A DNA stretch of 64,000 nucleotides, taken from positions 1,302,001-1,366,000 of the forward strand of contig NZ_BAABRS010000001.1 of assembly GCF_039545095.1 (NCBI RefSeq). Reading direction: 5' to 3'. The notes beneath the pieces are model-generated. The model saw only the letters and a list, made by a program, of their open reading frames with translations. It ran no database searches and was not told the origin of the DNA. The translations under genes and the position numbers were made by a program. The stretch is from Fodinibius salicampi. GTDB lineage: Bacteria > Bacteroidota > Rhodothermia > Balneolales > Balneolaceae. Every line of letters begins with the position of its first letter. Within the stretch, counting starts at the first letter, position 1. This document shows, piece by piece, positions 1 to 64,000 of the stretch.

Positions 1-19
1 AAACATATACGAATAAGAA

Positions 20-45
20 AAGGCCAGCCGATCAAGGCTGACCTT
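20..45 (-). terminator. Stem-loop, possible terminator
   Basis: A 10-bp stem (20-29 with 36-45, one G-U pair) closes a 6-base loop. Read on the minus strand the stem is followed by a short T-rich run, so it could terminate a minus-strand transcript. On the plus strand no T run follows. Which gene it serves cannot be told from the window. Confidence 0.35.
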
Positions 46-251
46 CCCACCTCATTAAATGAGAATTTTCAACGGCTATAGGCAAGTACGTTTTTAGCGG
101 GCAATCCTTACATAAAACATCTTAATAATTGATCCATTCCGTCTTTATTAAGGAGTTCTAATGTTACCTCTCTCCTATTCGGTCGTCCTATGATTGTAAT
201 GAGGTAGAAACGCTGCTTGTGTGCAGAGCTTTATTACAGACGGTTAATTTA

Positions 252-287
252 AAAAGCCCCGGCTAGGCAAGGCCGGGGCTTTATTTT
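252..287 (+). terminator. Rho-independent terminator
   Basis: A perfect 11-bp GC-rich stem (AAAGCCCCGGC at 253-263 with its complement at 272-282) and 8-base loop are followed by ATTTTT. The flanking A run makes it potentially bidirectional. No coding region precedes it inside the window, so it ends either an upstream gene outside the window or a small RNA. Confidence 0.75.
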
Positions 288-594
288 TAGCATTTACACG
301 GTGGAATTTTACATACCATCAGAAGTATTAGAAAATATTTTCATCCGTCAACCCCGGAATCCTCTCCCCTTTCTAAAAAATATTTCATAACTGGCGAAAA
401 AAATCATAAAAAAAATATTAGTAATAATCGGCCTTTACGTGAATTAAACAGCTATTTTAAGGCTAATATCTCGCATATCAGTAACTATAAAGAAAATTTT
501 TTTGTAACAAATCGCTATTTCAACACTCTTGTATAGTAGGAGCACGGGTATAAATCATTAGAGAAGTCGAACTTAAAAACGTAAGTCAAGAACG

Positions 595-618
595 TAGACG
601 TAGCTTCGGCTGCGTCTA
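595..618 (+). other. UUCG-tetraloop hairpin
   Basis: A 10-bp stem (595-604 with 609-618, one G-U pair) is capped by a C-TTCG-G loop, the exceptionally stable UUCG tetraloop in RNA. It lies about 105 bases before the gene at 724. It may be a leader structure of that gene, or the end of a small RNA, since an AT-rich stretch follows. Confidence 0.5.
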
Positions 619-723
619 TTATAAACAAATAAAACCCGGCATCAGAGAGACGTTGGATCCTTTCGCAATACCATCTACAGCGACTCGCTGCGGGCCGGCC
701 AACCACAACTAAATAATATACTT

Positions 724-1428
724 ATGTCACTAGAATATTATTTAATTCCAAACAATATGACTGACAACCCGGATGACTACCGGGCGGTGAGTCGAAACAG
801 TAAAAGCTATAATCTTGAGGACGTATTCAAAAACATGACCCGCGAGGGATCCACCGTTACTACAGCTGAAGCCATGGCGGTGTTCGAGGAGATCACCCGG
901 GGTATCATTGGAATGTTGGAAGAAGGCCATGCAATCAATACGCCCCTGTTCAATATCTCATCAAGTATAACCGGGGTCTTCGAGGAAGAAGAGGATCGGT
1001 TTGATCCCAATCGGCACCAGGTACAGATAAACCTCAATTCCGGCGTGCGGCTTAAAGACCTTTCCAATACGATCACACCGGAACGGGTCGAGGGTTCCTC
1101 TCCCGTTCCCACCCTCAAATACCTGCAGGATAATATTTCCGGCACCCAGAATGAGCTGCTTACACCCGGCGGCGGCGCGCGTATTAGAGGGGCTCGGCTC
1201 AAGTACGATCATGAGGATTCCCAGCAGGGCATCTTTTTTATCCATACCGGGGATCAAACCGAGCACCGGGTGGATTTTGAACCACTGCGCAATATGCCCC
1301 AGGACCTCATCTTTACGCTTCCGGACCTGCCGGCCGGGGAATACGAGATGGAAGTACGATGCGTATTAAAGAGCACCTCAGATATACGTACGGGCAGCCT
1401 GCCTGATCTACTGACCGTAGAACCGTGA
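724..1428 (+). CDS. HU-like DNA-binding/DUF4469 domain protein
   Basis: A 234-residue protein of two parts. Residues 1 to about 115 resemble the HU-like domain found in Bacteroidota DUF4469 proteins, with a helical N-terminal half and the segment ITRGIIGMLEEGHAINTPLF. Residues about 125 to 232 resemble the Ig-like DUF4469 domain, including ARIRGARLKY and a final strand-rich stretch ending in LTVEP. There is no signal peptide, so a cytoplasmic, nucleoid-associated role is likely; this is inferred from the family. The ATG at 724 lacks a clear Shine-Dalgarno sequence. The gene is monocistronic: a repeat array and a strong terminator (1677-1711) separate it from the patatin gene. Its G+C is visibly higher than most of the window. 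Confidence 0.75.
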   Translation: MSLEYYLIPNNMTDNPDDYRAVSRNSKSYNLEDVFKNMTREGSTVTTAEAMAVFEEITRGIIGMLEEGHAINTPLFNISSSITGVFEEEEDRFDPNRHQVQINLNSGVRLKDLSNTITPERVEGSSPVPTLKYLQDNISGTQNELLTPGGGARIRGARLKYDHEDSQQGIFFIHTGDQTEHRVDFEPLRNMPQDLIFTLPDLPAGEYEMEVRCVLKSTSDIRTGSLPDLLTVEP

Positions 1429-1507
1429 ACTCCATAATATAAAATCGGAACCCTATTTATTATTCGAATTGGGAGCCATAATGCTCCTGATTTCGACAAA
1501 CAGATTG

Positions 1508-1640
1508 TCATTACTATGGGAAGGTGTCTGTCATATATATAGGAAGGTGTTTCCCATTACTATGGGAAAGTATCTGCCATATATATGGGAAGGAGTCTCC
1601 CATTACTATGGGAAGATGGTTCCCATATATATGATAATCA
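1508..1640. repeat. Six-copy 23-bp palindromic tandem repeat
   Basis: Units start at 1508, 1531, 1554, 1577, 1600 and 1623, exactly 23 bases apart. Odd copies carry CCATTACTATGGGAA and even copies CCATATATATGGGAA, giving a 46-bp higher-order period. Each core is a palindrome or near-palindrome (CCAT-N4-ATGG), joined by a variable spacer near AAGGTGTCT. The array lies after the stop of the gene at 724-1428 and before its terminator, so it is probably in the 3' untranslated part of that transcript. The 23-base period is not a multiple of three, which argues against a coding repeat. Confidence 0.85.
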
Positions 1641-1676
1641 GTTTGCATATACATTACGGATAGCGGTTCAATATTC

Positions 1677-1711
1677 CCTGCCGGCCCGACAATAACAGCC
1701 GGCAGGTTTTT
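1677..1711 (+). terminator. Rho-independent terminator
   Basis: A perfect 9-bp stem, CCTGCCGGC (1677-1685) with GCCGGCAGG (1698-1706), and a 12-base loop are followed by TTTTT. It ends the transcript of the gene at 724-1428, and the patatin gene starts only 23 bases after the T run. The patatin gene therefore needs either readthrough or a promoter inside the repeat region. Confidence 0.8.
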
Positions 1712-1733
1712 ATAAACCCTAAACTATTTACAG

Positions 1734-2732
1734 ATGGTGATTAGTATGTCAGATAATTATAATATCAGCTATAAAACAGAGGAACGTACTGCTTTGGTAC
1801 TGTCGGGCGGGGGTGCCCGGGGCGCTTTCCAGGCCGGGGTACTGCAGGTATTGCGCGAGCAGGGATTCACCTACGATGTTATCAGCGGTATCAGCGTAGG
1901 CTCGCTGAACGGGACCATGATGGCCACCAATCAGTTTCACAGAATGATGAAGATCTGGGAGCACCTGACGCCCAAACAGGTGTACCGCAAGAAGACGCTG
2001 GCCGGACTGGCCCGCCGGTACCTTCAGTATAAAATCGGGATAGGTAAGCCGCCCGTTTCCCAATACGATAACGGTCCGCTGCACGCCCTAATGCGCACCC
2101 ATTTCCTAGGCAAAACCACTTCCGTTCCGTTTACTTTCGGATACGTAACCCTGGAAACAGGCCGGTACGTCCGCGCTACCATTCCCGGTGAAGAATCCCG
2201 GACGATTACCGAAGAGGATATTCGCCGCATCCTGGCCTCTACGGCCATACCGGCCGTGTTCAACCCGGTACCGATCGGCGATCACCTCTGTGTGGACGGC
2301 GGACTCCGGGACATTTCCCCCATCCGCGAGGTCCTTCCCTACCATCCGCACCGCGCTATTATCATCCCTACCCGTCCGGTAAGTGATACCAACCACCGGG
2401 TGGAGAGCCGCGATATCATCGATATCGGCTTTCGCGCCATTCATATCATGCTGGACGAAATCTTCTATGAAGATATCGCCCGCTTCCTGACGATCAACCA
2501 CCTGGTGCGCCAGGCGTCCGAGGAAGGCGTGGAGCTGCTTCACCGGACCGGCCGCCCCTACCAACAGGTGCATCCGCTTATTATCGCGCCCAAAGATCCG
2601 CTGGGAGACGCCATGGATTTCAGCAACGCTCATATCCGGCGCATGATGCAGACCGGCCGCGACCGTGCCCGTGAAGTGCTGTCGATGGAGCCCTTTCCCA
2701 AACCGATGGTCTGGTTCCGGGAGACGATGTAA
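1734..2732 (+). CDS. Patatin-like phospholipase
   Basis: Lipid acyl hydrolase of the patatin/RssA family, 332 residues. The three family hallmarks are present: oxyanion-hole loop GGGARG (residues 25-30), nucleophile elbow GISVG with Ser54, and the DGG motif with catalytic Asp188. No signal peptide is visible, so it probably acts on the inner face of the membrane or on cytosolic lipids. An in-frame ATG at 1746 (MSDNY) is an equally good start; neither has a clear ribosome site. It is the first gene of an apparent three-gene set with the proteins at 2827 and 3641. The set is more G+C-rich than its surroundings. Patatins are used for lipid turnover and also as membrane-attacking effectors in some phage-defence systems; the sequence alone does not decide. 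Confidence 0.9.
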   Translation: MVISMSDNYNISYKTEERTALVLSGGGARGAFQAGVLQVLREQGFTYDVISGISVGSLNGTMMATNQFHRMMKIWEHLTPKQVYRKKTLAGLARRYLQYKIGIGKPPVSQYDNGPLHALMRTHFLGKTTSVPFTFGYVTLETGRYVRATIPGEESRTITEEDIRRILASTAIPAVFNPVPIGDHLCVDGGLRDISPIREVLPYHPHRAIIIPTRPVSDTNHRVESRDIIDIGFRAIHIMLDEIFYEDIARFLTINHLVRQASEEGVELLHRTGRPYQQVHPLIIAPKDPLGDAMDFSNAHIRRMMQTGRDRAREVLSMEPFPKPMVWFRETM

Positions 2733-2826
2733 TTATAAAAGGGTTTTGCAAATCTCTCTAAAATCGCCACTGCGTTCATTCTACATACCAAATATCAAAC
2801 CTGTAATCATAAAACGGATACTACTT

Positions 2827-3651
2827 ATGACCAACCAACAGGAAGTTCAATTTTACGTATTTAACATCCGGTTGCTTACCGACCGGTCCCGCACTCCGGG
2901 GCTCTACTTTACGCTCTTCCGAAGGCTCTTTGCCATAAATAAATCCGCTACCGGAAGCAAGCGCCAGGGCCTTTTATTCCACACCATGAAACGCACGCGT
3001 TACGCGGGCATACCGGTATTGAAGGGACATCTCTGCCGGTTTCAAAAGCCCGTAAATATCGGGTCTCAGACGGTCTCTCCCGCCGGGTTTCCCCACTATC
3101 AAGTAAACGAGTACCTGTTCATCCCGGCCATCCATCGCCTGTGCCTGATTGCCGGAGACGCTCCCCTGCCCCTCACTACGCTGCAGCGCTTGTTAGAAGA
3201 GGGCCTCAATAACGCCGTACAAAAAGAGGAGGAGGTGCACGTGACCCTCGAAAAGTCCCCTGATTTCCTGGACGACCTGCTGGATGCGCCTCAAATTTCC
3301 GATATTAAGTTCCGCATCTCCTACAGCAACCAGGATCTGAATGATGAGTACACGAACCTGGTGGACAGCCAGCTGCGCGATGCGGAGATCGAATACCTGC
3401 AGATCAGCGGCCGGGCTCGGGAGGGCAAAAGTGTAGAGCTGCAGAAGAGTACCTTTCTTATGGGAGCGATGGGACTGGTGCCCAGCAACGGCTACGCCAC
3501 GGCCCGCATCGTAAACCGGGACGGATACCCGCAGTGGGTCAGAACCTCCGACTATCCCCGGCAGTTCCGGCTGCATTGTAGCGAGGAACAAGAAACAGAA
3601 GCAATCGTTCGCCATCTGCTGCAAACCTATCCCCGCGCTGATGAAGCATAG
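2827..3651 (+). CDS. Uncharacterised protein, DUF4747-like
   Basis: A 274-residue soluble protein without signal peptide or membrane segment. The open frame extends upstream to 2665, but that part overlaps the patatin gene and looks unlike protein; the ATG at 2827 (MTNQQEVQFYVF) leaves a 94-base gap and is preferred. The N-terminal FYVFNIRLL pattern, the central acidic stretch after residue 145, and the later SNGYATARIVNRDGYP segment recall DUF4747-type proteins. I cannot confirm this by eye, so treat it as unassigned. The downstream membrane-protein gene overlaps its end by 11 bases, which implies co-translation. Confidence 0.65.
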   Translation: MTNQQEVQFYVFNIRLLTDRSRTPGLYFTLFRRLFAINKSATGSKRQGLLFHTMKRTRYAGIPVLKGHLCRFQKPVNIGSQTVSPAGFPHYQVNEYLFIPAIHRLCLIAGDAPLPLTTLQRLLEEGLNNAVQKEEEVHVTLEKSPDFLDDLLDAPQISDIKFRISYSNQDLNDEYTNLVDSQLRDAEIEYLQISGRAREGKSVELQKSTFLMGAMGLVPSNGYATARIVNRDGYPQWVRTSDYPRQFRLHCSEEQETEAIVRHLLQTYPRADEA

Positions 3652-4267
3652 CCCCTATTCCCACCCCATGAACATCAGGCAGTTAAGGGCCCGGCACCAG
3701 TCGGGTCCCGCTGCCCTGGTGCGCTTGTATCCCAAGAGCAAGCTGAAACAGACGCTGGGCATTCCGACGGCCCTAACTGCTCTGCTATTGGCCCTTATGC
3801 GGTGGTCCGGGACGCCGGTGCGCGGGACCCTGATGGATATAATGGACCTGGCCGTCCGTATATTCCCGGATATCCTGGGCGTGCTGCTGGGCGGCTTTGC
3901 TATCTTTTTCGGCTTCCGCGACAACGCCTTTCTTAGCAAAACCACCATCCGCGGTGAAGGTCCGCTTACCCTCTATCAAAAGGTAATCTTCGCCTTTACC
4001 TTTACGCTGGCGCAGCAGTCGATAACGCTGGGGACGGCCTTCCTGTTCCGGCTATTGGCAAAGGTACATATCGAATGGCTCTCCCCGGCCTATGGCCTGA
4101 TTAATATCCTTGGTTTCGGGGTGCTGTTGCTTTTGATACTGGTTTCCCTGTTTTCGATCTACCAGATGGTGATGATTATCTTCGGGCTGGCCCAGAATTA
4201 CCACCTGCATTTGGTGCTGGGGAAGCAGAAGGGGAGGGAAGAAAGAAAAAGAGAGTGGCAATTATAA
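3641..4267 (+). CDS. Four-helix integral membrane protein, unknown function
   Basis: A 208-residue protein whose N-terminal 45 residues are basic, followed by four hydrophobic segments at about residues 42-57, 74-92, 112-134 and 145-180. The C-terminus is very basic (KQKGREERKRE). The ATG at 3641 lies inside the end of the preceding gene (ATGAAGCATAG), the typical arrangement for translational coupling; an ATG at 3668 is the alternative. I recognise no family. Position suggests that it works with the patatin and the protein at 2827, possibly as their membrane partner; that is inference. Confidence 0.65.
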   Translation: MKHSPYSHPMNIRQLRARHQSGPAALVRLYPKSKLKQTLGIPTALTALLLALMRWSGTPVRGTLMDIMDLAVRIFPDILGVLLGGFAIFFGFRDNAFLSKTTIRGEGPLTLYQKVIFAFTFTLAQQSITLGTAFLFRLLAKVHIEWLSPAYGLINILGFGVLLLLILVSLFSIYQMVMIIFGLAQNYHLHLVLGKQKGREERKREWQL

Positions 4268-4273
4268 CTGAAC

Positions 4274-4300
4274 ATATCCTGCACTGACTGTGCAGGATAT
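4274..4300. terminator. Hairpin between convergent genes
   Basis: A perfect 11-bp stem, ATATCCTGCAC (4274-4284) with GTGCAGGATAT (4290-4300), closes a 5-base loop. It sits 6 bases after the stop at 4267 and before the end of the minus-strand gene at 4371, so it may end transcripts from both sides. No T run follows on either strand, so termination would be weak or factor-dependent. Confidence 0.5.
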
Positions 4301-4370
4301 TAAGCCCTCAGCTGTGACCAAAAATATATTATTTATTGTCTTGGTACACTAACTTTTACTTTACACCGCC

Positions 4371-5249
4371 TCATACATCACATATTTCTACAGCCTCGCG
4401 CAAGGCATCCAACTCATTATCCCAGGTAGGAATAAACTCCTGTCCAATAAATCCGGTATAGCCGGTATCCACGATGGCTTTTATGATAGCCGGATAATAT
4501 AATTCCTGGGTCTCGTCGATTTCATTTCGGCCGGGGACCCCTCCAGTATGATAATGCGCTATATATTGATGATTATCCCGGATGGTACGGATCACATCCC
4601 CGTCCATAATCTGCATATGATAAATATCGTAGAGTAGCTTGAACCGGTCCGACCCCACCTGCTTGCAAAGCTCGACTCCCCATTCGGTATGGTCACACAT
4701 GTAATCAGGATGATTTACTTTGCTGTTCAGCAGCTCCATGCATACGGTTACATCATATTCTTCAGCCGTACTCATGAGCCGTTTCAGACCTTTAGCACAA
4801 TTTTCCAGACCGACTTCGTCATCCATGCCGTTCCGATTACCGGAAAAACAGATAATTTTATCGAACCCCGCATCGGCAACCATGGGAATAACACGTTCGT
4901 AATCCGCTATCAATTCGTCGTGCAGCTGCAAGTTATTAAATCCCTCTTCAATTCCTTTTCCAGCACCCCAGGGCATCGCACACGTCAGCCCATGCTTTTT
5001 AAGGGTAGGCCATTCGTCGGGGCCGAGCAGCTCTACCGATTGAAGTCCTATTTCTTTAGCCGCCTGACAAAATTCATCCAAGGGTATGTCACCGAAGGTC
5101 CATTTGCACACCGAATGATTGACGTTCCCGTTGAGTTCGCTTCCGAGAAGTGCCTCTAGGTTCTCCATGCTGCCCAACCATCCGGCCATTGTCCCCGATC
5201 CAACAATAGCTCCTATTTTCTTTAACGCGTTACGTCTGGATACACTCAT
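4371..5249 (-). CDS. Tat-exported sugar phosphate isomerase/epimerase-like TIM barrel
   Basis: A xylose-isomerase-like TIM-barrel protein of 292 residues, in the hydroxypyruvate isomerase/sugar epimerase superfamily. The N-terminus SRRNALKKIGAIVGSG is a twin-arginine signal with a hydrophobic stretch, pointing to folded export to the periplasm. Candidate metal ligands are glutamates and histidines in VCMELLNSK, YDIYHMQ, YHTGGVPGR and IGQEF, the usual pattern in Hyi-type enzymes. It is the last gene of a minus-strand run beginning with an ECF sigma factor, 35 bases after the dehydrogenase/cytochrome lipoprotein. Tat-exported TIM barrels beside such lipoproteins and DUF1080 proteins have been linked to oxidised-sugar (3-keto sugar) catabolism. 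That role is plausible here but not proven. Confidence 0.85.
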   Translation of the reverse strand: MSVSRRNALKKIGAIVGSGTMAGWLGSMENLEALLGSELNGNVNHSVCKWTFGDIPLDEFCQAAKEIGLQSVELLGPDEWPTLKKHGLTCAMPWGAGKGIEEGFNNLQLHDELIADYERVIPMVADAGFDKIICFSGNRNGMDDEVGLENCAKGLKRLMSTAEEYDVTVCMELLNSKVNHPDYMCDHTEWGVELCKQVGSDRFKLLYDIYHMQIMDGDVIRTIRDNHQYIAHYHTGGVPGRNEIDETQELYYPAIIKAIVDTGYTGFIGQEFIPTWDNELDALREAVEICDV

Positions 5250-5284
5250 AATATTTGTTTATATGTGAATGATAAATATGATCG

Positions 5285-8200
5285 TTATTTCAGTGACGAC
5301 AAATACTCCACCAGGTCCACCAATTCCTGCTGACTCATTCCACTCTCGAGTCCGGCGGGCATAAGTGAACGGTCCATCTGTTCCCTTGATGCGATTTCAG
5401 AAACCTGGTATGTGGTTGCAAATCCTCCTGCTGAAAGGAGTTCAACTTCCGATTCTGTTTCACTTTGAATGATACCTGCTGCTTTCGAACCGTCATTCAT
5501 AGTAAGAATGTATCCTTCATAGCCAAAACTTATGCCGGCATTGGGTTCAATTATAGCTTCATAAAGACCCTCCTTGGGCAACTTATCGCCAATTTCGGAT
5601 AATCCGGGACCAAACTCCGTACCTTGCCCGTTCACCACATGACATATCTGGCATGACCGTTCAAACACCTGTTTCCCGTTATCTATATCACCGGTCATTG
5701 TTACCAGTTCAGATACCGATTGCATATTACCTTGATCATTGTCACTACCTGCAAGGTAATCTTTTGCTACCTGCCTGATTTCATCCCGCCAGGCGTTGCT
5801 CAGAACCTGGTTTGCTGGCTGATCCAATGATGGCGGAAGGATGCCATTCCTAACCATATCCGCAATTTTTTCTTCTCCTGGCCAACTTGAACCCATTGCT
5901 GTTACGGCCAGACTGCGCATTTCTATATCCCGGTCTTCATCCAACATTACCTGCTGCAGAAGATCCAGGGCTTCTTCTCTTCCGGTATGTCCCAATACCT
6001 GTATAGCACTTTCCTTCTCACTACGGCTTCCATCATTAATAACGTTCCCCACCTTTTCTTTACCGCCATATTGCACGGCAAGCTGTGCTGCACTTACTCC
6101 CAAACTGCTGTCGGGATAAGCAAGCATTAACGTAACCAATTCATCATTTTCAGTGGAAAGTTCGAACTTTTCTACCAAGTCAATAAATTCATAGGTGCCG
6201 CGGGTCGCTTCAAGGGCACCATCAAGTGCCGCCTGAACTTCGGAGGAAGATTCAAAAGATGATTTTTTCAAGTGTTTTAGGGTTAGAATATCCAATCGCT
6301 GCTGGTCTGGCAGATCGGTTCCCAAGATGCTGACTAATTCCTGTTCGATCTGAGGACTTGTATGGAAATCAAAAGCCCGGAAATATCTCAATTTTTGATC
6401 GGTATCAACCGAAGATTCTTTAATCAATTCGGCTAACATCGGCACGGCCGCATCGGCCCGAGACCGCCAAACGATATCCCGACCGGCCGGGGTGTTCCAT
6501 TCCGAACCGACCTCCTCCAGCCACGCCTCAAAAAAACGATCCCACTGTCCATAAGCCCCGATACCGAGAGCCTCCAGGTACCAACGGTCATTGCCATTAT
6601 GTTGCAATGCCAACTGAGCCCACAGCTCTGCTGCCTTGGGATCATCATTTCGATGCAAGGCGATCGCAACTTCCCGCCGGACTTCCGGTGCGGAGTCATC
6701 AACCAGTTTCTCGATATAAGGAATAATATTGACATCCAGCTGACGGGCCGCCCGCAGACCCGTAATACGAATATCCGGATTTGTATCTGCCAGTGCCTGT
6801 TCTATATAATCGACTCCATTCCCTTCCAGTTTGCTCAGCAGCCAGAGCGCCCGCGCCCGATATCGGTCATTTTCTGACTCCCAGAGGTCCACAAGTGCCG
6901 GTTCCGCTTTTTTCCCCAATTCATGTAACTGTAGCCAGGCCCGTGCCCGCAAATTCATGTTCGGATTTTTAAGCGCTTCCACAGCTCCTTGGGGGGTACT
7001 CAGATCAAAGTCGGGTACCTCGTAATTACTGCCTTCCGGGGCAATGCGGAAAATCCGTCCCCGCTGCTGATCACCCATTTGGTGTCCGCCCACGCCGGGA
7101 TCATACCAGTCGGCTACGAAGATGGACCCATCCGGGGCAACGGTTACATCCGAAGGCCGAAACCACTGGTCGTTATTTCCCTTTAAGATGTTTTCAATAG
7201 ATGCTGAGTAGCCTGCCCCATCCTTCTCAACCGGATACGAACGAATGACATTGGGGCCGGGATCGGCGTGTATCATTTCATTGTGAAAGACTTCCGGCAG
7301 CAGTTCCCCCTCATAAACAAGAATGCCGGTCGGCGATCCTGCACCGGTCTGCAGTAAATTCGGAATTGACCCGGGGTCGTTTTGATACCAGTGGCGGGTG
7401 GGAATATCATCGGCCATACCCGTACGGCGCGTGCGCCATCCCGCCCCGGTCAGTTCATCCGTGTACCCATAGTTCCCGTACTCCATGACATAATTGATGC
7501 GGACGCCCTTATTGCCGTCATCGTCGTTATCGGACTGCCAGAGGGTCCCATAAGAATCAACCGCGACCTCGTAGTTATTACGAAAATTATGGGCCAACAC
7601 TTCAAATTCACTGCCATCTAGGTTACAGCGGAACACCATCCCCTGCCGGTACGGGTCGCCGCCAGTTTTTACTTCATTGCCAAATATATCTTTGACGATA
7701 TTGTCATCTGCGTCTTTTATAACCTTGCCCTCATTACCGGTATTAAAGTACAGCTTACCATCCGGACCAAATACAAAAGCGTGGACCCCGTGATCGTGCT
7801 GTTCTCCTTCAATTCCGCTAAATAAAATTTCCTTCTCGTCAGCTTTATCGTCACCGTCCGTATCGGTAAAAATAAAGATATGCGGACTCCGTGAAACAAT
7901 CACCCGGTTATCGAGCACCATAATACCCAGTGCCGAATTAATATCGTTCCCCTGGTAAAATACCTTACTGGTATCGGCCCGGCTATCTCCGTTGGTGTCC
8001 TCCAAAATGACAATCCGGTCTCCGTCGGGTTTTATCGGATTATCTGGGTTTAAGCTCGGCCGGTAGTTATGCCCCTCGGTCACCCACACCCGGCCCCGGC
8101 CGTCAATATCCATATTAGTGGGATTTACCAACATATCTTCAGCAGCAAACAAGGTCGTTTCCAATCCCTCCCTGGTTTCAAGCCCGGTCAGGGCGTGCTC

Positions 8201-8350
8201 GGCATTTCGTTTTTCGGAGTCGCTGAGCTGCTCAATATCTTGTTGATTTTCAGAACAGCCGACAAAAGTTATAAAAAAAACGCAAATTATAGGCCACAAT
8301 TTCAGTGGGCTGTAGCCTGAAATAGATTTTTCTAGGTGTTTATTTTCCAT
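5285..8350 (-). CDS. PVC-type dehydrogenase/HEAT/cytochrome c lipoprotein
   Basis: A 1021-residue exported lipoprotein. The N-terminus has a hydrophobic signal ending in a lipobox (FVGC). Residues about 55-440 match the membrane-bound dehydrogenase propeller domain first described in Planctomycetes (segments PTNMDIDGRGRVWVTEGHNY and GDRIVILEDTNGDSRAD). Residues about 450-850 are HEAT-like repeats. The last 130 residues are a c-type cytochrome with the haem motif CQICH near residue 900 and a likely Met ligand in SLMPAGL. Such proteins are thought to oxidise sugars or alcohols outside the cytoplasm and pass electrons through the haem. It follows SusD after a 166-base gap containing a 15-bp hairpin, and precedes the Tat isomerase. 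The substrate cannot be named. Confidence 0.9.
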   Translation of the reverse strand: MENKHLEKSISGYSPLKLWPIICVFFITFVGCSENQQDIEQLSDSEKRNAEHALTGLETREGLETTLFAAEDMLVNPTNMDIDGRGRVWVTEGHNYRPSLNPDNPIKPDGDRIVILEDTNGDSRADTSKVFYQGNDINSALGIMVLDNRVIVSRSPHIFIFTDTDGDDKADEKEILFSGIEGEQHDHGVHAFVFGPDGKLYFNTGNEGKVIKDADDNIVKDIFGNEVKTGGDPYRQGMVFRCNLDGSEFEVLAHNFRNNYEVAVDSYGTLWQSDNDDDGNKGVRINYVMEYGNYGYTDELTGAGWRTRRTGMADDIPTRHWYQNDPGSIPNLLQTGAGSPTGILVYEGELLPEVFHNEMIHADPGPNVIRSYPVEKDGAGYSASIENILKGNNDQWFRPSDVTVAPDGSIFVADWYDPGVGGHQMGDQQRGRIFRIAPEGSNYEVPDFDLSTPQGAVEALKNPNMNLRARAWLQLHELGKKAEPALVDLWESENDRYRARALWLLSKLEGNGVDYIEQALADTNPDIRITGLRAARQLDVNIIPYIEKLVDDSAPEVRREVAIALHRNDDPKAAELWAQLALQHNGNDRWYLEALGIGAYGQWDRFFEAWLEEVGSEWNTPAGRDIVWRSRADAAVPMLAELIKESSVDTDQKLRYFRAFDFHTSPQIEQELVSILGTDLPDQQRLDILTLKHLKKSSFESSSEVQAALDGALEATRGTYEFIDLVEKFELSTENDELVTLMLAYPDSSLGVSAAQLAVQYGGKEKVGNVINDGSRSEKESAIQVLGHTGREEALDLLQQVMLDEDRDIEMRSLAVTAMGSSWPGEEKIADMVRNGILPPSLDQPANQVLSNAWRDEIRQVAKDYLAGSDNDQGNMQSVSELVTMTGDIDNGKQVFERSCQICHVVNGQGTEFGPGLSEIGDKLPKEGLYEAIIEPNAGISFGYEGYILTMNDGSKAAGIIQSETESEVELLSAGGFATTYQVSEIASREQMDRSLMPAGLESGMSQQELVDLVEYLSSLK

Positions 8351-8383
8351 TTTTTAAAAAAAATTTAGCAGTAAATAGTATAG

Positions 8384-8420
8384 AATACGAAGCAGATTCA
8401 TCATAAATCTGCTTCGTATT
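8384..8420 (-). other. Intergenic 15-bp stem-loop in the Sus-type operon
   Basis: A perfect 15-bp inverted repeat, AATACGAAGCAGATT (8384-8398) with its complement at 8406-8420 and a 7-base loop, lies between the susD-like gene and the downstream lipoprotein gene. No T run follows on the minus strand. It may partly terminate transcription or shield the susC/susD mRNA from 3' exonucleases, lowering expression of the downstream enzymes relative to the transporter. Confidence 0.65.
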
Positions 8421-8516
8421 AATAGGGATATAAGGGAAAGAGGTTATTGGAAATAGTTTATTTATAACTCAATAATCTAATTCCAGGCATTTCCCGGGTC
8501 ACAAAAAACATATTTC

Positions 8517-10304
8517 CTAGTTATACCCGGGATTTTGCTCCAGGTTTTCGTTTCTATCCATCTCGTACCGGGGGATAGGCACAAAATAGGCGTTATCATT
8601 CCACTGACGCTGGTCAATTTCAACGACGTTATACTCATAAGTATAACTGCCGTCATTGTTCAGTCTCCCTATGATGTTGACGCCCTCTCCGTTTTCGTAT
8701 ACATCAGGGGCGATCATCCAGCGGCGTACATCGAAATAACGATGATCTTCAAACGCCAGCTCAATTCTCCGTTCATTTCGGTATCTCTCCAACAGATCCT
8801 GCCCGGTCTCTGTAATTTCGGGCATGCCTGCTCTTTGCCGTATGGTATTGAGGGCCGTACGCGCATCCCCCTCATCTCCGAGCTCTATTGAAGCTTCGGC
8901 ATAGTTCAGCAAAATCTCAGCATACCGTATAAAAATCCAGGGGACTTCCTGCCGAAAAAACTGGTGATTAACATTGGGATCCAGAAATTTCCGCATGTAG
9001 TAGCCTGTATAGGTTCCGTTCCAGTCTTCAATAGGACCGTCACGAGTATCCAGACCAGGACGCAGCTCATTTTGGCCCTCTACTTCAAATGAAGCAGTTT
9101 CTACAATACCCTCCGGATCCAGATCAGTCATATCTGACGGACGCTCTCTCCACTGTGAACCGTTATAAAAAATAGAGGCGTAAAAACGCGGGTCGCGATT
9201 TTCATACGGTGATTCCCCATAAGACGGATCTCCATTTTGGTACGCCTGCCAGCTAAATTCGGTTCCATCCGACATCTCGTAGGCGTCAACCATTTGTCCC
9301 GTAGGTGTGTCTCCACCCCAGTTGTGCCAGCCATTGGGCCCGTGAAACAGTCCCATGTCTGCTTCAAACCACTGATAACTTTGGTTCTGCAAAAAATATC
9401 GCGCAAAGATAATTTCTTCGTGATCTTTCTGGAGGAACAGATCAGCATAATTTTGAGCTGTGGAATCTCCAGGAGCCGGGTTTTCCCGGTAGAGGCTATA
9501 GCCGAGATCCATAACTGCTTCAGCAGCAGCCTTGGCTCGCTCCCAGCGTTGTGACTGGTCGCCACCGGTATAGCCGGTATAATCGTTTCCACTGGGATTC
9601 TCTGCATACAGATCACTAGCTGCATAAGTGAGAATACGAGATTTCAGTGCAAGTGCCGCACCTCGGCTGGCATGAGCTTTGTCCCCTTCAATAACGGTTG
9701 GCAGCATCGATGCTGCAACATCCAAATCTTCGACCATAAAGTTGATACAATCTTCGAATGAATCGCGCTCAACCAAAAAGTCATCATCAAGATTGAAGGT
9801 TTTTTTAATAATTGGTACTCCTCCATGCAATTTAACCAGATTGTGATAGAAATACGCCCGCAGGAAGTGAACCTCTCCGGTCAAACGATCCTTGAGATCC
9901 TGGTTAATTGGAGATTCCTCAATATTTTCCAGAAATACATTTATGCTCCGGATATTACTGTAGAGGTCATCCCAGTGAAAATGATCGAAAGGAGCTACTG
10001 CTCCATCCCCGAATAAGCCTAACTCATCTGGTGTCATGTTGCTTTGTTTTATCGGGGTGTCATTCCATCCATGGGTAATGATCGTTTCATCAACCCCAGA
10101 ACTCACATTCACAGCAAAGAACCCATGACCAACACCCTGGTAGATATCATTAACATACGATTCCACCAGTGCAGGATCATTCCACAAATCACCCTCTGAT
10201 ATCTGATCTAGTGGTTTCTTGTTAAGAATCTGATCATCACAGGATGTGACAATCACTGCAATACAAATAAGAAATAAGAACTGTTTGACTATTAAATTCT
10301 TCAT
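8517..10304 (-). CDS. SusD/RagB-family nutrient-binding lipoprotein
   Basis: A 595-residue outer-membrane surface lipoprotein that caps the SusC-like channel and captures its substrate. The signal peptide ends in a lipobox (VIVTSC) followed by DDQ. The N-terminal half is the helical SusD-like domain, and the C-terminal half carries family-typical segments such as RYAEILLNYAEA, LNTIRQRAGMP and RRIELAFEDHRYFDVRRW. The frame extends to a TTG at 10313, but the ATG at 10304 gives a proper signal peptide and is preferred. It lies 12 bases after the SusC-like gene, the standard pairing. The ligand is unknown; neighbouring enzymes suggest a sugar or glycoside. Confidence 0.95.
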   Translation of the reverse strand: MKNLIVKQFLFLICIAVIVTSCDDQILNKKPLDQISEGDLWNDPALVESYVNDIYQGVGHGFFAVNVSSGVDETIITHGWNDTPIKQSNMTPDELGLFGDGAVAPFDHFHWDDLYSNIRSINVFLENIEESPINQDLKDRLTGEVHFLRAYFYHNLVKLHGGVPIIKKTFNLDDDFLVERDSFEDCINFMVEDLDVAASMLPTVIEGDKAHASRGAALALKSRILTYAASDLYAENPSGNDYTGYTGGDQSQRWERAKAAAEAVMDLGYSLYRENPAPGDSTAQNYADLFLQKDHEEIIFARYFLQNQSYQWFEADMGLFHGPNGWHNWGGDTPTGQMVDAYEMSDGTEFSWQAYQNGDPSYGESPYENRDPRFYASIFYNGSQWRERPSDMTDLDPEGIVETASFEVEGQNELRPGLDTRDGPIEDWNGTYTGYYMRKFLDPNVNHQFFRQEVPWIFIRYAEILLNYAEASIELGDEGDARTALNTIRQRAGMPEITETGQDLLERYRNERRIELAFEDHRYFDVRRWMIAPDVYENGEGVNIIGRLNNDGSYTYEYNVVEIDQRQWNDNAYFVPIPRYEMDRNENLEQNPGYN

Positions 10305-10316
10305 AGCTATCAATAT

Positions 10317-13300
10317 TTAAAAGGTTAACGAGATTCCGGCATTAAAAACTCTTTTTTGCGGATAGTACTGTCCGGAGCTACTGGATGCCTCCGGATCAAA
10401 TACGTTAAGCTTGTCAAGAGTCAACAGGTTATATCCACTCACATAGATCCGCATATTTTGAACCCCTACTTGTTCACCCAGACTGGCCGGAAGGTTATAC
10501 CCGATCTCTACAGATTTCAACCGAAGATAATCCGCACTTCTCAGAAAGTATGTATTCTGATTGCTCGTCCAATACTCATCTGTTCTGTTGTATGTGCGCG
10601 GATGTTCAGTATCCGAATTCTCCGGAGTCCAGCGTTTGTCTGCATAACTCTGCATGAAATTACCTATTTCACCCGATTCGGTAAATACATAGCGCACAGC
10701 TCCGGTTGCCCCTTGTAGCAGGGTGGAAAAGTCAAAGTTTTTATATGCCGCATCGAGTGTCAGACCAGCTGTAAACCGGGGCATTTCATTTTTGTCTATA
10801 CGCACTCGATCCAAGCCATTGATTTCTCCATCACCGTTTACGTCAACAAATTTAATATCTCCAGGCCGGGCTCCGGGCCAGCTTGGATTCGCATCTATCT
10901 CCTGTTGATCATTGTAGACCCCATCTGCACGGTAGTACAAACCCGTATTCATGGGACTGCCCGTAGATCGCTGATAATCAGGTACACCTGGAGACTCATC
11001 CCAGTACTGTATTTTGTTATAGGCATATCCGGCATTTCCACCAATATCAAATGACAGATCTCCAAACTGATCGGAATAGGTTATTCTTCCGTCAAAACCG
11101 GAATTAACCACTTCGCCTATATTTTCCCGTGGCAGAGAAAACCCTGCCGTTGTAGGAATAGAAGCATTACGCCACCAGAGGATATCTGAGCGGAGGTAGT
11201 AAAAATAATCGGCTTCTATCATCAGCCTGCTATCGAGCATTTCAGCATCGAATCCGACATCAAACTGGTTGGCCACCTCCCAGGTAACGTTGGAATTGGG
11301 AATACGCTCCTGCTGCAGGCTTTTAACAAGATTAGTCTGTTCAAAAATATATCCATTACCGAACCCGTAAGTAGTCAAATACTGGAACGGTTCGATGCGG
11401 TCATTACCGGTTTGTCCCCAGCTCGCACGAACCTTAAATCCTTCCAAAAATGAAACATTTTCTTGCCAGAACGATTCTTCGGACAGGCGCCATCCTATAG
11501 AGATACCGGGAAAGAATCCGTATCGTTTCCCCTCCGGGAATATAAAGGAACCATCATAACGGCCGACAAACTCAACAAGATACTTCTCATTGTAATTGTA
11601 GTTTATACGTCCAAAGTAGTTTTGACGGGCCCCCTCAAAAGCACTACCATTATTGTCTTTCTGTTCTTCCGAACCGGCAAAAAGCTGGTCAATGGAACTA
11701 GACAAATATCGTTCGCGATAGGCACTAAAGTACTGATTTTGAAACGTCTGTCGTTCAACACCGAGCAGCAAATTGAATGCATGATCTCCAAAATCTTGCT
11801 GATAACGCCCAATCAGGTTAAGCGTTGCCTGGTAGTTGTCGGCGGCATCCTGTGTTAACTGGGGTTCGTTCAGTCCCCTTTTAGCGCGCGTTAATACTGG
11901 ATCGCCATTATCATCGTAAGTCTCATAATCCCAGGTGTAAAGGTACCACGGTGTTTCCCAGAGTTTATTAAACTGGTAATTCTTATCATAGGAAACATTG
12001 CTTTCAAATTCGAGCCCCTCGACAAAAGGAACATCAAACTCGACCTTTATATTACTTTGAAGAACATCCCGCTTATCACGGTTATATCCCGTAGCTTGAG
12101 TTCCGGTAACCACAGGATTATCACCGTATTCGATATCGGGACCGGGTCGTCCGTTGGGCCAATAGGCTGGAAGCGTTGGTTTACCCCGCATCAACGCACG
12201 GAACGTAGGTCCCACTCCTCGTATGGGTGCTTCTTGTAGCTCACGCCGCCCCGATAAATTCACTGAGATACTCAAATTGTCATTGATCTCTCCATCAATG
12301 TTACTTCTAAAATTATACTGGTCATATTTAAATCCACTATTTTTAAAAAAACCATTCTCATTAGCAGCCCCCAATGACAGGTAGTAATTGATCGTCTCAC
12401 TGCCGCCCGAAACAGAGGCATTCATTTTATTCTGTTTAGATAGATCCTTAAAAGCCGCATTGAACCAGTCGGTATTGGGATGTGTCCAGGGGTTGGTTCC
12501 CTCCCGGTATTTTTGAATATCTTCCTGTGAATATCGTTCCTCGCGCCCGCGATACATGTCAATCTCATTGACCATCCGGGCATAAGTAGCAGCATCGGCC
12601 ATTTCCGGTATCCTGGTAGGTTGCGTAAATCCCTGATTATAGGAAACAGAAACCTCTGGAGTTCCCTCCCGTCCACGTTTAGTAGTTACCAGGATAACGC
12701 CATTCGCAGCCTGTGATCCATAAATAGCAGCAGAGGCATCTTTTAATACCGTAATGCTTTCAATATCATTAGGATTCAGTCTGGATAATCCACCGGTCCT
12801 ATTTGTGACTCCATCGATAACAACCAGTGGACTGTTATCACCCAAAGTATTACTACCCCGTATTTGCAATGTTGAGCCTGATTCTCCTGGCTGACCGGTA
12901 TTATTTATGGCAACAACACCCGGTAGTCGTCCGACTAGATTATTTTCCGCATTGATAACAGGGGCTTTTGCGATGTCTTCACCTTGTACAGTTGAAATTG
13001 AACCTGTACTTGTGGCCTTAGTTTGAGTTTGATACCCAACAACTATCATTTCTTCTCCTGCAATAGCTCCAGGTGTCAACTGAATATCCAGTTGTTGTCG
13101 ACCATTTATAGGCACTTCCTGGCTTTGATAACCGATATACGAAACTACTAATGTATCTTGCAAGGATGGGACTTCCAGTTCAAAATTACCATCTATATCA
13201 GTTGAAGCACCAATTGACGTACCTTTTACAAGAATATTAACACCGGTTAAGACTTCTCCAGATTGCGCATCGGATACAGTACCGTTTATCATCTCCTGAA

Positions 13301-13688
13301 CAACCTGATTCTTTTCCCTGGTTTTCTCTTCTGGTTCGTAGATTCCATATGTTTTGGGATTTAGATACTTGAACACAAGTTTCTGATCCTTCAACAACTC
13401 ATCAATTGCCTTTTCAACATTATTAGATAACAACCTTGTGGTGGAAACTTTTTTATCAACTAATACGCCTGTCCGGTATAAAAAAACTACATTAAACTGT
13501 CGCTCAATCTGTTCAAGAGCCTTATTCAAGCTCATCCCTTCTTCCACCAGAAGTTGATCATTTTCCTGACTTGATTCTGTTGGCAAAAGCAGAGAACCTA
13601 ATGTTTGGGCTTGCGTATGGCTACCCACCATAGATATCCCTAATACTATTACCATGACTTTTAAAAATCGATATGCAGCGTTCTTCAT
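10317..13688 (-). CDS. SusC/RagA TonB-dependent receptor with STN signalling domain
   Basis: A 1123-residue outer-membrane transporter. After a signal peptide ending near SHTQAQ come an STN domain (residues 50-118), a carboxypeptidase-regulatory-like domain (142-215), a TonB-box-like EEMIVVGY (222-229), a plug with LVVIDGVTNR and VLKDASAAIYGSQAANGVI, and a long beta-barrel ending in an aromatic residue (GISLTF). The STN domain is found in transducers that report ligand binding to a FecR-type anti-sigma factor. The gene directly downstream of FecR and the ECF sigma fits this, so it should both import substrate and switch on its own operon. The gap to the FecR gene is 33 bases. Confidence 0.95.
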   Translation of the reverse strand: MKNAAYRFLKVMVIVLGISMVGSHTQAQTLGSLLLPTESSQENDQLLVEEGMSLNKALEQIERQFNVVFLYRTGVLVDKKVSTTRLLSNNVEKAIDELLKDQKLVFKYLNPKTYGIYEPEEKTREKNQVVQEMINGTVSDAQSGEVLTGVNILVKGTSIGASTDIDGNFELEVPSLQDTLVVSYIGYQSQEVPINGRQQLDIQLTPGAIAGEEMIVVGYQTQTKATSTGSISTVQGEDIAKAPVINAENNLVGRLPGVVAINNTGQPGESGSTLQIRGSNTLGDNSPLVVIDGVTNRTGGLSRLNPNDIESITVLKDASAAIYGSQAANGVILVTTKRGREGTPEVSVSYNQGFTQPTRIPEMADAATYARMVNEIDMYRGREERYSQEDIQKYREGTNPWTHPNTDWFNAAFKDLSKQNKMNASVSGGSETINYYLSLGAANENGFFKNSGFKYDQYNFRSNIDGEINDNLSISVNLSGRRELQEAPIRGVGPTFRALMRGKPTLPAYWPNGRPGPDIEYGDNPVVTGTQATGYNRDKRDVLQSNIKVEFDVPFVEGLEFESNVSYDKNYQFNKLWETPWYLYTWDYETYDDNGDPVLTRAKRGLNEPQLTQDAADNYQATLNLIGRYQQDFGDHAFNLLLGVERQTFQNQYFSAYRERYLSSSIDQLFAGSEEQKDNNGSAFEGARQNYFGRINYNYNEKYLVEFVGRYDGSFIFPEGKRYGFFPGISIGWRLSEESFWQENVSFLEGFKVRASWGQTGNDRIEPFQYLTTYGFGNGYIFEQTNLVKSLQQERIPNSNVTWEVANQFDVGFDAEMLDSRLMIEADYFYYLRSDILWWRNASIPTTAGFSLPRENIGEVVNSGFDGRITYSDQFGDLSFDIGGNAGYAYNKIQYWDESPGVPDYQRSTGSPMNTGLYYRADGVYNDQQEIDANPSWPGARPGDIKFVDVNGDGEINGLDRVRIDKNEMPRFTAGLTLDAAYKNFDFSTLLQGATGAVRYVFTESGEIGNFMQSYADKRWTPENSDTEHPRTYNRTDEYWTSNQNTYFLRSADYLRLKSVEIGYNLPASLGEQVGVQNMRIYVSGYNLLTLDKLNVFDPEASSSSGQYYPQKRVFNAGISLTF

Positions 13689-13721
13689 AATCCTATCCCA
13701 TTTTTCATTAACATTTCCCTT

Positions 13722-14798
13722 TTAGTTTTTGTTAACATTACAGCTATCTTTTCCAAAATATATTTTATCCCTATCCTCAGATTGATAAACCGGAATCTTA
13801 GTTACCTCCGAAACCGATCGCACCAGTCCTTCGAGTGATTTAAAATATATGGCTCCATCCAGTGTTATATCCGATAAATCGTTATCAACAAGCTCTACCT
13901 CAACGGCAAACCGCAGCTCAATAAATTTAGCCAACTCTTCTATACTCGTCTCATTGAACTTCATTGTGCCTGTTGCCCAGGAAGTATAAAAAGTGGGATT
14001 TACGAACTGCCTGTCTAAAACTTCTGATTTGGTGAACGTCAGCATTTCACCTTTTTTTACTTCTTCTTTTCCCCGGCTCTCGTTATCTACTTCAACTTTT
14101 CCTTCCTGCAATACTACACTGGAATGCCCATTGCGAATGGTCACTAAAAACTCCGTTCCTATGTCACGAACAATTCCATCAGGAGTACGTACTGAAAATA
14201 TTGGTTCGGACTCTTCATTCCCTCCTTCTGCATCAAAGTAGGCCTCGCCCTCTAATACCACCTCAATCGTTTGATTGTGAAGGAGCCCAAGGGTATAGGT
14301 TACAGAAGAATTACTGTTCAGGGTAATAGCGGATCCATTAGAAAACGTTATGGTCTTGTGCTCACCCGCTCCCGTTGAAATGGTATGCTCTTCCGTAATT
14401 TGCTGGACCTGAGTCGAAGGAGCATTACTTTCAGGATATATATACAATCCTACCCCCACCATTGCACCGATAATTAATACCGCCGCTATGCGGTAAATCC
14501 ATAGCGAATTGGAATTTCTATTCGGCAAATAGGTAATGTTAGCATCAGCCTTTCCCATCGTTGTATCGTATAGACGCCGCCACTCTTTTTTCATGTCCGG
14601 CTGATCGGGATCCTTAAATTCAAAACCCGCTATCTCGGCCATAGCCTTTTTGGCCTTTGCCCGATTTTCCTCACGGTCTTCAATCCAGTTATTCCATCTG
14701 CTGATCTCATTCTCACTGGCCGTGCCATTGACCATCCTGCGAAAGGATTGATTCTGAATGAGCTCCTGTACGGTATAATTGTTATTTTGCACGTTCAA
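13722..14798 (-). CDS. FecR-family anti-sigma factor (DUF4974)
   Basis: A 358-residue inner-membrane regulator. Residues 1-100 form the cytoplasmic anti-sigma part, residues about 105-128 a single transmembrane helix (IAAVLIIGAMVGVGLYIY), residues about 140-245 the periplasmic FecR domain, and residues about 285-350 the DUF4974 domain. It should hold the ECF sigma at 15033-15635 and release it when the STN domain of the SusC-like receiver signals. The start is unusual: the open frame begins with TTG at 14798 and has a GTG two codons later at 14792, with no ATG before residue 22. A 234-base gap separates it from the sigma gene, so it may have a promoter of its own. Confidence 0.9.
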   Translation of the reverse strand: MNVQNNNYTVQELIQNQSFRRMVNGTASENEISRWNNWIEDREENRAKAKKAMAEIAGFEFKDPDQPDMKKEWRRLYDTTMGKADANITYLPNRNSNSLWIYRIAAVLIIGAMVGVGLYIYPESNAPSTQVQQITEEHTISTGAGEHKTITFSNGSAITLNSNSSVTYTLGLLHNQTIEVVLEGEAYFDAEGGNEESEPIFSVRTPDGIVRDIGTEFLVTIRNGHSSVVLQEGKVEVDNESRGKEEVKKGEMLTFTKSEVLDRQFVNPTFYTSWATGTMKFNETSIEELAKFIELRFAVEVELVDNDLSDITLDGAIYFKSLEGLVRSVSEVTKIPVYQSEDRDKIYFGKDSCNVNKN

Positions 14799-15032
14799 AT
14801 AATGATTTAAAAATAATTCTTTTCACAGTTCGGTATAGGAGAGTCAAAAAAATCCCGTGCGTACTCAAATTATTTCAAAAAAATTTTCAAATAGTACTTG
14901 AGGGAAAAAAAGCGTATCTCTACAATAAAGGAAGACGCTTAAATGACGATTGGAAGTAGAAAGGATATGTTGCCCCAAAATAGTCTATAGGAGTTTTCTC
15001 CTTGCAGAGTGGGAGGGGTCGGAAGTAAATAT

Positions 15033-15635
15033 CTACACGAACCAAAGAAAAGATAGTAATAAAGAGATTACCAGTTTCATGATCTCAGTATCCAGCAGTG
15101 AACGAAGGGTCTCCATAGCCCTGTATATATGATTGCGTACCGATTGCCGATTGATGGACAATATCTGCTCTATTTCTCCATAGCTCATTCCATTATAATA
15201 GTGCAGGTAGATCACTTCTCTTTGGCGGTCTGAGAGCTGATTCAACGCTAGCCGAAGCTTCTTTTTCTGCTGAAATTTTACTTCATCCCTGATGATCAGT
15301 TCTTCTTTGTCAAACTGAATAAAATCCGCTTCATCAACTTCCTCTAAATCAGAATCAGTCTTCCGGTGGGCCTTTATTTTCTTCAGAATTTTTCGGCGTA
15401 ACGATACAAACAGGTACACCCTGGGCGACTCAATATGGGTTAGTGCATCTCTTCTCTCCCAAATATTCCGGAATAGCTCTTGGATACAATCTTTTACCAA
15501 TTCCGGCCGGTCACATAACTTAATACCGTAGCCATACATCGGCTTATAATAACGGTCAAAAAGAGCTTTAAAACAGCTCTCTTCACCGCGAATAAATTGC
15601 TCCCAAACTTCCCTATTTCCTTTTGAATTGTCCAT
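15033..15635 (-). CDS. ECF RNA polymerase sigma factor, FecI-like Bacteroidota type
   Basis: A 200-residue sigma-70 family factor. Region 2 spans about residues 20-90 (FKALFDRYYKPMYGYGIKLC, VKDCIQELFRNIWERRD). Region 4 spans about residues 130-185, with the helix-turn-helix MSYGEIEQILSINRQSVRNH. The C-terminus adds a strongly hydrophobic tail (MKLVISLLLSFLWFV) that could touch the membrane near its FecR partner; similar tails occur in other Bacteroidota FecI-like factors. It should direct transcription of the fecR-susC-susD run that follows on the same strand. An 11-bp palindrome (15684-15694) lies about 50 bases upstream of its start. Confidence 0.92.
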   Translation of the reverse strand: MDNSKGNREVWEQFIRGEESCFKALFDRYYKPMYGYGIKLCDRPELVKDCIQELFRNIWERRDALTHIESPRVYLFVSLRRKILKKIKAHRKTDSDLEEVDEADFIQFDKEELIIRDEVKFQQKKKLRLALNQLSDRQREVIYLHYYNGMSYGEIEQILSINRQSVRNHIYRAMETLRSLLDTEIMKLVISLLLSFLWFV

Positions 15636-16192
15636 GCCTGTAAATGTTATTGGTATGCCCTAATATATAGTATAAACCACTAAGGTACAGTACCATTAAC
15701 CCTAACTATTGTTGGTAGTTGGTCATAGAGTAACCTTAATGATTTGCCCCTTTTGATCCCTCCAACAATCTTTTAAACCTATAAAAAAGAATAACTAAGT
15801 CAAATACTTTTTATACATATCCATTAAATAGTGAAATATTATTTCTTTCTGTATCATATTGCATCTGTTTAGCGAAAGTAGTCGCAGCTCTTCTTCTCCA
15901 TATATTATTAAAGAAGTAGATTTTCACCCATTTTATTTTTAGCTTCTCCTGTAAGAGAAGTTTATATCAAAAAATTAATATTTATTTCATTTAAGACAGG
16001 TACTGAATGGGGTCAGGGATACAAGAAGAACGATCTTAAAGATAAAATGCTGAAAATCGAAGGTACGTGGTCCCGCCTGTATTTTACTATTAGCACAGAT
16101 ATCAGTACCAAACAGAACAACAAATTGTATTATAGCGAGTAATTTTGCATAATACATATAATCATTTACATAAAACGGCGTATAATAACAGT
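15636..16192. other. Divergent intergenic region
   Basis: This AT-rich gap of about 560 bases separates the minus-strand sigma factor from the plus-strand response regulator, so it must hold both promoters. Visible structure is limited to the palindrome GGTAC-A-GTACC at 15684-15694 and a weak 6-bp hairpin at 15943-15960. A 78-codon minus-strand frame (15987-16223) crosses into the regulator gene and has no protein-like features. I see no RNA gene. Confidence 0.5.
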
Positions 16193-16600
16193 ATGGCCCA
16201 GGGAAAACCCGCAACAGAAACAAAAAATGTACTTATTGTTGAAGATGACAATATTCAACAAATTGTTCTAGAACGGATGGTCAATCAAATTGGCCATACC
16301 GTAATAGGTTCAAGCTCGGCGGGAAGCAAGGCGATTGAATCTGCATTACGCATTGGAGCCGTTGATATTATTTTAATGGATATTAACCTGGCCGATGATA
16401 TAGATGGCATTGAAGCTGCCCGTGAAATAAGCAAACATCGGGAAGTAAAGCTTATATACATCACCGGCACAGAAGACCCGGAGAAATTTAAGCGAGCCCA
16501 GGAAACAAATTATGTCGACTATCTTTTGAAGCCCATTAAAGAAGAGGAACTCCAAGAGGCCTTTTTTAAGGCCTTTCCTTCAAAAAAAGTTGATAACTGA
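16193..16600 (+). CDS. Receiver-only response regulator
   Basis: A CheY-like single-domain protein of 135 residues. The acidic pocket VLIVEDD, the phosphorylatable Asp in IILMDINL, the conserved Thr in YITGT and the Lys in YLLKPI are all present, so it should be phosphorylated by a histidine kinase. There is no output domain, so it must act through a partner protein. The frame can be extended to a TTG at 16145, but the ATG at 16193 (MAQGKPATETKNV) is preferred. No kinase gene is adjacent. The next gene, 110 bases downstream on the same strand, encodes a DUF5343-TPR protein that could be its partner. Confidence 0.9.
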   Translation: MAQGKPATETKNVLIVEDDNIQQIVLERMVNQIGHTVIGSSSAGSKAIESALRIGAVDIILMDINLADDIDGIEAAREISKHREVKLIYITGTEDPEKFKRAQETNYVDYLLKPIKEEELQEAFFKAFPSKKVDN

Positions 16601-16710
16601 CTTTTAAAAGGCTTTATTAATTATATTAGGATATTTTAATTAGGGTTTGCCAGATATATCATTAAACTATGTTACCCATTTTACCCCATTGAAAATCAAG
16701 TCTCAGTCTT

Positions 16711-18225
16711 ATGAAGGTTTCAGAAGCTTTTTTAGTCAACACTAAAAACTTCGATAAAATAATCGAAGCTCTTGTAAACTATGAGGATCGAGAGTTCGTC
16801 ATAGACTCATCCCTTTTAGAAATGTTAGGCTATTCGGATCCCAATGATCTCCTTGTCGTAAGACTTCTTAAGGATTTATCTATTATTGATCAGGATGGAG
16901 AAGCCGGCAAATACTTTGATGAATTTCGTGATCCGGAAACCACAAAAAAAGCTTTGACCAGAGGAGTACTTGATGCCTATGCTCCCCTTTTCGAAAAAGA
17001 TCCGCAAATTTATAAAGCGGATATCGGTGATTTAAAGAAGGCCTTTAATGAAGTGTTTAATGGGAAAAAAACTGATTTAATTGTAAAATATATTTCTGGT
17101 ACTTTCCAGAAAATTACGAACTATTGCGGAGCTGGAACTATTGAAGCCGTAATGGACGAACGCGAAGAAGCCTTTGAAACAGAAAACGAATCGGAAGCGG
17201 AATTAGCCGTTGCCAACCATTCCTCAAATGGCATGTATCACGCAGGCCAAAACTCATCTATAGATATGGATAAAAATACCGAACACGACAGTGACAGCGG
17301 CAGTGCCAATCCCTACACCTCCAACAATACTGATAAACCTTCAAGAAATAATGATATTGGTACTGATCGAACGAGTGATTTTGAAGATTCTTCCTCTTAC
17401 GATGATAGTGAAGATCAATCGGAGGCAGATTTTGATCCGTTTGAAACGGTAGATGATGAAGGGGAAGACTTTCAAGAGAAAGAAAAAAAGAAACAAACAC
17501 AAGCAGTCGATAATGATCCTGTTGAGCTTAACACATCGCTGTCGGAAATAGACGTCAAAAAAACAGATGACGGACCGATAAATACCGCAAACGATAGCGA
17601 TCAGGAAAACCTTGTTCAGCAAGCTCTTATACGAAAGTCAGAATTGCTTCACAAGCTTCAGCGCTGGGATGAACTTATTCCTACGCTGAATAAAATTATC
17701 CAGCGATTTGATAATACTGAGCATTCCTATCTGGAGGATGTTGTTTCCCAGTCTATTGTGCGCCGGGCTTTTGTTCTTGTCAAATTAAACCGAAATGACG
17801 AGGCTTTGCCTGCATTGGATAATGTCATCAATCGATTTAAAAATGCAAGTGACCAGCAGTTTTATAATCATGCATCGGTGGCCATGCTTCACAAAGCAGA
17901 GCTATTAGAGCATGAGGAAAATTATTCTGATCTTCTCCCGCTGTATGATTCTATTATCCGGCGACTCAGCGATAATGAAAATGAACAGATCAAAGGTAAA
18001 GTTGATCGCATTTTTAACAAGCGATATGAGCTGGTTTTAGATCAGGGAACACAGGATGAAATTCTTCAGGCAAGTGAACAGCTTATTGATCGCTTTAAAA
18101 ATAACACGGAGTATCGCAATCAGCTTCAAAAAGCGATGATCAAAAAAGCTGAGATCCTGGAAGAAACTAACCGGGATGAAGAAGCACTTGAGGCTTACGA
18201 TGAATTTCTGGCTATGTTTGAGTAA
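16711..18225 (+). CDS. DUF5343-like protein with acidic linker and TPR-like repeats
   Basis: A 504-residue cytoplasmic protein of three parts. Residues 1 to about 150 resemble DUF5343, with FLVNTKNFDKIIEALVN, a LLEMLGYSDPND turn, and a hydrophobic end LIVKYISGTFQKITNYC. Residues about 155-300 are a highly acidic, Ser/Asp/Glu/Asn-rich linker that should be disordered. Residues about 300-504 hold about five TPR-like helical repeats of roughly 45 residues built on patterns such as RKSELLHKLQRWDELIPTLN and KAEILEETNRDEEALEAYDEF. TPR repeats bind other proteins, so this looks like an adaptor or scaffold. A promoter-like TTTG-N18-TATGTTAC lies at 16646-16675. It may act with the receiver protein upstream; function is unknown. 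Confidence 0.75.
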   Translation: MKVSEAFLVNTKNFDKIIEALVNYEDREFVIDSSLLEMLGYSDPNDLLVVRLLKDLSIIDQDGEAGKYFDEFRDPETTKKALTRGVLDAYAPLFEKDPQIYKADIGDLKKAFNEVFNGKKTDLIVKYISGTFQKITNYCGAGTIEAVMDEREEAFETENESEAELAVANHSSNGMYHAGQNSSIDMDKNTEHDSDSGSANPYTSNNTDKPSRNNDIGTDRTSDFEDSSSYDDSEDQSEADFDPFETVDDEGEDFQEKEKKKQTQAVDNDPVELNTSLSEIDVKKTDDGPINTANDSDQENLVQQALIRKSELLHKLQRWDELIPTLNKIIQRFDNTEHSYLEDVVSQSIVRRAFVLVKLNRNDEALPALDNVINRFKNASDQQFYNHASVAMLHKAELLEHEENYSDLLPLYDSIIRRLSDNENEQIKGKVDRIFNKRYELVLDQGTQDEILQASEQLIDRFKNNTEYRNQLQKAMIKKAEILEETNRDEEALEAYDEFLAMFE

Positions 18226-18282
18226 ATGAAATTAGGTGAGTTAAGAGCAGAAACCTGATCCATTTTATCTTATCGAATGATT

Positions 18283-18314
18283 CCTTTGGAATGAGAGATC
18301 TTTTATTCCAAAGG
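18283..18314. terminator. Hairpin between convergent genes
   Basis: A perfect 10-bp stem, CCTTTGGAAT (18283-18292) with ATTCCAAAGG (18305-18314), and a 12-base loop lie midway between the stops at 18225 (plus) and 18399 (minus). No T run follows on either strand, so it is a shared but weak terminator at best. Confidence 0.45.
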
Positions 18315-18398
18315 GCAGATTGCATGCTCCTATATTCTTATATTATATCGACCGAGTTCCCATAAATGTCACAGGTTCTTAAGGCTGGCCTTACTCCC

Positions 18399-20192
18399 TT
18401 AAGCAGATTTTGAGGCAGAAGTAGGCAAATATTCATCTTTATACTGCAGTTCATACAGCTTGCGATAGATTCCGCCCTCTTTTTGAAGGAGCTCTTGGTG
18501 GGTACCCCGTTCACGAATTTCGCCTTTATGCATTACCAAAATCTTATCGGCTTCGTGAATGGTTGAAAGACGATGAGCAATCACAATAGAGGTTCTATTC
18601 TCCATAAGTTGATCACACACCTTATTGACAATCTCCTCGGTCTCCGAATCCACATTCGATGTGGCCTCATCCAATACCAAAATATTAGGATCATAGACCA
18701 TCGCCCTGATAAAGCAGATAAGCTGTTGCTGCCCCATTGATAATGAGGAACCGCGCTCGTTCAGCATAAAGTCGTACCCCCCGGGCAACTTCTCAATAAA
18801 GCGATCTGCCTCTATACTGCGAGCAGTCTCAATAACACGCTCTTCGGAAATATTTGGATTACCTAATGTGATGTTTTCCAAAATCGTGCCGGAAAACAAC
18901 GCATTGTCCTGCAGGACCAATGCAAAATTTGACCTTAATTCTTCAATTGTTAAATCCCGGATATCTACGCCGTCTAAAAGAATTTCCCCATCATTGATAT
19001 CATAAAAGCGCATAAGTAAATTAATAATGGTAGATTTGCCGGCGCCGGTAGCTCCCACAATAGCGACGGTTTCCCCTGCATTGGCTTCAAAGGACACATT
19101 TTTCAATACGGTTTCTTCATCATTATTGTAGCTAAACCATACATCTTTAAAGGTAATACTCCCTTCCGGGTTATCAATGTGTATAGGGTCTTTTGGATCA
19201 GTAACTTTATTCTCAGTATCCAAGACATTAAAGATACGCTCGGAAGATGCCAGAGCTGACTGAAGGGTATTGAATTTTTCCGATAGCCCGCGAATCGGTC
19301 GAAAGAAATCACGAACGTATTGAACAAAAGCCAGTAGAATACCGAACGTTACCTGATCCATCAGGGCTCGTCCGCCTCCATACCAAATTACGAGTGCCAT
19401 TGCCAGGCTCGCGATAATTTCAACGGCGGGCCAAAATATGGCAAAATAGAAAATGGTATCAATATAGGCTCCTTTATAACTGCTGTTTATAGACTCAAAT
19501 TTGCTGCGCTCCCGTTCTTCCTTATTAAAAAGCTGTACAATGGACATTCCATTAATGTGCTCCTGCACAAAGGAGTTCAGGCGTGCTATTTGATCACGAA
19601 CATTGAGGAATGCAACCCGTACTTTCGCCTTAAACAAAAAAGTAGCGTAAAACAACAGGGGCAATACAGAAATAGCTACCAGGGAAAGTTCCCAGCTCAT
19701 GCTAAACATAAAGTACAGGATAAAGAAGATGCGAAACATATCTCCCATGATATTCACTACTCCATCACTCAGCAGGTCACTGAGCGCCTCAATATCACTG
19801 GTTGTACGAGTAATGAGCCGGCCGATCGGGTTCTTATCAAAAAACTGGACATGGAGAGACTGTATTTTTTGAAATACTGCATTCCTTAAATTATATAATG
19901 TCCCCTGTCCGAACCAGCGCGTGAGGTAGGTGTTAATAACCAGCAGGATAAATTCACCAACTAGTGCTCCTAAAAGGAGTACAATTATCCATAGCAAACC
20001 CTCAAAGTCATTGTTCGCTATATAATCGTCTACCGCGATCTGAGTTAACTTTGGGCGGATGGTGCCTAAAAAGGAGGCCCCAAGCGTTAATGCTATACCC
20101 AACAGTACATACCAGCGATAGGGTCTTATAAATTGATAAAGCCGTCGAAGAAGATTAGTATCGACGGCTTTATCATTTTCTTTATTGCTCAC
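18399..20192 (-). CDS. ABC exporter half-transporter, consensus-site subunit
   Basis: A 597-residue type IV ABC exporter subunit: six membrane helices (about residues 25-300) followed by a nucleotide-binding domain. Walker A is GATGAGKS (380-387), Walker B ILVLDE with catalytic Glu509, and the switch His is in IVIAHRLS. Its signature is LSMGQ (484-488) rather than LSGGQ. It pairs logically with the subunit at 21556-23361, which has LSGGQ but lacks the catalytic Glu, as in TM287/288- or BmrCD-type heterodimers. The start is GTG at 20192, 12 bases after the RNase Z gene. Substrate is unknown: drugs or lipids are typical for the family. Confidence 0.92.
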   Translation of the reverse strand: MSNKENDKAVDTNLLRRLYQFIRPYRWYVLLGIALTLGASFLGTIRPKLTQIAVDDYIANNDFEGLLWIIVLLLGALVGEFILLVINTYLTRWFGQGTLYNLRNAVFQKIQSLHVQFFDKNPIGRLITRTTSDIEALSDLLSDGVVNIMGDMFRIFFILYFMFSMSWELSLVAISVLPLLFYATFLFKAKVRVAFLNVRDQIARLNSFVQEHINGMSIVQLFNKEERERSKFESINSSYKGAYIDTIFYFAIFWPAVEIIASLAMALVIWYGGGRALMDQVTFGILLAFVQYVRDFFRPIRGLSEKFNTLQSALASSERIFNVLDTENKVTDPKDPIHIDNPEGSITFKDVWFSYNNDEETVLKNVSFEANAGETVAIVGATGAGKSTIINLLMRFYDINDGEILLDGVDIRDLTIEELRSNFALVLQDNALFSGTILENITLGNPNISEERVIETARSIEADRFIEKLPGGYDFMLNERGSSLSMGQQQLICFIRAMVYDPNILVLDEATSNVDSETEEIVNKVCDQLMENRTSIVIAHRLSTIHEADKILVMHKGEIRERGTHQELLQKEGGIYRKLYELQYKDEYLPTSASKSA

Positions 20193-20204
20193 ACTACTAT
20201 TTGT

Positions 20205-21470
20205 TTAGAAGCGATCGAAATCATCAAATGGAGTTCGCGGCGTAATCTGTCTTGGCTTACGCTCATTATTATCCTTACTTCCTCCATTGTTATTGTTGTT
20301 ATTATTATTGGAAGAAGACTTTTTAGATCGGCTACTTCTGCTGCTACGAGAGCTGCTGCTCTTACTACTGCTACTGCTCTTCCGGCTGCGAGATGAGGAT
20401 GTTTTTTTCCTCTTTCTCATGCGACGCTTCTTTTTCTTGCCTCCTCGCTTGTTTCGCTTGGATTTGCTGCCGCCTCCGCCGCTGTTACTATCTCCTTTAT
20501 TTTGGTTAATCTCTTTGAGATAAACCTTTGGCTCAATAATACCTTTCTCATGAGCCGGATCAGTAAATATCGGTCGAAGCTCTGTAGCAACCCATGTTGG
20601 GAAGAAATCATCCCGGGCCTCACGCAGAAGCACATATTCATTGGTGTAACGGGCTGAAAAATGGGTGATAACCAGAAGCTTTGTCTTAGCCTCATTTGCC
20701 ACACGGGCAGCATCTTTAGCTGTTGAATGTCCCGTCTCCTCTGCTTTATCAGAAAGACTCTCATTAAAGGTAGCCTCGTGAATCAATACATTCGTATTCT
20801 TAGCTAACTTAACAGAGTTAGGACAATATTTGGTATCCGTTATATAGGCAAAGCTATCACCAGGACGCGGATGCCCTACAATATCGGCAGACTTAACTAC
20901 CGTACCATCTTCGAGCTCTACATCCTTGCCGTCTTTAAGATCTTTGTACTGCCAGTCTTCACTAATACCCTGCTCTTGGGCTTTCTCGGCATCAACCTTG
21001 CCGGGTCGATCTTTTTCCTGCAAGCGATAGCCGATACAGAACTTTGTATGATTCAGAGGTCGTGCCTCTACATAATATTCATCGGCATCAACAACGCGCT
21101 CGCTTTCAAAATCTTCATCTAGCTCCACATACTTAATATCATAACTCAGGCTGATATTGGAAAAATCAAAATTAAATTCTATGAACTCCTGAAGTCCTTC
21201 CGGACCAACCAGAGTAATTTCCCGGTCTCTCCTTTGGAGCTGCAAAGTGGAAAGCAATCCAATCAGACCGGAATAATGGTCTGTATCGAAATGTGAAATA
21301 AAGATGTAATCAATTTGAGACCGCTTTAAGCCCCCTTGAAGCATTCTCATCTGAGCATTTTCTCCACAGTCAAAGAGAAAAACGCTCCCTTCTCTCCAAA
21401 CAGCTACTGATGATAAATGACGTGTTGCCGTGGGTGTCGCTGAAGCTACACCTAATGGTACGATAATCAT
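20205..21470 (-). CDS. rnz: RNase Z-like MBL-fold nuclease with long Ser/Arg/Asn tail
   Basis: tRNA 3'-processing endonuclease family, 421 residues against about 310 usually. Residues 1-320 are the metallo-beta-lactamase fold with family landmarks: PLGVASATPTATRHLSS, DCGENAQMRM, His141, Asp212 (ITDTKYCPN), His248 (GHSTA) and His270 (ITHFSARY). The first metal motif is HFDTDH (60-65) instead of HLHGDH, so one His is replaced by Asp. Residues about 323-421 are an added disordered tail: Gly-rich, then Lys/Arg-rich, then Ser/Arg repeats, then eight Asn in a row. The tail may bind RNA or drive condensation. The gene lies between the two halves of an ABC exporter, all on the minus strand. Confidence 0.88.
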   Translation of the reverse strand: MIIVPLGVASATPTATRHLSSVAVWREGSVFLFDCGENAQMRMLQGGLKRSQIDYIFISHFDTDHYSGLIGLLSTLQLQRRDREITLVGPEGLQEFIEFNFDFSNISLSYDIKYVELDEDFESERVVDADEYYVEARPLNHTKFCIGYRLQEKDRPGKVDAEKAQEQGISEDWQYKDLKDGKDVELEDGTVVKSADIVGHPRPGDSFAYITDTKYCPNSVKLAKNTNVLIHEATFNESLSDKAEETGHSTAKDAARVANEAKTKLLVITHFSARYTNEYVLLREARDDFFPTWVATELRPIFTDPAHEKGIIEPKVYLKEINQNKGDSNSGGGGSKSKRNKRGGKKKKRRMRKRKKTSSSRSRKSSSSSKSSSSRSSRSSRSKKSSSNNNNNNNNGGSKDNNERKPRQITPRTPFDDFDRF

Positions 21471-21555
21471 GATTTAACTCCTATGTCTTTTTTTCAGATC
21501 TTACTGCGATCAAGCAGCAGATCTTATAAGGTTATAATTTTACTATTTTGTTTTT

Positions 21556-23361
21556 TTAGATTTCGGCCAACTCTTCTTCTATGAGTTGTTTATTGTACAT
21601 AACTGAATAACGACCTTCTTTATTTAATAATTCTTCATGTGTTCCTTGTTCTACAATAGTCCCATTTTCCATATAATATATAATATCTGCATCTTTTATC
21701 GTAGATATACGATGACTGATCATCAATGTTGTTCGTCCTTGCAATTCTTTACGGAGATGTCGGAGAATAGATTCTTCTGTTTTAGTATCTACAGCACTTA
21801 ATGAGTCATCTAATATAATAATTTTAGGATCTCGAATCAGGGCTCGAGCAATAGCAGTTCGTTGTTTTTGACCGCCGGATAACGTAATCCCTCTTTCTCC
21901 TAACATAGTCTCAAATTTCTTTTCAAAATCCAAAATATTTTCACGAACCTGAGCCTTTTCTGCAGCAGTCTCAATTTCTTCTTTGTTGGCGTCTTCGGTA
22001 CCGAATGCGATATTTTCGCCAATCGTATCTGAAAATAAGAAAGTATCCTGTGGTACCAACCCAATGTTCTTACGTAATATCTCTAAGGGAATTGCCTTAA
22101 TATCCGTTCCATCAATTAATATTTTTCCTTCCGTCGCATCAAAAAGACGTGGAATGAGTTCTACAAGAGTGGTCTTCCCACTGCCCGTACGGCCTACTAT
22201 GGCTGCATTTTGGCCTGCTTCAATTTTTAGATTAATATTTTTTAACACATGCTCATCTGCTTCCGGATAAGAAAAAGAAACATTCCTGAATTCAATGCTT
22301 CCCTCAATTTCAGTAATATCATGCTTGGTACTTTCTTTATCAGCTATATCAATATCTTCGGTTAGCATTTCATCAATCCGCTTCCACGATGCCATAGATT
22401 GTTGATAGCGATTAACGGTATACCCAAGAGAAGCGACCGGCCAGGTCAAATAGGCCACATAAATTATAAATTCCATAATGTTACCAACAGTCAGTGTTCC
22501 CTCTATGACCATTTGGCCCGCTTTCCAAACAACGATTATTACCGAAAGACCAATCAATAGGTTAAGAGTTGGATGAAAAAGAGACTCCACCAAATCGAGG
22601 CGCAACTTTTTCTTGCGATATCGTTCGCTTTCGTGTTCAAAACGACCGTTTTCATACTCTTCGCGATTATAGGCTTTAATCAGCCTTATACTTGTAAAAG
22701 ACTCTTGGGCTCGCCCTGCAATGGTAGAATATTGTTCCTGAATTATCCGGGAATAATCATTGATATATCCACTTACCCAATAAGCAAAAGCAGAGAGAAA
22801 AGGGAGCGGAAGTAAAGCCCAAAGCGTCAATTCCGGACTTACAATAATCATCATTGTAATAATAAAACCTGCTCTTGTTAACGTATTAATGGTATACATA
22901 TAAGCAGGTCCAAAGTATTCCCGGACTTTAGATACATCTTCTGTAGCACGGACATAAATTTCACCGGAATCGTAACTGCTATAAAAACGCTGGGGTAGTT
23001 TTAGGAGCTTGTCAAAAATATCGTTTCTCAGATCGTACTCTATTTTACGGGAAGCGACTATAAGGGTTTGACGAGTAGCAAAGAGCAATACGCCCGATAG
23101 TACCACCGCTCCCACTAACAACAAAGCATTTTTTGCCAGAAGCCAGCTTGCATCACTACTGAATAGTAGTTCAAAAATATTGCCAAAACTTTCTGAAGAC
23201 CGGTCAAGTTCTATCTCTGTTACCTGGTCCACCGTTCGGCGTAAATAAACAGGTATCCAGACCAAGAAAAAATTGGATGCTGTCAAAAACAACGATCCAA
23301 GAATGATGGTCCCCTTATACTTTTTAAAATACCTATTTAACTTACGTAGTGAACCCACCAA
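21556..23361 (-). CDS. ABC exporter half-transporter, degenerate-site subunit
   Basis: A 601-residue half-transporter with six membrane helices (about residues 18-320) and an ATPase domain. Walker A is GRTGSGKT (390-397), the signature is LSGGQ (494-498), and Walker B is IIILDD, where Asp519 replaces the catalytic Glu. This is the pattern of the degenerate subunit in heterodimeric exporters such as TM287; the subunit at 18399-20192 should supply the active site. The frame begins TTG (23361), immediately followed by GTG (23358), and no ATG is nearby, so it has a non-ATG start. The RNase Z gene follows after 85 bases. Confidence 0.92.
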   Translation of the reverse strand: MVGSLRKLNRYFKKYKGTIILGSLFLTASNFFLVWIPVYLRRTVDQVTEIELDRSSESFGNIFELLFSSDASWLLAKNALLLVGAVVLSGVLLFATRQTLIVASRKIEYDLRNDIFDKLLKLPQRFYSSYDSGEIYVRATEDVSKVREYFGPAYMYTINTLTRAGFIITMMIIVSPELTLWALLPLPFLSAFAYWVSGYINDYSRIIQEQYSTIAGRAQESFTSIRLIKAYNREEYENGRFEHESERYRKKKLRLDLVESLFHPTLNLLIGLSVIIVVWKAGQMVIEGTLTVGNIMEFIIYVAYLTWPVASLGYTVNRYQQSMASWKRIDEMLTEDIDIADKESTKHDITEIEGSIEFRNVSFSYPEADEHVLKNINLKIEAGQNAAIVGRTGSGKTTLVELIPRLFDATEGKILIDGTDIKAIPLEILRKNIGLVPQDTFLFSDTIGENIAFGTEDANKEEIETAAEKAQVRENILDFEKKFETMLGERGITLSGGQKQRTAIARALIRDPKIIILDDSLSAVDTKTEESILRHLRKELQGRTTLMISHRISTIKDADIIYYMENGTIVEQGTHEELLNKEGRYSVMYNKQLIEEELAEI

Positions 23362-23410
23362 TAACTGATTTGGTTTGATGATCTATTTGTTTCTATCCAA
23401 CTGAACTTAA

Positions 23411-24448
23411 CTATGCAACCGTAGCATTACTGTATTTATTTATCCAGTATTCTGCCAGGTTGTACCCGGATAGATATGCTTTTTCAACGGATCTTCCACC
23501 GAAGTAGTTCCCTACTAACGCAAGTGGGGCATCAATCATTTCTAATTCCATAAAATATTCGTCAATAACATTTCGTGCCGTAAAATATTTCCAGCGCTTC
23601 AAAGAGGTGGATTCGGGCTGTGATACCCAGGAATCTATAACAGATGACGCTTCCCCGAGTATATACTGAGTTGCTTCAGCATCACTAACTCTTTCATATT
23701 TCTTTGAAGTACCATGTGAAGAATGAATAACAAGTCCCGTTTTGCCGGCTGTATCGCGTTTGGAAGACTCATTTCCAATCCACCGGATGGCACTGTTCTC
23801 ACACTTAATGCCTTTCCATTCCGGGGCTTCTCGATCATAGGTAGCCGCAACGGAAATGCAATCGTCATAGAATACCTCATCAATTACACGAATTATTTTT
23901 CGGGCAGCCGTTTCATCCTGTGCCGTCTGTAGTATTCCATATGCCTCTGTAGCAGGAGTCGCTATAATAACCGCATCACATTCAAAAACATTAACATCAG
24001 TTAAATTAATCATCCATGATCGTTTTTTTCCACGATCGGGACCAATATAAGTGAGTCCCCCGGCTTTCTCCTGTGCCCGAATATCAACCCAGCGGCTTAA
24101 ATATTTATTGATTTGCCCGATCCCCCCATCTAAAGCGTACTTTGTCAGTGGCGAGGCATTGGGATCCTCATTATGCAGGTTTAACCCATCATAAAAACTA
24201 AACTCTTCGGCCCATTCATGAAGCTCTGTTTTTTGCTGCAACTCAGCAAGAAAGGTTTGAAAGGTATTTGTCTCGGCAGAGAGATGAGCGATACCGTTAT
24301 CCAAAATCATATTGTCCAGCTCAATGGATGCCAACCGACCACCCAATGATTCATTGCGTTCAATTATTGTAACCTCATGACCGGCTCTGGCCAGTCGACT
24401 TCCGGCAACCAACCCTGCAAAACTTGCCCCAATTATTCCTATAACCAT
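23411..24448 (-). CDS. FAD-dependent oxidoreductase (renalase/amine oxidase-like)
   Basis: A 345-residue flavoprotein with an N-terminal Rossmann motif variant, GIIGASFAGLVAGSRL, and the FAD-binding acidic residue in VTIIERN followed by GGRLAS. The second nucleotide-binding segment is CDAVIIATPATEAY, and the C-terminal LVGNYFGGRSVEKAYLSGYNLAEY is the usual closing FAD contact. This matches small NAD(P)/FAD amine-oxidase-like proteins such as renalases, whose substrates vary. No signal peptide. It lies 49 bases upstream of the ABC exporter gene on the same strand. The substrate cannot be predicted. Confidence 0.8.
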   Translation of the reverse strand: MVIGIIGASFAGLVAGSRLARAGHEVTIIERNESLGGRLASIELDNMILDNGIAHLSAETNTFQTFLAELQQKTELHEWAEEFSFYDGLNLHNEDPNASPLTKYALDGGIGQINKYLSRWVDIRAQEKAGGLTYIGPDRGKKRSWMINLTDVNVFECDAVIIATPATEAYGILQTAQDETAARKIIRVIDEVFYDDCISVAATYDREAPEWKGIKCENSAIRWIGNESSKRDTAGKTGLVIHSSHGTSKKYERVSDAEATQYILGEASSVIDSWVSQPESTSLKRWKYFTARNVIDEYFMELEMIDAPLALVGNYFGGRSVEKAYLSGYNLAEYWINKYSNATVA

Positions 24449-24582
24449 CGTTAATTGATAAACTATTTAAATATTAAATAATATTGAATGGGTAAAAATC
24501 CGAAATTTTCTTCCAAATTTCTAAGATCAATTCATTTTTTATGAAAAAATAATATTGTGGAGAATAACTACCTATATCATCG

Positions 24583-25944
24583 TTAATAAACCCGTACCCG
24601 GGGCGCAACGGCCTGTTTATCTAGCAGAGCGGGCCAATAGGCAATAACTTCACTGGCCTTTGGTCGTCCGCCAGCATAGCCAGTCACCCCACCTGGACCT
24701 GTTAAAATGAGAGGGACTACTTCTTTCCCAAATCGGTTCACATCCTCTTTGTCTGGCCCGGCTACTCCTACCCGCATTTGTACTTCATCATAATCTTTTT
24801 CAAGCATTTCATCAGTCACCGGTTCCTCACTGCAGCCATTTACCCCTAGATACTCAACCCGGAAATCCTCCAGCTCCAAACCCAGTGCTTCTGCGCGTTC
24901 CCGCAGGATTTCGCCTCCTGCCTTCGCCTTCTTTAAGGCTTTTGGCCAGGAATACACTAGGGTAGAAAAAAGACGATATCCGTCTTTATAACTGGCTGAT
25001 ACCTTATAGGTAGGGGTAAATTCTCTCCCCTCAATTCCATATACATAAACACGATTGGGACCTTCCTGACTAAGCTGAATGGAAGTAAAATCAGCTATAC
25101 AATCAGGAGTTATATATTCTTTGGGATCTCCGATTTCGTAGATCAGCTGTTCCTTCACGGTCTCTTCGTTTACTAATCCTCCTGTATTTTCGTGCTTGGT
25201 AACATAGAAATTACCATCGGCTTTAACCTCAACAATGGGGAAACCGATATCCGCGAAGCGATCGACGCGCTCCCAGTCCGTATAATTTCCGCCCGTTACC
25301 TGCGCACCGCATTCCAGAAAGTGTCCGGCAATCGTGCCCGCGGATATTTTATCATAGTCATCAAAGTCCCAGCCAAACTCATGTACCAATGGGCCGAGCG
25401 TAAGTGCAGTATCGGTAACCCGACCTGTGATAACAATATCGGCCTCCTGCTGTAAGGCTTTTACAATTGGTCGGCATCCAAAATATACGTTAGCACTAAG
25501 CAGCTGATCTTTAACGGTACTAATTGGCTCACTGGTATCCATATTTTTGAGCGGGTGTCCCTCGTCAATGAGCTTATCGATATCATCCAGGATATTGTCT
25601 CCATCTACTACAGCCACTTTCAGTCCGGATAGTCCCTGTCTTTCGATTTCCTCCAATATTCTATCTTTACAGCTATCGGGATTTATCCCGCCGGCATTTG
25701 CAATCACCTTGATCCCTTTCTCGGAAATATCAGGCAGAATCTCTTTTATTACATCTACGAAATCCCGCGCATACCCGTGTTCTTTATTCCGCATTTTTTG
25801 TTTTTGCAGAATAGACATGGTGACCTCTGCCAAATAATCCAGTACCAAATAATCAATAGGCCCTTTTCGAACCTGGTCAATTGGGGCCTTAGGCAAATCG
25901 CCCCAGAAGCCCTGTCCCGATGCAATACGAATAGTTTTATTCAC
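24583..25944 (-). CDS. AtuA-family protein (DUF1446)
   Basis: A 453-residue cytoplasmic protein of the acyclic terpene utilisation AtuA/DUF1446 family. Recognisable segments are IRIASGQGFWGD at the start, YLVLDYLAEVTMSIL, IANAGGINPDSC, ADIVITGRVTDTALTLGPLVHEFGW, HFLECGAQVTGGNYTDW and LTGPGGVTGYAGGRPK near the end. In Pseudomonas AtuA belongs to citronellol degradation, but homologues are widespread in bacteria without that pathway, and none of the other atu genes is next to it here. The start codon is GTG at 25944. A strong hairpin (26053-26080) separates it from the regulator gene upstream. Confidence 0.88.
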   Translation of the reverse strand: MNKTIRIASGQGFWGDLPKAPIDQVRKGPIDYLVLDYLAEVTMSILQKQKMRNKEHGYARDFVDVIKEILPDISEKGIKVIANAGGINPDSCKDRILEEIERQGLSGLKVAVVDGDNILDDIDKLIDEGHPLKNMDTSEPISTVKDQLLSANVYFGCRPIVKALQQEADIVITGRVTDTALTLGPLVHEFGWDFDDYDKISAGTIAGHFLECGAQVTGGNYTDWERVDRFADIGFPIVEVKADGNFYVTKHENTGGLVNEETVKEQLIYEIGDPKEYITPDCIADFTSIQLSQEGPNRVYVYGIEGREFTPTYKVSASYKDGYRLFSTLVYSWPKALKKAKAGGEILRERAEALGLELEDFRVEYLGVNGCSEEPVTDEMLEKDYDEVQMRVGVAGPDKEDVNRFGKEVVPLILTGPGGVTGYAGGRPKASEVIAYWPALLDKQAVAPRVRVY

Positions 25945-26043
25945 GATATCACATTTTGGCTGTTAGTTTTTTTGATAAGATAAGATTTCATCATGCACTA
26001 ACAAAAAGATACGGAAGTATTGAACGAAAGGCAGGCCTGTTTG

Positions 26044-26085
26044 AAAAAAAGTGGCCCCGGCACCTCATTAAGCCGGGGCCCTTTT
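26044..26085 (-). terminator. Bidirectional rho-independent terminator
   Basis: A perfect 9-bp GC stem, GGCCCCGGC (26053-26061) with GCCGGGGCC (26072-26080), is followed on the minus strand by a run of seven T (complement of the A run at 26044-26050) and on the plus strand by CTTTT. It ends the sensor-regulator transcript before the AtuA-family gene. Confidence 0.75.
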
Positions 26086-26271
26086 ACTCTCTCTCATTGT
26101 TTCTCTGCACTCAAGCAGCTATATCTCGAAGTCGGCTTATTTACTTCATGAAACCATCTATAAGATATAGTATGTCACACTTTCAGTCACCGCATGAACA
26201 TGTAGAATATTTACTGCTTGGGAGGGGAAAACACATTCCATGCAGGCCAATCGACCACATGAAATACCATA

Positions 26272-26937
26272 TCAGGAGTTGTCGGGGTGGATTAAACGTC
26301 GGGAGATTCCCTTAGAAACCGCTTCCGACCGGGAATGCACCTGTAATTTTCGATAGATATTCCGGATATGGTAGCGCACCCCATCCACCGAAAGATATAC
26401 GGCATTCCCTATGGCAGCATAAGATTTACCTTTGGCCAGCTCCTCCAGGATTTCCAGCTCGCGCTCAGTAAGTTGCTCGCCCTCATCATTTTCAGAAGGA
26501 GTATGAAAGGTTTTAATAACCTTGCGGGCAATATTGGGCGTCATGGGGGAACCGCCGTCATGGGCATCCCGAATAGCCTGTTTAAGATCTTCGGGGGATA
26601 TTTTTTTCATCAGGTATCCCACAGCACCGGCACAAAGAGCATCAAATACATTTTTGTCATCGTCAAAGACCGTGGCCATAATTACCGGCAAATCAGGATG
26701 CTCTTTTTGCAGATACTTGACCCCCTCAATGCCCGACATTCCCGGCAGTTCAATATCCATTAACACGATATTGGTTTTGGGAATAGCTTCTGATTCAAAC
26801 GCCTCTTCGCAGGACTCAAAGGTATCCATCACCACAAAATCCTGTTCAAAGTCCAGAATGGTAGCCCACCCCTCGCGCATGTAGCGGTTATCCTCTACGA
26901 TAACAATTTTGATGAGTTTTTCTACTTTTCGTGTCAT
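26272..26937 (-). CDS. NarL/FixJ-family response regulator
   Basis: A 221-residue two-component regulator. The receiver domain (about residues 8-125) has IVIVEDN, the phosphorylatable Asp in VLMDIELPG, and the conserved Lys in YLMKKISPED. The LuxR-type helix-turn-helix (about residues 150-210) has LTERELEILEELAKGKSYAAIG and VRYHIRNIYRKL. It lies 68 bases downstream of the propeller sensor kinase on the same strand and should be that kinase's partner. Targets are unknown. The transcript ends at the strong hairpin near 26050. Confidence 0.93.
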   Translation of the reverse strand: MTRKVEKLIKIVIVEDNRYMREGWATILDFEQDFVVMDTFESCEEAFESEAIPKTNIVLMDIELPGMSGIEGVKYLQKEHPDLPVIMATVFDDDKNVFDALCAGAVGYLMKKISPEDLKQAIRDAHDGGSPMTPNIARKVIKTFHTPSENDEGEQLTERELEILEELAKGKSYAAIGNAVYLSVDGVRYHIRNIYRKLQVHSRSEAVSKGISRRLIHPDNS

Positions 26938-27005
26938 AGGTCAAATATAATATTCACCGCATCATATATGCACCACATAGTCATGTAGTTTTACTTCAAT
27001 CGCTT

Positions 27006-29948
27006 TCAAATCCTCAGTGCCATCGTCCATTTTGTTCCCCTTTTCTCTTCGGTTTCCAGCTGAAGATCTGCTTTAATTTGTTCAGCTCTGTTTCGAATGC
27101 TCTTAATTCCCTTACCTTCCCGCTTGCCGGACGATTGCTGAATACCCTGTCCGTTATCCTGTACTACCAGTTTAAGAAGATTCCCTTCCATCTCAAAAAT
27201 CACCTTTACCTTATCTGCCTTTGAATGGCGCGCCGCATTTACGGTCATTTCCTTGAAAATAAGCCACAGGTGCTGGCGCAGCTCCAAGTCCAGAGGCTGG
27301 TCGATATCCGTATCTATATCCAGCTCGTATGCTATATCTTTACTCTCGAATAAATCCGATGCAAAACGGCGGCACTTGGAAAGCAGGTCTATCCAATCAT
27401 CTTTTTCCGGGTCAATGGACCAGATAATGTCCGTTATTTTCTCCTTGGCCTCACTGGCACTTTCTGATATTAAGCTCACAAAGCGATCAGCCTGCTGCTC
27501 ATCCGGCACCTGACGAATAGCCTGGGCAAAATAGGTAATGGAACTCAGCGTGGCACTGACCTCATCGTGTAGGTCGCTGGCAATGCGGTTGCGAATGCGC
27601 TGCTCGCGTAAAATCCGGTTAATTCTAACCCTGTGAATACCATACAGGATACCGCCAATGAGAAGCACATACAGGGCGTAGGCCCACCATGTGCGATACC
27701 ACGGGGGAAGTACTGCAAAAGAAAATGTATCCGCTTTACTGACCGTACCATACACATCCCTGGCGCGCACGTGAAAAGTATAGTCTCCTTCCGGAATATT
27801 TGTATAATCTTTCTGCACTTCGGAGGTCCAGTCGCTCCATCCCTCTTCAAAACCTTCCAACCACACCTGGTAGCGTGTTGCAGAAGGTTCTTTATATTGT
27901 GCCGCCGCATATTGGAACCGAAGCTCGTTATCCTCGTATTCCAGCTCATATCCTTCATTCTTTAAATCGGCATTAATTAGCGAGTCGCCCCGGACGTATA
28001 CCCCGCGGACATGCGTCTTGAACGGCTCCGGTGGATTTCCCTGCAGATAGGGATCTTTAGACGGATCGTACTGGATAATGCCGTCATCGGTGGCCATCCA
28101 TATCAAACCACTTTCATGGGCATAGATGCGATTCACTTGGTTGGCGTCGATACGCTTGAGGCCCGCCTCGGCAAAACGATACCTATCTTTTTCTTTGAGC
28201 AACACTTGGTGCTCCCGGTTGGACCGTACCCAGATATTACCCTCTGCATCCTCTTCCATGAGAAAAATCTGTCGCTCGGGATCGGCCATCTCTTCTCCGA
28301 ACCGGGGATCACGGATCAGTGAATCCCCAGCCGCATCATAGTGGTACAAGCCTGCGGAACTGCCGATTACGGCCTCCCCGGAAATATTAGACACCCGCAA
28401 GCTTCGGTTTTCCTGATCATGTGGAACCTCATAATGATGCAGGAAATTCTCAAAATTCATTAGTGAATCAAAAAATGTGCTCTCAATACGAAAAACTCCG
28501 CTCTGGATGGTGCCAACCCAAACATCTCCATCTCGTTCTTCAATCAAGGATGATATTTCGTAGCCAAACTCTTCATCGGAAAAGACTAGCTTATGACTTG
28601 CATCAAAGACCTGAAGTCGGCTTCGACCCAGTACAAGATATATATTTTTATCACGATGATAAGCTTGTACAAACTGCACACTTGAACTCTCAAAAAGCTT
28701 TACCGCTTTTCCTTCACTAATCTGATACAAACTATTATCACAATTAATCAGTAGGTTATCTCCGTATTGCGTAATGCTGTTACACCGGATAGACTGATCA
28801 AAAAGGGGTTCAAATTGTGTGTTTGGGCTGGCACTGCTTTTTTTCTGCTTAATATCTAATCGAAAAAGTCCTTCATTGGTAGCTGCATATAGATCATTAC
28901 GAAAAACAGTTAAATCAATTACTGTGCCCGGCAAGCCACTTCGCTCATCAAGATAAGAAATGGGGTTCATGGGTTCTATAACACTCAGTCCATTGCCCAG
29001 TGCCACCCAAACGTTATTAGCCTGATCCAAAAACAGTGAGTGCACCTGATCACTGGCCAGACCGCTTTCGCTGTCTATTTTTCGAAGCAGTCGCCCAGCT
29101 TGATCAACCTGCACAATACCCCCGTTGAGCGTTCCAAAAAGGTAGCTATCATCGGGCAACTGGATTCCGGTATAGACCTTGTTGTTTACCAAAAAGCCAT
29201 CCACTGTCGATTCCAGTGGAATTAAATGAGTACCATCAAAAACTGATAAGCCCTCAGTTCGATCTGCAACCAGCCAGCTGTCATCACCATGGGGAAGCAT
29301 AGCATTAACGTCGCGGTCTATAAATTGGTTGCTATTGGGCACAGGTACCAGGCTGTTATTTTCTACAGTATATAACCCTTCCCCAGTATCAGATAGTATT
29401 ATTTCGTCCCTTACTTTAAAACTCCTTCGAAATGCATTCTTAGGCTTATATATATTAATAGCATCATTCTTTTCATTGTATAGAGCCTCACCACCATCAA
29501 AGAAAGTAGCTCCCTTGTGAGTAATTACATTCCAGATATTTAAAATCTTAGAGCCTGAATCAGGTATCGCAGGTACCAAAGAATGATATTTTAAGGCGAT
29601 AGAAGTATCAGCTGGTGGCTTCTCTAAGTAACCAAACGAGCCAACTCCACCAACAAATATTTTATTGTCACTGCCTCTCCTAATGGACAAGGCTCGATTA
29701 TTTTCGATTTGGATCGCTTGCCACCGCACCCCGTCATATTCCAGCACCTCCCCTACATTGGCAACATAGATAATTCCACTGGTATCTTGGGCGATGTCCC
29801 AATTTTGAATATAGCTGTCATATTCCTGATCAGAATAATTTTGTATAGGTGGATAAGAATAAGTTTGAACATTTTTATTTTGACCAAACATAGCATAGCT
29901 ATGAAGCAAGAATACAAATATACCTATCCCTATTTTTTGTACATCCAC
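27006..29948 (-). CDS. Propeller sensor histidine kinase (two-component, NarL type)
   Basis: A 980-residue membrane sensor. A signal peptide (LLHSYAMFGQ) leads into a periplasmic beta-propeller built from two-component regulator propeller repeats (about residues 40-670), a Y_Y_Y domain (about 680-745; YEDNELRFQYAAAQYKEPSATRY), one transmembrane helix (about 752-775) and a HisKA_3/HATPase unit. The phosphoacceptor is His794 in ASDLHDEVSATL; the ATP-binding boxes are EMTVNAARHSKA, QDNGQGI and GKGIKSIRNRAEQI. Unlike hybrid two-component systems of Bacteroides, the regulator is a separate protein, encoded just downstream. The start is GTG (29948). Such sensors usually read sugars or other small ligands; none can be named. 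Confidence 0.93.
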   Translation of the reverse strand: MDVQKIGIGIFVFLLHSYAMFGQNKNVQTYSYPPIQNYSDQEYDSYIQNWDIAQDTSGIIYVANVGEVLEYDGVRWQAIQIENNRALSIRRGSDNKIFVGGVGSFGYLEKPPADTSIALKYHSLVPAIPDSGSKILNIWNVITHKGATFFDGGEALYNEKNDAINIYKPKNAFRRSFKVRDEIILSDTGEGLYTVENNSLVPVPNSNQFIDRDVNAMLPHGDDSWLVADRTEGLSVFDGTHLIPLESTVDGFLVNNKVYTGIQLPDDSYLFGTLNGGIVQVDQAGRLLRKIDSESGLASDQVHSLFLDQANNVWVALGNGLSVIEPMNPISYLDERSGLPGTVIDLTVFRNDLYAATNEGLFRLDIKQKKSSASPNTQFEPLFDQSIRCNSITQYGDNLLINCDNSLYQISEGKAVKLFESSSVQFVQAYHRDKNIYLVLGRSRLQVFDASHKLVFSDEEFGYEISSLIEERDGDVWVGTIQSGVFRIESTFFDSLMNFENFLHHYEVPHDQENRSLRVSNISGEAVIGSSAGLYHYDAAGDSLIRDPRFGEEMADPERQIFLMEEDAEGNIWVRSNREHQVLLKEKDRYRFAEAGLKRIDANQVNRIYAHESGLIWMATDDGIIQYDPSKDPYLQGNPPEPFKTHVRGVYVRGDSLINADLKNEGYELEYEDNELRFQYAAAQYKEPSATRYQVWLEGFEEGWSDWTSEVQKDYTNIPEGDYTFHVRARDVYGTVSKADTFSFAVLPPWYRTWWAYALYVLLIGGILYGIHRVRINRILREQRIRNRIASDLHDEVSATLSSITYFAQAIRQVPDEQQADRFVSLISESASEAKEKITDIIWSIDPEKDDWIDLLSKCRRFASDLFESKDIAYELDIDTDIDQPLDLELRQHLWLIFKEMTVNAARHSKADKVKVIFEMEGNLLKLVVQDNGQGIQQSSGKREGKGIKSIRNRAEQIKADLQLETEEKRGTKWTMALRI

Positions 29949-29993
29949 CTAATCTTCTATTGATTAATTCCGAAAACTATTACTTAGTATGAT

Positions 29994-30347
29994 TTAATAG
30001 TCCTTATCGTCTCTAGGATCCTTAAGCTCGATATCCTCATCTTTTCCTTCAAATCCCCAGTCTTCTTTGAGCTCTGAAAGAATCAGATGATAGGTAAAAA
30101 TATCGAAATCCGTTTGGGTCTGGATACTACTCGCTGAAAAAACAGTAATATAGTTGCGGAAAATAGTCTTAATATCTTTTTGTTTAGGCACACGAAAGTC
30201 CAGGCGTATATTACCCAAATCCCCTTTGGGTATTACGGCTCCCTTTTTCGGTTTCAGCTTTTTAAACGGCTTTTGGCTTCCCTTTTTCTTCACCAACCGG
30301 TACTCAACCTCAAAATCCAGGTCATTTATAATTTTCCTTTCTTTCAT
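29994..30347 (-). CDS. Small hypothetical protein
   Basis: A 117-residue soluble protein that I do not recognise. It has a Lys-rich middle (KKGSQKPFKKLKPKKGAVIPKGD), a beta-rich segment (LGNIRLDFRVPKQKD) and a charged C-terminus rich in Asp and Lys. The ATG at 30347 is preceded by a good promoter match at 30385-30416, which supports its being a real, separately transcribed gene. It lies just upstream of the sensor kinase on the same strand. Confidence 0.6.
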   Translation of the reverse strand: MKERKIINDLDFEVEYRLVKKKGSQKPFKKLKPKKGAVIPKGDLGNIRLDFRVPKQKDIKTIFRNYITVFSASSIQTQTDFDIFTYHLILSELKEDWGFEGKDEDIELKDPRDDKDY

Positions 30348-30384
30348 TTAGGTCTCTTGTATTGATTTGTATTATTTATTTTAA

Positions 30385-30416
30385 CAAACGTACTGATCTC
30401 CCTGCTTTCGCCTCAA
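30385..30416 (-). promoter_or_regulatory. Bacteroidota-type promoter for the gene at 29994-30347
   Basis: On the minus strand this reads TTG, a 21-base spacer and TACGTTTG, matching the Bacteroidota consensus TTG / TAnnTTTG. The predicted transcript start is about 30 bases before the ATG at 30347. Confidence 0.5.
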
Positions 30417-30528
30417 GCTAACAGGCTCTTATACTATTAAAAAGAAAATCTTTTTACAAAGCTTTTTTGGTGAGCGTAACTTAATATTTTAATATTTTTT
30501 GGATCATTATTTATTAGATTCAAAAAAC

Positions 30529-30558
30529 TTGTTTATATAGAATACAATAGTAAAATTG
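30529..30558 (+). promoter_or_regulatory. Possible promoter for the gene at 30580
   Basis: TTG (30529-30531), a 19-base spacer and TAAAATTG (30551-30558) match the Bacteroidota promoter pattern except for one base in the -7 element. It lies about 22 bases before the ATG at 30580. Confidence 0.35.
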
Positions 30559-30579
30559 TATAATTAATAAACTCGTTTA

Positions 30580-32001
30580 ATGCCAGATGCCACAATCATA
30601 GGATCGGGTCCCAATGGATTAGCTTCCGCTATCCGCCTTGCCCAAGAGGGACTATCCGTAACGATCTATGAAAAAGCGGATACCATCGGTGGAGGAACCC
30701 GAACCCGGGAACTGACGCAGCCAGGATTCAAGCACGATATATGCTCGGCCATTCATCCCATGGCGAAAGCCTCTCCGTTTCTAAAATCCTTGCCCCTGGA
30801 AGATTACGGTCTCGCATGGATACAGCCCGATGTACCCGTTGCCCATCCTTTGGATGAGCAGTCGGCTGCAGCTCTATTCCGATCCCTCGACAGAACTGTG
30901 GAGCACCTGGGCAGGGACGGGAAAAAGTACCGAAAATTAGTTGGTACGCTTCTCAACTCCTGGGAAAAATTATCAACCGATATTTTAGCTCCCTTTTCTC
31001 TGACCCCGTCCCACCCCCTGCTGATGGCCCGATTTGGGCTACAGGCGCTTCGGTCGGCCGAAGGACTTGCGAAAAGGTTTACTACCCCAAAAGGCCGGGC
31101 GCTGTTTGCTGGTTTGGCCGGACACGGCATGCTATCTTTTAATAAAACAGCCTCTGCCGGTATTCCCCTGGTGTTGGGAATATCCGCTCACAAAGTAGGA
31201 TGGCCGCTGCCCAAAGGCGGATCTCATGCCATAACGAAAGCGATGGCGGCCTACTTCGAATCACTGGGTGGCACCATAAAAACAGGTACAGAAATACATA
31301 CAGTTGATCAGCTTCCTGATTCCAAAACCGTATTTTTTAACACAACGCCAAATCAAATTCTTAGCATTGCCGGGGATAAACTTTCCCAAAAGTATTCAAA
31401 TAAACTCCGCCGATATCAACATGGATGCGGGGTTTTCAAACTCGATTTAGCCCTTAGTGAACCTATTCCATGGAAGGACAGCATTTGTCGTAGAGCAGGA
31501 ACCGTACATGTGGGCGGAACCTTTAAAGAAATTGCAAGCTCGGAAGCAGCTACAAACAGTGGTCGGCATCCTGAAAAACCATACGTATTGGTTGCCCAGC
31601 AAAGTTTATTTGATGACAGTCGGGCCCCCTCCGGCAAGCATACCTGTTGGGCCTATTGCCACGTACCCAATGGCGCTAACAAAGATATGACCAATCCCAT
31701 ATTAAATCAGATTGAACGATTCGCACCCGGCTTCCGCGACTGTATTATTGCACAACATGCGATGAATACGGTTGCCATGGAAACATACAACCCGAATTAT
31801 ATAGGGGGCGATATCAACGGGGGAAAACAGGATATAACGCAACTCTTTACGCGTCCGGCGGGGCTATTTGATCCGTACCATATTCCTGAAACAAACTTCT
31901 ACATCTGTTCGTCCTCTACTCCTCCCGGTGGGGGCGTACATGGCATGTGCGGCTATCATGCAGCAGGATCTGCCTTAAGGCAGGAATTCAGCAATCAGTA
32001 A
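30580..32001 (+). CDS. Phytoene dehydrogenase-related FAD oxidoreductase
   Basis: A 473-residue CrtI/CrtO-like flavoprotein. The N-terminal dinucleotide motif IIGSGPNGLASAIRLAQEG is followed by VTIYEKADTIGGGTRTREL, as in phytoene desaturases and related carotenoid oxidases and isomerases. The C-terminus SSTPPGGGVHGMCGYHAAGSAL is the conserved FAD-binding end of the family. It may act in the carotenoid pathway suggested by genes at 40235-43433 and 51480, but it stands apart from them, and relatives also act on retinol-like substrates. A promoter-like element is just upstream. Confidence 0.85.
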   Translation: MPDATIIGSGPNGLASAIRLAQEGLSVTIYEKADTIGGGTRTRELTQPGFKHDICSAIHPMAKASPFLKSLPLEDYGLAWIQPDVPVAHPLDEQSAAALFRSLDRTVEHLGRDGKKYRKLVGTLLNSWEKLSTDILAPFSLTPSHPLLMARFGLQALRSAEGLAKRFTTPKGRALFAGLAGHGMLSFNKTASAGIPLVLGISAHKVGWPLPKGGSHAITKAMAAYFESLGGTIKTGTEIHTVDQLPDSKTVFFNTTPNQILSIAGDKLSQKYSNKLRRYQHGCGVFKLDLALSEPIPWKDSICRRAGTVHVGGTFKEIASSEAATNSGRHPEKPYVLVAQQSLFDDSRAPSGKHTCWAYCHVPNGANKDMTNPILNQIERFAPGFRDCIIAQHAMNTVAMETYNPNYIGGDINGGKQDITQLFTRPAGLFDPYHIPETNFYICSSSTPPGGGVHGMCGYHAAGSALRQEFSNQ

Positions 32002-32069
32002 ACAGTGGGCAGTTATCATTCTACTTTGTAAGAGATTGTTTAGAAAAGTTTTTAGGTCACTGTTTACTG
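31996..32069. repeat. CAGTNNN heptamer repeats and distant inverted repeat
   Basis: CAGTAAA-CAGTGGG-CAGTTAT (31996-32016) is a short run of degenerate heptamers starting over the stop codon of the upstream gene. The first 12 bases (CAGTAAACAGTG) recur as a perfect inverted copy at 32058-32069, 50 bases away. The pair lies between two convergent genes and could form a long-loop hairpin. Confidence 0.5.
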
Positions 32070-32079
32070 GCACCCTGTT

Positions 32080-32826
32080 TCACTGAACTTCTAGATATCC
32101 TTCTTCCGCCTCTCCCCTCCGCAGCTGATTTGCCCACTGGTGAGCCAGCCGGGTTGTCCGTGGCAGCTTATATTTGGTCAGTGTTTTCATGGCAATAGAA
32201 TACGCATCATCAAAAGAGAGCTTATGTCCCGGTGATACATAGATAGGATTCACCTCAGTCCGGCTTCGTAATGCGATTCCAACTTTTTCGCCCTTATCGA
32301 TAAGAGCAGCATAGGCTCCTTTCTCCAATGCTAACTCAGCGTGTGATCCGGTCAAAATATTTTTGGCAGAACCTATGGTCGGATGATCAATTTCTATCCC
32401 AAAATGAGTGGCTATACCCATTCTGCGCGGATGCGCAATTCCATGTCCGTCTAAAATCAATACATCCGGCTTTATCTGGAGCTGGTGCCATGCTTTCCAC
32501 AGTACAGGTATTTCCCGAAAAGCAAGCAGGCCCGGGATATAAGGAAAGCTCGTCTGGTCCGAAACCAGTGAACGGGCTACAGGCTCTAAGCTAGCCAATT
32601 CAAGTACAACGATCGCAGCGTGCATCCAATCCGATCCCCTGTCAAATGAGATATCAGCTCCGGCAACTAATTTTGGTGCGGCAGATAGTGCTTCCAGAGA
32701 AATCTTTTCCCGCAATTGCTGCTGAAGTTTTTTGGCTTCCGATGGACTGATTGTTTTATAAAAATCCAGTGGGTTATCCGGCATAACACTCAAATTATTC
32801 GACAAAAATTTGTTATATAGTTCCAT
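32080..32826 (-). CDS. nfi: Endonuclease V (deoxyinosine 3'-endonuclease)
   Basis: A 248-residue DNA-repair nuclease that cuts near deaminated adenine (inosine). Family motifs are visible: the first metal-binding Asp in VAGADISFDRG, the wedge segment FPYIPGLLAFREIP, and the catalytic Asp in LILDGHGIAHPRRMGIATHFG, with the later ALRSRTEVNPIYVSPGHKLSFDDA also typical. The ATG at 32826 gives about 14 extra residues compared with a second ATG (MPDNPLDF); either may be used. It converges with the CrtI-like gene and is divergent from the decarboxylase at 32859. Confidence 0.93.
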   Translation of the reverse strand: MELYNKFLSNNLSVMPDNPLDFYKTISPSEAKKLQQQLREKISLEALSAAPKLVAGADISFDRGSDWMHAAIVVLELASLEPVARSLVSDQTSFPYIPGLLAFREIPVLWKAWHQLQIKPDVLILDGHGIAHPRRMGIATHFGIEIDHPTIGSAKNILTGSHAELALEKGAYAALIDKGEKVGIALRSRTEVNPIYVSPGHKLSFDDAYSIAMKTLTKYKLPRTTRLAHQWANQLRRGEAEEGYLEVQ

Positions 32827-32858
32827 TAGTAACTACTAAAAAGAGATTTAATAATAAG

Positions 32859-34283
32859 ATGGACAATAACGAATTTCGCAAACATGCTCATAAATTGGTT
32901 GACTGGATGGCAGACTATTTTGAAGAAGTCGAAGATTACCCGGTCAAACCCAACGTTCAACCTAGTGATATTTTAGAACAACTCCCGGAATCGGCTCCGA
33001 AGAAACAGGGAGACTTTCAAAAAATATTTAAGGATTTTGAAGAAATAATTATGCCCGGTATGACTCACTGGGAAAGTCCCAACTTTATGGGATATTTTCC
33101 TGCTAACAAAAGCTATCCCTCGGTACTGGCCGAAATGCTTACCGCCACCCTGGGAGCCCAATGCATGAGTTGGTTGACGTCTCCCGCTGCAACAGAGCTT
33201 GAAGAGCGATCCATGGAATGGCTCCGAAAGTTACTTGCCTTGCCCAATTCCTTTACCGGCGTCATACAAAGTACGGCCTCTACCTCTACTCTTTGTGCCC
33301 TGCTGATGGCCCGCGAGCGAACAACGGATTTCGATATCAATGAAAATGGATTTATGGAGAATGAAAGATTGACGGTCTATTGCTCCTCAGAGACTCACTC
33401 CTCTATTGAAAAGGACGTTAAAATTGCCGGATTCGGCCGAAAAAATCTCCGGAAAATTCCAGTTGACGATGAGTTTGCCATGCAGCCGGAGAAACTTGAA
33501 AAAGCAATTCAAGAAGATCTACAAAACGGCAGGAAACCAACGGCCGTGGTGGCAACAATCGGTACTACCGGTTCTACAGCTATTGATCCCCTAAAAGAGA
33601 TTGGGAAACTTTGCTCTGACTATGACCTGTTTCTTCATGTGGACGCTGCCTATGCGGGCACGGCCCTGCTGTTGCCAGAGATGCGATGGATGAATAACGG
33701 CATAGAGCATGCCGACTCCTTTGTATTCAATCCTCATAAATGGATGTTTACTAATTTCGACTGTTCAGCCTTTTTTGTCCGAGATGAAGATCTGTTAGTG
33801 CAAACACTAGGAATTATGCCCGAATACCTGAAAACACCAGAAGACCAGCGGGTTAAGAATTACCGCGACTGGGGAATTCCGCTGGGACGACGCTTTCGTG
33901 CCCTAAAGCTCTGGTTTGTCCTGCGAAGCTTCGGGAGAGAAGGGTTACAGAAAATAATAAGACATCATATTGCCCTGGCACAAAATTTAGAGGAGGAAAT
34001 CAATCAGCACCCAGATTTTGAACTCTTGGCCCCTGTTCCACTGAATACGCTTTGTTTTCGTTTTCAGCCATCCCATATTTCTGATGAACAAAAGTTGAAT
34101 GAATTAAATAAACGGCTGCTTAATCAGATACAACAAAGCGGTGAACTTTTTCTTACACACACTACCCTCAAAGATAAGTATACCATCCGCATGGTAATAG
34201 GAAATACAAATGTGGAACAGCGACACGTAGAAAAGGCCTGGAATTTAATCCAATCGCTGGCGGCGAAACTTATTACCCGTTAA
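32859..34283 (+). CDS. Group II pyridoxal-dependent amino acid decarboxylase
   Basis: A 474-residue PLP enzyme of the aromatic-L-amino-acid decarboxylase family. Diagnostic segments are PNFMGYFPANKSYPSVLAEM, the cofactor-contacting HVDAAYAGTALLLPE, and the lysine that forms the Schiff base in FNPHKWMFTNFDCS. The length is normal for the family. Likely products are aromatic amines such as tyramine or tryptamine, but the exact substrate cannot be read from the sequence. It is divergent from the nfi gene with only 32 bases between the starts, and is followed at 64 bases by an SDR gene on the same strand. Confidence 0.9.
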   Translation: MDNNEFRKHAHKLVDWMADYFEEVEDYPVKPNVQPSDILEQLPESAPKKQGDFQKIFKDFEEIIMPGMTHWESPNFMGYFPANKSYPSVLAEMLTATLGAQCMSWLTSPAATELEERSMEWLRKLLALPNSFTGVIQSTASTSTLCALLMARERTTDFDINENGFMENERLTVYCSSETHSSIEKDVKIAGFGRKNLRKIPVDDEFAMQPEKLEKAIQEDLQNGRKPTAVVATIGTTGSTAIDPLKEIGKLCSDYDLFLHVDAAYAGTALLLPEMRWMNNGIEHADSFVFNPHKWMFTNFDCSAFFVRDEDLLVQTLGIMPEYLKTPEDQRVKNYRDWGIPLGRRFRALKLWFVLRSFGREGLQKIIRHHIALAQNLEEEINQHPDFELLAPVPLNTLCFRFQPSHISDEQKLNELNKRLLNQIQQSGELFLTHTTLKDKYTIRMVIGNTNVEQRHVEKAWNLIQSLAAKLITR

Positions 34284-34347
34284 AAGACTTTACTAAATAA
34301 AGTGACAATGTCCTTCGAATTATTTTTAAAACAAAAAACCAGCTATT

Positions 34348-35052
34348 ATGAATCTATCTGATATCAATGCATTAGTTACCGGCGGGAGTTCGGGCATAGG
34401 TAAAGCTACAGCGCAGTCAATCACCGAAGCCGGTGGAAAGGTCGTAATTGCAGCTCGAAACAAAGAAAAATTAAAAGCATCTGCAGCCGAAATCGGGGCC
34501 ATACCAATCCAGTGCGATGTACGGAAAGAAAATGAAGTTATTGACCTTGTTGAAGAAACAACTAAACAGCTCGATAACTATAATGTTCTCATTAATAATG
34601 CGGGCTATGGTACATTTTCCAGGTTAGTTAATTTATCAGCGACGGATCTTGAAAGTCAGCTCAGAACGAATACGATCGGAGCAATGATGGTCGCCCGGGA
34701 GACTGCCCGATATTTTATTCAACAATCATATGGAAATATTATCAATGTTTCTTCCTCAGCCGGCAAGAAAGGATTTGAAGGAGGTACAGCCTACGTAGCA
34801 AGCAAATTTGCGCTCAGCGGCATGACCGAATGCTGGCGGTCGGAACTTCGTCCCCACAATATTCGGGTCATGCAGATTAATCCCAGTGAAGTACAGACCG
34901 AATTTTCCGAAAACGCAGGGCGCGGCAGCCGAGCCTTTAACGAAACCAAATTGATAGCTGAAGATATTGGCCAGACTATTGTGAGTATGCTTGCCCTCCC
35001 GGATCGCGGCTTTATCACTGAAACCAGTGTATGGGCTACGAATCCAAAATAA
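34348..35052 (+). CDS. Short-chain dehydrogenase/reductase
   Basis: A 234-residue classical SDR. The NAD(P)-binding motif is TGGSSGIGKA (residues about 11-20), the structural motif NNAG appears in VLINNAGYG, and the catalytic residues are Ser in NVSSSAGKKG and Tyr/Lys in AYVASKFALSG. A basic residue pair in AARNKEK after the second strand suggests NADP(H). The substrate is unknown. It follows the PLP decarboxylase on the same strand after 64 bases. Confidence 0.9.
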   Translation: MNLSDINALVTGGSSGIGKATAQSITEAGGKVVIAARNKEKLKASAAEIGAIPIQCDVRKENEVIDLVEETTKQLDNYNVLINNAGYGTFSRLVNLSATDLESQLRTNTIGAMMVARETARYFIQQSYGNIINVSSSAGKKGFEGGTAYVASKFALSGMTECWRSELRPHNIRVMQINPSEVQTEFSENAGRGSRAFNETKLIAEDIGQTIVSMLALPDRGFITETSVWATNPK

Positions 35053-35103
35053 ATACTATGCAGAGCTAAGAATAAGAGCTGGCAGGTTTGTTATTTCAGC
35101 TTT

Positions 35104-35445
35104 TTACTCCTGTTCGGGATAACATTCCGTACAGGGGCACATTGCACGCAACGTTTCCCACTGGTACATCCCATTATTATGTCCGTCGTTCCAAAAAATC
35201 TTGATCGCATGATTCCCGATCTGTTTAATATCCTCGATTTGAAATTGTTGCGTTGGTTCAACAAAAAACAGGGAACGATCGAAGGTATTCATGCTACCAT
35301 GTCCCCCACGGCAGGTTACACAGGGACAATTTTTACGGAGCCCAAAGAGGGTATATTCAGAGTGATGCCCGTCTGACCATTCTATTTCCAGGATACCTTT
35401 GCTATTAGAAACTTCAATACTTTTAGGCCGTAAATCGTGATTCAT
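35104..35445 (-). CDS. DUF971 (GBBH-like) domain protein
   Basis: A 113-residue protein of the DUF971 family, related to the N-terminal domain of gamma-butyrobetaine hydroxylase. Typical segments are IEWSDGHHSEYTLFGLRKNCPC and AIKIFWNDGHNNGMYQWETLR. Cysteines in CPCVTCRGG and MCPCTEC could bind zinc or an iron-sulfur cluster. Some DUF971 proteins are fused to or encoded with Mrp/ApbC iron-sulfur carriers; none is adjacent here. Confidence 0.85.
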   Translation of the reverse strand: MNHDLRPKSIEVSNSKGILEIEWSDGHHSEYTLFGLRKNCPCVTCRGGHGSMNTFDRSLFFVEPTQQFQIEDIKQIGNHAIKIFWNDGHNNGMYQWETLRAMCPCTECYPEQE

Positions 35446-35592
35446 AAACTTGTTTTCGTATATTTCGCGGGAGTGACTCTGTCATTAGTAAGAATTAGGA
35501 GTATATAATCTCCCTTGGAAAGAGTCTGTTTGTCGGTTTTCTCTTATATATCATATATATCGAATTCACGTTAAAATAATAAAACTAACGCT

Positions 35593-36306
35593 ATGTATTT
35601 GCTGGTCCTTATCTTGGTGATCATTCTTTTAGCTATGTTTTGGGTGGGATACCAGCGTCTGTTTCGTTTACGACACTTAAGCCGACAACGCATTATCTTC
35701 GGATTAACTACAGCGATGGTTATCCTGACCATTATGACTATCGCTAACCATCTGGGCTATCTCAGCCAGGATGTTGCTGCTAAATTTACGATGGGACTCT
35801 ACTCGGCAGCGACTGGCTTTTTTTCGGGATATGCTTTGAAACAATTCTTTCTAAAAAAAGAAGGGAGCTATATCGATTATGCCTATCGCTCTTTTTGGAC
35901 AGAAACGGCCCCTAATATTATTAGCATTATTCTAATTGCTTTCGGACTTTATCGAACACATCTCTTCACCTTCGGCCCGTTTACCGGAGTTGGCATTACC
36001 TCAGGGCTTTCGCTCATAGCCTTCGGTGCTTTTAGCCTGACCATTGGTATTGTACCTGAGTTTCGTCAAAATGGGATTCTTATTCTCGATCATTTGGTTC
36101 CATGGAAGAAAATTGTGGCTTACCGCTGGTATAATGAAGAGGTTATCCAAATCGAATATATAAATCGTAGTAACAAGCTGACTGATTTCACAACCTTTAT
36201 ACCTTCAGAAGATGAACTCACTATTGAAAGGCTGTTAACCAATCAATTGAAACAGCATGAATCCGAGAGAACTAAAGAGATAGAGAACATTAACCCCTCC
36301 TCCTGA
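35593..36306 (+). CDS. Five-helix membrane protein with C-terminal cytoplasmic domain
   Basis: A 237-residue protein with hydrophobic segments at about residues 1-18, 33-55, 66-84, 110-126 and 137-155. A soluble C-terminal domain of about 75 residues begins NGILILDHLVPWKKIVAYRW. The W-x-x-I-x-x-Y-x-W pattern in that tail resembles domains such as DUF5673, which I cannot confirm. No neighbours suggest a function; it is convergent with the CoA-binding protein gene 30 bases downstream. Confidence 0.6.
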   Translation: MYLLVLILVIILLAMFWVGYQRLFRLRHLSRQRIIFGLTTAMVILTIMTIANHLGYLSQDVAAKFTMGLYSAATGFFSGYALKQFFLKKEGSYIDYAYRSFWTETAPNIISIILIAFGLYRTHLFTFGPFTGVGITSGLSLIAFGAFSLTIGIVPEFRQNGILILDHLVPWKKIVAYRWYNEEVIQIEYINRSNKLTDFTTFIPSEDELTIERLLTNQLKQHESERTKEIENINPSS

Positions 36307-36335
36307 TATTCTTTAGTGAAAAAGTCGTCTCAATT

Positions 36336-36752
36336 TCAGGTTGATTTCTCATGCTGTACCATCAGGCATTCATTTTTCACATACCTGAACCCTGCCTCTT
36401 TAGCCAGCTCCTCAGCTTCTTTCGATGATACATCCAACTGTGTCCATATTACGGGCTTTTGTCCATTGTTCTTCGACCAGTCAATGATCTGCTGTACCAT
36501 TTCTGCGGTATATTGCGAGTCCCGGAAAATATCAACAATATCCACTGAATACTTTTCAGGTATATCATTCATAGTATCATAACATGGCAATCCAAGAACC
36601 TCATCATAATTTGGGTTGACGGGGATAATGCGATAGCCATTATCCCTTAAGTAACTTGCAATATGATAACTGGTACGATACCTATTTGCCGAGCAACCGA
36701 TAATCGCAATATTCTCTGCTTCTTTAATAATATCAGCGTAATTAGCAGCCAT
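36336..36752 (-). CDS. CoA-binding domain protein (YccU family)
   Basis: A 138-residue Rossmann-fold protein of the small CoA-binding family. It starts with ENIAIIGCSANRYRTSYHIA and continues with YRIIPVNPNYDEVLGLPCY, DIVDIFRDSQYTAEMVQQ and PVIWTQLDVSSKEAEELAKEAG, all matching the family. These proteins resemble the nucleotide-binding domain of succinyl-CoA synthetase but have no established reaction. Confidence 0.88.
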   Translation of the reverse strand: MAANYADIIKEAENIAIIGCSANRYRTSYHIASYLRDNGYRIIPVNPNYDEVLGLPCYDTMNDIPEKYSVDIVDIFRDSQYTAEMVQQIIDWSKNNGQKPVIWTQLDVSSKEAEELAKEAGFRYVKNECLMVQHEKST

Positions 36753-36842
36753 AATATTTGAACCGTTATTTATATATTTTTCCTTTATTAAAAGATCGTA
36801 TCCACCACCGGCATCTTAGATTAGGTATCTTTAATTTAAAAC

Positions 36843-37553
36843 TTACTCTTTACTGCTCAGTTCCGATATAGGAGTTAACACTACTTTGCGAAACTCAACT
36901 TCTGCTCCTTCAGCTTGCAGGGCGATTTTCCCCTCTTCTGCGGTCGCATCCGTTCCATAGTTAACCAAATCACCATTTACCCAGACCTTTATCTTATCAT
37001 CCAGAGCTTCGATAACCATGGTATTCCATTCTCCAAGATCATTTTCGGATCCGTCCGTCAGGTTAACAATTCTGCGTTTTTTGCCTTCCGTAACTCCCCA
37101 TTCCTCTTCCGGACCGCGCCGCTCCTCCATATTTGGAACTTCAATATCCTCTACAATACACCAAAAATCTCCTGCATTTTCATGCATCATTTGAACCTCA
37201 ATAGACTGGGGAAACATCTTATAAAGCGCCCTCGGTGTAGATGCATGAACCAAAACGCCACAATTGCCCGGCTCACCCGGAAAACGATATTCAACCTCAA
37301 GCCGGTAATCCCTGTATGTATCATCTGTTAGCAGATGCCCCCTGGGCTCACCCAAACTTACAAGCATGCCATCACGTACAATAAAAGGAGCCCTTAAGGT
37401 CGAATCCTCCTCCAGGTCCGGCACATCCATATGCCATCCATCTAAATTTTCCCCGTTAAAAAGAGTTTGGGATTTGGAGTCAGTCTGGGCATAACAAGAC
37501 AAAGCTCCTATCACAAAAAATAAGCACACAAATACACTGAGAATTCTTTTCAT
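36843..37553 (-). CDS. DUF1080 protein (3-keto-disaccharide hydrolase-like)
   Basis: A 236-residue exported protein with a signal peptide ending near ALSCYAQ. The mature part is a concanavalin-like beta-sandwich of the DUF1080 family: SQTLFNGENLDGWHMDV at the start, then YRLEVEYRFPGEPGNCGVLVHA, QSIEVQMMHENAGDFW and GKIALQAEGAEVEFRKV. Members cleave 3-keto-glycosides in the periplasm. This complements the Tat-exported TIM barrel and the dehydrogenase/cytochrome lipoprotein at 4371-8350, which may perform related steps. Here it stands alone, with its promoter in the 305-base divergent gap upstream. Confidence 0.9.
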   Translation of the reverse strand: MKRILSVFVCLFFVIGALSCYAQTDSKSQTLFNGENLDGWHMDVPDLEEDSTLRAPFIVRDGMLVSLGEPRGHLLTDDTYRDYRLEVEYRFPGEPGNCGVLVHASTPRALYKMFPQSIEVQMMHENAGDFWCIVEDIEVPNMEERRGPEEEWGVTEGKKRRIVNLTDGSENDLGEWNTMVIEALDDKIKVWVNGDLVNYGTDATAEEGKIALQAEGAEVEFRKVVLTPISELSSKE

Positions 37554-37858
37554 AATCGTTACTACTACTATATTATTGTTTGTTCCTTTTAAAATACCAT
37601 TTCTCCATTCAGGATGGCGTTTTTAAGAATTTAATTTAACAGCCTTTATGAAAACTACAAAGGAACTTATCTGTATAATTCCAAAAGTATTAATTAAGAA
37701 ATTCAAATGGTTTAATTTATTTTGTCCCTACTCTCTGCCAGATAATTTAACTAATAAAAAATGATGTGAATTAATTAGGTGTATTCCTTTTGTATTCCAA
37801 AAGACTCATGTCGTCTATTTGAATATCCTCTGCCCTTATCAAAAACGATTAATTTTAA
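37554..37858. other. Divergent intergenic region
   Basis: This 305-base AT-rich gap lies between the minus-strand DUF1080 gene and the plus-strand DUF2914 gene and should contain both promoters. The best plus-strand candidate is TTTG (37789-37792), a 21-base spacer and TCTATTTG (37814-37821), about 38 bases before the ATG at 37859, with one mismatch to TAnnTTTG. I see no RNA gene or repeat. Confidence 0.4.
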
Positions 37859-38956
37859 ATGCTCAGAAAAACAAAATCTTTTATAAAACGCCACCAGAAA
37901 TACCTTCCGGTACTGTTTTTTATCGGAGGATTCATATGGGATAGCCTGACACTTGGCAGAATTGACGGCTGGTATAGTAATACAATACTTTTTACGTATT
38001 TAGGTGGATTAACAATAAGCTTGTATATATTCAATTTATCCGATGACAATCACTGGGAAAAAACTTTCCTACAACCCTATGAAAAATATGCTCCACTGGC
38101 TGTTCAGTTTTTTTTGGGAGGACTCTCAAGTGCATATGTCATTTTCTTCTTCCAAAGTGTTAGCCTGACCAAGACCGCAGTCTTCTTCATCCTTCTGGTC
38201 GTACTTCTTATTTCCAATGAGCTTTTAAAGCATCGAATCTCGAACAAATATCTCCAGTTTGGAGCTTACTTGTTCGTATCTTTCACATTCTTCACTTTTT
38301 TCCTCCCCATCGTGATTGGTAAAATGAGTACTTTTATTTTTATCATATCCGGATTATTGGGACTAGCCTCTACCCTCCTGTTCATCTTTTATCTTTATTA
38401 CAAAAGTCCCTCTACACGTGCAGAAATTGATGGCCGGAAAATTACAGTATTAATATTGGGCATTTACATCTTTATTAATGGATGCTACTATTTTAACCTC
38501 ATTCCTCCCGTCCCGATCTCGCTTAAAACGGGAATGATTGCTTATCATGTAGAGAAAAATGAACCGGTATTTGAGGTTACGTATGCAGAACAAAAAGGCG
38601 TAGCCCGGCTTTGGAGAACCCACCAAAAAACGTTCAACCACAGCATGGGAGATACTGTATTTGCTTATACTTCTATCTTTGCCCCTACGGATCTCAGAAA
38701 ATCTGTACAACACCAATGGCAATGGTATGCTCCTTCATCCGAAAGTTGGGAAACCAGTGATGTCATTAGCTATGAGGTGATAGGCGGACGTAAGAGGGGA
38801 TTTAGGGGTTATACCTATAAAACAAATATTCATACTGGTGTTTGGCGAGTCAATGTGACTACACAAGAAGGACTGGTGCTGGGCCGCATAAACTTTGAAG
38901 TAGTGCAGGATAGCACCTTCAACAAAGCTGATTTAACAACTAAAACATTTAATTAG
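37859..38956 (+). CDS. DUF2914 membrane protein
   Basis: A 365-residue protein with about seven transmembrane helices in residues 15-220, followed by an extracytoplasmic C-terminal domain. The C-terminal segment beginning TVFAYTSIFAPTDLRKSVQH, through YTYKTNIHTGVWRVNVTTQEG and VLGRINFEV, matches the DUF2914 family. These domains are found in membrane or sensor-like proteins without defined function. It precedes the FKBP gene by 76 bases on the same strand. Confidence 0.85.
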   Translation: MLRKTKSFIKRHQKYLPVLFFIGGFIWDSLTLGRIDGWYSNTILFTYLGGLTISLYIFNLSDDNHWEKTFLQPYEKYAPLAVQFFLGGLSSAYVIFFFQSVSLTKTAVFFILLVVLLISNELLKHRISNKYLQFGAYLFVSFTFFTFFLPIVIGKMSTFIFIISGLLGLASTLLFIFYLYYKSPSTRAEIDGRKITVLILGIYIFINGCYYFNLIPPVPISLKTGMIAYHVEKNEPVFEVTYAEQKGVARLWRTHQKTFNHSMGDTVFAYTSIFAPTDLRKSVQHQWQWYAPSSESWETSDVISYEVIGGRKRGFRGYTYKTNIHTGVWRVNVTTQEGLVLGRINFEVVQDSTFNKADLTTKTFN

Positions 38957-39032
38957 CAATTTCACTCTTAATTCTCCTTAAAAAACCTTATATTAACGCA
39001 CATTCAAAGAACAAGAAAAAACTGATAGTATT

Positions 39033-39470
39033 TTGCCAAAAGTAAAAGACGGTGACACCGTAAAAGTTCATTACACTGGAAAATTAACTGAAGATGGAAC
39101 AGTTTTCGACAGCTCAGAAGATCGCGAGCCGCTTGAATTTACCCTGGGAGAAGGTCAATTAATTCCCGGTTTTGAAGAGGCGGTTATCGGCATGGAAGAA
39201 GGCGACGATACAACTGTAGAGATCGCCTCTGAAGATGCATATGGTGAGCGACGCGAAGATCTGGAACTAGAAGTTGCCAAAGATGATCTGCCTGATGAAG
39301 TAGATCCCCAGGTAGGTATGCAACTTCAAATGCAGCAACAGGAAGATGGACGTGCTATTCCTGTTCAAATTACTGCAGTTGAAGATGATTATGTTAAGCT
39401 TGATGCTAACCACCCGCTGGCTGGCAAAGACTTAACCTTCGATATTGAACTGGTTAAGCTTAAAAGCTAA
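39033..39470 (+). CDS. FKBP-type peptidyl-prolyl isomerase, SlyD-like
   Basis: A 145-residue cytoplasmic protein-folding enzyme. The FKBP core VKVHYTGKLTEDGTVFDSS and LEFTLGEGQLIPGFEEAVIGM is followed by an insert-in-flap domain (YGERREDLELEVAKDDL onwards), the SlyD arrangement. No His/Cys-rich metal-binding tail is present. The only sensible start is TTG at 39033, because no ATG precedes the conserved core. A strong terminator follows at 39493-39531. Confidence 0.93.
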   Translation: MPKVKDGDTVKVHYTGKLTEDGTVFDSSEDREPLEFTLGEGQLIPGFEEAVIGMEEGDDTTVEIASEDAYGERREDLELEVAKDDLPDEVDPQVGMQLQMQQQEDGRAIPVQITAVEDDYVKLDANHPLAGKDLTFDIELVKLKS

Positions 39471-39492
39471 CCTTTTTAAGCCATTCAATACT

Positions 39493-39537
39493 AAGCCTGA
39501 ATTCCATTCATTGGAGTTCGGGCTTTTTTTATTTTTT
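39493..39537 (+). terminator. Rho-independent terminator
   Basis: A 14-bp stem (39493-39506 with 39512-39525, two G-U pairs) and 5-base loop are followed by a long T-rich tract (TTTTTATTTTTT). It ends the FKBP transcript. Its T tract overlaps the stop codon of the convergent methyltransferase gene (39529). Confidence 0.85.
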
Positions 39538-40155
39538 CTTGATCAGGGTCAATCCATCACGAACAGGCAACAAAAGCTGTTCGACCGACTCATCCTCTTT
39601 TATAGTTTTATTTAGGCTGGCAATTACTTGGGATTTTTCGCTCTGAGGGTCAATCACCTCTCCTCCCCAAAGCGTATTATCAACAACCATCAGGCCATCT
39701 TTGTTAAGGCGGGGCAAAAGCAAATCATAATACCTTGGATAATTTATCTTATCAGCATCCAAAAAAATAAAATCAAAATTTCCGGGAATAGCTGGAATAG
39801 TTTCTAGAGCCTTACCCATTACCAGATGTATCTTTGAAGAATATTCACTCTTTTCAAAAAAATGCCGGGCAATCGCTTCATAATGTTCATTATATTCACA
39901 GCTAAAAAGAACTCCTTCTTTCGGCATAACCTTTGCCATTGTCAAAGCAGAATAACCTACGAAGGTGCCTACTTCAAGGATCCGATCAGCTCCCGATAGT
40001 TCTACAAGGAATGCAAGCAAGCGCCCCACCAATCGACCGCTTATCATATCAGTATGCTCCAATTTTTGATTGGCGACTTCGAGAAGCTCCTGTATTAATG
40101 GATCCTCCTTCGATGTATGGGAAATAGCATAATCTTCAATTTCCTTTGAAACCAT
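39529..40155 (-). CDS. Class I SAM-dependent O-methyltransferase
   Basis: A 208-residue enzyme of the caffeoyl-CoA/catechol O-methyltransferase family. SAM-binding motif I is ILEVGTFVGYSALTMA, the acidic segment is FDFIFLDADKINYPRYYDLLLPRL, and metal-site residues are seen in VDNTLWGGEV. The family needs a divalent metal and methylates catechol-like hydroxyls. The physiological substrate is unknown; a link to the neighbouring carotenoid genes is possible but unsupported. Confidence 0.9.
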   Translation of the reverse strand: MVSKEIEDYAISHTSKEDPLIQELLEVANQKLEHTDMISGRLVGRLLAFLVELSGADRILEVGTFVGYSALTMAKVMPKEGVLFSCEYNEHYEAIARHFFEKSEYSSKIHLVMGKALETIPAIPGNFDFIFLDADKINYPRYYDLLLPRLNKDGLMVVDNTLWGGEVIDPQSEKSQVIASLNKTIKEDESVEQLLLPVRDGLTLIKKK

Positions 40156-40234
40156 GAATAAGAAATTTTTCGTTAGTATTTTCCAAATGACCTAAAGATA
40201 TTCAGGTACTTAACATTCAACAAATATTTTATCA

Positions 40235-40897
40235 TTGGATTTTATTCCTTCTGACGAATCTCCCCTCTTTATTAAAGGTTTTCGTATTTACACCTACTAT
40301 CTTTTCAAACGCCGTTTCTCAAAAGTATGGTTAAAACAGGAATATCAGCCAGACAACAGCTCCAAGACAATCTACTATTTGAATCACCATTCGTGGTGGG
40401 ACGGACTCATTCCTTTTTTATTAAATGAATATATTTTTCATCAACGGGCTCGGGCTGTTATGGGAATCCAGCAGATGCAGAAATATTCATTTTTTAAAAA
40501 AATCGGGGCTTTCTCCATCAATCGGAATGACCAAAGACAGACTCTCCGCTCTCTTCGTTATGCCGTAGAATCCTTTGAACGTCCCAATGCCAGTCTTTTC
40601 ATCTATCCACAAGGGGAAATTACTCCCCCGGGTTCGTCCCTCCATTTTGAAAAAGGTCTGGCCTGGCTCAGTCAACAGCTCACGGATATAGAGATAGTCC
40701 CAATCGGTATTTACATACACACAGTCCGCAATGACAAACCGGAACTCCATCTATGGATTGGACCCTCTATAAAAACTGAGACTTCTCATTCGAAACAAGA
40801 ATTAACCCAAAAATTTGAAAATAAACTTGAAAACATCCTCGAAAAACTTCGAGAAACGGCGGGCTTTGATGATTCAATATTCGAGCGTTTTATCTGA
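40235..40897 (+). CDS. Lysophospholipid/carotenoid-glycoside acyltransferase (PlsC family)
   Basis: A 220-residue PlsC-type acyltransferase. The catalytic H-x4-D motif is in LNHHSWWDGLIP, with the second block GAFSINRND and the third block FIYPQGEITPPGS. The start is TTG at 40235; no ATG exists before the core. It is near a CrtC-like hydratase and a glycosyltransferase, the same trio of activities (hydratase, glycosyltransferase, acyltransferase) used to make acylated carotenoid glycosides in Chlorobi (CruC/CruD) and Salinibacter. I therefore favour carotenoid glycoside acylation, although phospholipid synthesis is an alternative. Confidence 0.8.
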   Translation: MDFIPSDESPLFIKGFRIYTYYLFKRRFSKVWLKQEYQPDNSSKTIYYLNHHSWWDGLIPFLLNEYIFHQRARAVMGIQQMQKYSFFKKIGAFSINRNDQRQTLRSLRYAVESFERPNASLFIYPQGEITPPGSSLHFEKGLAWLSQQLTDIEIVPIGIYIHTVRNDKPELHLWIGPSIKTETSHSKQELTQKFENKLENILEKLRETAGFDDSIFERFI

Positions 40898-40969
40898 TCT
40901 TAGTAGTTATCGTTTTGCTTTTGTTTGTATAGGTCGCACAATCCTTGTCAACCTGTTCACCAGTTAACA

Positions 40970-40984
40970 TATCAGGTCCTGATA
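40970..40984. promoter_or_regulatory. 15-bp palindrome
   Basis: TATCAGG-T-CCTGATA is a perfect inverted repeat around one base, the shape of a dimeric regulator site. It lies between the convergent ends of the acyltransferase and CrtC-like genes, an unusual place for an operator, so it may be incidental or an RNA hairpin. Confidence 0.25.
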
Positions 40985-41067
40985 AAATTAGAGTTAGACA
41001 GCATCGCAATCCTTTCAACGGATGCTGAAACTAGTACAACATGACATGGTGGCCTTTGCCAATACCC

Positions 41068-42168
41068 TTACCACGTCCACCGGTAAAGCCTTTTGGACCG
41101 CTGTACCCAATGTGGCTTACCCGAAGCCTGGCGAATACGCATTCGGATTAGTGGCCAAAATAAACGGCGATGAATCCTACTCGGTTGAATATATTCACTA
41201 ATACCCTTTTGCGATTCCAATATTTCCTCATCAGGAATATTTAAATAGGCTCGACTTCCAAATCGCTGGTAAAAGGGGCCATTATCTTGTTTATCCGATT
41301 GCTGAACCTGTACTTCAATCCCTTTTGATCGAAACATCAACTTATGAGCTGTCAACAGGCCAAAAAGGGAAAAGCTTCGATCATATAAATTGATCTCATC
41401 AAAAGTAGTTAAAACCTCGTTATTTTGGCGGTCAATCAGCCAGGCCTCGTATTGCTGCTGCTCCTCTCGATTCATTATATAATAAACCAAGGTAGCATAG
41501 TTGAAATGGAAACGTCCCCAATACCAATCCTCAAAGGAATTTCGCATCGGCTCTCTTCCTGTATTATGATCGTGATAGCCTGTACCATTGAACTCAATAG
41601 TACGAAGAAGAGGCTTTTTATGACCAGTACTCAGAGTAATATGTCCGGCTACGATTGCCCTTGGCAATACCAGATTCCACTGGTGACTTATCCGATTCTG
41701 TTTATCCTTATTTCCATTTTTCTCAAATAATTGTCCGGGTATCTCCCCTTCAAAACGGAGTGCCACCTCAATTTTGTCCCCACTAGGTAATTGCTCTTGA
41801 AGCTGTAATGTATATTCGAGATGATCCCCATGAACAGTCCCTTCCATCTGATGGGGACCAATCTCCACAAAAATTTGATCCTCCCTAAACACACAATTCT
41901 CTTTTTCAAACTCAGTAAAGCTATAATAAACAGGCTGGGAATCTTCATAGACAGCAATACTAATAGCTGGATATTCAGAGGGCGCGGATTCCTTCTCCCG
42001 ATCAAGTGCTTGAATATATCGCAAGGAAAATGGGTTTCCCTCATAAAAAATGATAACAAAACTATATTTCCCGTCATCAGAAATCCCATCAAAATACCAC
42101 CATTCGTATCCCCCGGAAAAATGAGGTATTGTACGTGTGTCTTCAGTATGATTTGAGATAATTTTCAT
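41068..42168 (-). CDS. Carotenoid 1,2-hydratase (CrtC)-like protein
   Basis: A protein of about 366 residues in the CrtC/hydroxyneurosporene synthase family, which adds water to the end of an acyclic carotenoid and creates the hydroxyl that is later glycosylated. Landmarks are FSGGYEWWYFDGISDDGKYSF, FYEGNPFSLRYIQ, GYHDHNTGREPM and FEDWYWGRFHF. The open frame continues to a GTG at 42210, but the ATG at 42168 (MKIISNHTEDTR) is preferred. It is divergent from the glycosyltransferase gene with under 100 bases between starts. Related lipocalin-like proteins (AttH) have other roles, so the assignment rests partly on its neighbours. Confidence 0.82.
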   Translation of the reverse strand: MKIISNHTEDTRTIPHFSGGYEWWYFDGISDDGKYSFVIIFYEGNPFSLRYIQALDREKESAPSEYPAISIAVYEDSQPVYYSFTEFEKENCVFREDQIFVEIGPHQMEGTVHGDHLEYTLQLQEQLPSGDKIEVALRFEGEIPGQLFEKNGNKDKQNRISHQWNLVLPRAIVAGHITLSTGHKKPLLRTIEFNGTGYHDHNTGREPMRNSFEDWYWGRFHFNYATLVYYIMNREEQQQYEAWLIDRQNNEVLTTFDEINLYDRSFSLFGLLTAHKLMFRSKGIEVQVQQSDKQDNGPFYQRFGSRAYLNIPDEEILESQKGISEYIQPSRIHRRLFWPLIRMRIRQASGKPHWVQRSKRLYRWTW

Positions 42169-42260
42169 AGACCGGCAAGTAACAGTTTTAAAAAATGATC
42201 TGCAAACCACCTTGAATAATTCAGTTTCATATTCCTTCTTTCCCTTTATACCTTATATCC

Positions 42261-43433
42261 ATGATGACAATCGTATTCTACATAATATTGGGGTATCTGT
42301 GCTTTACTACTGCTATTTTGCTGATTAATAAAAGGGATTTCGATACCCTGCCACCGGCGCCTTCTTCTTATTTTTCATATCAGGCCCCTTCTGTTAGTAT
42401 TTGTATTCCTGCCCGTAATGAAGAAGGAACTATTGAAAGATGCGTACGTTCGGCTCTTTATCAGCAATACCCGAATTTTAATGTTACTGTATTGGATGAT
42501 CAATCAACCGATCAAACTCCAGCCATCCTCAACCGCTTAAAAGACGAGTTTTCCAATAAACTCACAATTATTGACGGTCGGCCTAAACCTGATGGATGGG
42601 TGGGTAAGCCCTGGGCTTGTCACCAGTTGGCTGAAGTAACGGGTGGAGAAATCCTGGTTTTTATTGATTCCGATACCTGGTTGGAACCCTCAGCTATTGC
42701 CAGAACGGTTCGAACAATGGGACAAAATGTACTCGATTTCGTCACGCTTTGGCCGGAACAGATACTGCAAAGTTTCTGGGAAAAAAATATTATTCCTCTT
42801 ATCTACTTTGCCTTATTCACCCTTCTTCCTGTTCGTTATATAAAACGTTCTCCGATATGGCTTCCCTCTTTTCTACGAAAAAAAATGGACCCTTTTTTTG
42901 CAGCAGCATGTGGTCAGTTTATGGCATTCAAACGCTCAAGCTATAATGCCATCGGTGGACATCAATCGGTCTATAATCAGATCGTTGAGGATGTAACTCT
43001 GGCCAAGCAGATTAAAAATGCAGGTTATTCCATGAATATGTATTCCGGTCATAATGTTGTCAGCTGTCGAATGTACCGATCAAGCAAGGAACTGTGGAAG
43101 GGGCTTAGCAAAAACTTCCTTGCAGGATTCAATTACAATATCCCCCTATTTGTATCCATGTCTATTCTGCATCTGGCCGTTTACCTGTTCCCTTTCCTGG
43201 GTCTCCCTTTTCTTCTCTGGTTTGGCAATCCTACTCTCAGTATTCTATGCGGAGGGTGTTGTTTATTAATAATCTATCAACGCCTGATCATTAACCGCTG
43301 GTTCAATTGGAGTTATTGGTATGCTTTTCTACATCCGATAGGCGTGGGATGGTTTCAACTATTGGGTTTTTATGCTTTAAAGGACTATTTCAATAACGAA
43401 TATCCTGAATGGAAAGGAAGAATACTGGAATAA
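42261..43433 (+). CDS. Family 2 glycosyltransferase, probably carotenoid-directed
   Basis: A 390-residue membrane-bound GT2. One N-terminal helix precedes the catalytic domain (VSICIPARNEEGTIERCVRSAL, VTVLDDQSTDQT, the D-x-D site in VFIDSDTWLEPS and the EDVTLAKQIKNAG segment), and three or four C-terminal helices follow. The architecture matches CruC and CrtQ-type carotenoid glycosyltransferases. With the CrtC-like hydratase next to it and the acyltransferase nearby, it likely adds the sugar of a carotenoid glycoside ester. Tandem ATGs at 42261 and 42264 make the exact start uncertain by one codon. Confidence 0.85.
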   Translation: MMTIVFYIILGYLCFTTAILLINKRDFDTLPPAPSSYFSYQAPSVSICIPARNEEGTIERCVRSALYQQYPNFNVTVLDDQSTDQTPAILNRLKDEFSNKLTIIDGRPKPDGWVGKPWACHQLAEVTGGEILVFIDSDTWLEPSAIARTVRTMGQNVLDFVTLWPEQILQSFWEKNIIPLIYFALFTLLPVRYIKRSPIWLPSFLRKKMDPFFAAACGQFMAFKRSSYNAIGGHQSVYNQIVEDVTLAKQIKNAGYSMNMYSGHNVVSCRMYRSSKELWKGLSKNFLAGFNYNIPLFVSMSILHLAVYLFPFLGLPFLLWFGNPTLSILCGGCCLLIIYQRLIINRWFNWSYWYAFLHPIGVGWFQLLGFYALKDYFNNEYPEWKGRILE

Positions 43434-43519
43434 CCACATACCATAAATGTTTTCCCTAAATTAATTACATCCTAATCCGGGGTTTCTTTTTAAAGATAAA
43501 GTATTCATATTGGATATAG

Positions 43520-44431
43520 ATGAAGAAGGCAATTGACAAATATCTTCGTTATTTAAATGTCGAGCGCAATGCTTCGTCACACACTATTCGGTCATATAAA
43601 ATTGACCTGCATCAATTTTATACATTTTGTCAGGCTCATTTTGAAGAAGATGATCCGAACATCGAACTTGTAGAACGTATTACCATCAGGCTTTGGCTGG
43701 GAGAGCTCTCTAATAATGATCTGGCAAAAAGTTCTATTACACGCAAAGTGGCGGCTATTCGCTCTTTTTTTAAATACTGCTTTAAACGTGGCCACGTTCA
43801 AAAGAATCCTGCTCATCTGTTAGTGGTCCCCAAAAAAGATCGTCCTCTTCCTAAAACTGCTTCCCGGGAAGATATTGAACGGATGCTTGACCAGGTTGAG
43901 GGAGATACCCCCAGAATTAGACAAAGTCGGGCTATACTGGAGCTTTTTTATAGCACGGGTATCCGTCTCAGCGAACTCACGAATTTAAATGAAGAGGATA
44001 TCAATTTTAAGCTCAGACAAATTAAGGTTTTGGGAAAGGGATCTAAGCAACGAATAGTTCCCGTTGGCGGTACCGCCCTTAAAGCATTGAAAGAACACCT
44101 GGCAACCAAAGCGGAGCTATACGGCAACAGAACAGACTCCGAAGCCCGAAACGCCGTCTTTTTAGCGGCAAGCGGTCAGCGCATATATGCCAAAGCGGTA
44201 CAGCGAATGGTAAAGAAATACTTAGAAAGAGTGAGTGAAATCACCCAAAAAAGTCCCCACGTACTGCGTCACAGCTTTGCCACACATCTGCTTGACAAAG
44301 GAGCTGATATACGGGTAATTAAAGAGTTACTGGGACATAATAATTTATCTGCAACACAAGTTTATACACATACATCCGTTGAACGATTGAAAAATATTTA
44401 TGAATTGGCTCATCCAAGAGCTAAAACTTAA
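43520..44431 (+). CDS. xerC: Tyrosine recombinase XerC/XerD
   Basis: A 303-residue site-specific recombinase that resolves chromosome dimers. An N-terminal SAM-like core-binding domain (residues 1-90) is followed by the catalytic domain with Arg in YSTGIRLSELTNL, the HxLRH block in HVLRHSFATHLL, the second His in LLGHNNLSATQVYTH and the nucleophile Tyr in that last segment. Full length and intact. Clustering with hpf is usual in Bacteroidota and related phyla, so this is a housekeeping Xer and not a phage integrase. hpf starts 19 bases downstream. Confidence 0.94.
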   Translation: MKKAIDKYLRYLNVERNASSHTIRSYKIDLHQFYTFCQAHFEEDDPNIELVERITIRLWLGELSNNDLAKSSITRKVAAIRSFFKYCFKRGHVQKNPAHLLVVPKKDRPLPKTASREDIERMLDQVEGDTPRIRQSRAILELFYSTGIRLSELTNLNEEDINFKLRQIKVLGKGSKQRIVPVGGTALKALKEHLATKAELYGNRTDSEARNAVFLAASGQRIYAKAVQRMVKKYLERVSEITQKSPHVLRHSFATHLLDKGADIRVIKELLGHNNLSATQVYTHTSVERLKNIYELAHPRAKT

Positions 44432-44450
44432 ATCTAACAAAAGGTGCATT

Positions 44451-44750
44451 ATGAAAACTACATTCACAGCACGCCACTTTGATCCATCATCAGAACTTCA
44501 TAACTATGCCGAAGATGCTGTTCAAAAGTTAGATCAATTTTATGACCGTATTCTTACCTGCGATATTATTTTACAACCCATTCCAGATGATGATAATCCT
44601 CAACAGGCAGAACTAAATGTTAAAGTGCCTCAGAAACTTTTAAATGCCAAAGAAAGCGCTTCCTCGTACGAGCAAGCCATAAATATGGTTATTGATAATA
44701 TTGTTCGACAACTCAAAAAGTATAAAAAGACTACTCTCAAACAAAGATAA
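44451..44750 (+). CDS. hpf: Short-form ribosome hibernation promoting factor
   Basis: A 99-residue HPF/RaiA-family protein that binds the small ribosomal subunit and silences ribosomes under starvation. The pattern MKTTFTARHFDPSSELHNYA, then KLDQFYDRILTCDII and an Ala/Lys-rich helix YEQAINMVIDNIVRQLKKYK, is typical. The frame is open to 44400 inside xerC, but the ATG at 44451 follows a purine-rich AAAGGTG ribosome site and matches the family start. No long-form C-terminal domain is present. It sits between xerC and hprK. Confidence 0.93.
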   Translation: MKTTFTARHFDPSSELHNYAEDAVQKLDQFYDRILTCDIILQPIPDDDNPQQAELNVKVPQKLLNAKESASSYEQAINMVIDNIVRQLKKYKKTTLKQR

Positions 44751-44759
44751 CCAGACTTT

Positions 44760-45791
44760 ATGCCCTTCGGCCAACACGAATCCATACCTAAAAAAGAAAA
44801 AATAAGCGTTGCCTATCTTATTGAACGTCTTCGTAAACGCGTTAAAATAGATATCAACGCATTTACGGCCGAAGAGCAAAGCAACCAGCGATACGTCACC
44901 GAGGCGGATATCCACCGCCCCGGTCTGGCGTTAGCTGGATTTATTAAATTATTTACACATCAGCGAATACAGGTTATTGGAAATACCGAATGCCGGTATC
45001 TAAACAGTTTATCTCCAAGAGAACAAAAAGAGGCTTTTAAAAATTTAACTCAATTTGAGATTCCTGTTTTATTTTTGACACATGGAAATGAGCTCCCGGA
45101 TTACCTCCTGGATATGGCCCAAAAAGCTGATATTCCTGTTTTTGGTACTCCACTGGAAAGCGTCGTTTTTTTACACCGCATGCGCGACTTCTTGGAAGAT
45201 CAGTTTGCCCTGCAAACTATGTTACACGGTACCATGGTTGATGTATATGGCATCGGAATTCTTATTGCTGGAAAATCGGGAATTGGTAAAAGCGAAGTAG
45301 CACTCGATTTGGTAGAAAGAGGACATCGTTTAGTCTCTGATGATGCCGTTATATTAACCAAAAAAAATAACGTACTTATGTCTTCCGCAACAGAAATGAA
45401 TAAGCATTTCATGGAAATTCGCGGTCTTGGCATCATTGATATCATGTCGATGTTTGGTGTACGGGCTATTCGTTATCAAAAAAGATTAGAAGTTGTTCTG
45501 GAGTTATCTTTGTGGGACGAGGAGTCCCAGGATATCGAGCGGACTGGTTTAAACCAGGAGACAACCTCGATAATGGGGGTGGAAATACCGCTCATCAATC
45601 TGCCCATTACTCCTGGAAAAAACATTACGGTCATAGCTGAAGTAATAGCAATGAACTACCTGCTTCGTCACTATGGATATGATGCTGCTGAAGCTTTTCA
45701 GGAAAAGGTAAAAAAACATATCGCCGAAAAAGCTGACCCTTCTTCCATGCCCCGCAGAGCAGTCGAATATTTTGAAGGAGATATTGAATAA
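44760..45791 (+). CDS. hprK: HPr kinase/phosphorylase
   Basis: A 343-residue bifunctional enzyme that phosphorylates and dephosphorylates a serine of the phosphocarrier HPr. The N-terminal domain ends before HGTMVDVYGIGILIAG. The P-loop GKSGIGKS is at residues 171-178 and is followed by VERGHRLVSDDAV. The family signature MEIRGLGIIDI and the C-terminal GVEIPLINLPITPGKNITVIAEVIAMN are intact. The gene starts 9 bases after hpf, an arrangement recalling the hpf-ptsN-hprK linkage of other phyla. No PTS gene lies in the window, so its HPr partner must be encoded elsewhere. Confidence 0.94.
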   Translation: MPFGQHESIPKKEKISVAYLIERLRKRVKIDINAFTAEEQSNQRYVTEADIHRPGLALAGFIKLFTHQRIQVIGNTECRYLNSLSPREQKEAFKNLTQFEIPVLFLTHGNELPDYLLDMAQKADIPVFGTPLESVVFLHRMRDFLEDQFALQTMLHGTMVDVYGIGILIAGKSGIGKSEVALDLVERGHRLVSDDAVILTKKNNVLMSSATEMNKHFMEIRGLGIIDIMSMFGVRAIRYQKRLEVVLELSLWDEESQDIERTGLNQETTSIMGVEIPLINLPITPGKNITVIAEVIAMNYLLRHYGYDAAEAFQEKVKKHIAEKADPSSMPRRAVEYFEGDIE

Positions 45792-45905
45792 CGCTATATT
45801 AATCTTTGATTAAATTATTATAATTAACTATATTAATCATTTGTTATACTATATAACGGCTTATATCGACCCTCTCGGAATTATTTCCGACAGCATTAAG
45901 AAAAT

Positions 45906-46880
45906 ATGTCCCTGAAAAATTATTACTATTACGACGAGGAAAACTGCGAATTTGTACCCGTCAAGTATAATCAGTTAGAACGAATCGTATATACTGCCTC
46001 TGTTTGGTTATTGTGCGGTGTTGTACTTGCGGGAATAGGTATTTCTATCCTTTCCTTTTCTATTGGAACTCCTGCTGAGATTGCACTCAAAGCAGAGAAT
46101 GAAGCCCTTAAGAAACAACTTAGAACGACTCAAACAACCATAGACACCCTTGATCAGCAAGTTGATCAGCTCGCAAAAGCTGACAATGAGATGTATCGTT
46201 CTATGTTAGGCTTGGAAACTATACCCATGGATGAACGAAAGGCTGGTACTGGTGGTGCTGATCTTTATTCTGACTTTGACATCCATAGCCAGGAAACGGC
46301 CGAAATTCTAAAAAAGACTGCTCAGAACTTAGAAAATCTTCAGCGAAGCATTTCTATACAGGAATCTAGTTTTGAGGAAATACAGTCTTTTTACAATGAA
46401 AATCAAAAGAAAATGGTACATCTTCCGGCAATTAAACCTACCCAGGGAGATGTTGTGAGTGGATTCGGAAAGCGCTATCACCCGATTTTAAAGTATCGAC
46501 GTCAACACGATGGACTTGACTTTAAGGCCAATATTGGTGATCAGATTTATGCTACAGGCAATGGAGTAGTAAAACATGCTGGACGTAAAGGTACTTATGG
46601 CCGATTGCTTATCATTGATCATGGCTATGGTTATGAAACTTATTATGCTCATCTCTCCTCTTTTGCAAAAGACATTCGACCGGGTACTCGTGTTGAGCGA
46701 GGGCAACTAGTTGCTTACTCTGGAAATACAGGCATGTCTTCAGGACCTCACTTACATTATGAGATTCATAAAGACGGTAGTCCACTCGATCCTCTCAACT
46801 TCCTTTTTGCCGATGTATCTCCGGAAGAATACTCCAGTTATAAACGCATAGCAGAACAAAGCCAAATATCCATGGATTAA
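45906..46880 (+). CDS. M23-family murein endopeptidase
   Basis: A 324-residue membrane-anchored cell-wall peptidase. A transmembrane helix at about residues 30-52 is followed by a coiled coil (KAENEALKKQLRTTQTTIDT) and the LytM/M23 domain from about residue 180. Zinc ligands are seen in RQHDGLDF (His, Asp) and HLHYEI (second His), so it looks catalytically competent and could act in septal or envelope remodelling. A small hairpin (TCGGAA-TTAT-TTCCGA, 45875-45890) lies in its leader. Monocistronic, 114 bases after hprK. Confidence 0.92.
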   Translation: MSLKNYYYYDEENCEFVPVKYNQLERIVYTASVWLLCGVVLAGIGISILSFSIGTPAEIALKAENEALKKQLRTTQTTIDTLDQQVDQLAKADNEMYRSMLGLETIPMDERKAGTGGADLYSDFDIHSQETAEILKKTAQNLENLQRSISIQESSFEEIQSFYNENQKKMVHLPAIKPTQGDVVSGFGKRYHPILKYRRQHDGLDFKANIGDQIYATGNGVVKHAGRKGTYGRLLIIDHGYGYETYYAHLSSFAKDIRPGTRVERGQLVAYSGNTGMSSGPHLHYEIHKDGSPLDPLNFLFADVSPEEYSSYKRIAEQSQISMD

Positions 46881-46973
46881 TTTATAATGTAATTCCTTAA
46901 ATTAGTTAGTGAGTGGGAACTGATTTAAGAACTGCATTTTAAGGATTCCCCTAGAAAAAGTATTTTGTATTTA

Positions 46974-47678
46974 CTACGATGGGTTCTTTCCTTTCTCCTT
47001 CTCTTTCAGATATCGATCTATTATTTTATCGGCAGCCCGGATAGAATTCTTTAACCACTTATAACGTAAATCCAATTTCTCTTCTTCTGTAAGTGACCAT
47101 TCCAAATCCTTCGATTTTCGTATACGATTAGAAAGCTCATATAAACTAAGGGCCGCGCTTACCGAAATATTAAAGCTCTCACTAAAGCCAACCATTGGTA
47201 TTCGTGCATAGCCATCGGCTCCGGTAAGGGCAGCCTCTGATAAACCCGTCAGTTCAGAGCCAAAAATAAGTGCTGTCTTCTTTTGGGTGGAAATATCATC
47301 AATGGTAATATCATCGGTATGTGGAGTGGTCGCAATCAATTGATATCCCTCATTCCTAAGTCTTTCATAGCACCTAATGGTATTATTCCCTTCTTGCTTA
47401 TTGTAATAGTTTAGTGAAAGCCATTGATCCGATCCAATAGTTACCCCTTTACTGGGATCAAATTTATTCTCATTTTCTATAATATGAACATCCTGAACTC
47501 CAAAACAATCGCAACTTCTCAGAACTGCACTTGCATTATGTGGTTGGTAAAGATCTTCTAAAACAACAGTAAGGTGACGAGTTCTCTTCGACAGTACATC
47601 ATTCATAGTCCGCCATCGCTCTTCAGTAACAAACTGTTGAAGATGTTTAATGACATCACCTTTTACTTTTCGATTCAT
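46974..47678 (-). CDS. trmH: tRNA (guanosine-2'-O)-methyltransferase, TrmH/SpoU family
   Basis: A 234-residue SPOUT methyltransferase. The three family motifs are HNASAVLRSCDCFG, ALIFGSELTGLSE and FSESFNISVSAALSLYEL. The N-terminal helical segment (LSKRTRHLTVVLEDLYQP) and the basic C-terminal tail match TrmH, which modifies G18 of tRNA. It is a single gene on the minus strand. Confidence 0.88.
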   Translation of the reverse strand: MNRKVKGDVIKHLQQFVTEERWRTMNDVLSKRTRHLTVVLEDLYQPHNASAVLRSCDCFGVQDVHIIENENKFDPSKGVTIGSDQWLSLNYYNKQEGNNTIRCYERLRNEGYQLIATTPHTDDITIDDISTQKKTALIFGSELTGLSEAALTGADGYARIPMVGFSESFNISVSAALSLYELSNRIRKSKDLEWSLTEEEKLDLRYKWLKNSIRAADKIIDRYLKEKEKGKNPS

Positions 47679-47754
47679 GATAATTAACCGTTATGATTTA
47701 CTAAGATAAATGTTATAATACTAATTCAATTCCAACTTTAAATACGAGGGATTT

Positions 47755-48192
47755 ATGAAAGTAAGGGATATTTTAAAATCAAAAGGTTATGATGTCTACA
47801 GTATTGAGGCTGAAAAAACTGTTTACCAGGCTATTGCCAAAATGGATGAGCTGGATATAGGAGCCCTCGTCGTTATGAACGGTGACGAACTTATGGGTAT
47901 CTTAAGTGAACGGGATTACCGGAGTAAAGTAATTTTAAAAGGCCGTACTTCTAAAAAAACAGCAGTCCATGAAATCATGACCGGCAATGTCTATTGTGCA
48001 ACACCCGAGGATACCGTGGAATACTGCATGTCCCAGATGACTGACAAAAAGATCCGGCACCTCCCGGTTGTCGAGGATAACCAGGTTATCGGTGTAATCT
48101 CTATTGGTGATTTGGTAAAATCCATTATATCCAAGCAAAAAGGAGAAATCACCAACCTGCGCCATTACATACAAGGTCAGTATCCTCGTTAA
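47755..48192 (+). CDS. CBS-domain protein
   Basis: A 145-residue stand-alone pair of CBS domains, expected to bind an adenine nucleotide such as AMP, ATP or NADH and to report energy state. CBS1 (residues about 1-60) contains IGALVVMNGDELMGILSERDY. CBS2 (about 75-135) contains KIRHLPVVEDNQVIGVISIGDLVKSI. A GAGGG ribosome site lies 4 bases before the ATG. Its TAA is directly abutted by the stop codon of the convergent OmpR-type regulator. Confidence 0.92.
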   Translation: MKVRDILKSKGYDVYSIEAEKTVYQAIAKMDELDIGALVVMNGDELMGILSERDYRSKVILKGRTSKKTAVHEIMTGNVYCATPEDTVEYCMSQMTDKKIRHLPVVEDNQVIGVISIGDLVKSIISKQKGEITNLRHYIQGQYPR

Positions 48193-48870
48193 TTAATCAG
48201 GACAACGTAATATAAATCCTTTTTTGCGTACCGTATCAATATATTCGTACTCGGAATAATCACGTATTTTCTTACGCAGATAGCTGATATATACGTTTAT
48301 ATAATTCGTTTGGGTATCAAAGTGGATATCCCATACATTTTTGGCAATCTCTTCCTGGGTAACAATTTCATCTTTATTCTTTAGAAGGTATACCAACAGG
48401 TTATATTCATTATTGGTCAGGTCTACTTCTTTGCCATTAACCTTAAACGTCCGTTCCAGCATACGAATTTCCAAATCACCACATCGTAGTACCTTATCAC
48501 CTTCCCCGCTGCTACTACGCCTGCTTATAGCCTCAATGCGTGCTACCAGCTCCTCTGTATCAAAGGGTTTGGTTAAATAATCATCCGCTCCCAGCTGCAA
48601 GCATTTGACCTTCATGTCAGTTTCTTGTTCTGCTGTCAGGATAAGAATTGGTGTAGTAATTCCTTTATCCCTAATAGTTTGACACAAGTCTAATCCATCC
48701 CCATCTGGGAGTCCCAAGTCAAGAATAATCATTTCATAATTATCAGAAGAAGCCAATTCCTCTCCATTTGTAACAGTATGAGCGGTATCTACATCATACT
48801 CATTCCTTTTAAGCACCGCCTGAACTAAAGCGCGCACTGATGGATCATCCTCTATGATTAGTACTTTCAT
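48193..48870 (-). CDS. OmpR/PhoB-family response regulator
   Basis: A 225-residue transcription regulator. The receiver has VLIIEDDPSVR, the phosphorylatable Asp in MIILDLGLPDGDG and the Lys in YLTKPFDTEEL. The winged-helix DNA-binding domain begins near residue 130 with LEIRMLERTFKVNGKEVDL and includes YNLLVYLLKNKDEIVTQEEI and INVYISYLRKKI. No sensor kinase is adjacent, so it is an orphan in this window. Its stop codon touches that of the CBS gene with no bases between. Confidence 0.93.
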   Translation of the reverse strand: MKVLIIEDDPSVRALVQAVLKRNEYDVDTAHTVTNGEELASSDNYEMIILDLGLPDGDGLDLCQTIRDKGITTPILILTAEQETDMKVKCLQLGADDYLTKPFDTEELVARIEAISRRSSSGEGDKVLRCGDLEIRMLERTFKVNGKEVDLTNNEYNLLVYLLKNKDEIVTQEEIAKNVWDIHFDTQTNYINVYISYLRKKIRDYSEYEYIDTVRKKGFILRCPD

Positions 48871-48984
48871 ATTTTTTATCTATTTTTACCATTCCCTTCA
48901 TTACAACTAAATTTATTGGAGTATAACCAACTGTATTAATATGTGAAACTTTTAATTTGTATTCTTATCAAATTTATTCCAATA

Positions 48985-49680
48985 TTACTTGTTTTTTTGA
49001 GATAGCAACCACTTTCTTATCTCATTCAAATATTTCTCCTGCAGCTTATGCCCCCCATTTAATTCCTTGTAAGTTACATTTGCTCCCCATTTGGCGAGCT
49101 GATTACAACTTCTCTTCTGCGGAGCTCCCTCAACGCTTCGGTCATCCTTTCCATGTATAGCTAATACCTCCAGCTCGGTATAATTATGCTGTTTATCCTT
49201 GAAATATTCTGTTTTAATACGACTGCCTATTACTACCAAATTATCTACCCGGGGAGCCCTAGAGAGCGTATAATATCCAGCCAAATAGCCCCCCATGGAA
49301 TAACCTATTATGGTCATACTTGAGAACTTACTTTCATTCGCAATTCTCTTATCAATAAGCTGATCTAAGAAGGCTGAGGTATGCTCAAGTGATTTATGGA
49401 AGGAATCCTGGTTTCCATCATATAGATACCAGGCCCGCCCCCATTCTTCTATTCTCTTATTCCTGTCACGATCATATATCGGATAAGGACCCTGGATAAA
49501 AAGATGATATCCCTCCAAATCTAACAAAGGTTCCATGTATGAGCGAAATATGTTCATATTTTGCCTAAAGCCATGCAAGTAGATAAACAGGCGCTTATCC
49601 TTCTCCTTACCAACATCCATAAGCATAAAAGGTACCTCAATCTCAAAACGGGTAGTATCGGTAAACGATTCTTCCTCCAT
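48985..49680 (-). CDS. Alpha/beta-hydrolase, serine esterase-like
   Basis: A 231-residue hydrolase. The fold landmarks are LFIYLHGFRQNMNIF (oxyanion region), the nucleophile elbow GYSMGGYLAG, an acidic residue in VLAIHGKDDRSVEG and the catalytic His in LNGGHKLQEK. No signal peptide is evident. Family members hydrolyse carboxyl esters or thioesters; the substrate is unknown. Monocistronic, opposite in direction to bioB. Confidence 0.85.
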   Translation of the reverse strand: MEEESFTDTTRFEIEVPFMLMDVGKEKDKRLFIYLHGFRQNMNIFRSYMEPLLDLEGYHLFIQGPYPIYDRDRNKRIEEWGRAWYLYDGNQDSFHKSLEHTSAFLDQLIDKRIANESKFSSMTIIGYSMGGYLAGYYTLSRAPRVDNLVVIGSRIKTEYFKDKQHNYTELEVLAIHGKDDRSVEGAPQKRSCNQLAKWGANVTYKELNGGHKLQEKYLNEIRKWLLSQKNK

Positions 49681-49827
49681 GACCGGAATAATTTAGTTTA
49701 TAATTCTGCACTGAAATTAGTCTAAGAGAATGTTAAACAAGCGAATGTGAATATAGTCATTTTTTAAATACAGCTAAAAGCTACCGTAAAATATACATCA
49801 ATTTTCAATGTATACTTGCTCATCATT

Positions 49828-49860
49828 TTTGGAATTTTCTATCAATCACCATTACCTTTG
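49828..49860 (+). promoter_or_regulatory. Bacteroidota-type promoter of bioB
   Basis: TTTG (49828-49831), a 21-base spacer and TACCTTTG (49853-49860) match the Bacteroidota consensus TTTG / TAnnTTTG exactly. The predicted transcript start is about 30 bases before the bioB ATG at 49897. I see no BirA-type operator palindrome overlapping it. Confidence 0.65.
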
Positions 49861-49896
49861 CCAATTATAAATAAATTTTAAAATAGTAATAGGATT

Positions 49897-50889
49897 ATGG
49901 CGGACTTACGAACCGATTGGACCCTCAAAGAAATCTCTGATATTTATCATACTCCACTTATGGAGTTAATATTTCGGGCATCAACCGTGCACCATAAGTA
50001 TCATGAGATAGGCGAAATCCAGGTTTGCACATTGTTATCTATAAAAACCGGGGGCTGTCCAGAAGATTGTGCCTACTGTCCGCAATCCGCTCACAATAAT
50101 ACCGAGGTAGAGGCCGGAGAAATGCTCGACCGGGAGACCATTCTTTCTGCGGCACGCAAGGCTAAAAAATCTGGTAGTACACGTTTCTGTATGGGAGCCG
50201 CCTGGCGTAATGCCCGAAATACCAAGGATTTTGAACGGGTTATTGATATGGTAAAGGAAATAACGTCCATGGATATGGAAGTCTGCTGTACGCTGGGCAT
50301 GCTATCGGATGAACAAGCTGCTGCTCTAAAGGAGGCCGGACTCTATGCCTATAATCATAACCTCGACAGCAGTGAAGATTTTTATAATCGCATTATTTCA
50401 ACCCGAAAATATCAGGATCGGCTGGACACCCTCAATCGTGTCCGGGAAAACGATATATCAGTTTGCTGCGGAGGCATCATCGGCATGGGTGAAACCGATA
50501 AAGATCGAATTGAACTAATTTATAATCTCGCTACTATGCCTACTCACCCAGAATCGGTTCCTATCAATGCTCTGATAGCGGTAGAAGGAACACCTATGGA
50601 GAACCAACCCAAGGTACCCTGGCACGATATGGCACGTATGATCGCTACCGCTCGTATTACCATGCCGTCCTCTATGGTTCGCCTTTCTGCCGGACGAGTA
50701 GATATGAGCATAGAAGAACAGGCTCTCTGCTTCATGGCCGGAGCTAATTCAATCTTTTCAGGAGAAAAGCTTTTAACTACGGATAACAATAAACCGAGCA
50801 AAGATCGAAAGATGTTCGATCTTTTGGACCTAACGCCCCGGGAAGCATTCAAAGATGCCAAGGAAGAACATCTCCCTGAATACCGATAG
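49897..50889 (+). CDS. bioB: Biotin synthase
   Basis: A 330-residue radical-SAM enzyme that inserts sulfur into dethiobiotin in the last step of biotin synthesis. The [4Fe-4S] motif CPEDCAYCPQ follows the family lead LLSIKTGG. Other conserved segments are GAAWRNARNTKDFERV, YNHNLDSSEDFYNRII, CCGGIIGMGET and MVRLSAGRVDMSIE. The Cys residues of the second, sulfur-donating cluster fall in MDMEVCCTLGM and ISVCCGGII. Other bio genes are absent from the window. An AGGA ribosome site precedes the ATG. Confidence 0.97.
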   Translation: MADLRTDWTLKEISDIYHTPLMELIFRASTVHHKYHEIGEIQVCTLLSIKTGGCPEDCAYCPQSAHNNTEVEAGEMLDRETILSAARKAKKSGSTRFCMGAAWRNARNTKDFERVIDMVKEITSMDMEVCCTLGMLSDEQAAALKEAGLYAYNHNLDSSEDFYNRIISTRKYQDRLDTLNRVRENDISVCCGGIIGMGETDKDRIELIYNLATMPTHPESVPINALIAVEGTPMENQPKVPWHDMARMIATARITMPSSMVRLSAGRVDMSIEEQALCFMAGANSIFSGEKLLTTDNNKPSKDRKMFDLLDLTPREAFKDAKEEHLPEYR

Positions 50890-50991
50890 CACTTAAATAA
50901 TAAATCAAAATGTTAGTAAATGGTAGAATAAAAAAATTTGTTATTCCCCTATCTGATTATAAAAGTGCTTGTATTATTTGTGTGAATATTT

Positions 50992-51459
50992 ATGCAAACA
51001 ACAAAAAAAGCAGCCGAAATATTGGTATGGGTTCTAATTTGTAGTCTGGCAGGTATATTTGGAGCTCAGTTTGATCCCGGAAGCTGGTATGCTTTACTGC
51101 AAAAGCCTGCCTGGACGCCTCCCAACTGGATATTTCCTGTTGTATGGCCCATACTTTATGTTATGATGGGCATATCTGCATGGTTTATTTGGAAATTAGA
51201 AAAGACCTCACTTAACCAACCCGCTTTTCTCTGGTTTTTCCTACAGCTTCTGTTGAATGCACTGTGGTCTTGGTTATTCTTTGGAATGAATCTCATTGGA
51301 ACTGCTCTTGCTGAAATTTTATTACTCTGGATAGCTGTTGTTTTTACTATATTCCTCTTTTGGCAAAAAAGCAGAGTAGCAGGACTTTTACTAATCCCCT
51401 ATCTCCTCTGGATGACCTATGCTTCTGCGCTAAATATGGCTATTTGGCAGTTAAATTAG
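50992..51459 (+). CDS. tspO: TspO/MBR-family membrane protein
   Basis: A 155-residue integral membrane protein with five predicted helices. The family motif PAWTPPNWIFPVVWPILYVMMG is present, as are the Trp-rich helices (ALWSWLFFGMNLIG) that line the porphyrin or sterol pocket. TspO proteins bind tetrapyrroles and isoprenoid-derived compounds. In photosynthetic bacteria, TspO regulates carotenoid and tetrapyrrole genes. Here it directly precedes the lycopene cyclase gene (21 bases), which supports a link to pigment metabolism. Confidence 0.93.
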   Translation: MQTTKKAAEILVWVLICSLAGIFGAQFDPGSWYALLQKPAWTPPNWIFPVVWPILYVMMGISAWFIWKLEKTSLNQPAFLWFFLQLLLNALWSWLFFGMNLIGTALAEILLLWIAVVFTIFLFWQKSRVAGLLLIPYLLWMTYASALNMAIWQLN

Positions 51460-51479
51460 AAAATTAATAATCTGACAAA

Positions 51480-52661
51480 GTGGGCATTGAATACGATTAT
51501 ATTATTGCCGGAGCGGGTGCAGCGGGACTTTCATTAGCTTGGCAAATGCTCCATTCCCCTCTCAAGGATAAAAAAGTCCTTATTATTGACAAAGATTTAA
51601 AACTACAAGATGATAAAACATGGTGTTTTTGGCACTCAGGTGAACCTCCTTTCCAGAAGTTAATACATAAAAGGTGGTCCCGGGTAGAAGTAGAAAGTGC
51701 AGAAGGGTATATCACCCAATCCCTACAAAGATATCCCTATTATGCATTGAAAAGTTATGACTTTGAAAAAAAGATTATTGCAGCTATTAAAAAAAATCCC
51801 TCTTTTCATTTACTGGAGTCCCCTATTCAAAAACTTTCTTCTGATCCCGATTCTAAGAAGGCCTATCTTCATACCCCCGAAAATATATTAGAAACGTCCT
51901 ATATTTTTCAAAGCTGTTTTGATCCTTTCAAAATTCACAAATCCAATGTCAGATATCCTCTCAGGCAACACTTTCTGGGGTGGGATATTAAGATCAACAC
52001 ATCTATATTTAATTCCGATGTGTTTACACTTATGGACTTCGATCATTCATTTACCGGCGGGGTTGCTTTTACTTATGTACTTCCATGGACATCAAAGACA
52101 GCGCTATTAGAATACACTATTTTTTCGGAGAATATCATTGCTCAAGAAAAGTATGAGGAGAAGCTTTCTGCTTATCTATCTAATCGCTACGGGTTAGAGC
52201 CTGATGATTATCAAATTGAGCGGAAAGAATATGGGGTCATCCCAATGGAAGATCGCCCTGCTCTTCCATGGTATAAACCACGAATCATGAACATCGGCAC
52301 ACAAGGAGGAGTTACCAAACCCTCTACCGGTTATACTTTTATGCGTATTCAAAATCAGGTAAAAAACATCGTTGAGGGATTAATTGAAGATAACAGGCCC
52401 CTGATTTACTCTCCCTCTAAATTTCGATTTAAGGCTTATGATCTTTGGTTACTTCATATCATATATAATAGTCCCAAAGAAGCCACGACTATTTTCAAAC
52501 AACTGTTCCAAAACAATAAAATGGATGAGGTTTTCTGCTTTTTAAATGAAGATTCAATACTAAGCGAGGATTTGCAAATCATGAGTAGTGTTCCCTATCG
52601 GCCTTTTCTAAAGGCAATTTGGAAAAGCAAAAAGAGGCTCAGGGAAATCGGCAGAAAATAA
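51480..52661 (+). CDS. crtY: Lycopene beta-cyclase, CrtY type
   Basis: A 393-residue FAD-dependent cyclase that closes the ends of lycopene. The dinucleotide motif IIAGAGAAGLSLAWQML opens the protein, followed by the CrtY signature DDKTWCFWHSGE, and later by VLPWTSKTALLEYTIFS, GVIPMEDRPALPW and IGTQGGVTKPSTGYTF, all typical of CrtY. The start is GTG at 51480; no ATG fits the conserved N-terminus. It probably forms a transcription unit with tspO. With the hydratase, glycosyltransferase and acyltransferase at 40235-43433, it suggests a carotenoid cyclised at one end and glycosylated at the other. Confidence 0.92.
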   Translation: MGIEYDYIIAGAGAAGLSLAWQMLHSPLKDKKVLIIDKDLKLQDDKTWCFWHSGEPPFQKLIHKRWSRVEVESAEGYITQSLQRYPYYALKSYDFEKKIIAAIKKNPSFHLLESPIQKLSSDPDSKKAYLHTPENILETSYIFQSCFDPFKIHKSNVRYPLRQHFLGWDIKINTSIFNSDVFTLMDFDHSFTGGVAFTYVLPWTSKTALLEYTIFSENIIAQEKYEEKLSAYLSNRYGLEPDDYQIERKEYGVIPMEDRPALPWYKPRIMNIGTQGGVTKPSTGYTFMRIQNQVKNIVEGLIEDNRPLIYSPSKFRFKAYDLWLLHIIYNSPKEATTIFKQLFQNNKMDEVFCFLNEDSILSEDLQIMSSVPYRPFLKAIWKSKKRLREIGRK

Positions 52662-52692
52662 ATAATCTATTCTATTTTAGCTTATGGAGGGT

Positions 52693-53745
52693 TTATGAAT
52701 ATTCCTGTGAATTCCCGAAGAGATAGCCAAAGGGTCTCAGCGCCTCAATCTGATCAAAGATATGCTTTAAGATACCTATAAAAGGCACAACTAAAATCAT
52801 CCCGGAAATGCCCCAGAGTTCCCCGCCAACCAACAGAGCTACCAATGCTACCATGGGATTTATACTTACTCTTGAGCCCAAGACATTGGGTGTAATAAAA
52901 TTTCCCTCCAGAAACTGAACAGTAGCGAACACCGCAATGACTCCCAAAGGTATTAGGAGTGACTCCGTAAATAGCAACGCGAAAATTATGGCGGGTAGAC
53001 TACCGATAACAATCCCAATATATGGAATAATAGCCAGAATTGAGGCAAAAACAGCAAAGAATAAGGCATGTTCTATTCCGATAATCCATAAACCAATCGC
53101 ATTGAGTATAGCTAATAATGTTATGACTGTCATCATACCGATGATATAATTCTGGGTCACACTTTGGATGCCATCAATAACATTATTAATGGTCTCTCCA
53201 TCCCCTTTCCATAGCTTATGCAAAAAAGTTCGGTACATATTCTTGTAATACATCATGAAAAAAACAAAGATCGGAAGGAGTCCCAGTGTAGCAAATACAC
53301 TGGTTGTGGCCCCTAAAGCAGAACTCAAATATTTACCTCCCTCATTTACTACTGTTGAGAGCCCCTGCTCCAAAAATTCTACCTGGCGGCTGGGCGAGAG
53401 ATTAAATTTCGCTTCAAAAAATTGCAGCAAATCACTGCTAATGGCCTGTATCTTTTGATTGGCTTCAGGGAGACGATCAGCAAACTGCACTAACTGTATA
53501 GACAATAAGGATATGATACCTCCCAAAACTATAAACAGAAGAATCATGCTAACAACAATGGATACCACCCGGTTAAGTTTTAAACGCTCCAGCCACTGAC
53601 TTACCGGTTCAAGCAACATGGCAATAAGGGCCGCAAAAGCCAGAGGCATCATAATAAATTTGCCGTACGACAGAATAACAAATATGAGCACTAACCCGAA
53701 GAGGATTACAGTACCTTTTAGCCAAGCCGGATAGCTTTGATTCAT
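52693..53745 (-). CDS. AI-2E/PerM-family permease
   Basis: A 350-residue membrane protein with about eight helices. Family landmarks include FIMMPLAFAALIAMLLEPVS, the soluble segment after FADRLPEANQKIQ, LLPIFVFFMMYYK, IPYIGIVIGSLPAIIFALL and FITPNVLGSRVSINPMVAL. Some members export autoinducer-2 or act as Na+/H+ antiporters; function varies and cannot be fixed here. Monocistronic. Confidence 0.9.
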   Translation of the reverse strand: MNQSYPAWLKGTVILFGLVLIFVILSYGKFIMMPLAFAALIAMLLEPVSQWLERLKLNRVVSIVVSMILLFIVLGGIISLLSIQLVQFADRLPEANQKIQAISSDLLQFFEAKFNLSPSRQVEFLEQGLSTVVNEGGKYLSSALGATTSVFATLGLLPIFVFFMMYYKNMYRTFLHKLWKGDGETINNVIDGIQSVTQNYIIGMMTVITLLAILNAIGLWIIGIEHALFFAVFASILAIIPYIGIVIGSLPAIIFALLFTESLLIPLGVIAVFATVQFLEGNFITPNVLGSRVSINPMVALVALLVGGELWGISGMILVVPFIGILKHIFDQIEALRPFGYLFGNSQEYS

Positions 53746-53835
53746 AATGTCCTCGATTTATTTCCTATTCTTATTAATCTACCTATTTAAAAGGCATGTA
53801 TCTGCCGTTACATTATTAAATAATATGGCAAAGTA

Positions 53836-54543
53836 CTACTTCAAGCGATCGGTAATATCTGCGAGAGGAGGATCAAATTTTTCCTGAAATATTTCAAACG
53901 GTACTCTCTTTCCTACTTCATTCTTTACATTGCTTTCTTCTATTACCTGCTGATAAGTTTCGTAGCAGTCTAGGGCATCATGGAATCTTTGATAATCCTC
54001 ATCATTCGCCTGTACCCAGCAATCAATTTCTTCTTCTTTTGAAGAAGTGAGGTTAAATTTCCCTTCTCCTTTATTTTCATTGTAATGCGTAAAAAAAGCC
54101 AGTCGCTGCGGATAGGCTTTCCCCTCACGTTTCAAATCACAATACACACTTTTAACGACCGCATGACTTACCAGATGATCTTCGAAACCACTTATGCCAT
54201 GAACGGCATAGGTAACCAGCACATCAGGTTCCAGCTTTTTAACATGGGTCTTAATTTCTTCTTCTATCTGTCTTGGATCCAGCTCCTTAAGCCCACTATC
54301 GGGCATAGCCAGCACTTCCATGCCTGTCAAGCCCAATACATCCCTGACACACTGCATCTCCTTAAAACGGATCTCTCCCATTTCCTCTTTATCTATTCCC
54401 AAACGAAATCGCTGCTTTGTTGCCTCTCCTTTGGTAAGGGTCAGCAAATAAACTTCATGTCCATTTCGAAGCTGAGCGGCAATGGCCGGAGCGGGGCCGA
54501 AGGATTCATCATCGGGATGAGGAAAGACGTATAGGATTTTCAT
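53836..54543 (-). CDS. PIG-L/LmbE-family deacetylase, BshB2-like
   Basis: A 235-residue zinc-dependent N-deacetylase. The metal motif is FPHPDDESFGP near the start, and the third ligand His is in GFEDHLVSHAVV. The family removes acetyl groups from N-acetyl-glucosaminyl compounds. Bacilli carry a second bacillithiol deacetylase (BshB2) with a similar FPHPDDE start. Since bshB1 is at 62130 in this window, a role as an accessory bacillithiol deacetylase or conjugate amidase is possible but unproven. Confidence 0.85.
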   Translation of the reverse strand: MKILYVFPHPDDESFGPAPAIAAQLRNGHEVYLLTLTKGEATKQRFRLGIDKEEMGEIRFKEMQCVRDVLGLTGMEVLAMPDSGLKELDPRQIEEEIKTHVKKLEPDVLVTYAVHGISGFEDHLVSHAVVKSVYCDLKREGKAYPQRLAFFTHYNENKGEGKFNLTSSKEEEIDCWVQANDEDYQRFHDALDCYETYQQVIEESNVKNEVGKRVPFEIFQEKFDPPLADITDRLK

Positions 54544-54661
54544 ATCAGCTAGTTAGACAGAATTCTCAAAATTTAGTTGTATCAAACTTTAAAAATCTGA
54601 CACACCAAACAAGAATTAATTTTCATATAGAATAGTATATGCCAAAACTGCAAAAAGCCGA

Positions 54662-55399
54662 TTAAGCCGTAGCACTGGGTAAGGCGATTTCGACACCGTC
54701 TAAAACCGGACTTTCTACTTTTACATCACTTTCAATAACTCCGTCCCGGAGACGAATGATGCGCCGGGCGTGATCTGCTATTTCATCTTCATGGGTCACC
54801 AATAAAATGGTATTTCCCATCCGGTATAATTCCTCAAACAACAACATAATTTCTTCACCGGTCTTAGTATCCAGATTTCCGGTAGGTTCGTCAGCCAACA
54901 GTATAGAGGGATTGTTTACCAGCGCCCGGGCTATGGCTACCCGCTGTCGCTGTCCCCCTGATAGCTCATTGGGCTTATGATCAAGGCGATCTCCCAAGCC
55001 TACCCGCTCGAGTGTTCGGGCTGAACGTTGGCGCCGTTCTGCTGTTTTTACTCCCGAGTAGATTAACGGGAGTTCTACATTAGATAAGCAATCAGTACGC
55101 GGAAGTAAATTAAATGTCTGAAATACAAATCCGATCTCCCTGTTACGTACTTCAGCCAGCTCGGCATCCTCAAGCTTACTTACATCTTGTCCATTCAGGA
55201 TATAAATCCCGGAAGTAGGGGTATCCAGACAACCGATCAGGTTCATGAGGGTAGATTTTCCGGAGCCGGAAGGACCCATAATGGCAATGTATTCATTTTC
55301 CTGCACATCAAAGGATACACCGTCAAGCGCCCGAACCTCTTGATTCCCCATTTGATAAATTTTCATCAATTCTTCAATCTTAATAATCGGTTCTGCCAT
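54662..55399 (-). CDS. MacB/LolD-type ABC transporter ATPase
   Basis: A 245-residue ATP-binding subunit. Walker A is GPSGSGKST, the signature LSGGQRQR, Walker [13 protein letters not shown] and the switch His in LLVTHEDE. The segment [21 protein letters not shown] is typical of the MacB/LolD group, which drives mechanotransmission to long-periplasmic permeases. It is the last gene of a minus-strand run containing the adaptor (7-base gap), the TolC-like channel and, further upstream, two permeases that lack their own ATPase domain. Confidence 0.94.
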
Positions 55400-55405
55400 A
55401 AACTA

Positions 55406-56767
55406 TTACCTGCTGCTAAATTTTCTGTTATTGATATTAACCTTATCACCGTCCGCCAATTCATTGGATAGTATGCGGTAGCTTCCGGTCACTACTTCTT
55501 CTCCTTCTTCAAGGCCCGAGAGAATCTGCATATGTGTATTATCACTAATGCCGGTCTTTACCTCACGGCGATACCCACGCCCGTCCTCAACCACAAATAC
55601 CACTTTGCGCATATCCTCAACAGGTATAACGCTTTCCTCTTCATTAGATAGTGAATCATTTTCAGTTGTATCTTGTACGGATTCATCTGCAAAGTCTCGT
55701 ACGGTAACGGCCTGTATGGGTACCGAAACTACGTTATGAGCGGTCTGAGTCTTAACATCCACCGTAGCAGACATTCCTGGTTTAAAGGAGGGAGTAAATG
55801 TATCCTCGGGACTTTCTCCCTCCGATACCGATTGAACCAGTTTATCACCAGCCATATCCAGGTTGTGAGCTGTACTCACTCGTATTTTAACCTCATAATT
55901 GGTTACTTCCTCGCTTGTTCCTTCAGACGTTACATCTGCTGAGTTTGCTATTTCTGTCACCACTCCACCAAATACTCGATCCGGATAAGCATCAACCATA
56001 ATATTCGCCGAGTCGTTGACCGCTACATTTACAATATCATTCTCATTGACTTCAATCTGTACTTCCATCTGATCCATTTTTGCGATGCGCAGCAGTTCAG
56101 TTCCAATCGACTGGGTATTTCCCAGCACCCGCTCTCCTACTTCAACAGCAAGCTTACTAATTGTCCCTTCCCGCGGTGCGCGAATAATCGTTTTCTGAAG
56201 TTCTTCCCGGGCCTGTTGAAGCTGGGCCTGAATACTCTGCACCTGGTATTCAGCCGCCTGGAAACTAGCTTGACGGGCTTCATAACTTGACTTTGATTGA
56301 ATATATTCCGCTTTTGAGATAGCTTGGGATTCATACAGCTCTTTATTCTGATTGAAAACCGACTCTGCTTCCAAAAGATTCGCTCGTGCTTCTTCCAGCC
56401 TTGCTTTTTGTGTTAACAGGGAAGCATTAATTTCATCTATCCGGGCCTGATAAATATCCGGTTTTATGCGTAACAGTAAATCACCTTTTGAAACGTAATC
56501 CCCCTCTTTAATGGGAAGTTCAATAATTTCACCCGAAACCTCTGGTCGCATGGTCACTTCTACCTCAGGCTGAATTTTTCCGGAAGCTGACACTACCTGG
56601 GTAATTGTCTTCAGCTCTGCCTTTACGGTTTCAACGGTTTTTCCTTTGTCACCTCCCCCGAGCCACCCCATATATTTGGCTGTAATTCCTCCCAAGGCCA
56701 GCAAAAGTATAATTACCCCACTGAAGACAAACAGCTTTTGAGTGGATGATTTTTGTTTTTTTGCCAT
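55406..56767 (-). CDS. MacA/HlyD-type periplasmic adaptor
   Basis: A 453-residue membrane-fusion protein with one N-terminal helix (residues about 12-32). The first lipoyl half (SGKIQPEVEVTMRPEVSGEI) is followed by a long alpha-helical hairpin (residues about 110-195), the second lipoyl half (TIIRAPREGTISKLAVEVGERV) and a beta-barrel/membrane-proximal region. It links an inner-membrane ABC pump to an outer-membrane channel. Neighbours on both sides are the matching ATPase and TolC-like protein. Confidence 0.93.
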   Translation of the reverse strand: MAKKQKSSTQKLFVFSGVIILLLALGGITAKYMGWLGGGDKGKTVETVKAELKTITQVVSASGKIQPEVEVTMRPEVSGEIIELPIKEGDYVSKGDLLLRIKPDIYQARIDEINASLLTQKARLEEARANLLEAESVFNQNKELYESQAISKAEYIQSKSSYEARQASFQAAEYQVQSIQAQLQQAREELQKTIIRAPREGTISKLAVEVGERVLGNTQSIGTELLRIAKMDQMEVQIEVNENDIVNVAVNDSANIMVDAYPDRVFGGVVTEIANSADVTSEGTSEEVTNYEVKIRVSTAHNLDMAGDKLVQSVSEGESPEDTFTPSFKPGMSATVDVKTQTAHNVVSVPIQAVTVRDFADESVQDTTENDSLSNEEESVIPVEDMRKVVFVVEDGRGYRREVKTGISDNTHMQILSGLEEGEEVVTGSYRILSNELADGDKVNINNRKFSSR

Positions 56768-56789
56768 TTTCTTAATCTCTTAAATAAAA

Positions 56790-58136
56790 TTATTCTAAAG
56801 TTATATCCTGATTCAGCCTTCCAATGTAGTAATCAAGCAGTTGCTGTTGGAAGATTACCCGAAACAATGCCTGGGCCCTGCTGGCTTGCGCTTCTGTATA
56901 CTGGGCATTGGCATCACTTAGTTCAATTAATGTTCCTGCCCCCACTTCATAACGCTCTTTCTGGGTTTGATAGGAACGTTCTGCCGCTCTCAACGCTTTC
57001 TCAGACGACTCCAGCTGCTTGACATACGAGCGATAATCATTATAGGCCTGATTAACCTCCTGGACTACCTGCAGCTCCAAGTCTTCTAAATTCAGCTTAG
57101 CATTCTTATAATTAATTTGCTGGGACTGTACATTCGTTCTTCTATTCAAGTTTCCGAAAATGGGGATACTTAATGAAAGACCAATTCCCCGGCTTATGTT
57201 TTGGTCGAAAAACTGATCTTCAAAATTAAGTGGAATTCCATCAGAATAACGACTCCCTACAGAGCCACTCAAGCTTAACGACGGATATAAACTACCTCGG
57301 GTAGCACTCAGCTGGTGTCGAATCGATTTGATATTATATTCTTCACTTTTTAAATCAGATCGATTCTCCAGGGCCGTGGTCACGAGTTGCTCCAAATCAT
57401 AATCCGCTGCAGCGGCCGTTTGTTCATCAATCTCGGGTGTCTCAAAATTATATTCTTTTCGAGGGTCAACCTGAAGGGTCTGTATCAACTGCAGGCGACT
57501 GGACTCCACGGCATTTTCTGAATTAACCACTGCCAATTCATTATTTGCAACCGTTGCTTCCTGATTGTATAAATCCACTTGGGGCCGGGAACCAACTTCC
57601 ACTTGTGCTCTAACCTGTTCTAACGTTTTTCGAGAGGCCTCCAGATTTTCCCGATCGATTCTCAAAAACTCCTTATCCAATATCAGCTGTAAATAATTAC
57701 TGGCCGTATTAAAAATAATATCTTCTCGTACGCGCCGCAGGTTTTCCTCACCTGACCGTTTGTCATATTGACTGCTACGGAGGGAATGCAAATTCTCAAG
57801 ACCACTATAAATAGGGAGATCTGCATTCAAACGACCGAAAAAGGAATGGGTTGTTTCGGTTACAATTTCCCCTATATCCTGATTAAAATTACGTCCTATA
57901 TCCCTATTACCAGATACACTTGCGTTTATTGATGGGAGATAATCCGCCTTTTCGCTCAGCACCTGCCTCTCAGATAATTCAACATTATTCTGCGCTACTT
58001 CTAGTTGGTTACTATTTTCAAGAGCAATATTAATGGCCTCATCCAACGTAATAGGCTGAGCATCTTGTGCATACCCACCAATGGTAATAAAAAAACTTAT
58101 AAGAAAAAGCAGAATCCCTGTACGCATACTCATCAT
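56790..58136 (-). CDS. TolC-like outer-membrane efflux protein
   Basis: A 448-residue outer-membrane factor with a signal peptide ending near GGYAQ. Two structural repeats of the TolC family are visible: ITLDEAINIALENSNQLEVA near the start, and long coiled-coil stretches (QVVQEVNQAYNDYRSYVKQL, EKALRAAERSYQTQKERYEVG, with GTLIELSDANAQYTEAQ) at the end. It completes a tripartite efflux system with the adaptor 22 bases downstream. The 232-base gap upstream suggests its own promoter. Confidence 0.94.
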   Translation of the reverse strand: MMSMRTGILLFLISFFITIGGYAQDAQPITLDEAINIALENSNQLEVAQNNVELSERQVLSEKADYLPSINASVSGNRDIGRNFNQDIGEIVTETTHSFFGRLNADLPIYSGLENLHSLRSSQYDKRSGEENLRRVREDIIFNTASNYLQLILDKEFLRIDRENLEASRKTLEQVRAQVEVGSRPQVDLYNQEATVANNELAVVNSENAVESSRLQLIQTLQVDPRKEYNFETPEIDEQTAAAADYDLEQLVTTALENRSDLKSEEYNIKSIRHQLSATRGSLYPSLSLSGSVGSRYSDGIPLNFEDQFFDQNISRGIGLSLSIPIFGNLNRRTNVQSQQINYKNAKLNLEDLELQVVQEVNQAYNDYRSYVKQLESSEKALRAAERSYQTQKERYEVGAGTLIELSDANAQYTEAQASRAQALFRVIFQQQLLDYYIGRLNQDITLE

Positions 58137-58368
58137 AGAAATTATTTTTGGTTCATTTGTGTAATTACACGAACTATTATAAAAATAGTTACGCTTCGAA
58201 AAGAGTTTTTTTAGTTAAAAAATTTAAAAGGGATGAACAGGTAGGAATACAGTACACCTATACATTATTCATGCATAAGAATTGAAGTACAGTAAAATCA
58301 CACAAAGCAATCAGATATGATGTAAAAGCTCCCACATAGGCTTTCTAACTAACTCTCTCGCTCAATTT

Positions 58369-58770
58369 TTACTCTTCTGCGCTTCCGTTCGAGTTTGGTA
58401 GGTGCTTCCCAACTTTTTCATCGAACTTTTCTTCGGCAAAATCAGTAACAAAGGATAGTGCTTTTCGCATAGCAAGTCGCTTTAACTCATAAAGCAGCGT
58501 ACTGGTAAATTTTCCGTCAGAAGAAGAGGAAGAGGATAAAGATACAGATTCCTCCTGCCTTTCCCGATGTCCGATAAGAAAACCCAGAAATACAGCCCCA
58601 CCAACTACTGGCAGAGGATGCTTCCTTATAAATGATTTGGGGTCCAAGCTATCGCTCACATCATGACGAACCTGATCAATCGAGTCGTCAAGCTCATCCT
58701 GAATTTGTTCGAGCTCGGCTTCCAATTCTTGCTTCTTCTGTTCTAATTTATCCGTCTGATCTTTTGCCAT
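58369..58770 (-). CDS. DUF3618-like membrane protein with N-terminal coiled coil
   Basis: A 133-residue protein: an acidic coiled coil (residues about 5-35, LEQKKQELEAELEQIQDELDD), a short hydrophobic helix after IRKHPLPVVGGAVFLGFLIG, a Ser-rich loop and a helical C-terminus. The pattern recalls DUF3618/YqjK-like proteins. An ATG at 58788 exists, but the one at 58770 has a strong GAGGAAA ribosome site four bases before it and avoids overlap with the preceding gene, so it is preferred. It is third in a trio with a DUF883-like and a holin-like gene. Confidence 0.72.
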   Translation of the reverse strand: MAKDQTDKLEQKKQELEAELEQIQDELDDSIDQVRHDVSDSLDPKSFIRKHPLPVVGGAVFLGFLIGHRERQEESVSLSSSSSSDGKFTSTLLYELKRLAMRKALSFVTDFAEEKFDEKVGKHLPNSNGSAEE

Positions 58771-58780
58771 GATATTTCCT

Positions 58781-59227
58781 CTATTCATTTCTATTTAAAG
58801 AATGATCAATCTCCATCTCAGCCGATTCAAGCTTTTTATGCTCTCTTTTCCTATTTCCTTCAACAGCCTTAATCATTTCCTCCTCAAAACTCTGCTGTAG
58901 CGTATCAAATACCCGCCTGGGTTTCAGATAAATAAAAGCTATACCTACCACGAAAAGCGGAATGGATACAATCAGGAATCCCAGACTTTGACTGCCTATT
59001 AAATTGCCCAGATAAATAGCTAAAGCTACCAAAACAAAGCATACTCCCCCCAACAGCAGTAATGCTCCCGTCGTCCGCTGTACAGAAACAGCGATCCAGT
59101 GGGAAAAATGTTCTCCGGAATTTAGCATTACCAATTCGATACGCTTCTCCACATATCGTTTGATATCGGCAACCATCGACCGGAGCTTTTGTCCCACCTT
59201 ATCTGTTGTAGCTTTATCTGATTTCAT
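58781..59227 (-). CDS. Phage-holin-like membrane protein (YqjE/PF07332 type)
   Basis: A 148-residue protein with two close transmembrane helices in the middle (GALLLLGGVCFVLVALAIYLG and SLGFLIVSIPLFVVGIAFIYL) flanked by charged helices. This is the Phage_holin_3_6 architecture of E. coli YqjE, which is chromosomal and not a phage lysis protein. It starts 2 bases after the DUF883-like gene, as yqjE follows yqjD. The role is thought to be envelope-related; ribosome association at the membrane is reported for YqjD. Confidence 0.8.
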   Translation of the reverse strand: MKSDKATTDKVGQKLRSMVADIKRYVEKRIELVMLNSGEHFSHWIAVSVQRTTGALLLLGGVCFVLVALAIYLGNLIGSQSLGFLIVSIPLFVVGIAFIYLKPRRVFDTLQQSFEEEMIKAVEGNRKREHKKLESAEMEIDHSLNRNE

Positions 59228-59229
59228 TC

Positions 59230-59442
59230 CTAATCATCAGAACTTAAAATTTTCCCAAGTATATACCCGGCAAAAAGCCCTGCAGCCACACTCTTTACAG
59301 GATGTTCCCTGATTAAATGTTCTGCCCGACCTTTCAGTTCTTCAATTTTTTCAGGTAGCTCATCATTTTCTACCATTTGACGACCGCGATCTAAAGCATC
59401 ATCCAATCGACGATTTACATTTTCAAGTATCTCTTCATTCAT
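59230..59442 (-). CDS. Small DUF883/YqjD-like membrane protein
   Basis: A 70-residue protein: amphipathic helix (NVNRRLDDALDRGRQMVEN), then REHPVKSVAAGLFAGYILGKIL, the short C-terminal membrane anchor typical of YqjD/ElaB-type proteins, whose family end is also built around a basic-His-Pro turn and a glycine-rich helix. It is first in the trio with the holin-like and DUF3618-like genes. Confidence 0.78.
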   Translation of the reverse strand: MNEEILENVNRRLDDALDRGRQMVENDELPEKIEELKGRAEHLIREHPVKSVAAGLFAGYILGKILSSDD

Positions 59443-59532
59443 AACAGTTCAATTTAATTTAGGGTTTTCACCTAAGGATACGCTTAATTATAAGGAAATT
59501 ATTGGTAAAGTGATGCATAAATAAGCCGCGAT

Positions 59533-60756
59533 TTATTCGTACCGCAGGCTATCTATGGGATCCAATTGTGCAGCTTTATAGGCTGGATATACTCCAAATA
59601 CCATACCCACTACAAACATACCAAAAAAGCCGACAATTACGGCCCAAATGGGAATAACCGGCTCCGTTTCTATCCACAGGGCCATGCCGTTTCCAGCCAG
59701 GATGCCTAATGCTATGCCAATAACTCCACCCAGCTGACAAATAAAAACGGCCTCTGCCAAAAATTGTGAAATGATAGCTTTTTTAGTAGCCCCCACTGCT
59801 TTTCGGATTCCGATTTCGCGTGTTCGCTCGGTAACCGACACCAGCATAATATTCATTACGCCGATTCCCGCTCCAAGCAGGGTAATACCTCCTATTACAA
59901 AACCCACTATATAAAGTATAAAAGTAAACTGGTCGAAAGTTCCGGCCAGGGAGTCATTCGTTTCAATTTCAAAATCATTTTCCATACCCGGCGCCACCTT
60001 ACGGATCACCCGCATCACTCCAATAACTTCATCCATTGTGGCCTCAATAAAATCCATAGTCGGAGATTTTACCTGTATATCAATATTCCGGTCACCACCA
60101 TACATCCGCAGGGCCGTCGTATATGGAATGAGTACAAATTCATCCAGCGACTGCCCGAAAATACTGCCCTTTTGGTCAAGCAACCCAATGATTCTAAACT
60201 GCTGACCAGCAATCCGGATATCCTTTCCCAACGGATATTCAGTTTCAAAGAGTTCGGCCTGCACTTCGCTTCCTATAATGGCAAAAAATCTCCCGTATTG
60301 AATGTCTTCATCCGTGAAGTTTCTTCCATCAATTAATTCATAAGCATTATTACTCAGATAGTGCTGATTGCTTCCCTTGATTTGTACCGTCGGATCGGTT
60401 TCCTTATCGCCGTAGATAATTTTTGTGCGGTCAAATGTTTCATCGGGACTTACATCTTCGGCCAAACGCAGCCGCTCTTTGAGTTTCTCAAGGGTGGTAA
60501 ACGAAATATTCTGCCGATTACGGTCGCTTTGCATATCATTACCAATACGGATAGAAGGAGTCCGTGATACATTGATTACATCTCCGCCCATCATACTCAT
60601 AGTATTTGTAAAAAAATTGTCCAATACCGCTACAGCTGTAGTGGAGACAATGACAGAGAACACCCCTACCACCAGTGCCAATAAGGTTAAAGAAGAACGG
60701 AGTTTATTCGCCCAGAGTGCGCCAAAAGCTTGTTTAAATATCTCTAATAAATTCAT
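59533..60756 (-). CDS. MacB-type ABC permease
   Basis: A 407-residue permease without ATPase domain. One N-terminal helix (LRSSLTLLALVVGVFSVIVS) is followed by a periplasmic MacB-PCD domain (about residues 50-270) and an FtsX domain with three helices ending in VYPAYKAAQLDPIDSLRYE. The segment TERTREIGIRKAVGATKKAI is the coupling-helix region. It is paralogous to the permease encoded one base upstream, and the two probably form a heterodimer powered by the separate ATPase at 54662-55399. Confidence 0.93.
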   Translation of the reverse strand: MNLLEIFKQAFGALWANKLRSSLTLLALVVGVFSVIVSTTAVAVLDNFFTNTMSMMGGDVINVSRTPSIRIGNDMQSDRNRQNISFTTLEKLKERLRLAEDVSPDETFDRTKIIYGDKETDPTVQIKGSNQHYLSNNAYELIDGRNFTDEDIQYGRFFAIIGSEVQAELFETEYPLGKDIRIAGQQFRIIGLLDQKGSIFGQSLDEFVLIPYTTALRMYGGDRNIDIQVKSPTMDFIEATMDEVIGVMRVIRKVAPGMENDFEIETNDSLAGTFDQFTFILYIVGFVIGGITLLGAGIGVMNIMLVSVTERTREIGIRKAVGATKKAIISQFLAEAVFICQLGGVIGIALGILAGNGMALWIETEPVIPIWAVIVGFFGMFVVGMVFGVYPAYKAAQLDPIDSLRYE

Positions 60757-60757
60757 G

Positions 60758-61969
60758 TTATTCGTACCTAAGAGATTCTATAGGATCGGCATGAGCAGCT
60801 TTATAGGCCGGGATAAATCCAAAAATAAGTCCTACTAGCGAGCATAAAATAAATGCCCCAAAAACCACGCTGATATCAATCGAAGCGACAAAAATCTGAT
60901 TTAACAGAATACTGATGGGATACGACAAGGCAAGTCCAACGAGGCCGCCCAGCAAGCACATTACGATGGCTTCAATAAGAAATTGAGATAATATTTCCCA
61001 TCGCTTAGCCCCTACCGCCTGACGGATGCCAATCTCTTTTGTCCGCTCGCGAACGGAAACAAACATAATATTCATCACTCCTATTCCTCCAATGATCAGC
61101 GAAAGAAAGGTAAGCGCACCCCCAACCAGATAGAGTCCCGTTTTAAAAGATTCAAGCTGGGCTTTAAATGCCTCCGGCTTATTGATGGCAAAATCGTTTT
61201 CTTCTGTGGCCTCCAGCTGACGTATTCGGCGCATAATACCTTCAATTTCATACTCCCCCTCCTCCACACTCAGCTTATCCGAAAATTTAACCGCAATCTG
61301 TATACCGCTTCGCAGTCCAAAAACCTGTCCGTACGCCATGATGGGTACAATAGCACGACGATCCATATCTGAAAGTCCCAGGAACTTGCCCTGTTTTTTC
61401 AGTACGCCAATAACCCGAAATCTTTGTCCACCCATTCTGATATGTTCACCCAGTGGATTTTCTTGTTCAAAAAAAGTTTCCGCCAGGGTTGCACCTAGTA
61501 TTACCACTTTCACTCCTCTCCGAACTTCCTCTTCTGTAAACACCCGACCACTCTCAATATCCAGTCCTGCCGTATCAAAATACCTTGCAGTAACACCTGC
61601 CATAAAAACCCCTTCCGAGCTTTTATCTTCGTAACGCAGGGTCGTTCCTCGAGCCGCAGCTGCGGAAACGGCCGAAGCCAGCTCGCTGGATTGACGGATT
61701 TGATCCACATAACTGAGCTTCATTTCGCGACGGTTTCGATATTTCCACCATTCATAATTGGGTCCACCGCCCCAAGGTTGTTTCTCCACATACACAACAT
61801 TCTGACCCATCATCGCCATACTCTTGTCAAACTCGGCATCCATACCATTACTTACGGCATTCATGAGGGTTACCATCACAATACCGATTATGATACATAA
61901 AGTTGTAAGTATGGAACGGGTCTTATTGATCCTGAGGGCTCTTAATGAGATCTTTATTCCCTCCCACAT
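60758..61969 (-). CDS. MacB-type ABC permease
   Basis: A 403-residue paralogue of the next permease, with the same layout: N-terminal helix (RSILTTLCIIIGIVMVTLMN), a periplasmic domain, and an FtsX domain ending AYKAAHADPIESLRYE, with RERTKEIGIRQAVGAKRWEI as the coupling region. The frame is open to a TTG at 62038, but the ATG at 61969 (MWEGIKISLRALR) aligns with the start of its paralogue and is preferred. Only one base separates its stop from the next start, so the two are translated together. Confidence 0.92.
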   Translation of the reverse strand: MWEGIKISLRALRINKTRSILTTLCIIIGIVMVTLMNAVSNGMDAEFDKSMAMMGQNVVYVEKQPWGGGPNYEWWKYRNRREMKLSYVDQIRQSSELASAVSAAAARGTTLRYEDKSSEGVFMAGVTARYFDTAGLDIESGRVFTEEEVRRGVKVVILGATLAETFFEQENPLGEHIRMGGQRFRVIGVLKKQGKFLGLSDMDRRAIVPIMAYGQVFGLRSGIQIAVKFSDKLSVEEGEYEIEGIMRRIRQLEATEENDFAINKPEAFKAQLESFKTGLYLVGGALTFLSLIIGGIGVMNIMFVSVRERTKEIGIRQAVGAKRWEILSQFLIEAIVMCLLGGLVGLALSYPISILLNQIFVASIDISVVFGAFILCSLVGLIFGFIPAYKAAHADPIESLRYE

Positions 61970-62129
61970 GCTACTTATAAAACGTCTAACCACAGATACT
62001 CCTATTAATTTTATACTGAGATGTAGTATTCTACGCAAAAAAGATCAAATCGTTGCACAAAAATAAATTTGTTATCTTTTTAATCAGACTTATACTCTAC
62101 TATTCCATTTTTAATAAAAGATATAACTC

Positions 62130-62873
62130 ATGCAATTAGATATTCTTGCTCTGGCGGCCCATCCCGATGATACAGAACTATGCTGCGGAGGTACACTGGC
62201 GGCCCTGGCCAACCAAGGGAAAAAAGTGGGAGTTGTTGACTTTACGAAGGGAGAAATGGGTACACGAGGCACTCCTGAACAAAGGATGCGGGAAGCCTCT
62301 GCTGCAGCAGATATAATAGGACTCGAGGTACGCGAAAATCTGGAAATGGCGGATACAAAGATCCAAAACAACCGCGAAAATCAAAAAAAGATAATCCAAA
62401 AAATCCGTCAATACCGGCCGCATATCTGCCTGGTAGGAGCCCCTGAAGATCGCCATCCGGATCATGGTAACGGGACTCAACTGGCACTCGATGCAATTTA
62501 CTACAGTGGACTTACAAAAATTGAAACCCGTGATGCAAAGGGGAGTCGACAAGAACGGTGGCGTCCTTCACACACCTTGCACTATATGCAGGATCGTCCT
62601 TTTGAACCAGATATTGTTTTTGACATTAGTGATACATTTGAAACTAAAAAGAAAGCTATATTGGCATTTGAGACGCAGTTTAATGTAGCAGATCCAAAGG
62701 ATGAGCCGAAAACCTATATTTCCGACACCGAATTTTTTGAGGGTATTGCAGCTCGTGCCCGTCATTACGGACATCTGATTGGGACTAAATACGGCGAACC
62801 GTTTAAGTATCAAAACGGTCCCCTGCCAATGCGTTCTTTAAAGACTCTTTTTGAAACAAGTCCGATGAGATAA
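62130..62873 (+). CDS. bshB1: Bacillithiol biosynthesis deacetylase BshB1
   Basis: A 247-residue zinc deacetylase that removes the acetyl group from GlcNAc-malate in the second step of bacillithiol synthesis. The family motifs are LALAAHPDDTELCCGGTLA, DFTKGEMGTRGTPEQRMREA (the BshB1 signature), DRHPDHGNGTQLALDA and FEGIAARARHYGHLIGTKYGEPF. Full length. bshA and bshC are not in the window. It is divergent from the MacB-like permease gene. Confidence 0.95.
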   Translation: MQLDILALAAHPDDTELCCGGTLAALANQGKKVGVVDFTKGEMGTRGTPEQRMREASAAADIIGLEVRENLEMADTKIQNNRENQKKIIQKIRQYRPHICLVGAPEDRHPDHGNGTQLALDAIYYSGLTKIETRDAKGSRQERWRPSHTLHYMQDRPFEPDIVFDISDTFETKKKAILAFETQFNVADPKDEPKTYISDTEFFEGIAARARHYGHLIGTKYGEPFKYQNGPLPMRSLKTLFETSPMR

Positions 62874-62890
62874 TTAGCAGCAGCGCAGTA

Positions 62891-63724
62891 TTATCTTCTG
62901 CTCTCTACAACATTCCCTATTAGTTCCTTCTCTGTAAACTGCGACTGTATACCGTCCAGCAGGAATGAATGTATATCCGAGTTTCCGGCTATAATGCGTT
63001 TTCCAAACAGCCAATTATCTCCGCCCTGCCAGTCAGATATCCGTCCACCGGCTTCTTCGATAATCAGTGCACCCGCCCCCACATCCCAGGGATTTAATGA
63101 ATACTCATAGAAGCCATCCAGACGACCACTTGCAACGCAACACAAGTCATAGGCTGCAGCTCCGGCACGACGAACCCCATGGGTTTCGTGCATCAGCGTG
63201 CGAAAGAAAGACAGGTAATTATCCATCAAACTTAAATCATTATAAGGGAAACCTGTTCCAATTAACGATCCATGCGCATTTTCTATGCTCGAAACTGAAA
63301 TAGGTCGGCCGTTTAGAAATGCACCTTGACCTTTTATGGCAATAAACCACTCATCGCTGGCCACTTCTAACACTAAACCCATTTTGGGTTCTTTATTTTC
63401 CCATAGTGCTATGGACACACAATAGACCGGGAACCCATGGGCAAAATTGGTTGTGCCATCAATGGGATCAATCAGCCAAATACGACCTTCCGGCAATTCC
63501 TGACCTCCGGATGATTCCTCAGCCATAATATCATCCTCGGGGAATTCCTTATTGATAACCGACAAAATTTGTTTTTCTGCTTCCAGGTCTGCATCCGTAA
63601 CGAGATCATTCTTTCCCTTTAAATCTATGGAAAAACTGTTGGATGCCCGGAAATCACGAATTACTTTTGCTGCATTTCCGGCAGCTTTTCGGGCAATATT
63701 AAGTTCTATGGTATAATCAGACAT
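62891..63724 (-). CDS. suhB: Inositol monophosphatase-family phosphatase
   Basis: A 277-residue Mg-dependent phosphatase of the SuhB/IMPase family. Metal and catalytic motifs are MAEESSGG (Glu), WLIDPIDGTTNFAHGFP and LNPWDVGAGALIIEEAGG. The length is normal. Substrates may be inositol 1-phosphate, CysQ-type nucleotides or fructose 1,6-bisphosphate; the motif set fits SuhB best. It converges with bshB1, with 17 bases between stops. Confidence 0.9.
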   Translation of the reverse strand: MSDYTIELNIARKAAGNAAKVIRDFRASNSFSIDLKGKNDLVTDADLEAEKQILSVINKEFPEDDIMAEESSGGQELPEGRIWLIDPIDGTTNFAHGFPVYCVSIALWENKEPKMGLVLEVASDEWFIAIKGQGAFLNGRPISVSSIENAHGSLIGTGFPYNDLSLMDNYLSFFRTLMHETHGVRRAGAAAYDLCCVASGRLDGFYEYSLNPWDVGAGALIIEEAGGRISDWQGGDNWLFGKRIIAGNSDIHSFLLDGIQSQFTEKELIGNVVESRR

Positions 63725-63794
63725 GAATATATCTGTTTTAAAAATTTAGGATAAAAACTTTTGGAAACGATAATGATTTGAAATCCGAATCGTC

Positions 63795-64000
63795 TTATTG
63801 CTCACTTTTCATTTTATATTCGAACACTTTTTCGGAGACACTTCTTGCGGATTCCGTATCTGGATCGGGATACAACTCATCGATAGGCGACTGTTGTATA
63901 TGCGTCCGTCGACGCCCGACTTCCTTCATCTGGCGCATTACTTTTTTTCGGTCCTCGCCTTCAGCCGAATTGAACCTTTCATAAAGTTCGACCTGCAATC
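63795..64000 (-). CDS. Partial hypothetical protein, cut by window edge
   Basis: The C-terminal 68 or so residues of a minus-strand gene whose 5' end lies beyond the window. The only in-frame start candidate inside is a TTG at 63998, so the true start is probably outside. The visible part is charged and helical (GEDRKKVMRQMKEVGRRRTH) with a Pro/Asp-rich turn (DELYPDPDTES), and is not recognisable. It ends 70 bases upstream of the suhB start and may belong to the same transcript. Confidence 0.55.
   Translation of the reverse strand, partial: LQVELYERFNSAEGEDRKKVMRQMKEVGRRRTHIQQSPIDELYPDPDTESARSVSEKVFEYKMKSEQ

Follow-up and report, generated by a model that had tools for sequence, protein, structure and literature searches.

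To our knowledge, bacterial RNase Z is a compact homodimer without added scaffold parts. The short-form enzymes of Escherichia coli (ZipD, 2cbn) and Bacillus subtilis (1y44 and 2fk6) have a core fold and an order of motifs in common with the Balneolales protein described here, which differs from them in having HxDxDH in place of HxHxDH, Asn38 in place of Gly, and an extra tail of approximately 90-240 residues. A search of one literature collection, mostly at listing level, found no report of a bacterial RNase Z with a tail, nor any that dealt with the RNase Z of Balneolales. The tail resembles the scaffold region of RNase E, which is a disordered, Arg-rich C-terminal region bearing short motifs, one of them at the very end (PMC10989914 and PMC11964227, available excerpts). 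PNPase binds the extreme C-terminus of RNase E in E. coli, Caulobacter, and Anabaena, according to the excerpted text of PMC10989914, and Arg-rich motifs bind RNA and drive the formation of foci, according to that of PMC11964227. The likeness is one of organisation, however, as the catalytic domain is unrelated and no sequence likeness is claimed. The SSB tip (DDDIPF; PMC5872125, excerpt) is similar in that it closes a disordered tail with a free Phe preceded by acidic residues. Rho from Bacteroides, an RNA enzyme from the same phylum, also has a disordered region in which short charged motifs are conserved (PMC13269538, excerpt), but these motifs do not form a C-terminal tip, and condensation has been shown for Rho.

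RNase Z gene and distribution of the tail

The rnz gene of Fodinibius salicampi lies at 20205..21470 on the minus strand of the window, which is the whole stretch of 64,000 nucleotides that was analysed, and its intact frame encodes a 421-residue RNase Z orthologue with a C-terminal tail. The protein scores 320.4 bits against the NCBIfam model TIGR02651 (cut-off 292.95) over residues 4-297, and so belongs to the RNase Z family. In an AlphaFold2 model, residues 1-317 (20520..21470, minus strand) form the folded RNase Z core, and the top Foldseek match of the model is 2fk6_A, the B. subtilis RNase Z/tRNA complex (E 4.2e-32). The RNase Z exosite arm is present in the core between motifs III and IV, and its PPGP motif is replaced by SEDW. 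The tail is unlikely to compensate for the lost PPGP, since PPGP is also missing in 7/8 tailless outgroups of the same class. The nearest named rnz loci are those of Fodinibius sediminis, F. salsisoli, F. roseus, F. halophilus, and Aliifodinibius. As a rule, a Balneolales genome possesses one RNase Z gene. The MAG CSSed165cm_239 carries two different RNase Z genes (L236 and L239), each with the tip ITPRTPFDDIDRL, and this pair may represent two strains in one bin.

The Balneolales dataset consisted of 97 loci, one per genome, from which three fragments and one contig-end truncation were excluded to leave 93, one of them with a broken start. A tail of 87-237 residues (median 109) with a net charge of +9 to +39 (median +17) is present in all 93 of these orthologues, each of which has a complete C-terminus. 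It is also present in 77/77 measurable named loci (80 in total, two of which run off the contig and one of which has a broken frame), a set that overlaps with the 93 orthologues and is therefore not independent of them. Among a further 20 stretches, 19/19 uncut genes are tailed and possess both the tip and HxDxDH. RNase Z was matched in 90/92 genomes of the family sample, and in 66/66 of those of good quality. All 47 outgroup orthologues (8/8 and 39/39), which represent other orders and classes of one phylum only, are tailless and end within approximately 45 residues of the core. In a maximum-likelihood tree built from the core sequences of 73 orthologues, 26 from Balneolales and 47 from outside the order, a single branch with support of 100/100 separates all 26 Balneolales sequences from the rest, and the tail therefore has one origin on this tree. 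The two nearest tailless sequences (f7) join Balneolales with support of 92/86, which is under the mark set by the tool. Within the genus the tail is open in 12/12 genomes, which, together with the tailed orthologues elsewhere in the order, rules out a slippage artefact or a frame error and removes the reservation of the first-pass annotation that the tail might be missing in close relatives and the frame disrupted by a sequencing error.

The rnz gene is flanked by two ABC half-transporter genes, and all three have the same orientation (18399-23361). The downstream gene (18399..20192, minus strand) has its listed start 12 bases past the rnz stop, and the upstream gene of the same neighbourhood lies at 21556..23361 (minus strand). 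ABC matches are found on both sides of rnz in 55/55 named loci over 8.5 kb, and beside rnz in 7/7 loci of other Balneolales families and in 29/48 outgroup loci (one of the 48 being without rnz); none adjoins rnz in 18 loci from further families of the phylum. ABC-rnz-ABC is an old neighbourhood and not evidence of a functional link, nor does it explain the tail, as ABC genes adjoin rnz in tailless relatives of the same class too. Positions 16711-18225 on the plus strand encode a 504-residue protein with, by eye, an acidic, Asp/Ser/Glu/Asn-rich and probably disordered middle of approximately 120 residues followed by a helical-repeat-like part. Relatives of this protein lie downstream of rnz in 3/55 named loci, within their flanks.

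Composition and conserved motifs of the tail

The tail comprises residues 318-421 (approximately 104 residues; 20208..20519, minus strand) and is disordered and basic, as judged from its composition and from a pLDDT below 50 throughout the region in the AlphaFold2 model, with block means of 31-41 from residue 321 onward. This agrees with the first-pass annotation, which placed an RNase Z with a disordered tail at 20205-20515; the 421-residue frame found there indeed runs through Gly, Lys/Arg, and Ser/Arg stretches into eight consecutive Asn. The Asn8 run (residues 388-395; 20286..20309, minus strand) also mixes synonymous codons as described (AAT AAT AAT AAC AAC AAT AAC AAT), but the proposal that such mixing reflects maintenance of the runs at the protein level was not borne out, as the runs differ between species whereas the positive charge and two motifs stay. 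Asn8 is unique to this genome among 12 genus members, the longest Asn run being 3-5 residues in the other 11. Since the Asn run varies within the genus, mixed codons are no argument for selection on the runs, and they would count against very recent slippage only.

The filler of the tail is composed of Ser, Lys, Arg, and Asn in this genus, and RGG and YDNRGG repeats occur in families f2-f4 and genera g5 and g10. Across orthologues, a long tail and its positive charge are kept order-wide, while the Ser/Arg/Asn runs turn over. The suggested likeness to an RS domain was rejected for this protein by dipeptide count: the tail has nine RS/SR dipeptides with a coverage of 13%, the shuffle mean is 6.8, and 192/1000 shuffles reach nine. 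Of seven tails tested for RS/SR enrichment, that of L002 alone stood out (4/1000 shuffles), and a guessed DNA pattern for the Ser/Arg codons gave no match. Overall, a real, long-lived, basic, and disordered tail is supported, and RNA binding or tethering is a plausible role for it.

Two motifs are conserved within the tail. The first is a basic box, KKKKRRMRKRKK, at residues 345-356 (20403..20438, minus strand), which is captured by the pattern [FYMLV][RI]xR[KR]. Its commonest form in the family is FRKRK, and the form in this protein is MRKRK. The pattern is present in 157/171 tails from both sets, compared with 233/3420 shuffled tails (7%), and some of the 12 tails inspected among the 14 that lack it carry RFKRK instead.

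The second motif is the C-terminal tip, ITPRTPFDDFDRF, at residues 409-421 (20208..20246, minus strand). No other part of the tail is as well conserved as these final 13 residues, the main point that the first-pass annotation overlooked. The tip is identical in 12/12 genus members, and its codons exhibit a pS of 0.78 and a pN of 0.003 within the genus (pN/pS given as 0.003), compared with a pS of 0.73, a pN of 0.054, and a pN/pS of 0.073 for core codons 1-100. Since the tip has almost saturated synonymous sites but an unchanged peptide within the genus, a DNA-level constraint associated with its position 12 bases before the next gene is ruled out, and protein-level selection on the tip is shown within the genus. 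The strong contrast holds at that level; order-wide, the tip and core codons 1-100 have similar pN/pS values (0.163 and 0.202, respectively), a small contrast obtained with synonymous sites saturated, g2 diverged, and core codons paired without gaps.

All 93 Balneolales tips end in [D/N]R[F/L], and the entire motif is present in 84/93. Of the nine tips without the entire motif, eight come from genus g2 and one from g4, each from a different genome. In g2, which is Balneola-type, the tip has decayed in 8/8 genomes to forms such as RSRSSYRDQDRF, namely RSSYRDQDRF or RSSYDDHDRF forms (L045, L061, L063, L064, L069, L077, L078, and L085), and the basic tail stays. Strict dependence on the tip is therefore not universal in the order.

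A profile search with the tip in this genome recovered RNase Z and then only a partial match at E 0.73. A degenerate DNA pattern of the tip gave exactly one match in 25/28 genomes, with no matches for the reversed control, and two of the three genomes missed (both f3) carry Glu in the tip, which the pattern does not permit. Across the order, the tip profile found matches in 110/126 genomes and a single match in 108, and the 16 genomes without a match comprise eight of g2 and eight that are 80-89% complete. Of 23 further tip matches that were retrieved, 19 lie at the end of an RNase Z gene, and the other four, which include both second tip matches, are cut by contig ends. The tip matches already known from f1-f4 sit at RNase Z positions, and L130-L132 contain RNase Z. 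The tip was thus found on RNase Z alone and not seen as a common address on a set of proteins. Basic C-terminal regions do occur elsewhere in this genome: a helicase (L290; 468-residue frame with a DEAD match) has a Lys/Arg/Asn-rich end of approximately 60 residues without the RNase Z tip, and the RNase E/G (L293) is short, with a 587-residue frame and a basic tail of approximately 40 residues ending NSKYYKN.

Metal site and probable tRNA trimming

Motif II of RNase Z holds metal ligands. This motif reads HFDTDH in the present protein (residues 60-65; 21276..21293, minus strand), where Asp62 replaces the second His of HxHxDH. Asp62 is present in 96/96 Balneolales (HxDxDH in 93/93 of L001-L097 with the motif visible, which it is not in 4/97, and in 3/3 of L130-L132), whereas His is present in 47/47 others. 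A scan of the core for order-specific residues, defined as those found in at least 93% of the 96 Balneolales, replaced by another residue in at least 70% of the 47 others, and shared by less than 25% of these, gave three positions: Asn38 for Gly, Asp62 for His, and the conservative Ile268. Asn38, which sits within FDCGEN (21357..21359, minus strand), is found in 95/96 Balneolales and corresponds to Gly in 45/47 others, and position 38 presumably lies near the metals, in motif I. The origin of the tail coincides on the tree with both the Asp62 and Asn38 changes, and His141 is invariant. The canonical RNase Z site, HxHxDH, is absent from the Balneolales protein; because motif II is instead HxDxDH, the protein is classed, on sequence grounds, as a variant RNase Z orthologue and not as a canonical RNase Z.

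A comparable substitution is found in ComEC, whose metallo-beta-lactamase domain binds Mn2+ rather than Zn2+ and has Asp for one motif II His, with D611 and D613 fitting HxDxDH (PMC8579336, available excerpt). ComEC belongs to another family, and its motif III His is replaced as well, by Asn, whereas Balneolales RNase Z keeps His141. By analogy, the metal preference of Balneolales RNase Z has perhaps shifted toward Mn2+.

It is very likely that the enzyme still trims pre-tRNA. The RNase Z protein, used as a query, is its own sole match in this genome, and most of the tRNA genes are CCA-less, so tRNA trimming probably persists. The genome contains 40 tRNA matches, and 29 of the 31 genes read lack an encoded CCA, which is consistent with a need for RNase Z. 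PF12706 matches 10 stretches in the genome, two of which are within rnz, indicating that other proteins with a metallo-beta-lactamase fold exist.

Possible roles of the tail and tip

At slightly less than an even chance, the tail is proposed to be a disordered tether that would hold RNA and carry a C-terminal docking motif, organised like the tail of RNase E; the Balneolales tail has the same combination of a disordered basic C-terminal region and conserved motifs, one of which is terminal. RNase Z would have gained this tail at the stem of Balneolales while the metal site changed. The tail is expected to hold RNA because it is long, basic, and disordered and has a conserved basic box, and together with the FRxRK-like box it would probably keep RNA, either pre-tRNA or RNA on the ribosome, close to the enzyme through non-specific electrostatic contacts. 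The filler may be Ser/Lys/Asn-rich or RGG/YDNRGG-rich, provided that it is long, disordered, and positive. The tip is expected to enter a pocket because it is short, unique, strongly kept, and equipped with a free Phe, and it may dock in trans on one protein partner, possibly another RNA-processing enzyme, in the way that the C-terminal motifs of RNase E bring PNPase. Its sequence is not that of an SSB-Ct peptide with a terminal D-D-D-x-P-F: the SSB of this genome ends in DDDLPF, whereas the RNase Z tip ends in DDFDRF, lacks Pro, has Arg before the Phe, and additionally possesses a conserved ITPRTP. In the AlphaFold2 monomer the tip is not docked (pLDDT ~41), which lends no support to docking on its own monomer and says nothing for or against a partner in trans. 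Alternative roles for a conserved C-terminus could be stability or protection from proteolysis.

The tip, which is acidic-aromatic and terminates a strongly basic chain, could also be autoregulatory, folding onto the basic tail or onto the other subunit of the dimer and thereby gating RNA access or condensation. The RNA-driven condensation of BtRho is governed by charged motifs that are conserved, and its acidic motifs contact basic ones in simulations (PMC13269538, as excerpted). Autoregulation is nonetheless unlikely, as the AlphaFold2 monomer is without such docking and pure electrostatics would not require an identical tip in 12/12 genus members. The shift in composition across the order between Ser/Lys/Arg/Asn and RGG/YDNRGG is that of a bulk property, as would suit a tail (RGG/SR/Asn-rich) whose chief role is to form condensates or to concentrate RNA, with the tip as a minor stabilising cap, for which Rho in Bacteroides provides a precedent (PMC10284900, excerpt); this is quite unlikely, however, because constraint within the genus lies on the tip and not on the filler.

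The main novelty could instead be the metal site, in which case the protein would be a phosphodiesterase of the Mn2+ type that acts on changed substrates, and the tail would be a consequence of that change. The separation of Asp62 and Asn38 in Balneolales from His and Gly outside the order favours this, as do the association of the motif II Asp residues of ComEC with Mn2+ binding (PMC8579336, excerpt) and the ability of RNase Z to remove AMP from proteins (PMC12663964, excerpt), and the other metallo-beta-lactamase-fold proteins of the genome make another tRNA-trimming enzyme possible. It is still improbable, given the single RNase Z match and the mostly CCA-less tRNA genes, from which tRNA trimming probably persists. 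Neutral accretion of low-complexity sequence by slippage, tolerated at the gene end, would account for the fast variation of runs in the genus but is extremely improbable, being largely refuted by conservation of the tip, together with that of the box and the retention of the tail across the order.

Under the preferred reading of a tether with a docking tip, the decay of the g2 tip with the basic tail kept constitutes a natural test of the docking idea, and the 13-residue tip offers a handle by which a partner could be found. A further and doubtful extension is that Balneolales RNase Z is the scaffold of a hitherto undescribed RNA-processing assembly, with a tail and tip that recruit a partner and a Mn2+-preferring HxDxDH site. 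If this is true, the partner could be, for example, an exonuclease such as PNPase, or the ribosome, and its recruitment would couple tRNA 3' maturation to other steps. The Asp62/Asn38 pair offers a naturally occurring test of how a widespread tRNA enzyme selects its metal, and the order-wide tail, the kept tip, and the two core substitutions, one of them at a metal ligand, point to a tRNA-processing assembly or to regulation in Balneolales.
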